A stretch of DNA of 32,868 nucleotides from the NCBI GenBank assembly GCA_944322575.1, contig CALUPK010000022.1, forward strand, positions 1 to 32,868, written 5' to 3'. Numbering within the stretch: position 1 is the first letter of the stretch; each line of letters begins with the position of its first letter. The notes under the pieces were generated by a model. The model worked only from the letters and a program-made list of their open reading frames with translations. It was not told the origin of the DNA and made no database searches. This DNA is from an uncultured Bacteroidales bacterium (GTDB lineage: Bacteria; Bacteroidota; Bacteroidia; Bacteroidales; UBA932). Shown here one piece after another: positions 1 through 32,868 of this stretch. A program made the position numbers and the translations under genes.

Positions 1-194
1 GTGAATATCATCCACACGGGCACGCAGATATTGACGGCGGCGATACCGTCGCTGCCTACTCCGTGGCCTATGAAGATACCGTCTATGGCCGTGACCGCCG
101 ACATGCTCACCATCCCCAGCAGAGTAGTAACGAAATACTTACCGAACAGGGACGGGATGTTTACTGTTCCGAAATCAATAGCATCGCGCTGCAT
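1..194 (-). CDS. MATE family efflux transporter, N-terminal part (runs off the left edge)
   Basis: Reading the minus strand from the ATG at 192-194 gives 64 codons with no stop. The protein begins MQRDAIDFGTVNIPSLF and continues with a hydrophobic segment ending in TAIDGIFIGHGVGSDGIAA. The pattern of a short polar start, P-x-L, a first membrane helix, then D-G-I-F-I-G and G-x-x-A-x-A-A-V-N is typical of the first two helices of MATE multidrug/cation antiporters, which expel drugs or metabolites using an ion gradient in the inner membrane. An in-frame TGA lies two codons upstream, so this ATG is the first possible start. No clear ribosome binding site is visible, which is common in this phylum. 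Only the N-terminus is in the window, so substrate and subfamily cannot be judged. Confidence 0.72.
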   Translation of the reverse strand, partial: MQRDAIDFGTVNIPSLFGKYFVTTLLGMVSMSAVTAIDGIFIGHGVGSDGIAAVNICVPVWMIF

Positions 195-255
195 AAATCA
201 GATATTTTATCCATTCTGCAGCGCGAAGTTGGGCCAAATATTCCGAATTACCAAA

Positions 256-1752
256 TCAGTTGTTGTGTTGGGTAGAGCCTATCTTGGTGCTGATGACAAA
301 GCGGTGGGAGAACTTATTGCCGCAGCGGCGGCACTGGAGCACCTCCTTGATGTGGGTATTCTTGTAGTGGTCCGTGTGGAGGGCTTTGCGGCTCATTTCT
401 CTGTTGTTCAGCATCTTCACTTCGTAGGTCGTCCTGTCAGTATAGGATGTGCCGGTCACGCAGCCTTCATCGGTGGTATCGAGGGTGTGCATGCGGCCGC
501 AGGACGGACACCGGTTGTAGAGCAGGAATCCGAAGTATTTGTATGAGGTGTATAGATTGAAGAGCAGCAGCAGTATCAGCAGCCACAGCTTGCCGGTGTC
601 TCCTAAGTCGTTGCCGCCTAAGAAAGGACCGAATGCCATGAAAAGCAGGGCTGAGGACACAAATACCATGATGAAGGCGAGCACCTTGAACACGATGTTG
701 GGTATGAACCTTATGTACAGCAGCGGGTAATGTAAGAGCGGCAGCAGTATCAGCAGGTCCAGCAGGACGTACAGGGCTATGGCCAGCAGGACTATGTATA
801 TGATGATGTTGATGGCTGTGGAGAGGAACCCGGGCAGATTGGGATGATAGGTCAGATCTATCTTGTCGAAGTCCTCCGGGGTCTTGGCCTTGGTCTTGCC
901 TACAGGCTTCTTGAAGTTGAGGTCCTTGATCAGGGGCAGTCCGATCAGTGTCTCTGTCCAGGGTATGGCCTTGAGGGCAAGGTTGTACTCCTCATCCTTC
1001 ATGGTGCCCCATTCCCAGCTTTCCAGCACTCCGTCTGAGAATACCGCCCGGATGCCGCTGTGTATCATCTTAGCCTCGGCATCATAGACAGTGTACCGGA
1101 AGTCGGCGGTGAGCTGCCCTCCGCTGCTGCGGATGGTCTGGGCGTAGAGAGGCTGTCCGTCTATCTCGGCGAAGGTCTTTCCGGGCTGGAAGATTTCCAG
1201 GATCTTCTTCTTAGAGATGTGCATCTCGTTCTTGCCCTTGGACGGGAAGCCGAGAGCTTCGGCAAGATAGAGAGAACCTTCATTAAATATCTCCATAGTC
1301 ATTCCGTCGTCTGTGCGGACCTCGAAGTGTCCCTCCCCCGTGATGCCGGTCAATGTGACCGTGGTGCCGGCTTTGTACGTGGTGTCTCCGAAATTATCGG
1401 AATCGGCAAGATAGTATCTGTCTCCAAGGATGGAGGCCGGTACATATCCTCTGTTGCCGCGGCTGTCCTCAGCCCATAAGGAGATACCTGAGACGGCATA
1501 GATCCTGAGCGTGGTGCCGGGAGAGATGACGGCGACCACCTCTCCCTTTGTTACCGTCCGCGGGTCAGTCATCTCTACAGTCTCGGTGACCGTGGTCTCC
1601 ATTACCGGAGTTATGACGGTATCCCCTTTGGGGATTATCAGAAAAAGCGTTACGGCACATACGACAAGAATCATGATGTAGCCGGGGAAGGTGACGTCGA
1701 TCATGTCGTCACGGTCGATCAGAAAATCGAAGGGTTGTTTCAGGAAGCTCAT
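256..1752 (-). CDS. Membrane protein with SH3-like domain and C-terminal zinc ribbon, function unknown
   Basis: 498 residues. A first membrane helix lies at about residues 22-42. It is followed by a region at about 60-150 that looks like two small SH3-like beta modules (VAVISPGTTLRIYA...WAEDSRGNRGYVPAS is the classic bacterial SH3 pattern). A soluble stretch runs to about 305, then three or four hydrophobic segments between about 312 and 405. The C-terminal tail carries two Cys pairs, CPSCG near 412 and CRRCG near 473, which should form one zinc ribbon split by a 60-residue insert. By topology the SH3 part would lie outside and the zinc part inside, but this is inference. It has its own promoter and is not tightly joined to the upstream gene. 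I do not recognise a named family; a sensor or envelope-linked role is possible but not shown. Confidence 0.75.
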   Translation of the reverse strand: MSFLKQPFDFLIDRDDMIDVTFPGYIMILVVCAVTLFLIIPKGDTVITPVMETTVTETVEMTDPRTVTKGEVVAVISPGTTLRIYAVSGISLWAEDSRGNRGYVPASILGDRYYLADSDNFGDTTYKAGTTVTLTGITGEGHFEVRTDDGMTMEIFNEGSLYLAEALGFPSKGKNEMHISKKKILEIFQPGKTFAEIDGQPLYAQTIRSSGGQLTADFRYTVYDAEAKMIHSGIRAVFSDGVLESWEWGTMKDEEYNLALKAIPWTETLIGLPLIKDLNFKKPVGKTKAKTPEDFDKIDLTYHPNLPGFLSTAINIIIYIVLLAIALYVLLDLLILLPLLHYPLLYIRFIPNIVFKVLAFIMVFVSSALLFMAFGPFLGGNDLGDTGKLWLLILLLLFNLYTSYKYFGFLLYNRCPSCGRMHTLDTTDEGCVTGTSYTDRTTYEVKMLNNREMSRKALHTDHYKNTHIKEVLQCRRCGNKFSHRFVISTKIGSTQHNN

Positions 1753-1776
1753 AGTTGATAAAGTTTAGTTTGTAAG

Positions 1777-1814
1777 TATAATGGCTACAAATTTAAAAAA
1801 ATGTAACCATTATA
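1777..1814. promoter_or_regulatory. Promoter of the SH3/zinc-ribbon gene overlapped by a 13-bp inverted repeat
   Basis: On the minus strand the box TAAATTTG (1795-1788) matches the Bacteroidales -7 consensus TAnnTTTG exactly. A CTTG (1819-1816) lies 20 nt upstream in place of TTTG. The -7 box sits within an inverted repeat, TATAATGGCTACA (1777-1789) and TGTAACCATTATA (1802-1814), which pair at 12 of 13 positions with one G-T, around a 12-nt loop. The repeat could be an operator for a dimeric repressor, or a weak terminator of the upstream gene; the tract after the hairpin is not a clean U-run, so I favour the operator. Confidence 0.5.
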
Positions 1815-1827
1815 CCAAGTCGCGGGC

Positions 1828-3858
1828 TTAGAAAATGTCGCGGAAGCGTATCTGTACGATAATCCTGCGGAACTCACCGCCCCGGACATTGCTTACCTCG
1901 GTCCTGTAATGGTAGGAGCATTTGTCCCTGTGGGTACGTAGCTGCTCTACCTCGGTCTCGAGCCATTTCTTCACGCCGGCGGCGCGGATGAATGCAAGCT
2001 GCTCATTGTCCCTTATGTCGCTCTCGTCGGTGACGGTCATGCTGGCGAGCTCGTCATAGGCATAGTAGGGGGTCTCTCTGAATTCCCCGAGGGAACCGTC
2101 ATAGGGGATGCGGCCAACAGGGATGGCGTCGGCAGTACCTGTGATGGTGATGTCGACGGCTGCCGCGTCTTCGAGATATCTGCCCATATCTCCGGCGAGG
2201 GCGGAGCGGATGGCCTCAAGCATGGTCAGGGCTGCGTTGGACTCAGTTACCATGAACTTGCCGGGGCCGAAGTCCTCCTGATAGGAGAAGCCTTCGGAGA
2301 CGTCGTAGCGGTATCCGAGGAGGTAGTTGTAGATCTTGTTGCCGTCGGCATCCACATCGCTCTGGATTTCCGAACTGATGGTTATCTCAGTCTTGTCGGT
2401 GATGACATTCTCCTGTCTCTTTTCCTCCATAATCTGCTGAGTCTGCATCTGCAGGGCCTCCATCTCCATGTTTGCGGCCTGAATCATGGCTACGGGTATG
2501 AAATCGAGGCTCTCTTCCTCCTCGTCGAATTCCACTTCCTCTATGATGTAGCTGCGCCGGTCGAAGATGTACGTCTTGTCTGTGGTCCTGTTGATTACCT
2601 CAAGATAGACGAGCTGGAACTCGTCGTTCCCGTCGAGGGTGTAGACAGGATTCTCGAAAAGGAGGTCACCGGTCCTTATCTCGTCGAACTCCTCTTCCGG
2701 TACTTCTATCCTGATGGGGTTGAGTTCTTTGAACTTGATGTCTATTGTATGGTTCCCGGAGTCGTGCTGTTCTGCGATGAAGGGATTTTCTAACTTAATG
2801 CTTCTGGCGGCGATGGCAGTTGCGGCCTGATCGAGGAGCATGGCTCTCTGCCGTGCCGCGTTGTCGTCAGTGACCCTGATCCGGTACTCTTCCATGGACT
2901 CGCCGTCCATCTGGCGGACCCAGTCTGCCATCAGCTTGTCGGCTTCCTCGCTGACCTTGCTCATGTACAGAGGGGGCAGGGAGGTCATGTCCCAATAGGA
3001 GAACCTATAGTCAGAGATGTAGGTGAGGGTGATTCTGCCGGTGGTGCCGTTCCGGCGGAACCTCAGGTCGATGGCTTCGGCGTCTTTTCCTGTCTTGATG
3101 CGGTATACGGATTTTTTATTTATCAGGTTGTATACTATGACGGAGTCGGCTTTGGCGTATGCGATGTATTTGCCTTGGGGATGGTAGGATGCCTGTAGGA
3201 CATTCTCAGAAATATGGGATACGGGAGTCCTGAAATATCGCAGGACATCTATTGTCATAAGTCCTGTGCTGTCGCAGCAGACAGCTATCTCCTTGGAGTC
3301 CGGAGAAAATGTCAGGTAGTTGATGCCGCCCTTAAAGTATAGTTTTTTACGGAGTTCTCCTGTATGGACATCCCAGATGTCTAATTCATTGCCGCTTGCA
3401 GCTGCTATGTAATAGTAGTTTGGACTTACGGCTATGCTGCTGTAGACTGTACCTGTGTAGAACGAGTTGGCGACTGTATATCCGTCGGTGGAATAGGTGG
3501 TGATGTTTCCGCGTGTATCCGCTGTCAGGAGTTCATTGGCTCCCGGGGAGTATGATGCGGAAGTTATTATCGGTCCGCTTTTTATGCGGGAAATCTGTTC
3601 GTTCCTGTTGCGGTTTGAGATTATACTGATCTTCGTGCCGTTGCCTGACAGGACTGCGATGGAGGCCCCTGTGGGATTGGCTATCAGCCGGTTCCCTCTG
3701 ATGTTGTGGATTTTAAGGTTGTACAGCATGTTGTCGATGTTGTATGTCCGGCTGAACATGCTGAGACTGTCTTTCCGGTTATCGGCCTGAAGACTAAAGG
3801 AAAAGGCGCTTGCAGCTGCAGCAAGCGCCAGGCATATAATCCTTAATGCTGCCGTCAT
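1828..3858 (-). CDS. WD40-like repeat protein with OmpA-like C-terminus
   Basis: 676 residues. An N-terminal signal peptide (hydrophobic stretch at about 6-24, ending near Ala-Asp) suggests export. Residues about 60-290 contain repeated blades such as SPNYYYIAAASGNELDIWDVHTGEL and FSPDSKEIAVCC, which are degenerate WD40/beta-propeller motifs. A middle region at about 300-500 is mixed and rich in Glu. The last 110 residues include NEQLAFIRAAGVKKWLE, resembling the N-x-x-L-S-x-x-R-A helix of OmpA-like peptidoglycan-binding domains, although the rest of that fold is hard to align. Its ATG shares one base with the TAA of infB (TAATG), so the two are translationally coupled although the functions look unrelated. 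A periplasmic or outer-membrane-associated scaffold is the likeliest role. Confidence 0.65.
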   Translation of the reverse strand: MTAALRIICLALAAAASAFSFSLQADNRKDSLSMFSRTYNIDNMLYNLKIHNIRGNRLIANPTGASIAVLSGNGTKISIISNRNRNEQISRIKSGPIITSASYSPGANELLTADTRGNITTYSTDGYTVANSFYTGTVYSSIAVSPNYYYIAAASGNELDIWDVHTGELRKKLYFKGGINYLTFSPDSKEIAVCCDSTGLMTIDVLRYFRTPVSHISENVLQASYHPQGKYIAYAKADSVIVYNLINKKSVYRIKTGKDAEAIDLRFRRNGTTGRITLTYISDYRFSYWDMTSLPPLYMSKVSEEADKLMADWVRQMDGESMEEYRIRVTDDNAARQRAMLLDQAATAIAARSIKLENPFIAEQHDSGNHTIDIKFKELNPIRIEVPEEEFDEIRTGDLLFENPVYTLDGNDEFQLVYLEVINRTTDKTYIFDRRSYIIEEVEFDEEEESLDFIPVAMIQAANMEMEALQMQTQQIMEEKRQENVITDKTEITISSEIQSDVDADGNKIYNYLLGYRYDVSEGFSYQEDFGPGKFMVTESNAALTMLEAIRSALAGDMGRYLEDAAAVDITITGTADAIPVGRIPYDGSLGEFRETPYYAYDELASMTVTDESDIRDNEQLAFIRAAGVKKWLETEVEQLRTHRDKCSYHYRTEVSNVRGGEFRRIIVQIRFRDIF

Positions 3859-6698
3859 TACAGTTTTCGCTTGATCTCGACTATCTGGTAGGCCTCGATG
3901 GTGTCTCCTATCTTGATGTCGTTGAATCCGTCAATGTTCAGACCGCAGTCTAAACCTGCCGCAACCTCCTTGACATCGTCCTTGAACCGTTTGAGTGAAC
4001 CGAGGACTCCGGTGTAGACTACGATGCCGTCACGGATGACACGCACTTTGGAACTGCGGGAGATCTTGCCCTCCTTGACCATACATCCGGCGATGGTGCC
4101 TACCTTGGAGATCTTGAATGTCTCGCGGACTTCTGCTGTGGCTGTGACTTCCTCTTTCTCCTCGGGAGCGAGCATACCCTCGATACCGCTCTTGACTTCG
4201 TTTATTGCGTCATAGATGACAGAGTAGAGACGTATCTCGATGCCTTCCTTCTCTGCCAGCTTGCGGGCGTTGACGGAGGGACGTACCTGGAAACCGATGA
4301 TAATCGCATTGGAGGCGGCGGCCAGCAGTACGTCGGATTCGGAGATTGCGCCTACTGCCTTGTGGATGACATCCACATGTATCTCTTCTGTAGAGAGCTT
4401 GATGAGGGAGTCGGACAGGGCCTCGATGGAACCGTCCACGTCACCTTTGACGATGATGTTGAGCTCCTGGAAGTTGCCTATGGCGATACGGCGTCCGATC
4501 TCTTCGAGTGTGATATGCTTCTGGGTTCTCAGACCCTGGATTCGCAGAAGCTGCTCCCGTTTGTTTGCCAAGTCTTTGGCTTCGCGCTCGTCTTCCAGAA
4601 CGTTGAATACCTCACCGGCGGTAGGAGCTCCGTTGAGTCCGAGGACCGATACAGGGGTGGAGGGATCTGCTTCCTCTACTTTCTGGCCGCGTTCGTTGAA
4701 CATGGCCTTGACTCTGCCGTAGTAGCTTCCGCTGAGCATGATGTCTCCTATGTGAAGGGTACCGTTTTGAACGAGAACAGTGGCTAAGTAACCGCGTCCC
4801 TTGTCGAGGGATGATTCGATGATGGTTCCTTTCGCGCGGCGTTTGGGGTTGGCCTTGAGTTCGAGAAGGTCTGCTTCCAAAAGGACTTTCTCGAGGAGTT
4901 TGTCGACGTTGGTGCCTTTTTTTGCGGAAATCTCCTGACACTGGAATTTGCCTCCCCAGTCCTCTACGAGGATGTTCATGTTGGCAAGCTGCTCGCGGAT
5001 GCGGTCAGGGTTGGCTCCCGGCTTGTCAATCTTGTTGATGGCAAATACCATGGGTACTCCGGCGGCCTGGGCATGGTTGATGGCCTCGATGGTCTGGGGC
5101 ATGATCGCGTCGTCGGCGGCGACAATGATGATGACTAAGTCGGTAATCTTGGCGCCTCGGGCACGCATGGCGGTGAAGGCCTCGTGTCCAGGTGTGTCGA
5201 GGAATGTGATGCGGCGACCGTCAGGAAGCTGTACGTTGTATGCTCCGATATGCTGGGTGATACCTCCGGCCTCACCGGCGATTACGTTGGATTTCCGGAT
5301 GTAGTCAAGCAGAGAGGTCTTACCGTGGTCTACGTGGCCCATGACTGTGATGATGGGCGGACGCTCTACGAGGTCTGCGGGATCATCCACTTCCTCCTGT
5401 ATCTCTTCTTCAGCATCGGCTGTGACAAACTGAACCTCATAACCGAACTCTTCTGCGACGAGCACGAGGGCGTCAGCATCCAGGCGCTGGTTGATGGATA
5501 CCATCAGACCTAAGTTCATGCACGCCTCGATGACTTTTGTCACAGGAATGCTCATCATTACCGCCAAGTCGTTGACCGTGACGAATTCGGTCATCTTGAG
5601 TATCCGGCTCTCAAGCTGTTCCATCTCACGAGCCTCTTCCATCTTCTGGGAGATCATCTCGCGTTTCTCCCTCTTGTGCTTGGAGCTCTTGGTCTTGCCC
5701 TTGCCCTCGGTCATGCGGGCGTAGGTCTCCTTGATCTGCTTCTGGATCTGGTCCTCGTCTATCTCGACACGGACAGGTTTGGGTTTGTCCTTGCGGTTTT
5801 TCTTCTTGCCGGATTCTGCCCCAGAGTCCTTTTTGCGGTTTTTCTGATTGCCGGGATCGGCTTTGGTGATGTCTATTTTCTCGCTCTGGCCTTTCATGAT
5901 GCGCTCACGCTTGCGGTGGCCGCTCTTGTCGTTGCCGGAGCTGTGTTTTTTCTCAAATGCGGAGAGATCTATCTTCCCGCTGATGACCGGGCCTGCGAGT
6001 TTCTCAACTCTGGTGGCAATATGCTCCGGTTCTGCCCTGTGCTCGGGCTGGGACTCGGATTCATGCCTGATCGGGGAAGGTGCTGGCGCGGGTGCGGCTT
6101 TTGCAGCGGGCTGCTGTGTGTGCGCAGGCTTTTTCTCAGGTTTCCGGTTGAGGTCTATCTTGCCGAGAATCTTAAGGCCGCCTGAACCTGCGGTGTCATC
6201 ACTCTTGTCTCCCGTGACGTCAGGTTCCGGAGCTGTCTCCTTTGCCGTTTTCTCAGGTTCCGGCGCAGACTCTTCGCTTACAGGCTCCGGTTCAGCAGTC
6301 ACAGGTGCCGGGGCAGGTTCCGGACCGGGTTCTTCATGCTGATGACTCTCGCTCTTCTTCTCCGTAGTAATGGCGGGCTCAGGGGTGGAGGGATGATCGA
6401 TAGTCGTGGTCTTGATGATGACCTCATCTCCGAACTGCTCTTCTTCAGGCTCCTGCTTTGAACCTTCTTTTTTAGTGATTTCCTTGACTTTGATGGCTAT
6501 TTTCTTAGATTCGTCCTTCAGGAGCTGATCTTTTGCATACTCTTTCTTCACAAGCTCATATTCTTCTCCGCTGATCTGCGCTCCGGGGCTGGCTACCACC
6601 TCATATCCTTTCTTGCTGAGAAATTCCACCAATGTCCCTAATCCTATGTTGAATTCTTTAAGTACTTTGTTGATTCTTATTTTTTCTTGTCCCGCCAT
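3858..6698 (-). CDS. infB: Translation initiation factor IF-2
   Basis: 946 residues. IF-2 is the GTPase that brings fMet-tRNA to the 30S subunit and promotes 50S joining. An IF2_N module lies at about residues 4-55 ([21 protein letters not shown]). A long low-complexity Lys/Glu/Pro linker follows to about 340, and a second N-domain covers about 370-430. The GTPase domain has G1 GHVDHGKTS near 453, G3 DTPGH near 499 and G4 NKID near 552. Domains II to IV, with the fMet-tRNA-binding C2 part, fill the rest to KLstop. The length is normal for this phylum. It lies 35 nt after nusA and overlaps the following WD40-like gene by one base, in the widely conserved rimP-nusA-infB order. Confidence 0.97.
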
Positions 6699-6733
6699 AT
6701 ATTGTCTGTTTAGTTAGTAACTCGTTTTATCTG

Positions 6734-7966
6734 TTATTCGAACTCCGCGCGGAGTATTTTCTGCACTTCCTGTACTGTCTCTTCGTCGAGGTCGGCCCTG
6801 TGGCAGATCTCTTCTACAGGCAGCGCCAGTACGCTCTTTGCAGTGTCGCATCCGATGCCTTTGAGGGCGTCGATAATCCACTGCTCGATCTCGTCGTTGA
6901 ACTCACTGAGCATAACATCCTCTTCTTCCTCGCCCTGCTCGCTCTCACGGAAGACGTCTATCTCATATCCGGCAAGCTGGCCTGCGAGCTTGATGTTGTT
7001 GCCGCCCTTGCCTATGGCCAATGATACCTCGGAGGGCTTGAGGTTGACTCTGATGTGCTTGGTCTCCTCGTCGATGGACATGGAGGATATCTTGGCCGGA
7101 CTGAGGGCTCTCTGAATCAGCAGCTGGGTGTTGGATGTCCAGTTGATGATGTCGATGTTCTCGTTGCGAAGCTCGCGGACGATGCTGTGGATACGCGAGC
7201 CCTTGACGCCGACGCACGCTCCTACGGGGTCGATGCGCTCATCGTACGACTCTACTGCCACTTTGGCCCTCTCTCCGGGGATGCGTACTACTTTCTTGAT
7301 GGTAATAAGTCCATCGAAGATCTCGGGCACTTCCTGTTCGAAGAGTCTCTCAAGGAATGCGGGAGAGGTACGCGAGAGGGTGATTACAGGAGAGTTGTTG
7401 CGCATTTCCACGCTCTCGATAACAGCTTTTACGGTTTCGCCTTTCTTGAAGTAGTCGGAGGGAATCTGCTCGGACTTGGGGAGAACCAGCTCGTTGCCGT
7501 CCTCGTCCATCACGAGCACTTCTTTTTTCCATACCTGGTATACTTCGCCTACGAGAATCTCGTGGATGCGGTCCTTGTACTTGTTGTAGAGGTTTGCCTT
7601 CTCGATGTCGGCGATACGGCCCTGAAGGTTCTGACGGAGATTGAGGATGCCCCTGCGGCCGAAATCAGCCAGCTTGACTTCTTCGGGGAAGTCCTCTCCG
7701 AGCTCGTACGAAGGGTCTATCTTGTGAACCTCCTCGAGCGATATCTGAGTGTTGGGATCCTCCACTTTCTCCACCACCTCTCTGTTTCTCCAGATCTCGA
7801 GGTCTCCCTTGTCGATGTTGATGATGATGTCGAAATTGTCGGCTGAGCCGTACATCTTAATCAGCTGGGTGCGGAAAATGTCTTCCAGCACACTCATCAT
7901 GGTCGGTCTGTCGATGTTCTTCAGTTCCTTGAACTCGGCAAACGTACTGATCAGGTTTACTTCCAT
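6734..7966 (-). CDS. nusA: Transcription termination/antitermination factor NusA
   Basis: 410 residues. NusA binds RNA polymerase and nascent RNA and controls pausing, termination and antitermination. The N-terminal polymerase-binding domain covers about 1-125 (starting MEVNLISTFAEFKELKNIDRPTMMSVLEDIF). An S1 domain covers about 130-200 (GEVYQVWKKEVLVMDEDG). KH1 contains DPVGACVGVKGSRI and KH2 contains SLAIGKGGNNIKLAG. An acidic stretch near 345-355 is followed by a single helix-hairpin-helix-like tail; the long gamma-proteobacterial acidic repeats are absent, as is usual here. It lies 24 nt after rimP and is transcribed with it and infB. Confidence 0.97.
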   Translation of the reverse strand: MEVNLISTFAEFKELKNIDRPTMMSVLEDIFRTQLIKMYGSADNFDIIINIDKGDLEIWRNREVVEKVEDPNTQISLEEVHKIDPSYELGEDFPEEVKLADFGRRGILNLRQNLQGRIADIEKANLYNKYKDRIHEILVGEVYQVWKKEVLVMDEDGNELVLPKSEQIPSDYFKKGETVKAVIESVEMRNNSPVITLSRTSPAFLERLFEQEVPEIFDGLITIKKVVRIPGERAKVAVESYDERIDPVGACVGVKGSRIHSIVRELRNENIDIINWTSNTQLLIQRALSPAKISSMSIDEETKHIRVNLKPSEVSLAIGKGGNNIKLAGQLAGYEIDVFRESEQGEEEEDVMLSEFNDEIEQWIIDALKGIGCDTAKSVLALPVEEICHRADLDEETVQEVQKILRAEFE

Positions 7967-7990
7967 GTCGGTTTGTGTATATTTTTAAAT

Positions 7991-8251
7991 TTAAAAATTA
8001 TCATTCTGATCTCCGGCAGACTGATCTCCGGCAGAGCTTACCATCAGGGAAAAATCCTCTTTGTCCCTGTCTAAATGACTTTCTATCCACCTGCTCAGGG
8101 CTACGCAGTCATCGATGCAGACGGGGCGGCCCGGGGCGCGGAAGAATACCTTTATATTATTGGCTTTATTTACCTTTACGCTGACCAATGTGAGGCTGTG
8201 CTCTTCCATGTAGGGGGCTGCGATCTGTTCTATGGTGCTTTTCTCAATCAT
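7991..8251 (-). CDS. rimP: Ribosome maturation factor RimP, N-terminal domain only
   Basis: 86 residues from the ATG at 8251. RimP assists late 30S assembly. The N-terminal fold is recognisable: SLTLVSVKVNKANNIKVFFRAPGR, then CIDDCVALSRWIESHLD and FSLMVSSAG. The last piece matches the RimP motif (E)VSSPG that joins the two domains. After it the protein reads only DQSAGDQNDNF and stops, so the usual C-terminal SH3-like domain (about 65-70 residues) is missing. Typical RimP is near 150 residues. A longer reading frame begins at 8356, but those extra residues overlap the promoter, so the start MIEKSTIEQ is preferred. Position first in the operon with nusA supports the identity. The reduced protein may be partly functional or a decaying gene. 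Confidence 0.78.
   Translation of the reverse strand: MIEKSTIEQIAAPYMEEHSLTLVSVKVNKANNIKVFFRAPGRPVCIDDCVALSRWIESHLDRDKEDFSLMVSSAGDQSAGDQNDNF
8006..8035. repeat. 15-bp tandem duplication at the 3' end of rimP
   Basis: The unit CTGATCTCCGGCAGA occurs twice in direct succession (8006-8020 and 8021-8035). It keeps the reading frame and codes for the doubled SAGDQ in the RimP tail. It lies exactly where the protein departs from the family. Confidence 0.9.
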
Positions 8252-8286
8252 GCTGATGTAAGTTTTATGTGAGTTGCAGATAAAAC

Positions 8287-8309
8287 GAAAGGGACTTGCC
8301 GTCCCTTTC
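8287..8309 (-). promoter_or_regulatory. Leader hairpin of the rimP-nusA-infB operon
   Basis: A perfect 9-bp stem, GAAAGGGAC / GTCCCTTTC, closes a 5-nt loop. It lies between the promoter (8326-8357) and the rimP start (8251). On the minus-strand transcript it is followed by GTTTTATC, a poor U-tract, so it may be a weak attenuator or an mRNA-stabilising structure. In other bacteria the nusA operon is autoregulated through leader terminators, which makes a control role plausible here but unproven. Confidence 0.55.
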
Positions 8310-8325
8310 CTCTTCCAAATCCGCA

Positions 8326-8357
8326 CAAAAGTAAGGGTTTTGTGTATAAATTCCAAA
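8326..8357 (-). promoter_or_regulatory. Promoter of the rimP-nusA-infB operon
   Basis: On the minus strand a TTTG (8357-8354), 20 nt of spacer and TACTTTTG (8333-8326) fit the Bacteroidales sigma-ABfr consensus TTTG-N19-21-TAnnTTTG at every position. The start of transcription would be near 8320, giving a leader of about 70 nt before rimP. The divergent lpxD promoter region overlaps it. Confidence 0.75.
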
Positions 8358-8395
8358 AAAAAGTGTTTTCTTTGCAGTTAAATTTTTTCCCCACT

Positions 8396-9388
8396 ATGGA
8401 GATAAGTGCAAAAGTAATAGCGGAGCATCTCGGAGGAGAGATTATCGGCGACCCTGAGGCAAAGGCGTCGTCCGTGGCGCGTATAGAATCCGGCAGACCC
8501 GGTACGCTCTGCTTTTTAGCTAATCCTAAATACGAACATTATCTGTATACCTGCAAGGCAAGTATCATCCTTATAAACAAGTCTTTCGAACCGAAAGAGC
8601 CAGTCAGCGCGACCCTTGTGAGAGTGGACAATGCCTATGAGGCAGTGGCCTCCCTGCTCGACTTGCTGAATTCCCTGAAGTCCGAGAAGCGCCGCGGCCG
8701 GGCACTTTCTGCCCACATAGCCTGGAGCGCAAAGTTGGGCAAGGGGGTCTATGTGGGCTCTCATGCCTACATAGGGCGCAGAACCCGTATCGGCAAGGGC
8801 ACGCAGATATATCCCCAGGCATATCTCGGAGACGGGGTGACGGTCGGGGACAACTGTATCATCTATCCAGGGGTCAGAATCTATAAGGGCTGTAAAATAG
8901 GCAATAACTGCATCATACATGCCAACGCAGTCATCGGTTCGGACGGTTTCGGCTTTGCACCCACAGCCGACGGCTCCTACAAGAAGATTCCTCAGACCGG
9001 AATCGTAACTATAGAGGATGACTGCGAGATAGGGGCCAATACGGTTATCGACCGTTCGACGATGGGCACCACCCTCATTGAGAAAGGAGTCAAGTTAGAC
9101 AATCTCATACAGGTGGCGCACAACGTAGTGATAGGCTCCAATACTGTAATCGCCGCTCAGGCCGGTATCGCGGGGTCCACCAAGATAGGACGTTCCTGCA
9201 TGATAGGCGGACAGGTAGGGTTTGCAGGCCACCTGCACATCGCGGACCGCACGATGATAGGAGCCCAGGCCGGACTCATGGCCGATGTCAAGGAGGAGGG
9301 GCAGACTCTTCTCGGCAGTCCCGCCTTCGGACACAAGGACTTTATGCGGGCCTACGCGGTGTTCAGGCGCAACGGCAGGAAGCAGTAA
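8396..9388 (+). CDS. lpxD: UDP-3-O-acylglucosamine N-acyltransferase
   Basis: 330 residues from the ATG at 8396 ([14 protein letters not shown]); an upstream in-frame ATG at 8342 would add 18 residues unlike the family. LpxD adds the second 3-hydroxyacyl chain to UDP-acyl-glucosamine, the third step of lipid A synthesis. The uridine-binding N-terminal domain covers about 1-100. The left-handed beta helix of hexapeptide repeats follows ([21 protein letters not shown] and later). The catalytic histidine lies near residue 242 in [15 protein letters not shown]. It starts the operon lpxD-lpxC-lpxA-wbqC. A weak promoter candidate, TTTG (8339-8342) and TTTCTTTG (8367-8374), has a spacer 3 to 5 nt longer than usual. 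Confidence 0.95.
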
Positions 9389-9415
9389 TGATTCATTATT
9401 CCATTCAGACACATT

Positions 9416-10345
9416 ATGCTGGAAAATCAGAAAACACTCAAAAGAGAATATACATTCGAAGGAAAGGGGCTTCACACCGGTCTTAAGGTTAAAATGACAG
9501 TCGCTCCGGCGCCCGCCGGGACTGGAATCCGCTTTGTCCGTGAGGACATAGGGCCGGATGCTGTGGTGGAGGCCTCGGCGGAATATGTGACTACAACCCA
9601 GAGAGGTACTACCCTCGAGAAGGGTGAGGCCCGTATTTCTACGATAGAACATCTTCTGTCTGCGCTTGCCGGTATGGGAGTGGACAATGCGGAGGTAAGG
9701 GTCAATGCGCCCGAGGCGCCCATCCTCGACGGCAGCGCTCTGCCCTATGTCAGGGCCATAGGTGCGGACGGCCTTCAGGAGCAGAACGCCCCCCGTCTAT
9801 ACTACGATATAAAGGAAACAGTCCATTACCGTGACGATGCCACCGGCTCCGGGATTACGATATATCCGGCAGAGGATTTTTCGGTGGATCTTACAATAGA
9901 TTTCAATTCCCATGTCCTCGGGGTACAGAAGATTCACTATGACAGCAGCGTGGATTATGCGGCGGAGGTGGCTCCATGCAGGACTTTCGTGTTTTTCCAT
10001 GAGCTGGAGTTCCTTTTTCAGAACAATCTGATCAAAGGCGGCGACCTCGAGAACGCAATCGTTATAGTCGAGCGTCCGGTATCAGAGGAGACATTGGAAC
10101 GTATGGCGGCCCTGTTCAACGTTGACAGGGTGGGGGTCCTTCCTGACGGCTATCTGAACAATGTCAAGCTCCACTTCCCCGATGAGTGCGGCCGTCATAA
10201 GCTGCTGGACCTGATAGGGGATTTCTCCCTGATAGGAACACGTATACGTGGCCGGATAGTGGCCGATAAGTCCGGTCACAAGATCAATACTACCGTGGCA
10301 CGGATTGTGAGAGAGATGATAAAGAATGAAAATAAAAACAGATAA
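9416..10345 (+). CDS. lpxC: UDP-3-O-acyl-N-acetylglucosamine deacetylase, not fused to FabZ
   Basis: 309 residues. LpxC is the zinc-dependent deacetylase that commits UDP-acyl-GlcNAc to lipid A. The sequence shows the N-terminal signature EYTFEGKGLHTG, the first zinc ligand in STIEHLLSALAG, and the other two in GRHKLLDLIGD (HKxxDxxGD). It ends with NTTVARIVREMIKNENKNR. In well-known Bacteroides this protein is about 460 residues because a FabZ dehydratase domain is fused to its C-terminus; here the gene stops at the end of LpxC and lpxA follows at once. It lies 27 nt after lpxD. FabZ must be encoded elsewhere, since no dehydratase is seen in the window. Confidence 0.95.
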   Translation: MLENQKTLKREYTFEGKGLHTGLKVKMTVAPAPAGTGIRFVREDIGPDAVVEASAEYVTTTQRGTTLEKGEARISTIEHLLSALAGMGVDNAEVRVNAPEAPILDGSALPYVRAIGADGLQEQNAPRLYYDIKETVHYRDDATGSGITIYPAEDFSVDLTIDFNSHVLGVQKIHYDSSVDYAAEVAPCRTFVFFHELEFLFQNNLIKGGDLENAIVIVERPVSEETLERMAALFNVDRVGVLPDGYLNNVKLHFPDECGRHKLLDLIGDFSLIGTRIRGRIVADKSGHKINTTVARIVREMIKNENKNR

Positions 10346-10349
10346 AGCA

Positions 10350-11141
10350 ATGCAATTCTCAGCTGTAAACCCCAACGCCAAGATTGCCGCTAATGTGGAG
10401 ATAGGACCTTTCAGCTACATAGCGGAGAATGTAGAGATAGGAGAGGGATGCGTAATAGGTCCCCACGTCACCATCTTAGATTATGTGAAAATAGGCAAAA
10501 ACTGTAAGATATTTCCCGGAGCCGTTATCGGAGCTGTCCCTCAGGACATGAAGTTCTCAGGAGAGGTATCCTGGGTGGAGATAGGAGACAATACCGTTAT
10601 CCGCGAGTGCGCTACGGTCAACCGAGGAACAGCCGCCAGCGGCAAGCTCCTGACCAAGATAGGCGACAACTGTCTGATAATGTCGTATGCCCATGTGGCT
10701 CATGACTGCCGTATCGGCAACCACGTCATCCAGACCAGCTATGTCGGGCTGGCCGGTGAGACGGACATCGATGACTGGGCGATTATCGGAGGAGGCTCTC
10801 TCGCTCATCAGTTTACCCGTGTCGGCATGCACGCCATGATCCAGGGCGGCTCGCTGATAGGCAAGGACGTTCCCCCCTATGCGCTTGCCGGCCGCAATCC
10901 ACTGTCATTCTGCGGACTGAACAATGTGGGCCTGCGCCGTCGCGGATTTACAAACGAGCAGATAGACCGTATACGTGAGATATACCGCATCATCTACAAC
11001 AGCGGCCTGAACCGGAGCGACGCATGTGTGGAAGTCGAGAGAGAAGTACCTCCCTGCATCGAGAGGGACAACATCCTCAACTTTATCCGCGCCTCCAAGA
11101 GAGGTATCGTAAAGTTCTCAGACCTTTCAGCGGATGAATAG
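10350..11141 (+). CDS. lpxA: Acyl-ACP--UDP-N-acetylglucosamine O-acyltransferase
   Basis: 263 residues from the ATG at 10350 (MQFSAVNPNAKIAANVEIG). A start at 10326 would overlap lpxC by 20 nt and add eight unconserved residues, so the later ATG, 4 nt past the lpxC stop, is preferred. LpxA performs the first step of lipid A synthesis. The hexapeptide-repeat beta helix fills the first two thirds. The catalytic histidine is near residue 118 in YAHVAHDCRIGNH. The sequence continues with the conserved GGSLIGKDVPPYALAGRNP and the helical C-terminal domain (GFTNEQIDRIREIYRIIY). It overlaps the next gene by 8 nt. Confidence 0.96.
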   Translation: MQFSAVNPNAKIAANVEIGPFSYIAENVEIGEGCVIGPHVTILDYVKIGKNCKIFPGAVIGAVPQDMKFSGEVSWVEIGDNTVIRECATVNRGTAASGKLLTKIGDNCLIMSYAHVAHDCRIGNHVIQTSYVGLAGETDIDDWAIIGGGSLAHQFTRVGMHAMIQGGSLIGKDVPPYALAGRNPLSFCGLNNVGLRRRGFTNEQIDRIREIYRIIYNSGLNRSDACVEVEREVPPCIERDNILNFIRASKRGIVKFSDLSADE

Positions 11142-11766
11142 CCCGGCCCCGGCCTGCGCCGTGCTCTCATCGGCGTATTGCCCGCCGGTGGAGTATTTCA
11201 TGGCCGCAGCGGCGACCGGAAAAATACTCATAGAAACCCACGAGTCGTATATAAAGCAGACATACAGGAACCGTTGCAGGATATATGCCTGTGACGGTGT
11301 TCTGTCTCTTACGGTGCCTGTCTCGGTGCAGGGGAGCAGCCGCAGTATCCGCTCAGTGCGCGTAGACTATACCAAGCCGTGGCTGCAGCAGCATGAGAGG
11401 GCGCTCATATCGGCGTACCGTACATCAGCATTTTTCGAATATTATCAGGATGACATTCTCGGCATTCTCGACTCTAAGCCCCAATATCTTTTCGATCTCA
11501 ACTACGCATTGACGGTCAAGATGATGGAACTGCTCGGCATCCGCTGCGGGATATCCCTGACGTCTGAGTATATACATGAGTACGGTCCGGATTTTCTCGA
11601 TTTGCGCGGGAGCATACACCCTAAAAAAGCGGTCCCCGAAATATTCAGAGACCGCTTCAAGCCGTATTATCAAGTATTTTCCGAGCGTTTCGGATTTATA
11701 TCGGGTCTTTCAGCCCTCGATCTGCTTTTCAATGAGGGCCCGGACGCTGTTTCCTACCTCCGTTAG
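11134..11766 (+). CDS. WbqC-like family protein
   Basis: 210 residues. The sequence LSSAYCPPVEYFMAAAATGKILIETHESYIKQTYRNRCRI followed by LTVPV and W-L-Q-Q-H-E-R matches the WbqC-like family (once linked to O-antigen loci), whose biochemical role is not settled. The ATG lies inside the lpxA stop region (8-nt overlap), so translation is coupled to lipid A genes, which supports a cell-surface polysaccharide connection. The 3' end overlaps the convergent outer-membrane gene by 4 nt and contains that gene's terminator. Confidence 0.82.
   Translation: MNSPAPACAVLSSAYCPPVEYFMAAAATGKILIETHESYIKQTYRNRCRIYACDGVLSLTVPVSVQGSSRSIRSVRVDYTKPWLQQHERALISAYRTSAFFEYYQDDILGILDSKPQYLFDLNYALTVKMMELLGIRCGISLTSEYIHEYGPDFLDLRGSIHPKKAVPEIFRDRFKPYYQVFSERFGFISGLSALDLLFNEGPDAVSYLR
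11623..11657 (-). terminator. Terminator of the FadL-like gene, located inside the wbqC-like coding region
   Basis: On the minus strand AAGCGGTC (11657-11650), a 15-nt loop and GACCGCTT (11634-11627) form an 8-bp perfect stem followed directly by a run of six T (11628-11623, overlapping the last two stem bases). It lies about 105 nt past the stop of the minus-strand outer-membrane gene and within codons of the opposing gene. Confidence 0.65.
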
Positions 11767-13325
11767 AACCTCCATCCCAAGGTGAGCACCAGTTTCCAGT
11801 TGAGATAGTCCTCGCTGGCCACGGGGGCGGTCATCCCGTCCATGTAGCTGTCATAGAGGTTGAATGTGTTGGAGTTGAAGTTGCACTGCTGCTGATATGC
11901 CATGTCGATGAAGAATCCGCTTGTGGACCTGTATCCGAGTCCTGCGGAGGCATAGTGGCGGGAGTTGTCGAAATGCTTTTCGGAAGTGTCGTAGTAGTTG
12001 TAGCCGAGCCTGACAGCGAAGCAGCTTATGGGCCAGGTCTCGATACCTGCGCGGATATTGTTCACAGCTTTGAAATTGGAGGCCATCAGCTCGTTGTCAG
12101 CTGCAAACTCATCACGGTTGCCGCTTCTCGATGACAGAAAGATGTCTGAGTAGTCAGTCCTTTCGTAGTCCACTCCTATGGCTAAGAAATTTCCAACTGT
12201 GTATCCTACGCCGAGATTCCATTTGAAAGGTGATGTCACGCGGTAGGAATAGGAACCGGTGGGTGAGTCTACTTCGGAATAATCGTACTGGGCGGTGTAC
12301 CCGCTCATGCTCTCAAGCCATACCTCGTTGAGAAACATCCAGTTCGGTGTAGAGATGGAACCTCCTACAGTAAGCCCTGCCACCGGACGTACGATGAAAC
12401 CGGCAGACACGTCCACTCCAATTCCGGATGTGGTGAGGGTGTACTCGCGTGTGAAGTCTGTAAATCCGGTCTGGAAAAGAGCCGGATTGCCGGCCTTCTC
12501 CGTGATGGAGGTGTACTCATTGAGCCAGATGCTCTGTACCGTGACACTTACGCCGAAGAAGAAGATGTTGTCCACGTTACCGGAGGCGTTGATGACTATG
12601 TCCTGCACATATCCGGTCTTTTCACGGAAGTAATCCTGTACGAGTGCGCCCGGCACAGCTATGTTGCCTTGAGCGTCGATGTTCTCAGTAGCACCTAAGA
12701 AAACATCCGGATATCCGACGAGTGTGTCGAGAAGTCCTGTGTTCCATCCTAAGATCTGGCTCCAGGATGCGCTCGAGTTGTAGAACGGACGCTCCGGGTA
12801 GTTCTCGGGCATGGTCATCTGGTCTCCGGGTATTGCGGGCATGGATGCTGCGAGATATCCGAGGTAGCTTGAGCCGTTCTGTATGCCCTGACCGGAGCTC
12901 CGGTATGCGAAGTTGGCGGTCTGGTTGGCAGTGATGGCGAAGTTGAGATTCAGCAGACCTCTTGTCCTTCCGGTCTCGAAAGCTCCGGTCCAGCCTAAGT
13001 TGGAGAGTGCGAATCTGCTTCTGTTGTTGCTGGTCCGCTCTCCTAAAAATGCGGTGTGACTGAGATTGGAGTAGACTGATGGAGTAAGAGTAAATTCCGA
13101 ATAGCGGTAGACACCGGATGCCGCGGGGTTGTAGGACAGGGCGCCCATATCCCCGCCGAGGGCGGTCATGGCGTTGCCCATAGCGAGGCTTCTTGCAGTA
13201 CCGTCATAGTACTGACTGGAGAACATCAGTGCGTTGTAGCTGTATTGGGGCGTGAGCTGGGCGTGCAGCTGCAGCGCACCGAGTATCAGAACTGATGCCG
13301 TAAAGATTATTTTTCTTCTGAACAT
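11763..13325 (-). CDS. OmpP1/FadL-like outer membrane protein
   Basis: 520 residues. A signal peptide (residues about 1-22, ending HAQ) is followed by a stretch with SARSLAMGNA-like and GALSYNPAASG segments. This is the N-terminal pattern of FadL/OmpP1-type beta-barrel proteins in Bacteroidota (AMGNAMTALGGDMGALSYNPAA). Alternating polar and hydrophobic beta strands run to the end, which closes with WKLVLTLGWRF, a terminal aromatic typical of barrels inserted by BamA. The family takes up hydrophobic compounds, though annotation as a hemin receptor is also common; substrate unknown. It follows the Trp/Tyr-rich lipoprotein gene by 18 nt and is probably co-transcribed with it. Confidence 0.8.
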   Translation of the reverse strand: MFRRKIIFTASVLILGALQLHAQLTPQYSYNALMFSSQYYDGTARSLAMGNAMTALGGDMGALSYNPAASGVYRYSEFTLTPSVYSNLSHTAFLGERTSNNRSRFALSNLGWTGAFETGRTRGLLNLNFAITANQTANFAYRSSGQGIQNGSSYLGYLAASMPAIPGDQMTMPENYPERPFYNSSASWSQILGWNTGLLDTLVGYPDVFLGATENIDAQGNIAVPGALVQDYFREKTGYVQDIVINASGNVDNIFFFGVSVTVQSIWLNEYTSITEKAGNPALFQTGFTDFTREYTLTTSGIGVDVSAGFIVRPVAGLTVGGSISTPNWMFLNEVWLESMSGYTAQYDYSEVDSPTGSYSYRVTSPFKWNLGVGYTVGNFLAIGVDYERTDYSDIFLSSRSGNRDEFAADNELMASNFKAVNNIRAGIETWPISCFAVRLGYNYYDTSEKHFDNSRHYASAGLGYRSTSGFFIDMAYQQQCNFNSNTFNLYDSYMDGMTAPVASEDYLNWKLVLTLGWRF

Positions 13326-13343
13326 GATTGCAATGTACTAAAA

Positions 13344-14612
13344 TTATCTTCTTACGCTTCCACCGCCTCCGCTGCGGGAACCGCCGCCTCCGCCGTAGGA
13401 GCGGCTGCCCATGGATGAGCTGCGGGAGAAACTGCTGCCGGTGCTGAAGCTCCGGACAGTCGAGTTGTTGTTTCTGTTGATTGTGGTCCTGCTGTTATAG
13501 CCTGACTGACGGTTGAATGCCGCGCTGCTGTCGAACCTTCTTCCGTTGTTGCGGAAGCTGCTGTTTACTGATGTGCGGCTTTCAAACGGATTCCTGAATT
13601 CCGGAGCGGAAGTACCGGCCGGTCTTCTGAATGTCCTGCCGCTGCCGTATGCTGCGGCATTCCTTCCTGTTGTGGGCGAAACAGCCGGTCTTGAACCGAT
13701 GGCGCCTGTGCTGCTGCGGCTGACGTATCTCTCTCCGAGATTGACATTGGAACCGGAAGCATGGAATGTCCTTGAAGGGGTTCTGCCTGCGACAGCTGCC
13801 TGCTGGACTCTTGAACCTCCGGAGAGAGAGGCTGTTCTGCCTCTTACCGTGGATATCGAGGGTGCAGAGGCTCCTTGTCTGCCTCCGGTGCGTACAGAAC
13901 CGGTTGAGGCTGCGAGCTGACGGCCGCCGGCACTTCCGCCTGAGCGGACACCGGTATTTCTCTTGCCGTAGTAGGTAGGATGGAACGATGCGACGGGATA
14001 TCCCCAGTACCAGGGATCATACCAGTAATCATACCAGCCCCAGAGGCCTGGGCCCCACCATCCGGGACCGTACCATCCTGCATACCATCTGCCCCATGGA
14101 CCGTACCAGGGATCCCAGGTGATGCCGAAACCGAAGTTCCAGCCTCCGTACCAGGGGTCGTACCAGCCCCAGTATCCGTATCCGGGCCAGCCTCTGTACC
14201 ACATAGGGCCGAAAACATCCCTATACCTCCAGTCCCAGTAGGAGTAGTAGTCCCCGAAACCGTATCCGGGATACCAGTCGTCGAAATTGAAATTGAGATT
14301 GACCTGCCCGAGTGAGTCGAGGTTGTCATCGAACATGATAGTGTACTGTGTCCGGGGGGTGCACTGCAGCTCGAGCCGGCTGTCCGGGCTGGCGATTATG
14401 ATGGTGTCCGAGAAGCGGGCTGCTTCCTGTTTAGTCTGCTCGATGAGCCTGTGCACTTTCTCGTTGTCGGCAACAATCTCATCACGGGCGTCTTTGGATG
14501 CCCTGTAGTATATGCCGTCCTCAAATCCTGAGGAGGCATAGTAGGCGGATGTTCCGCAGGAGGTCAACAGGACTGCGGAGCATACCGAAAGCAAAATCAA
14601 ACTTTTTTTCAT
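13344..14612 (-). CDS. Lipoprotein with an aromatic/Gly-rich core and Ser/Arg-rich tail
   Basis: 422 residues. A lipoprotein signal ends at the lipobox LTSC with Cys19, so the mature protein is lipid-anchored. Residues 20-105 look folded and include a helix with charged residues. Residues about 110-205 are extraordinarily rich in Trp, Tyr, Gly and Pro, with units such as WYDPWYGG and WDPWYGPWG. The last 200 residues are low complexity in Ser, Arg, Gly and Asn and end GGGGSVRR. A strong AGGAGG lies 6 nt before the start. It forms an operon with the FadL-like gene. I know of similar uncharacterised proteins in Bacteroidales but not of any function. Confidence 0.78.
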   Translation of the reverse strand: MKKSLILLSVCSAVLLTSCGTSAYYASSGFEDGIYYRASKDARDEIVADNEKVHRLIEQTKQEAARFSDTIIIASPDSRLELQCTPRTQYTIMFDDNLDSLGQVNLNFNFDDWYPGYGFGDYYSYWDWRYRDVFGPMWYRGWPGYGYWGWYDPWYGGWNFGFGITWDPWYGPWGRWYAGWYGPGWWGPGLWGWYDYWYDPWYWGYPVASFHPTYYGKRNTGVRSGGSAGGRQLAASTGSVRTGGRQGASAPSISTVRGRTASLSGGSRVQQAAVAGRTPSRTFHASGSNVNLGERYVSRSSTGAIGSRPAVSPTTGRNAAAYGSGRTFRRPAGTSAPEFRNPFESRTSVNSSFRNNGRRFDSSAAFNRQSGYNSRTTINRNNNSTVRSFSTGSSFSRSSSMGSRSYGGGGGSRSGGGGSVRR

Positions 14613-14634
14613 ACCTAACCTCCTTTTTTGTCAA

Positions 14635-14666
14635 TAAATGTATACTTTTGCAAGCAAATTAACAAA
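14635..14666 (-). promoter_or_regulatory. Promoter of the lipoprotein/FadL-like operon
   Basis: On the minus strand TTTG (14666-14663), exactly 20 nt and TACATTTA (14642-14635) match the consensus at all but the last base. A good ribosome site, AGGAGG, follows before the ATG at 14612. Confidence 0.6.
14643..14650 (+). promoter_or_regulatory. -7 box for the proS operon
   Basis: TACTTTTG fits TAnnTTTG fully and lies 43 nt before the proS start. No TTTG is found 19-21 nt upstream, so the -33 part is weak. The box is divergent from, and interleaved with, the promoter of the lipoprotein gene. Confidence 0.5.
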
Positions 14667-14692
14667 AATCATTCCATTTAAACAAGACATTA

Positions 14693-16171
14693 ATGGCAAA
14701 AGAGGTTACAAGTAAAGAAGAGAATTATTCCCAGTGGTATAACAATCTGGCAGTAAAGGCGGATCTTGCAGAGAATTCCGCAGTGAGAGGCTGTATGGTG
14801 ATCAAACCCTATGGCTACGCCATCTGGGAGAAGATGCAGGGACAGCTTGACAGGATGTTCAAGGCCACCGGCCACCAGAATGCATATTTCCCGCTGTTTA
14901 TCCCCAAGTCCTTCCTCAGCCGTGAGGCCGAGCATGTAGAAGGCTTCGCCAAAGAGTGTGCGGTAGTTACCCATCACAGGCTTATGGCCAATCCCGATGG
15001 TCCGGGAGTGGTGGTGGATCCCAGTGCGAGACTTGAGGAAGAGCTGATTGTAAGGCCTACTTCTGAAACTATAATATGGAACAGCTACAAGAACTGGATT
15101 AAGTCCTACAGGGATCTTCCGATTCTGATCAATCAGTGGGCCAACGTAGTGCGTTGGGAGATGAGAACCCGTCTGTTCCTCCGTACGGCTGAGTTCCTCT
15201 GGCAGGAGGGGCATACTGCCCATGCTACGGCGCAGGAAGCGATGGAGGAGGCGGAGAGGATGGTGCATGTCTACGCGGAGTTTGCCCGCGAGCACATGGC
15301 GATGCCTGTAGTGGTGGGGCATAAGTCAGAGCACGAAAGATTTGCAGGTGCCCTCGATACACTCACCATAGAGGCGATGATGCAGGACGGAAAGGCACTG
15401 CAGGCAGGTACGTCTCACTTCCTCGGTCAGAATTTCGCCAAAGCTTTCGATGTGAAGTTCGCGGACAAGGACGGTAAGCTCGACTATGTCTGGGCTACAT
15501 CATGGGGAGTGTCTACCCGCCTGATGGGAGCTCTTATCATGGCGCACGGAGACAATAACGGTCTGGTGCTCCCTCCCACCATCGCTCCGATACAGGTAGT
15601 GATGGTGCCTATATATAAAGGTCAGGACGAGCTCGACCGCATGGTGGCTTACATGAAAGAAATCGGCAGAGAGCTCGATGCTGCCGGAATTTCCTACAAG
15701 ATAGACGACCGCGACAATGTCCGTTCCGGATTCAAGTTCGCCGAGTGGGAGCTCAAGGGTGTGCCTGTGAGAGTGGTAATCGGTCCGCGCGACCTCGAGA
15801 AAGGTGAGGTGGAGCTCTGCCGCAGGGATACTTTGGAGAAGTCTTCCGCATCCCGTGAGGGACTTGCCGGACACATCAAAGGCATGCTTGCTGAAATTCA
15901 GTCCAATATCTACAACAAGGCCCTTGCATTCCGTGATTCGAAGACATATAAGGTGGACACATGGGATGAGTTCAAGGAGCGCATAGAGGACGGAGGCTTC
16001 CTCCTCTGCCACTGGGACGGTACTCCCGAGACCGAGATGAGAATTCAGGAGGAGACCAAGGCTACGATACGCTGTATCCCTGTAGACAGCTATGTCTGCG
16101 AGGAACCCGGCAAGTGCGTGTATTCCGGACGTCCTTCACAGCGCAGGGTGATATTTGCCAGATCATACTAA
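14693..16171 (+). CDS. proS: Prolyl-tRNA synthetase, archaeal/eukaryal (class III) type
   Basis: 492 residues. It charges tRNA-Pro with proline in the cytoplasm. The start [38 protein letters not shown] and the motif-2 segment [24 protein letters not shown] (about 154-177) are those of the short, non-editing archaeal/eukaryal ProRS that Bacteroidota use in place of the long bacterial form. The anticodon-binding domain is at about 280-380. The C-terminal zinc domain carries Cys in CHWDG, IRC and CEEPGKC, and the protein ends in the conserved Tyr (FARSY). It is the first gene of a four-gene run ending with tilS. Confidence 0.96.
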
Positions 16172-16182
16172 GCAATACAGAT

Positions 16183-16896
16183 ATGAACAGTGACGGTGCG
16201 AGTCCGCGGGACAGGATTATCAATCTTCTTAATGTCAAGTCGGTCATCAAGTCCCAGATTTTCGACCAGTGCTTGGAAGTGTTCAATGTCCTCAAGGATG
16301 TGCTCAGCGAGATGAGCAATGACCTTAATGACATGTTGGAGAACAACGGTGCGCGTCGTGTGCGCCTTGAGTACCGGGACAGGGGCAAATTTGAGGCTGA
16401 ACTGAAGTTTGCGGACGATGTGCTGATATTCAGCCTGCATACGGATGTATTCGAGTTTGACAGGGACCATCCGGTATGGAAAAATCCTTATGCCAAGGAG
16501 AATCCCTACAACACCTACTGCGGTGTGATAAGCGTGTACAACTTCCTGTATGACTCCATGAAGTACAACCGCCTTGATGACCTCGGCTACCTCGTGGCAA
16601 GGATGTTCATCAACAAGGACAAGGCATTTTTCGTGGAGGGCAAGCGGCAGAAGCGTCAGATGACGGCTCTTTTCGGCAAGAGTACCCTTACTCGGGAGGA
16701 CTTGGTAGCTTTAGTGGAGTCAGCCATCCTGTATTCGCTGTCGTTTGACCTTCTGGTGCCTCCTTTCGATATGGTGAAGGAGGCTACCGTCGGAGAGATA
16801 AATGTCAAGATAGAGTCTTCCAAGATGAAGACAGGCAAGCGTTTAGGCTATAAGTACAACTCTGATGATGTGTTAAATACCGAAGAACATGAATAG
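16183..16896 (+). CDS. Conserved hypothetical protein
   Basis: 237 residues from the ATG at 16183 (MNSDGASPRDRIINLLNVKSVIKSQIFDQ), 11 nt after proS; an upstream ATG at 16114 lies inside proS and is not favoured. The protein is soluble, with no signal peptide or membrane helix. It begins with a helical stretch (FNVLKDVLSEMSNDLNDML). A beta-like central part follows (RVRLEYRDRGKFEAELKFADDVLIFSLHTDVFEFD), then DHPVWKNPYAKENPYNTYCGVISVYNFLYDS. I recognise it only as a type of protein seen in Bacteroidales; no catalytic motif is evident. Position between proS and a DUF3078 gene with an 8-nt overlap suggests co-expression and nothing more specific. Confidence 0.7.
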   Translation: MNSDGASPRDRIINLLNVKSVIKSQIFDQCLEVFNVLKDVLSEMSNDLNDMLENNGARRVRLEYRDRGKFEAELKFADDVLIFSLHTDVFEFDRDHPVWKNPYAKENPYNTYCGVISVYNFLYDSMKYNRLDDLGYLVARMFINKDKAFFVEGKRQKRQMTALFGKSTLTREDLVALVESAILYSLSFDLLVPPFDMVKEATVGEINVKIESSKMKTGKRLGYKYNSDDVLNTEEHE

Positions 16897-17953
16897 AATT
16901 TCAATACTGCGTCCCGCTGCCCTGTGTATAGCGGCACTCATGACTGTATGTGCGGGTGCCACAGACAGGAAGAAGAACGTCAGCAATATAGAGTATAAAG
17001 AAATCAAGACGGTGGAGATAGATACCGCAGCTCTCGATCCGGCGCAGAAAGTATGTTTCGACATTGTATCCTCTATAGACGAGGCGGCTGTAGATACTAC
17101 TGCGGTCGTGCCGAAATACTGGACCAACGGTATTCTGACTCAGGTAGGCCTCTCGCAGGTATCCCTGACGAACTGGGCCGAGGGCGGTTCTGCCAATGTG
17201 TCGCTGAACGCCCTGATTGATGCCAATGCCAACTACTCCAAGGACAAGATGATATTTGAGAACCGTCTGAAGATTTCCTACGGTTTTGTACAGTCTTTCG
17301 AAGAGGGAACTCCATTGAGAGAGCAGTACAGCAAAAGTGATGACCGTATCCAGATAGACAGCAAGTGGGGATGGCTTCTCAAGGATAAGCTGTATCTGTC
17401 GGCCTTGCTTAACTTCAGGACCCAGCTGAGTCCTACGTACAGCTATGATACGTCGACAGACCCTCATACCAAGACAGTTCAGTCCAATTTTATGGCTCCC
17501 GGTTATCTGTCTCTCGGTATCGGTGTCAATTACAGGCCTTTCAATTTCCTGTCCTTCAACATCTCCCCTGCAACTGGAAATCTCGTGGTCGTTACAGAGG
17601 AGTCTCTCAGAGAAACTTATGGAAACAATATCGATCAGGCAGTGAGGGCCGAGTTCGGAGCCCAGCTCAAGATGGATATCAACTACGCATACAAGATATT
17701 CAAGATAAGCTCCTCGCTCACACTCTTCTCCAACTACCTGTACAACCCTCAGAATATTCAGGTCTACTGGGATATAGATGCCTCGCTGGCGCTGACCAAA
17801 GTGCTTACCCTTACTGCGAGGACCAACCTCATCTATGATGACAACATCCAGATAGAGGACCGTTTCGGAGTGGCCGCGCCTCGGGTGCAGTTCAAGGAGA
17901 TTGTCAGCTTAGGCCTGACATGGACTTTCGGCCAGTATATAAAGGGTGAATAG
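16889..17953 (+). CDS. DUF3078 domain protein, exported
   Basis: 354 residues. A signal peptide covers about 1-24 (IAALMTVCAGA). After a short linker the DUF3078 signature appears from about residue 75: W-T-N-G, GLSQVSLTNWAEGGSANVS, then YSKDKMIFENRLKISYGFVQ and a run of amphipathic beta strands ending GLTWTFGQYIKGE. The family is common in Bacteroidota and probably forms an outer-membrane barrel; its function is unknown. The ATG overlaps the preceding gene by 8 nt, and tilS follows after 11 nt. Confidence 0.85.
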   Translation: MNRISILRPAALCIAALMTVCAGATDRKKNVSNIEYKEIKTVEIDTAALDPAQKVCFDIVSSIDEAAVDTTAVVPKYWTNGILTQVGLSQVSLTNWAEGGSANVSLNALIDANANYSKDKMIFENRLKISYGFVQSFEEGTPLREQYSKSDDRIQIDSKWGWLLKDKLYLSALLNFRTQLSPTYSYDTSTDPHTKTVQSNFMAPGYLSLGIGVNYRPFNFLSFNISPATGNLVVVTEESLRETYGNNIDQAVRAEFGAQLKMDINYAYKIFKISSSLTLFSNYLYNPQNIQVYWDIDASLALTKVLTLTARTNLIYDDNIQIEDRFGVAAPRVQFKEIVSLGLTWTFGQYIKGE

Positions 17954-17964
17954 TAGTTCCCGGT

Positions 17965-19320
17965 ATGAGGATAGAACAGACATTTGACTCTGCCCTGCTC
18001 TCCCTTTCCGATGGAAAGGTGGAAGGACACCGCTATCTGATAGGAGTCAGCGGCGGCATCGACTCCATGTGCATGGCGGAGCTTTTTCTGCGGTCTGCCC
18101 TGCATCCTCAGTTTGCAGTCGCTCATGTCAATTTCTCCCTCCGCGGAGACGAGAGCGACGGAGACATGCTCTCTGTCGAGCAATGGGGACGGCGCAACGG
18201 CATCCATGTCTATACTAAGACATTCGACACCAAAACCTATGCGGCGGAGCACTCCCTTTCCACTCAGATGGCCGCCCGCGAGCTTCGGTATGGCTTTTTT
18301 TCGGAAATAATGGAACGGGACGGCTTCGATTATCTATCGATAGCCCACAACCTCGATGACAGCATTGAGACCATTTTCCTGAATATCGCCAGAGGAACAG
18401 GGCTGCGTGGACTTGCCGGAATACCGGTGCGCAACGGACGCATCATCCGCCCGCTGATGGAGGTCTCCCGTGCTGAGATCCGGGAGTATGTCGCGGCTAC
18501 GGACATTTCCTACCGTGACGACCATACCAACTTCGAGTCCCATTATGCCCGCAACCGCATCCGCAATATCATTTTTCCGGAGTTCCGGAAGATCAACCCT
18601 TCGTTCCTCAATACAGTGCGCCGTGACTCGGAGTATTTCCGGGAGGCGGATGAGATAATCGGGGAGGTGTGCCGCGGTGTGCGTGAGAGGGTCTGCTCTG
18701 TGTCTGAGGACGGTGTCCTGAATATTTCCACTGTGGCTCTTCTGCAGGAGGGTCACTGCGGGTACTGGCTCTACAGAATATTGAAGGAGTATGGCTTTAC
18801 CGGCGGGCAGGTTTCTGATATGGAAAGATGTCTTTCTTCCGGGCAGAGCGGCAGAGTGTTCCGTTCGGGGACTCATGAGGCTGTCTTCGGCCGTGAGCGT
18901 CTGAGAGTATATCCTCTGAAGCAGGAAGAAGAAACGGAGGTGCTTATCGACCGCCCCGGAGTGTACAGTTACAAGAATATGCGCATACGTATCGATTTCT
19001 TTCCCCGCCCGGCTGCTTTCAACCCTGTCTTTGACGGGACGGTGCTGTATTTTGCTGCTGACAGTCTGCGTATGCCTCTGACCTGCCGCGGATGGAAACC
19101 GGCCGACAGGTTCCGTCCCTTTGGAATGCAGCGAGGGTCAAAGAAGCTCAGCGACCTCTTTACCGACCTCAAGATGGACCGCGTGCAGAAGCTCGCACAG
19201 CCGGTGATAGTGGATGCTTCCGGACAGATAGTCTGTCTGCCGGGACTGCGTATCGACGACCGGTTCAAAATAAAAGCCCCGACAACCGTAGTTGGCGGAG
19301 CTTCGATTCTTTCCAAATGA
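17965..19320 (+). CDS. tilS: tRNA(Ile)-lysidine synthetase
   Basis: 451 residues. TilS converts C34 of the CAU-anticodon tRNA-Ile to lysidine, so that AUA is read as Ile. The PP-loop ATP site SGGIDS is at residues 29-34. The N-type PP-loop domain continues with AHVNFSLRGDESDGD and AHNLDDSIETIFLNIARGTGLRGLAGI. A substrate-binding domain follows with RNRIRNIIFPEFRKINPSF. The C-terminal domain holds RGWKPADRFRPFGMQRGSKKLSDLF, typical of TilS_C. It is the last gene of the proS run. Its 3' end is only 10 nt from the convergent sppA and contains a terminator for it. Confidence 0.95.
   Translation: MRIEQTFDSALLSLSDGKVEGHRYLIGVSGGIDSMCMAELFLRSALHPQFAVAHVNFSLRGDESDGDMLSVEQWGRRNGIHVYTKTFDTKTYAAEHSLSTQMAARELRYGFFSEIMERDGFDYLSIAHNLDDSIETIFLNIARGTGLRGLAGIPVRNGRIIRPLMEVSRAEIREYVAATDISYRDDHTNFESHYARNRIRNIIFPEFRKINPSFLNTVRRDSEYFREADEIIGEVCRGVRERVCSVSEDGVLNISTVALLQEGHCGYWLYRILKEYGFTGGQVSDMERCLSSGQSGRVFRSGTHEAVFGRERLRVYPLKQEEETEVLIDRPGVYSYKNMRIRIDFFPRPAAFNPVFDGTVLYFAADSLRMPLTCRGWKPADRFRPFGMQRGSKKLSDLFTDLKMDRVQKLAQPVIVDASGQIVCLPGLRIDDRFKIKAPTTVVGGASILSK
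19266..19303 (-). terminator. Terminator of sppA inside the 3' end of tilS
   Basis: On the minus strand the arms at 19303-19291 and 19286-19274 pair at 11 of 13 positions around a 4-nt loop and are followed by TTTTATTTTG (19275-19266, sharing the last stem bases). It lies 28-65 nt past the sppA stop, within tilS codons. Confidence 0.5.
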
Positions 19321-19330
19321 TTCCCCCTTA

Positions 19331-21079
19331 TTATTCGAAACAATAGATGTAGGGAACCCTTGCGTAGATGCCTTTCTCGGCTTTCACTGATTCGAAAAGA
19401 CTCTGCATAAGCTGTTCAGGATCAGAGAATGCACCGATGGCTGTCTCTGCGGAGTTGAGACCTTCCATCAGCTTGTCAAGGCTGTTCTTGACTTTGGGGT
19501 AAGCCTCGATGCGGTAGTCTTCGAGACCGGCTGATACAGCGGCATAGTCGAGGGCGTCTTTAAGGCCGCCTATCTCATTGACTAAGTCGATGCCGAGAGC
19601 CTCGCTGCCGCACCATACACGGCCCTGTGCGATCTCGTCCACTCTTTCCGGAGTGAGACCGCGGCCTTCAGCTACGATGTTGATGAAATGGTCGTAGATC
19701 ATTTCCACCTGTTCCTGGAAGGCGGCTGTCTCCTCGCGGTCGAGGCTGCGTGTCATCGAGCCCATGTCGGCATGGCGGTGTGAGCGTACCGTGACAGGAT
19801 TGACATGGGCGATATCCTTGAAGGTCTTCTCCAATGAAGGGATCATGCTGAATACTCCGATGCTGCCGGTAAGAGTGGTGCTGTTGGAGTAGATCTTGTC
19901 GGCACCTGCTGATATCCAGTAACCTCCGGAGGCTGCCATGGTACCGTAGGATACTATCAGGGGCTTTTCCTGCTGGAGCAGCTCGAGTTCAGTTCGTATG
20001 ATCTCGGCCGGCTGCACTGATCCGCCGGGAGAGTTGACCCTGAGTACCACAGCCTTTATGGAACTGTCGGCGCGGATATCCCGGATGATGGGCTGGAACT
20101 TGTCCTCAGTGATGCCGTCGCTGCCGTTGGGATTGATCTGGCCGTCAGCGTAGATGATGGCTATCTTGTCCTTGGCCTTGAAGTTTGTCTTGATACGGGC
20201 CTTGATGTATTTGTCTAAGGATATCATTTTTACGTCCTTGAGCTTCTCGGCTCCGGCGAGGGTGCGGAGATTCTCCTCCATGCCGTTGACAGTGCAGAGC
20301 TCGTCTACCAGACCGGCGTCGAGCATGTCATAGGCGGTGTTGAGCTCTAAATTGTTGACCATGCGGTCCAAGTCGGTGAGGGAAATTTCGCGGGATTCGC
20401 AGATGCTGCCTGCGGCGGCTTGCCAGAGGGCGTCCACCATGGCCTGGTTCTGCTCCCGGTTGGCCTCGCTGATGTCGCTGGCGATGAACTGCTCGCCGGC
20501 GGATTTATATTTGCCGTGGCGGATCAGCTGCATCTTCACACCGAAGCGGTCGAGTATGTCCTTGAGGAAAATAATCGATGTGGCAACGCCGAGGATGTTG
20601 TTCGATGCGAACTCGTCGGCGTAGATCTTGTCTGCCACGGAGGCTATGTAGTATCCGCCGAAGGAGAAGTTGTCCCCGTAGGCTATCACGGGCTTGCCGC
20701 TGGTGCGGAATCTCTCGAGTGCACCGCGCAGTTCCTCCATGTAAGCGAGACCGCTGGAGTATCCGCAGTTGGTCAGGTAGATAAACTTGATGGCAGGGTC
20801 GGTAGCCGCATAGTCGATGGCCCTTACAGCATCGAGAATGCCTATGCTTGAGGTGCTGCCTGCGTAGGGCACGATGGAGCTGAGGTCGAGCGGGTCGGAG
20901 ACTGTCTGTTCTCCGATTGTAGAGCCGAGGTCGATTTTAAGAACGGAAGATGGGGCTACGGAAACTGTTTCCTCTGCCGGCATCAGCGCACCGATCATGC
21001 CGATGGCCAGTAGAAAGAGCAGCCCCAATGCGATAAACGAGCCAAGAATGGCCGCAAGAAGACTTTTCAGAAATTTCAT
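19331..21079 (-). CDS. sppA: Signal peptide peptidase SppA (67K type)
   Basis: 582 residues, the tandem-domain long form. SppA is a membrane-bound serine protease with a Ser-Lys dyad that degrades remnant signal peptides. A single N-terminal membrane helix is at about 7-32. The first domain carries the general-base lysine near 188 in RHGKYKSAGEQF. The second domain carries the nucleophile serine near 383 in YGTMAASGGYWISAGADKIYS. The tail ends PYIYCFE. Its promoter lies at the border with the integrated element, so its expression may have been changed by the insertion. Confidence 0.94.
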   Translation of the reverse strand: MKFLKSLLAAILGSFIALGLLFLLAIGMIGALMPAEETVSVAPSSVLKIDLGSTIGEQTVSDPLDLSSIVPYAGSTSSIGILDAVRAIDYAATDPAIKFIYLTNCGYSSGLAYMEELRGALERFRTSGKPVIAYGDNFSFGGYYIASVADKIYADEFASNNILGVATSIIFLKDILDRFGVKMQLIRHGKYKSAGEQFIASDISEANREQNQAMVDALWQAAAGSICESREISLTDLDRMVNNLELNTAYDMLDAGLVDELCTVNGMEENLRTLAGAEKLKDVKMISLDKYIKARIKTNFKAKDKIAIIYADGQINPNGSDGITEDKFQPIIRDIRADSSIKAVVLRVNSPGGSVQPAEIIRTELELLQQEKPLIVSYGTMAASGGYWISAGADKIYSNSTTLTGSIGVFSMIPSLEKTFKDIAHVNPVTVRSHRHADMGSMTRSLDREETAAFQEQVEMIYDHFINIVAEGRGLTPERVDEIAQGRVWCGSEALGIDLVNEIGGLKDALDYAAVSAGLEDYRIEAYPKVKNSLDKLMEGLNSAETAIGAFSDPEQLMQSLFESVKAEKGIYARVPYIYCFE

Positions 21080-21106
21080 GTTGAGTTAAATTTAAATTAT
21101 GGTCTT

Positions 21107-21116
21107 ACAAAGTTAC
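21107..21116 (-). other. Putative attL core of the element
   Basis: Minus-strand GTAACTTTGT matches the 10-bp IntDOT crossover consensus GTANNTTTGC at nine positions. It lies 321 nt before the integrase start. The mismatch is in the half that would derive from the chromosome, which is acceptable because IntDOT tolerates target variation. No other 9 or 10 of 10 match occurs between sppA and the integrase. Confidence 0.5.
21108..21115 (-). promoter_or_regulatory. -7 box of the sppA promoter at the element junction
   Basis: On the minus strand TAACTTTG matches TAnnTTTG perfectly, 29 nt before the sppA ATG. The expected TTTG 19-21 nt upstream is absent; that position would already be element DNA if the junction is here. 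Confidence 0.55.
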
Positions 21117-21436
21117 GACAAAAAAGTGGAATACGGAAGAATGAAGTAATAGAATTGATTTACAGAGGTTTCATTTAAGCTGCCGATTCTCTCCAACGCC
21201 ACCACAATCCTTGCAAAAGCCAAATCAAGACGTCGCTACGTTACTTGTTCGTAACCATACCATATAGGTAACAAAATGGGTACGAATGGCAAAACAAGAC
21301 ATTGTGATATAGTGAGTTACTGACAACTCACGCAACAAATCCGGTTACGGAAAAAGATTGCGCCGTTCCTCCGTGTTTTGCGTACTGACGAAGGATTCTT
21401 CACCGACTAATTTTGAACCTAAAAAAATTAAGGACG
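21117..21436. other. Att region and integrase leader, no gene
   Basis: No convincing gene is present in this stretch. It holds several copies of GTTAC/GTAAC: an inverted pair at 21240-21255 (GTTAC-N6-GTAAC), then GGTAAC at 21267-21272, GTTAC at 21316-21320 and GTTACGG at 21344-21350. It also holds a hairpin GTGAGTT-N6-AACTCAC at 21312-21331. These could be arm-type integrase sites or binding sites for excision proteins. A perfect -7 box, TAATTTTG, at 21408-21415 lies 22 nt before the integrase start, without a matching -33. Confidence 0.5.
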
Positions 21437-22672
21437 ATGAAGAGTACATTTTCAGTTATCTACTACCTCAAACGTCAGGTAGTGAAAAAGGACGGGACAG
21501 TACCCGTCATGGGACGTATCACGGTGGACGGAAGCCAGACACAGTTCAGCTGCAAACTGACCGTCGATCCCAAGCTGTGGGATACCAAAGGAGGACGTGT
21601 CACGGGCAGAAGCACGGCTGCACTCGAAACGAACCGTATGCTCGACAAGATGCGCGTACGCATCAACAAGCACTATCAGGAAATCATGGAGCGTGACAAC
21701 TTCGTCACTGCGGAAAAGGTGAAAAACGCCTTTCTCGGACTGGAACACCGCTACCACACGCTGTTGCAGGTGTTCCGGCAACACAACGAGGACTATGCCA
21801 AGCAGGTGGAGGCAGGCATGAAAGCCAAAGGCACGTTTGACAAGTACAAGATCGTTTACAAGCACTTGCAAGAGTTTCTCACCATCCGCTACCACGTGAA
21901 GGACATTGCCCTGAAAGAGCTTACACCCGCTTTCATTTCCGATTTTGAAATGTTCCTGCGCACGGACAAACACTGCTGCACCAATACCGTGTGGCTGTAT
22001 GTCTGCCCGCTTCGGACGATGGTGTTCATCGCCATCAACAATGAGTGGCTCACGCGCGACCCGTTCCGCGAGTATGAAATCAAGAAGGAGGAAACGACCC
22101 GCAGCTTTCTGACGAAAGATGAAATCCGCCTGCTGATGGAAGGTAAACTGAAGAATGCGAAGCAAGAACTGTATCGTGATTTATACCTGTTCTGCGCCTT
22201 CACGGGCTTGTCGTTCGCCGATATGCGCAACCTGACGGAAGAGAATATCCGCACCTACTTTGACGAACACGAGTGGATAAACATCAACCGCCAGAAGACG
22301 GGTGTGGTGTCCAACATCCGTATGCTCGACATAGCGAAGCGCATCATCGACAAATACCGTGGGCTGTGCGGGGACGGCAGGATATTCCCCGTACCCCACT
22401 ATAACACGTGCCTTGCCGGAATCCGTGCCGTCGCCAAGCGTTGCGGTATCACCAAGCATATTACATGGCATCAAAGCCGCCATACGGCCGCCACGACGGT
22501 GTTCCTCTCCAACGGCGTACCCATCGAAACGGTCAGTTCCATGCTGGGACACAAGAGCATAAAGACAACGCAGATATACGCGAAAATAACCAAAGAGAAG
22601 CTCAATCAAGACATGGAGAACCTTGCCGCGAGATTGAACCAAATCGAAGAATTTGCAGGTTGTACCATCTAA
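21437..22672 (+). CDS. int: Tyrosine recombinase, IntDOT-like integrase
   Basis: 411 residues from the ATG at 21437 with AAGGA 4 nt before it, the same length as IntDOT; an upstream ATG at 21413 overlaps the -7 box and is rejected. It integrates and excises the element through a Holliday junction, tolerating mismatches in the overlap. The arm-binding start is KSTFSVIYYLKRQVVKKDGTVPVMGRI. The core-binding domain is at about 80-215 and the catalytic domain after 220. Catalytic positions read Ser259 (in TGLSFADM, in place of the usual Arg I), Lys287, His345, Arg348, His372 and Tyr381. The Ser at 259 is the IntDOT hallmark. It is followed by a RhuM-like gene after 12 nt. Confidence 0.96.
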   Translation: MKSTFSVIYYLKRQVVKKDGTVPVMGRITVDGSQTQFSCKLTVDPKLWDTKGGRVTGRSTAALETNRMLDKMRVRINKHYQEIMERDNFVTAEKVKNAFLGLEHRYHTLLQVFRQHNEDYAKQVEAGMKAKGTFDKYKIVYKHLQEFLTIRYHVKDIALKELTPAFISDFEMFLRTDKHCCTNTVWLYVCPLRTMVFIAINNEWLTRDPFREYEIKKEETTRSFLTKDEIRLLMEGKLKNAKQELYRDLYLFCAFTGLSFADMRNLTEENIRTYFDEHEWININRQKTGVVSNIRMLDIAKRIIDKYRGLCGDGRIFPVPHYNTCLAGIRAVAKRCGITKHITWHQSRHTAATTVFLSNGVPIETVSSMLGHKSIKTTQIYAKITKEKLNQDMENLAARLNQIEEFAGCTI

Positions 22673-22684
22673 AACAGAGAAGCC

Positions 22685-23047
22685 ATGAAACGTGACATAA
22701 TTATCATTGAGGACAAGGCGGTCAGCGTAACCGGTAACGATGTATGGATGACCGCCGGAGAAATCGCCGGACTGTTCCACACGGGTGTCCCGGCAGTGAA
22801 CGCCGCCATCAAAGCCATTCTCAAAGCGGACGTATTGAGCGACTACGAGGTATGCCGCTACATTCAACTTGAAAACGGTCTGTATGCGGATGTTTACTCG
22901 CTTGAGATCATCATACCCATTGCTTTCCGGCTGAATACTTATTGCACGCACGTGTTCCGCACATGGCTGGTGGGTAAAGCTCTCTCAAAAGAAAAGCGAC
23001 AGGCATACGTGATGTTCATACAGAACGGGAAAGCTGTGTATTGCTGA
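22685..23047 (+). CDS. RhuM-like domain protein
   Basis: 120 residues. The pattern VWMTAGEIAGLFHTGVPAVNAAIKAIL, then VCRYIQLENGLYADVYSLEIIIPIAFRLNT and THVFRTWLVGKAL matches the N-terminal DNA-binding-like domain of RhuM/virulence-associated proteins (there VWLTQAQMAELF, YNLDMIISVGYRV, FRIWA). The long C-terminal half of full RhuM proteins is missing. The family role is not well established. Tight spacing after int suggests one transcript with the integrase, ended by the strong hairpin at 23063-23113. A regulatory or accessory role in recombination is a guess. Confidence 0.7.
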   Translation: MKRDIIIIEDKAVSVTGNDVWMTAGEIAGLFHTGVPAVNAAIKAILKADVLSDYEVCRYIQLENGLYADVYSLEIIIPIAFRLNTYCTHVFRTWLVGKALSKEKRQAYVMFIQNGKAVYC

Positions 23048-23062
23048 ACACGCATACGTGCC

Positions 23063-23113
23063 AACAAAAAGGAAACGGACAGCCTAATTTGAGTTGTCCG
23101 TTTCCTTTTTGTT
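23063..23113. terminator. Strong bidirectional terminator
   Basis: A perfect 19-bp inverted repeat (23063-23081 and 23095-23113) has a 13-nt loop. Each arm carries an A5 or T5 tract, so both transcripts end in a U-rich run. It separates the plus-strand int/RhuM-like unit from the convergent HTH genes. Confidence 0.9.
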
Positions 23114-23129
23114 CGTTTTCATGCTTCTT

Positions 23130-23435
23130 TTATTCTATTGGCTTGCGGTAATTCGCCTCCAGCAGTTCACGCAATCCCGATTCGGGGTAAAGCACTTTTC
23201 CTCCTAAAAGGATGAAGGGCAATACCCTGTTGTTGCGGTATTCCTGCAAGGTACGGCGGCTCACACGGAGCAAGTCCGCCACCTCCCTGTCCGTCAGGTA
23301 ACGTTCCCCGTCCAGCGGCGGACGGTAGTTTTCCAAAAATGCGGAGAGCCATTTAGAGCCTTTGCGCATATTCTGCACCACGGTGGCAACCGGTTCGTCC
23401 TCCAGTGTAAAAACATCGTTGTTCTCGTTCATCAT
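23130..23435 (-). CDS. Small HTH (MerR/excisionase-like) protein
   Basis: 101 residues (start at 23435; a second Met follows at once). The C-terminal half is a helix-turn-helix of the excisionase/MerR type: YLTDREVADLLRVSRRTLQEYRNNRVLPFILLGGKVLYPESGLRELL. It is one of four small HTH proteins here that share S-x-R-T-L-Q. Position, upstream of xis2c in CTnDOT-type elements, corresponds to the orf2a/orf2b region. It forms a two-gene minus-strand unit with the 99-residue protein 30 nt upstream. It probably acts in regulating or assisting excision, but its partner sites are unknown. Confidence 0.82.
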   Translation of the reverse strand: MMNENNDVFTLEDEPVATVVQNMRKGSKWLSAFLENYRPPLDGERYLTDREVADLLRVSRRTLQEYRNNRVLPFILLGGKVLYPESGLRELLEANYRKPIE

Positions 23436-23465
23436 AACTTCGGATTCAGTGGGTGAATAATAAGA

Positions 23466-23765
23466 TTACCTGCCGCCGGGATAGAGCGTGCCGATAAGCG
23501 GAATCAGCCTTCTGACCTCTTCCGGCTTGTAATAGAACCTGCGGTTTATCTGCGAGTAGCCGATAAGCCGCCTGTCGCGCAAGGTCTGCAACGTGCGCGG
23601 GCTGATTCTCAACTGCCCACAGACTTCCTCGCCCGTGAGCCACCTTTCCAACCGCCCTCCGTCGCTCTTGCGCCTCAGGGCGGCAACCTTCTCCGAGAGG
23701 GCGTTGAAGGACGCCACCATCATCTCGAAGGTCTTTTTCTCGATAGATACAATTTCCATATTCAA
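23466..23765 (-). CDS. Small HTH (MerR/excisionase-like) protein
   Basis: 99 residues. A helical N-terminus (TFEMMVASFNALSEKVAALRRK) that may form a coiled coil precedes a helix-turn-helix, WLTGEEVCGQLRISPRTLQTLRDRRLIGYSQINRRFYYKPEEVRRLI. The architecture is shared with the xis2c product on the other strand, so the two may be paralogues. A perfect -7 box, TACCTTTG, lies on the minus strand at 23793-23786, giving this divergent unit its own promoter. It is the first gene of the minus-strand pair. Confidence 0.82.
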   Translation of the reverse strand: MNMEIVSIEKKTFEMMVASFNALSEKVAALRRKSDGGRLERWLTGEEVCGQLRISPRTLQTLRDRRLIGYSQINRRFYYKPEEVRRLIPLIGTLYPGGR

Positions 23766-23785
23766 AACATTTTTAGAGTTTACCG

Positions 23786-23793
23786 CAAAGGTA
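23786..23793 (-). promoter_or_regulatory. -7 box of the two-gene HTH unit
   Basis: Minus-strand TACCTTTG fits TAnnTTTG exactly, 20 nt before the 23765 start; a clear TTTG at -33 is missing. Confidence 0.5.
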
Positions 23794-23885
23794 ACGCCGT
23801 CCGCATGAATCCATATCGTTTCCCGCTGAAAGGCTGTATGTTGCGCCGTCTGTCCGGGTTACGGAGCCATTCCCAATAAAAATCT

Positions 23886-23900
23886 TACGTGAGACACGTA
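23886..23900. promoter_or_regulatory. Palindrome upstream of the excision operon, candidate regulator site
   Basis: TACGTGAGACACGTA is a perfect 6-bp inverted repeat with a 3-nt spacer. It lies about 33 nt before a -7-like box (GAATTTTG, 23933-23940). In CTnDOT the excision operon is switched on by RteC, which binds inverted half-sites upstream of the promoter; this palindrome is in the right place. The rest of the 23766-24046 gap has no gene. Confidence 0.45.
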
Positions 23901-24046
23901 GTGAGCTGTTAAAGCCCCTTTTGTTTATTGCCGAATTTTGCCGCAGAAACATAGCGCAAGCCGAGCGCAGAACGTCAAGCTCGCTTGAACGGTATGCCGA
24001 GGCGCAGCCTATGTTCATGCAAATAAACCAAAAGAAAGGACTGAAT

Positions 24047-24406
24047 ATGAAAGTAATAACGATGGAAAGTTCCGCTTTCACCGCATTGACGGAACAGATA
24101 GCCGAGATAGCGGCACACGTGCGTGCCGTTTCCGGCGAAAGGAAGGAAAAATCCGCAGACAGGTTGCTCACCACCCGTGAGGCGGCGCACCTGTTGAATG
24201 TGAGTTGCCGCACCCTCCAGCGTATGCGTAGCGAACATCGTATCGGCTATGTAGTGCTGCGCGGCAAGTGCCGCTACCGCCAGTCTGAAATCGACCGCCT
24301 GCTTGCGGACTGCACCGTCATGGAAGACGCGGCGACACCGACGGAACTGAAACGGAACCACACGCTACGCATGGGCGGCGGCAAATCCAAAGGAAGGAGG
24401 ACGTGA
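24047..24406 (+). CDS. xis2c: Excision protein Xis2c-like, HTH
   Basis: 119 residues from the ATG at 24047, which has AAAGGA 5 nt upstream; an open frame back to 23921 lacks family features. In CTnDOT Xis2c is a small basic DNA-binding protein that directs IntDOT to excise. The N-terminus (ESSAFTALTEQIAEIAAHVRAV) is helical. The HTH LLTTREAAHLLNVSCRTLQRMRSEHRIGYVVLRGKCRYRQSEIDRLL follows, then a basic tail ending GGGKSKGRRT. It is the first gene of the operon with xis2d, orf3 and exc, and xis2d starts 3 nt after its stop. Assignment rests on gene order and fold. Confidence 0.85.
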   Translation: MKVITMESSAFTALTEQIAEIAAHVRAVSGERKEKSADRLLTTREAAHLLNVSCRTLQRMRSEHRIGYVVLRGKCRYRQSEIDRLLADCTVMEDAATPTELKRNHTLRMGGGKSKGRRT

Positions 24407-24409
24407 CGT

Positions 24410-24760
24410 ATGGAACTGCTTACCCGAAACAATTTCGAGAGCTGGATGCAGAAACTGATGGAACGGATCGACCGTCAGGACGAACTGCTGCTTTCCTTAC
24501 AGCCGTCCGGCAAAGCTCCGAATCCGATGGAACGTATCAGGATGTTCGACAACCAAGACCTCTGTATGCTGCTCCAAATCAGCAAGCGTACCCTGCAACG
24601 CTACCGCAGCATCGGCGCGTTGCCGTACAAGACGCTCGGCAAAAAGACCTATTACAGCGAGGAGGACGTGCTGACGTTCCTTTCCGGACACGTAAAGGAC
24701 TTCAAAAAAGAAGATATCGCCTTCTACAAGGCTCGTATCCATAATTTCTTTCAAAAATAA
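24410..24760 (+). CDS. xis2d: Excision protein Xis2d-like, HTH
   Basis: 116 residues. Xis2d works with Xis2c in the excision complex of CTnDOT. After a helical N-terminus (NFESWMQKLMERIDRQDELLLSLQ) comes the HTH MFDNQDLCMLLQISKRTLQRYRSIGALPYKTLGKKTYYSEEDVLTFL. The tail VKDFKKEDIAFYKARIHNFFQK is helical. It begins 3 nt after xis2c and ends 20 nt before orf3, so it is in the same transcript. Confidence 0.86.
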   Translation: MELLTRNNFESWMQKLMERIDRQDELLLSLQPSGKAPNPMERIRMFDNQDLCMLLQISKRTLQRYRSIGALPYKTLGKKTYYSEEDVLTFLSGHVKDFKKEDIAFYKARIHNFFQK

Positions 24761-24780
24761 CCCATTAAAACATTTTTCAA

Positions 24781-26349
24781 ATGGCAAAGAAAACAACTGA
24801 AAAGGACGTGCTGATAGTCCGTGACGAAAAGACGGGCGAAATCAGCGTGGTAGCCGGGCTGGATGCCGACGGCTCTCCCAAGCGTACCCCCGCGAAAGCG
24901 GAGAACGCGCAGAGTTTCCTGCAATTCGACCGCCACGGCGACGTGTTGGACAACTTCTTCAAAAACTTCTTCCGGCAGTGCAAGGAACCCAGCCGCTTCG
25001 GTTTCTACCGTGTCGCGGCAGACCAAGCCGACAAACTGCTGGAGGTAATGAAAGACCTGCTGAAAGACCCCGAAGCCAACAAGGAACTGCTTGCGCCCCA
25101 CAAGGTGGACACCTCCGGTTACGAGAAGCAGGTAAAGGAAGAGCAGACTACCAAAAAGACGGAACAAACGGAACAAAAACAGGAAGAAATGGAAAAGAAA
25201 CAAGAACAGAATCAGGAAAGCTCGCAACAAGCGCAGGGCAGACGGGGCTACCAACCCATCGACGAGAGCAAAATCAACTGGCAGGAGCTGGAAGAGAAAT
25301 GGGGCGTGAAACGTGACGACCTTGAAAAGTCCGGCGACCTGACCAAAATGCTCAACTACGGCAAGTCCGATTTGGTAAAGGTGTCGCCCAAGTTCGGCGG
25401 CGAGGCTTTTGAACTGGACGCCCGCCTCTCTTTCAAGAAAGACGGTGAAGGCAATATCAGCCTCGTGCCGCACTTCATCCGCAAGGAGCAGAAGCTCGAC
25501 GAGTACAAGGAACACAAGTTCTCCGACGAAGACCGTAAGAACCTGCGCGAAACGGGCAACCTCGGCAGGGTCGTGGACATCGTGGACAGGGAAACGGGTG
25601 AAATCATCCCCTCGTTCATCAGCATAGACCGCAAGACAAATGAAATCACGGACATACCAGCGAACAAGGTACGCATACCGGAACGCATCGGAAAAACGGA
25701 AATCACCAAGCAGGAACAGGATATGTTGCGTGCCGGGCTACCTGTACGCGACAAGCTCATCGAACGCAACGACGGCAGGAAGTTCGTCACCACTCTTCAA
25801 GTGAACGTCGAGCAGCGAGGCGTGGAGTTCGTACCGGGAACCGGCAGGTCGCCCCGTACCGCCCAGACGCAGGAAGCCAAGAACAATCCCACGCAGGGAC
25901 AGGCTCAGGGCATGGAAAATTCCGCAGCCCCACAGAAAGAGCAACGCCGCAACACGTGGACGAACGCTGATGGTAGCATCCGCCCCATCAGCAAATGGAG
26001 TGGCGTGAACTTCACCGACCAGCAGAAAGCCGATTACGCAGCGGGTAAGGCGATAAAGTTGGAGAACGTGACAGACAAACAGGGTTTCCATGCCACGATG
26101 TATATCAAGTTCAACCCGGAGAAAGGTCGTCCTTATCGCTACGACACCAATCCTGACAACGCACAGAAGGTAGCCCCCTCCAACGAAAGCCGCACACAGG
26201 TGGCGGTGAACAGCGAGGGCAAGACCAACGAGGCGACCAAGAACCTGAAAGAGCCGTTGCAGAAGGGACAGACCGCTCCGAAGGACGACAAGCAGCAACA
26301 GCAGCAGGAGAAACCACAGAAGAAAAACAATAAGGGCATGAAGATGTAA
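24781..26349 (+). CDS. Orf3 of the excision operon, DUF4099/DUF3945-type protein
   Basis: 522 residues, soluble. The first 110 residues are compact (FLQFDRHGDVLDNFFKNFFRQCKEPSRFGFYRVAADQADKLLE). A Gln/Glu/Lys-rich spacer follows at about 115-155. A DUF4099-like part (INWQELEEKWGVKRDDLEKSGDLTKMLNYGKSDLV) covers about 162-230. Then come three related segments of DUF3945 type, starting FSDEDRKNLRETGNL, ITKQEQDMLRAGLPV and FTDQQKADYAAGKAI, each followed by a beta region. The tail is again Gln/Lys rich. In CTnDOT orf3 is co-transcribed with xis2c, xis2d and exc; its precise function is not known to me. Confidence 0.85.
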   Translation: MAKKTTEKDVLIVRDEKTGEISVVAGLDADGSPKRTPAKAENAQSFLQFDRHGDVLDNFFKNFFRQCKEPSRFGFYRVAADQADKLLEVMKDLLKDPEANKELLAPHKVDTSGYEKQVKEEQTTKKTEQTEQKQEEMEKKQEQNQESSQQAQGRRGYQPIDESKINWQELEEKWGVKRDDLEKSGDLTKMLNYGKSDLVKVSPKFGGEAFELDARLSFKKDGEGNISLVPHFIRKEQKLDEYKEHKFSDEDRKNLRETGNLGRVVDIVDRETGEIIPSFISIDRKTNEITDIPANKVRIPERIGKTEITKQEQDMLRAGLPVRDKLIERNDGRKFVTTLQVNVEQRGVEFVPGTGRSPRTAQTQEAKNNPTQGQAQGMENSAAPQKEQRRNTWTNADGSIRPISKWSGVNFTDQQKADYAAGKAIKLENVTDKQGFHATMYIKFNPEKGRPYRYDTNPDNAQKVAPSNESRTQVAVNSEGKTNEATKNLKEPLQKGQTAPKDDKQQQQQEKPQKKNNKGMKM

Positions 26350-26362
26350 TCTCCCGTGTCCG

Positions 26363-26380
26363 CCACTAAATCCAAAGTAA
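26363..26380 (+). promoter_or_regulatory. Leader element of exc complementary to the downstream small RNA
   Basis: CCACTAAATCCAAAGTAA lies 25-42 nt before the exc ATG. Its first 17 nt are perfectly complementary to 28562-28578 of the small-RNA candidate, and pairing can extend to 20 bp with one G-U into 26360. A near copy with one extra T precedes the DUF1896 gene. Confidence 0.6.
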
Positions 26381-26404
26381 CAATTCATAAAAAAAGTAAT
26401 CAGC

Positions 26405-28501
26405 ATGAAGACAATCATTGCAGAAAAGCCATCCGTGGCACGTGAGATTGCCCGCATCGTGGGCGCGACAAAAAGAGAGGAAGGATATTTCGAGGGAGGC
26501 GACTACGCCGTGACATGGGCATTCGGACACCTCGTCCAGCTTGCCATGCCCGACGGCTACGGCATACGCGGCTTCGTCCGCGACAACCTGCCCGTCATCC
26601 CCGGAACCTTCACGCTCATTCCCCGTCAGGAAAAGACGGAGAAGGGCTACAAACCCGACAGCGGCGTGGTGTCGCAGATAAAAATCATCGCCCGTCTTTT
26701 CAAGGAAAGCGAGCAGATCATCGTGGCGACCGATGCAGGGCGTGAGGGTGAACTTATCTTCCGATACCTCTACCATTATATCGGATGTACCACGCCTTTC
26801 GTGCGCCTTTGGATAAGCTCGCTTACCGACAAGGCTATCCGCGAGGGACTGCGCAACCTTGAAGCAGGAAGCAAGTATGACAGCCTCTATCTTGCCGCCA
26901 AAGCACGGAGCGAATCCGACTGGCTTGTGGGCATCAACGGCACGCAGGCACTCTCCATCGCCGCCGGACACGGCACATATTCCGTCGGACGGGTGCAGAC
27001 ACCCACGCTGGCGATGGTGTGCGCACGTTATTGGGAGAACCGCCGTTTCACGGTTGAACCGTTCTGGCAGCTCCATATTGCCACTGACGATGGCAACGGC
27101 GAAGTGGTGAAATTCTCTTCTTCCGAGAAATGGAAAGAGAAAGAACCGGCGACGGAACTATATAATAAGGTGAAGGAAGCAGGCACAGCTACTGTAACGA
27201 AAGCAGAACGTAAGGAGAAGATAGAGGACACTCCGCTTCTGTACGACCTGACCACGCTCCAGAAGGAAGCCAACGCCAAGCACGGCTTCACGGCGGAGCA
27301 GACACTCGAAATCGCGCAGAAGCTCTACGAGAAGAAACTTATCACCTATCCGAGAACCGGAAGCCGCTACATCCCCGAAGACGTGTTCGTGGAAATTCCC
27401 AAGTTGCTCGCCTTCATCGGCAACCTGCCCGAATGGAAAGACAAAGTCAATCCGAAGGCAGTGCCTACACGCCGCAGCGTGGACGGCGGCAAGGTAACAG
27501 ACCACCATGCCCTGCTCGTCACGGGAGAGAAACCGCTGTTCCTCTCCAAAGAAGATAATACCGTCTATCAGATGATTGCCGGACGCATGATTGAGGCTTT
27601 CTCTGAAAAATGCGTCAAAGACACCGCTACTGTTACGGCGGAGTGTGCCGGAGTGGAGTTCGTGGCAAAAGGCAGCATCATCAAACAAGCCGGGTGGCGT
27701 GCCGTCTATGTCGAGGAAGAGAAAGAGAAAGAGGAAACCATCATCCCCGGCTGGCAGGAAGGCGATACGCTGGCACTGAAAGCCGCTTCCATCACGGAGG
27801 GAAAGACCAAACCCAAGCCGCTGCATACCGAAGCCACCCTGCTGTCCGCAATGGAAACGGCAGGCAAGGAGATTGAGGACGACGCACTGCGGCAGGCATT
27901 GAAGGACTGCGGCATCGGCACGCCTGCCACCCGTGCCGCCATCATCGAAACGCTCTTCAAACGCGGTTACATGGAACGTTGCAAGAAGTCACTTGTACCC
28001 ACCGAAAAAGGACTTGCCCTCTATTCGGTTGTGAAGACGATGCGCATCGCCGACGTCGCCATGACGGGCGAATGGGAGAAGGAACTGGCACGCATCGAGC
28101 GCGGGGAACTGCCCGCCGATACCTTCCGCAAGGAGATAGAGGCGTACACAAAGGAGATTGCCTCCGAATTGCTCTCGTGCGACAAACTGTTCGCCCGCAG
28201 GGATTCCGGATGCAAGTGTCCCCAGTGTGGAACGGGCAGTATGCAGTTCTACGGCAAGGTTGTCCGCTGCGACAACGCGGAGTGCGGGCTGCCCGTGTTC
28301 CGCCTGAAGGCAAACCGTACCCTCACCGATGACGAGATCAAAGACCTGCTCACCGACGGACATACGAAGCTGCTCAAAGGCTTCAAGAGCAAGCAGGGCA
28401 AGAGCTTCGATGCCGTGGTTGCCTTTGACGGGGACTACAACACGACTTTCGTGTTCCCCGAAAGGAAAAGTAAGGCAACTTCTACGAGAAGAAGGAAATA
28501 A
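26405..28501 (+). CDS. exc: DNA topoisomerase III, excision operon gene exc
   Basis: 698 residues. A type IA topoisomerase that cuts and passes single strands through a 5'-phosphotyrosine link. The toprim domain has EKPS at the start (Glu7) and DAGREGE with Asp110. The catalytic tyrosine is Tyr315 in LITYPRTGSRYIPED. Zinc-finger Cys (CKCPQCG and CDNAEC) lie near residue 600. A short C-terminal domain ends with a basic tail. In CTnDOT Exc is the last gene of the excision operon and stimulates excision. Its 56-nt leader contains the sequence complementary to the small RNA that is encoded right after the gene. Confidence 0.95.
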   Translation: MKTIIAEKPSVAREIARIVGATKREEGYFEGGDYAVTWAFGHLVQLAMPDGYGIRGFVRDNLPVIPGTFTLIPRQEKTEKGYKPDSGVVSQIKIIARLFKESEQIIVATDAGREGELIFRYLYHYIGCTTPFVRLWISSLTDKAIREGLRNLEAGSKYDSLYLAAKARSESDWLVGINGTQALSIAAGHGTYSVGRVQTPTLAMVCARYWENRRFTVEPFWQLHIATDDGNGEVVKFSSSEKWKEKEPATELYNKVKEAGTATVTKAERKEKIEDTPLLYDLTTLQKEANAKHGFTAEQTLEIAQKLYEKKLITYPRTGSRYIPEDVFVEIPKLLAFIGNLPEWKDKVNPKAVPTRRSVDGGKVTDHHALLVTGEKPLFLSKEDNTVYQMIAGRMIEAFSEKCVKDTATVTAECAGVEFVAKGSIIKQAGWRAVYVEEEKEKEETIIPGWQEGDTLALKAASITEGKTKPKPLHTEATLLSAMETAGKEIEDDALRQALKDCGIGTPATRAAIIETLFKRGYMERCKKSLVPTEKGLALYSVVKTMRIADVAMTGEWEKELARIERGELPADTFRKEIEAYTKEIASELLSCDKLFARRDSGCKCPQCGTGSMQFYGKVVRCDNAECGLPVFRLKANRTLTDDEIKDLLTDGHTKLLKGFKSKQGKSFDAVVAFDGDYNTTFVFPERKSKATSTRRRK

Positions 28502-28505
28502 TGAG

Positions 28506-28513
28506 TAACTTTG
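28506..28513 (+). promoter_or_regulatory. -7 box of the small-RNA gene
   Basis: TAACTTTG fits the consensus fully and starts 4 nt past the exc stop; transcription would start near 28518. With its flanks it reads GTAACTTTGC (28505-28514), a full match to the IntDOT core as well. No TTTG is seen 19-21 nt upstream. Confidence 0.55.
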
Positions 28514-28517
28514 CCAC

Positions 28518-28612
28518 TGATTCAGAGTAATGAACTGTTCTTCGATACCGGATTACACTCATACTTTGGATTTAGTGGTGGCACTCGGAGGGATACCGAG
28601 TGCCTTTTCTTT
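28518..28612 (+). ncRNA. rteR: Small RNA candidate at the RteR position
   Basis: A gene of about 90-95 nt is defined by the -7 box at 28506-28513 and the terminator at 28580-28612. It has no sensible reading frame. CTnDOT encodes a trans-acting small RNA, RteR, immediately downstream of exc, which inhibits the transfer genes; position and size agree, though I cannot align the sequences here. The stretch ACTTTGGATTTAGTGG (28563-28578), just before the terminator hairpin, is in the usual place for an sRNA seed. It is complementary to the exc leader and to the DUF1896 start region. Confidence 0.6.
28580..28612 (+). terminator. Rho-independent terminator of the exc operon and small RNA
   Basis: GGCACTCGG (28580-28588), a 7-nt loop and CCGAGTGCC (28596-28604) form a perfect 9-bp stem followed by TTTTCTTT. 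It ends the excision operon transcript and the small RNA. Confidence 0.9.
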
Positions 28613-28650
28613 CTCCTTTCAGACAGTTATCCCGGTCATTATCTACCAAT

Positions 28651-28669
28651 CCACTAAATTCCAAAGTAA
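28651..28669 (+). promoter_or_regulatory. Second small-RNA-complementary element, overlapping the DUF1896 start
   Basis: CCACTAAATTCCAAAGTAA repeats the exc leader element with one added T, and its last base is the A of the ATG at 28669. It is also the inverted copy of 28562-28578, so in a read-through transcript the two would pair in cis and enclose the terminator. Confidence 0.6.
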
Positions 28670-29121
28670 TGAACAACAAGAAGAAAAACGAAGGACAGAC
28701 CGACTTTTCCTACTACGGTCTGTACCTGCTGGACTATCTCAGAACGAACAAATTTGAACAGGCGACCGACGAAGCCTTCATCCGTGAACGCGCCGACCGT
28801 GCCGCAGGAACGTATGAACGGGCAATGCTCGAAGGCTATCCTGCTGCTGGTGCGCAGGAACTGGCGATGAACACATTGCTGGAGGGGCTTCGCTACTCCA
28901 AGTACGCCATCCTGCGCGAAGTCGTGGAAAACGAGTTTGCCGACGACGTGCCGGAAGCGGAGCGTGAATCCTTTACCCGGAAACTGCTGCCGCTTGTCGG
29001 AAACGTATTCTCCATTTATGACCTCTCGGACGACAATTTCGCCCTGTCGCCCGATTATGACCTGCTCTACACGGAGCTGACGGGGGCTGTCGTCCTTTAT
29101 ATAGAGGAATATGGCGTTTAA
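28669..29121 (+). CDS. DUF1896 domain protein
   Basis: 150 residues from the ATG at 28669 (MNNKKKNEGQTDFSYYG); the frame is open to 28600 but that part covers the terminator. The sequence DFSYYGLYLLDYLRTNKFEQATDEAFIRERADRAAGTYERAMLEGY and ALREVVENEF-like helices match DUF1896, a small family confined largely to Bacteroidales conjugative elements, with no known function. It overlaps the methylase/helicase gene by 11 nt, so the two are translated together. Its start region can pair with the small RNA encoded just upstream. Confidence 0.84.
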   Translation: MNNKKKNEGQTDFSYYGLYLLDYLRTNKFEQATDEAFIRERADRAAGTYERAMLEGYPAAGAQELAMNTLLEGLRYSKYAILREVVENEFADDVPEAERESFTRKLLPLVGNVFSIYDLSDDNFALSPDYDLLYTELTGAVVLYIEEYGV

Positions 29122-32100
29122 CCGCAAACAAAGGTTGCGGGACAACATCGAGGCGATACGGACGGCATTCGTCCTTGACAAGGAACAGAGAACGGCGACA
29201 ACCGAGGAACAGGCGATACTCCGGAAGTATTGCGGTTTCGGCGGGCTGAAATGTATTCTGAACCCTGCAAGGGAACTGACGGATGCCGTCCACTGGGCGA
29301 AATCCGACCTCGAACTGTTTGCCCCTACCGTGGAACTGCACAGGCTGATACGGGAGAACAGCCGGAACGACTTGGGGTACAAACGGTTTGTGGATTCGCT
29401 GAAAGCGTCCGTGCTGACAGCCTTCTACACACCGAAAGAGATAACAGACACCATAGCCGATGTGCTGGCGGATTACAGTGTCCACCCGTCGCGTGTGCTG
29501 GAGCCGTCGGCCGGTGTCGGCGTTTTCGTGGACGCCGTGCTGCGGCACAGTCCCAACGCGGATGTGATGGCGTTTGAAAAAGACCTCCTCACGGGTACTA
29601 TCCTGCAACAGCTCCACCCCGACAAAAAGATGCGCATAGACGGTTTTGAGAAAATCGAAAAGCCGTTCAACAACTATTTCGACTTGGCAGTGTCCAACAT
29701 CCCGTTCGGTGACATAGCCGTGTTTGACGCTGAATTTCAAAGGAGTGAATCTTTCGGCAGACGCTCATCACAGAAAGCCATCCACAACTATTTTTTCCTA
29801 AAAGGACTGGACACGGTGCGCGACGGCGGCATCGTGGCTTTCATCACGTCGCAGGGAGTGCTGAACAGTGCCAAGACCTCCGTGCGCAACGAACTTTTTA
29901 GTCAGGCGAATCTGGTATCGGCAATCCGACTGCCCAACAACCTGTTTTCGGATAACGCGGGGACAGAGGTGGGCAGCGACCTGATAATTCTGCAAAAGAA
30001 CCTGCACAAGACGGAAATGTCGCAGGATGAACGGCTACTGACCGTGATACAGACGGATACGAAGACAAACCTGACGGACAACGCCTATTTCATCCACCAT
30101 CCCGAACGTATCGTGCATACGACCGCGAAACTCGACACCGATCCTTACGGCAAGCCCGCAATGGTCTATCTGCACGAAGGCAAAACCGCAGGCATCGCCG
30201 GGGATTTGCGCCGTATGCTTGACGAGGACTGTCATTTCAGGCTTGCCATGCGCCTGTATTCGGGCGCAATCGGGCAGGCACGGGAACGGCTTGCCGTTGA
30301 AACAAAGGTGGAACCCCAAACTGCAAAGCTGGAAACGGTATCTTCGGCACGGGCAGAAGAAATCCACGTGGATAAACCGCAGACACAACCGATAAAGGAA
30401 AAACCGGAAATAGAGCCACGCCAACAAAATCACTCGGCAGCCGTGCAGCTCACCCTGCTTGACCTTTGGGGAATGCCCATAGAAGAACCTGTCAAAAAGA
30501 AAAAGACGGCGAAGAAAGGAAACACGACAAAACGAACTGTACCTAATCCTAAGCCGCAGGTTACGGCTGTACCTCCTGTTGAAACCGCCAAAGCTATAAA
30601 CGGGAACAAGGAAACAAAGCCGGAGAATACCGTTAAACAAAGCGGCCCTGACGATATTTATGCCACACTGGACTGGGAAACCAATCCTCCCATCAACGGC
30701 TTTTACGAGATGATGATGGGTTTGACACCGGAACGGCGAAAGGAGCTTCGAAGGCTGGCTGCGGAACATCAAGAGAAACAACGGGTAGGCGGCACGTATG
30801 TAAAAGCCACTCCTGCCATACCGGAAAAAGAAGCGAGGAAACAGCCCGAAGCACAGCAGGAAGTCACCCCCGATCACGTTACGGACAATAATGCAAGTGT
30901 GAAACCGGCGACTTCCCTTTTCCCGGAATTTGAAACGGAAAAGCCGAAGGAGGAACCTCTCGACCTTTCTCCCCGTCCGTTTAATGGTATACTGGAGCCG
31001 CACCACCGTGACGGCTCGATGGTGTTGGACGCTTCACGCAATCTCGGCTACCTGAAAGACATCACGCCTTACGGCGCGACATTCCAGCCGCTTGACCTGA
31101 CCGGTTACCAGAAGGAGAAAGCTATGCTGTATGTGTCGCTCCGTGACACATACGAGCGTTTATACAACTACGAAGCGGAGTATCACGATGAAGGGGTGGC
31201 GCAACGTGAGGCATTGAACACCTGTTACGACGAGTTTGTCATGCGCTACGGCAACCTCAACGCCAAACAAAACGTGAAGTTAGTGATGATGGATGCCGGC
31301 GGGCGCGACATCCTTTCGCTGGAACGTGCAGAGGACGGCAAGTTTGTCAAGGCGGACATCTTCGAGCGTCCCGTTTCCTTCTCGGTGGAGAACCACGCCA
31401 ATGTCGGTTCTCCCGAAGAAGCCTTGTCCGCTTCGCTCAACAAGTACGGTACGGTCAATCTCGACTATATGCGGGGAATAACCGACAGTACGGAAGAGGA
31501 ACTGCTCAATGCCCTCAAAGGACGTATCTTCTACAATCCGCTCGTAACCGGTTACGAGATTAAAGACCGCTTCATTGCGGGGAACGTGATAGAGAAAGCG
31601 GAGCGCATAGAGGCATGGATAGGCGGTAATCCCGAAAACGAAAGATTGCCGGAGGTGAAACAGGCTTTGGAGGCTTTGAAGGAAGCCGAACCGCAGCGCA
31701 TCGCCTTTGAAGACCTCGACTTCAACTTCGGTGAACGCTGGATTCCGACGGGCGTATATGCCGCCTACATGAGCCGTCTTTTTGACACGGACGTGAAAAT
31801 CGCCTACTCCGCAAGCATGGACGAATTTTCGGTGGCGTGTGGCTACCGCACCATGAAGATCACGGACGAATTTCTGGTAAAGGGCTATTACCGGAACTAT
31901 GACGGTATGCACCTGTTGAAACACGCCCTGCACAACACCTGCCCTGATATGATGAAGTCCATCGGCAAGGACGAGAACGGCAATGACATCAAGGTGCGTG
32001 ACAGCGAGGGCATACAACTTGCCAATGCCAAGATTGACGAAATCCGTAACGGATTCTCGGAATGGTTGGAAGAGCAGTCGCCGCAGTTCAAGGAACGGCT

Positions 32101-32809
32101 GACGACGATGTACAACCGCAAGTTCAACTGTTTCGTGCGACCGAAGTATGACGGCTCGCACCAGACCTTCCCCGACCTCAATCTGAAAGGATTGGCAAGC
32201 CGTGGTATTCAAAGCGTTTATCCGTCGCAGAAGGATTGCGTCTGGATGATAAAACAGAACGGCGGCGGAATATGCGACCATGAAGTCGGAACAGGTAAGA
32301 CGCTGATAATGTGCATTGCAGCGCATGAAATGAAGCGTCTGAACTTGGCGCATAAGCCGATGATTATTGGTCTGAAAGCCAATGTCGCGGAGATTGCCGC
32401 CACTTATCAAGCTGCCTATCCGAATGCCCGCATCCTCTACGCTTCGGAAAAGGATTTCTCGACCGCCAACCGTGTGCGTTTCTTCAACAACATCAAAAAC
32501 AACGATTACGATTGCGTCATCATGTCGCACGACCAGTTCGGCAAGATACCGCAATCACCGGAGTTGCAGCAGCGTATCCTGCAAGCGGAGCTTGACACGG
32601 TGGAGGAAAACCTCGAAGTGTTGCGTGAGCAGGGAAAGAACGTGTCGCGGGCGATACTGAAAGGGCTGGAGAAGCGCAAGCACAACCTTGTGGCTAAATT
32701 GGAGAAGGTGGAACACGCCATCCAATCGCGCACGGACGACGTGGTGGATTTCAAACAGATGGGCATCGACCACATCTTCATAGATGAATCGCATTATCAG
32801 AACTTTTAG
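29111..32809 (+). pseudogene. N6-adenine methylase/SNF2-type helicase of conjugative elements, truncated
   Basis: 1232 residues to a TAG at 32807-32809. Proteins of this kind in Bacteroides elements are about 1,900 residues or more. A methyltransferase-like domain is near the N-terminus: motif I VLEPSAGVGVF at about 129, motif IV SNIPFGD at about 195. A Lys/Pro/Thr-rich linker is at about 400-620. A helicase domain starts near 1056 with EVGTGKT (Walker A-like) and includes DESH at about 1224 (motif II). The frame stops six residues later, before motifs III-VI, where AT-rich DNA unlike the gene begins. An insertion is the simplest reading; a frameshift is less likely. The C-terminal helicase half may lie beyond the window. 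Confidence 0.8.
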
Positions 32810-32868
32810 GAGCTTCCTGTAAAAAAGTCTAATCAATTAGTAATCATTATCTTTTCATCGCAATAGGT
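32807..32868. other. Start of a foreign, AT-rich sequence interrupting the methylase/helicase gene
   Basis: From the TAG stop on, base composition changes to AT-rich and no frame continues the helicase. The piece is too short to identify. It lacks the GTGCG start of a plus-strand group II intron, and I recognise no insertion-sequence end. Confidence 0.4.

What the first reader, a model, noticed from the sequence alone, without database searches (positions are those of the whole stretch)
28518..28612. RteR-position small RNA with a 17-nt perfect match to the exc leader
The RNA between exc and the DUF1896 gene carries 28562-28578, which is exactly complementary to 26363-26379 in the leader of exc (20 bp with one G-U if extended). 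The seed sits just 5' of a strong terminator, the classic sRNA layout. RteR is known as an inhibitor of transfer genes in CTnDOT; direct antisense control of the neighbouring exc message is, as far as I know, not described. It would form a feedback loop within the excision module. Pairing lies 25-42 nt before the ATG, so it could act on translation or on transcript stability.
Basis: partly seen in the sequence, partly recalled or inferred. Interest (0 to 1): 0.8.

Follow-up and report, generated by a model that had tools for sequence, protein, structure and literature searches.

The report
Transfer-element small RNA with shared targets
A mobile DNA element of gut bacteria carries a predicted small RNA whose short seed matches tags near the start of several of the element's own excision and transfer genes, which would explain how one RNA could hold the whole element in check.

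Summary
In detail: 28562-28578 is the exact reverse complement of 26363-26379 in the exc leader (20 bp with one G-U when extended). The predicted RNA is a distant match to Rfam rteR (39.4 bits; cut-off 72) and sits just after exc, where RteR is said to lie (recalled).

The same tag directly precedes the start codons of DUF1896 and a minus-strand HTH gene in the window, and in related elements mobA, traI and traN, with traE further off. In one complete tet(Q) element the six best of 58 annotated start regions are HTH, exc, mobA, DUF1896, traI and traN.

Seeds and tags change together: GGATTAAGTGG with CCACTTAATCC at five leaders, GATTTTTGTGG with CCACAAAAAT at three. Permuted seeds never reach the observed pairing (0 of 20,000). 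Exc is not a universal target (15 of 27 elements). Of the types whose RNA passes the Rfam cut-off, F carries the tag at orf3, G at exc, H at no measured leader.

Best reading: an RteR-family RNA that represses translation of excision, mobilisation and transfer genes by pairing. Pairing is supported by sequence only; repression is inferred; nothing was measured.

The parts
28506..28513 (+). TAACTTTG, fits the Bacteroides -7 promoter motif TAnnTTTG (motif recalled); start site guessed at about 28517-28520
   Evidence: A similar box stands before the small RNA copies printed, but the finder required TTTGC, TTTAC or TTCGC upstream, so this is partly by construction
28518..28612 (+). RteR-family small RNA, predicted (about 90-95 nt)
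   Evidence: fold z -4.44; Rfam RF04181 39.4 bits, E 7e-5, below the cut-off of 72; one such RNA found in 29 of 31 chosen element regions
28519..28572 (+). 5' hairpin whose 3' arm holds most of the seed; its 5' arm resembles the target tag but pairs less well
28562..28581 (+). seed; 28573-28579 single-stranded in the predicted fold (possible nucleation point)
28580..28612 (+). intrinsic terminator (stem 28580-28604) and T-rich tail
26360..26379 (+). target tag in the exc leader (exc ATG at 26405)
   Evidence: duplex energy -29.5 kcal/mol
28651..28668 (+). target tag directly before the DUF1896 ATG (28669), one-base bulge
   Evidence: duplex energy -24.0 kcal/mol
23436..23452 (-). target tag directly before the ATG of the HTH_17 gene
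   Evidence: duplex energy -27.7 kcal/mol
26405..28501 (+). exc, topoisomerase III-like (target gene)
   Evidence: Pfam PF01131, PF01751, PF13342
28669..29121 (+). DUF1896 gene (target gene)
   Evidence: Pfam PF08989
23130..23435 (-). HTH_17 / excisionase-like gene (target gene)
   Evidence: PF12728; TIGR01764 28.7 bits, just under its cut-off of 28.8
24781..26349 (+). orf3-position gene, DUF4099/DUF3945; no tag here (-9.0), but the tagged gene in type F elements

Best explanation
The feature is an RteR-family small RNA of a CTnDOT-like integrative and conjugative element. It is transcribed from its own promoter between exc and DUF1896. Its seed, folded into a 5' hairpin with a short free end before the terminator, pairs with an address tag (CCACTAAATCCAAAGTA-like) carried by several of the element's own mRNAs: exc, DUF1896 and an HTH/excisionase-like gene in the window, and mobA, traI and traN (sometimes traE, or orf3 instead of exc) in related elements. 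Most of the tags seen end within a few bases of the start codon, so pairing most likely blocks ribosome access and represses excision, mobilisation and transfer together. Shown by sequence: the seed, the tags, their positions and their matched change. Inferred: that the RNA is made, that pairing forms in cells, that its sign is repression, and that blocked translation inside the tra operon lowers later transcripts.
For: Exact 17-nt match; 3 near matches in the window, 0.03 expected. Binding with folding counted ranks exc 1st, HTH 2nd and 3rd (its two ATGs) and DUF1896 5th of 124 start regions. In the complete element NZ_OR675140 the six best of 58 annotated start regions are HTH, exc, mobA, DUF1896, traI and traN (-27.4 to -20.6; next -17.0; median -11.4). 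By homology, leaders pairing at -18 kcal/mol or better with the element's own seed: exc 15 of 27, DUF1896 15 of 17, mobA 8 of 11, traI 7 of 9, traN 8 of 8, traE 4 of 10, HTH 9 of 21, orf3 7 of 26. Compensatory change: GGATTAAGTGG with CCACTTAATCC at DUF1896, HTH, mobA, traI, traN; GATTTTTGTGG with CCACAAAAAT at exc, traE, traN; TTTTTTAGTGG with CCACTAAAAAA at exc, DUF1896; AATTTTAGTGG with CCACTAAAATT at orf3. The commonest one-sided variants keep a G-U pair (CCACTGAATCC at exc and HTH, CCGCTAAATCC at mobA). Seed permutation over 15 types and 72 leaders: mean -17.45 against -14.73 +/- 0.60, 0 of 20,000 as low. In 8 genomes chosen because they carry the RNA, 37 places at 0-1 mismatch against 0 for the reversed pattern.
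Against: No transcript, probing or reporter data. Exc fails the -18 mark in 12 of 27 elements; in types H and I no measured leader reaches it, and in type K no homologous leader was found to measure. Distinct seed-site combinations scored as well paired: exc 7 of 27, DUF1896 12 of 17, HTH 4 of 21, mobA 4 of 7, traI 4 of 6, traN 5 of 5, traE 2 of 8, orf3 5 of 29. The -18 mark is not proof of a tag: the type L orf3 hit has no clean tag. The own seed is the best of 15 for only 19 of 72 leaders (19 of the 40 strong ones), partly because several types share GGATTTAGTGG. With up to 3 mismatches the true pattern is only moderately above the reversed one in the 8 genomes (143 against 101 places). A G-U-permissive 11-mer scan gave 98 leader sites against 47 for the control, and 280 against 320 elsewhere. 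The exc tag lies 25 nt and the type A traE tag about 70 nt before the ATG; traN of types C and G has the tag further upstream too, so start-codon blocking does not fit these directly. A shuffled DUF1896 leader reached -13.5 against -11.7 for the real one. The window's own fragmentary genome gave no mobA or traN hit.
Confidence: 0.77

Rival explanations
1. The tags and the seed are repeated binding sites for an element-encoded DNA-binding protein; the small RNA copy is just an inverted site.
For: The sites are short repeats shared by several operons of one element and change together within it, which protein-DNA coevolution would also give.
Against: The tags found before start codons are in the sense direction, also between closely packed tra genes, while the seed copy lies antisense just before a terminator in the 29 of 31 regions where the RNA was found. 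The commonest one-sided leader variants keep a G-U pair, which a DNA-binding protein would not favour.
Confidence: 0.1
2. Pairing is real but the main effect is on mRNA stability, transcription termination or activation, not on ribosome access.
For: The exc tag is at -42 to -26 and the type A traE tag about 70 nt upstream. The passage read describes discoordinate tra operon expression.
Against: In the complete element the HTH, mobA, DUF1896, traI and traN tags end within a few bases of the ATG; so does the type F orf3 tag.
Confidence: 0.3
3. Only exc is regulated, as a private feedback loop.
For: exc has the longest match and the best binding energy in the window.
Against: Tags at DUF1896, mobA, traI and traN are kept in a larger share of the elements measured, and types B, P and F lack the exc tag while others remain.
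Confidence: 0.05
4. The match is chance, or a leftover of local duplication without function.
For: The 5' arm of the RNA and the DUF1896 leader share a 13-nt near repeat, so local duplication may have occurred.
Against: Matched change across seed types and several unlinked genes.
Confidence: 0.03

Closest known systems
RteR of CTnDOT (Waters and Salyers 2012, not held; Rfam RF04181)
   Different: The window RNA scores under the Rfam cut-off (39.4 of 72). Types over the cut-off differ in target: F has the tag at orf3 (5 of 5) and not at exc, G has it at exc (2 of 2 measured), H has none at -18 (1 measured). I found no printed account of target tags, but the primary paper could not be read.
sgm-sRNA of Salmonella Genomic Island 1 (PMC9299015, abstract start and passages seen)
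   Same: Element-encoded small RNA needed for the element's own mobilisation.
   Different: Derived from a 3' UTR in an unrelated element; the passages seen mention no repeated tag over many genes.
FinP antisense RNA of F-like plasmids (mentioned in PMC9299015)
   Same: RNA that represses conjugation by acting on traJ.
   Different: Antisense RNA with a protein partner (FinO) and traJ as target in that passage; here several unlinked targets share a short tag.
Multi-target seed small RNAs of enteric bacteria (recalled, e.g. RybB, GcvB)
   Same: One seed, several mRNA start regions.
   Different: Those act with Hfq on chromosomal genes (recalled); here seed and tags travel together on one mobile element.

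Membership tests
RteR (CTnDOT) | Gene directly downstream of exc (recalled), own terminator, about 90 nt | tested here: met
   predicted length 90-95 nt, ends not measured
RteR (CTnDOT) | Rfam RF04181 score at or above the gathering cut-off | tested here: not met
   39.4 bits against 72, E 7e-5; so a relative of, not a member of, the Rfam family
RteR (CTnDOT) | Carried by a tetQ-rteABC type element | tested here: inconclusive
   A close relative of the window RNA lies between exc and DUF1896 in NZ_OR675140, which is annotated with tet(Q), an ATP-binding protein, a sigma-54 dependent regulator and an RteC-domain protein; tet(Q) is not seen in the window, which ends in the methylase gene before that position
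RteR (CTnDOT) | Inhibits transfer / affects tra operon expression | not testable with these tools
   Only tags at traI and traN and upstream of traE in relatives were found
Base-pairing small RNA acting in trans | Seed complementary to several mRNA start regions, with compensatory change | tested here: met
Base-pairing small RNA acting in trans | Effect lost and regained by matched seed and target changes | not testable with these tools
   Needs reporter experiments
CTnDOT-like integrative element | Tyrosine integrase, HTH/xis genes, DUF3945, topoisomerase Exc, mob and tra genes | tested here: inconclusive
   Integrase to Exc present; mobA and traN not found in the fragmentary genome

The most novel reading that the evidence does not exclude
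RteR-family RNAs are element-wide governors with an address code: each element type has its own seed and a matching tag on its excision, mobilisation, transfer and regulator genes. Because the codes differ, elements sharing a cell would be controlled separately, and elements with the same code would silence each other, an RNA-based form of mutual exclusion.
Probability: 0.3. Interest if true: 0.88.

Novelty: new variant of a known kind. Interest (0 to 1): 0.76.

Why it matters
RteR is described as a small RNA acting on the tra operon of CTnDOT, a tetracycline-resistance element of gut Bacteroides, but in the passages I could read nothing says what it binds. The tags give a concrete, testable target list and would explain discoordinate tra expression. 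It would also be an unusual case where a seed and a set of unlinked target tags travel and change together on one mobile element, leaving a compensatory record in many elements.

Tried and rejected
Rfam at curated cut-offs found nothing in the window; only the lax search showed rteR. The sigma-70 scan found no promoter, as expected for Bacteroides; the TAnnTTTG box was read by eye from recalled knowledge.

Longest-exact-complement comparison of the exc region alone looked erratic, because further targets were not yet considered. The 11-mer G-U-permissive scan was too degenerate to prove much. A promoter role for the tag was rejected because its reverse complement lacks TAnnTTTG (by eye). The private-exc reading was dropped.

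Limits of the counts. The 31 element regions were picked by me for diversity from the hits, not at random. The small-RNA finder required GTGG before a terminator, GGGA in or next to its loop and TTTGC, TTTAC or TTCGC upstream, so those letters are kept by construction; it missed two of 31 regions (G497, G719), which were left out of later counts. HTH_17 genes are multi-copy, so the best homologue may be the wrong one. Leader counts use one best homologue per element and class; elements without a hit were not counted. One search used the 240 loci with a single seed, many of which overlap or repeat one element. One search kept 80 of 123 relatives. Eight distant DUF1896 homologues (L010-L017, 34-42 percent identity) had no exc-like gene found in front and no tag by eye.

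Papers: the 2012 RteR paper and the 2013 review were not held. Passages only were read of PMC7366714, PMC10994844, PMC5729914, PMC9299015 and PMC12632263; PMC4020798 was seen only in a listing. Literature searches.

The confidence was lowered from 0.78 to 0.77 for this.

Full report
What is there. The window carries part of a CTnDOT-like element: a tyrosine integrase (21413-22669), HTH genes, a DUF4099/DUF3945 gene (24781-26349), a topoisomerase III-like Exc (26405-28501), a DUF1896 gene (28669-29121) and a DNA methylase (29111-32809). Between exc and DUF1896 lies a predicted RNA with a TAACTTTG box at 28506-28513, a 5' hairpin and a terminator at 28580-28604. It matches Rfam rteR at 39.4 bits, E 7e-5, below the cut-off of 72.

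28562-28578 is the exact reverse complement of 26363-26379 and extends to 20 bp with one G-U. Near matches in the whole window number 3, with 0.03 expected. Counting the folding of both partners, exc is the best of 124 start regions at -21.9 kcal/mol; 200 shuffled leaders give -4.6 +/- 1.4, minimum -9.8.

More targets in the window. The minus-strand site 23436-23452 directly precedes the ATG of an HTH_17 gene. 28651-28668 directly precedes the DUF1896 ATG with one bulged base. In the ranking of 124 start regions HTH is 2nd and 3rd (two ATGs) and DUF1896 5th; the 4th is an ORF inside exc. The orf3-position gene has no tag here (-9.0).

Targets beyond the window. In 8 genomes chosen because they carry the RNA, the 17-mer with 0-1 mismatch gives 37 places, against 0 for the reversed pattern. 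With up to 3 mismatches the difference is small, 143 against 101. Ten of the 37 are the small RNA itself. Two (G561:3066111, G529:4424500) have no ORF of 60 aa or more starting within 150 nt. One (G735:2462509) abuts an HTH-like gene about 278 kb from that genome's small RNA. The other 24 lie within about 75 kb of a small RNA copy. Those inspected precede mobA, traE, traN, exc or DUF1896; traI has a bulged tag in type A. Not all 37 were fetched and inspected. In G561 the gene families are MobA (NF041324), DUF4134 (traE), DUF4141 (traI) and TraN (TIGR03780).

A complete annotated element. NZ_OR675140 is a 55.7 kb circular record with integrase, exc, DUF1896, tet(Q), an ATP-binding protein, a sigma-54 dependent regulator, an RteC-domain protein, mobABC and tra genes. 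Of 58 annotated start regions tested with its own seed, the six best are HTH -27.4, exc -26.1, mobA -25.5, DUF1896 -23.8, traI -22.5 and traN -20.6. The seventh is -17.0 and the median -11.4. traE scored -9.8 in that test; in type A elements its tag lies about 70 nt before the ATG.

Across types. I chose 31 element regions and found one small RNA in 29. With each element's own seed, leaders at -18 kcal/mol or better were: exc 15 of 27, DUF1896 15 of 17, mobA 8 of 11, traI 7 of 9, traN 8 of 8, traE 4 of 10, HTH 9 of 21, orf3 7 of 26. Among types whose RNA passes the Rfam cut-off, F has the tag at orf3 in 5 of 5 and not at exc, G has it at exc in 2 of 2 measured, and H reaches the mark nowhere (1 element). 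Type I reaches it nowhere among the leaders measured, though other start regions there score up to -21.3; type K had no homologous leader to measure. The type L orf3 hit is not a clean tag.

Matched change. When the seed core is GGATTAAGTGG, the tags read CCACTTAATCC at DUF1896, HTH, mobA, traI and traN, and CCACTTGATCC (one G-U) further upstream of exc. When it is GATTTTTGTGG they read CCACAAAAAT at exc, traE and traN. TTTTTTAGTGG goes with CCACTAAAAAA at exc and DUF1896, and AATTTTAGTGG with CCACTAAAATT at orf3. Distinct combinations scored as well paired were exc 7 of 27, DUF1896 12 of 17, HTH 4 of 21, mobA 4 of 7, traI 4 of 6, traN 5 of 5, traE 2 of 8 and orf3 5 of 29; the rest are leaders without a tag, including other homologues. 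The commonest one-sided variants keep a G-U pair (CCACTGAATCC at exc and HTH, CCGCTAAATCC at mobA); CCACTAAATTC at DUF1896 can be read as a G-U or as a bulge. Unpaired exceptions are the exc tag of type D, the traE tag of type A, one orf3 site and the seed variant GGACTTAGTGG. Dealing the 15 seeds out at random over 72 leaders gave -14.73 +/- 0.60 against -17.45 observed, 0 of 20,000 as low. The own seed was the best of 15 for 19 of 72 leaders, all 19 among the 40 strong ones; types that share GGATTTAGTGG cross-pair. The elements are related, so these counts are not independent events.

How it probably works. The seed is mostly inside the 5' hairpin; 28573-28579 before the terminator is free in the predicted fold. 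The consensus fold of 15 types keeps this layout, and in 12 of 15 the hairpin has a G-U where the mRNA tag offers an A-U, so the mRNA is probably the better partner. Pairing would start at the free end and open the hairpin (inference). Many tags end within a few bases of the ATG, in the region that PMC7366714 describes as important for translation in Bacteroidetes (adenines at -3, -6 and -11 to -15; passage). Exceptions are exc in type A, traE, and traN of types C and G. Blocking translation at traI and traN inside the tra operon would lower later genes more than early ones, which fits the described discoordinate tra expression. This step is inference.

Against this reading. No RNA or protein measurement exists here. 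A simple 11-mer scan with G-U allowed was only about twofold enriched in leaders (98 against 47) and not elsewhere (280 against 320). A shuffled DUF1896 leader reached -13.5 against -11.7 for the real one. The window's genome is a fragmentary assembly without a mobA or traN hit, so those targets are known only from relatives. A DNA-binding protein with repeated sites would also give co-change within an element; the sense orientation before start codons, the antisense copy before a terminator and the G-U variants make this less likely.

Known and new. Five papers in the library hold both RteR and CTnDOT. I saw passages of four of them, and these name no target site; the primary paper was not held, so prior description cannot be excluded. 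I therefore rate this as a new variant of a known kind: a relative of RteR with a proposed, element-wide, co-changing target set.

Noticed in passing
L123 (G389:C1:21700-27200): The small RNA copy carries an extra stretch between seed and terminator with a second ATTAGTGGTG.
   Followed up: no
L018 and L109 (type H elements): The exc gene gives two separate hits in L018 and an early stop after the best hit in L109, and no measured type H leader pairs at -18: perhaps decaying elements.
   Followed up: partly
NZ_OR675140 (L283, L284): A record named plasmid looks like a circularised tet(Q) integrative element, apparently interrupted between traG and DUF3876 by a second mobile element with its own integrases.
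   Followed up: partly
window 29111-32809: The methylase frame ends after 1232 aa; it matches residues 1-1237 of the 1946-aa protein in L283 at 83 percent, and the window ends shortly after.
   Followed up: partly
L199 (G735:C1:2462509): A tag abuts the start of an HTH-like gene about 278 kb from that genome's small RNA, so perhaps another element uses the same code.
   Followed up: no
window 28514-28518: CCACT directly after the promoter box pairs with the seed end in the consensus fold and changes with it (CCACA with TGTGG in types G and H), although it may lie before the transcript start.
   Followed up: partly
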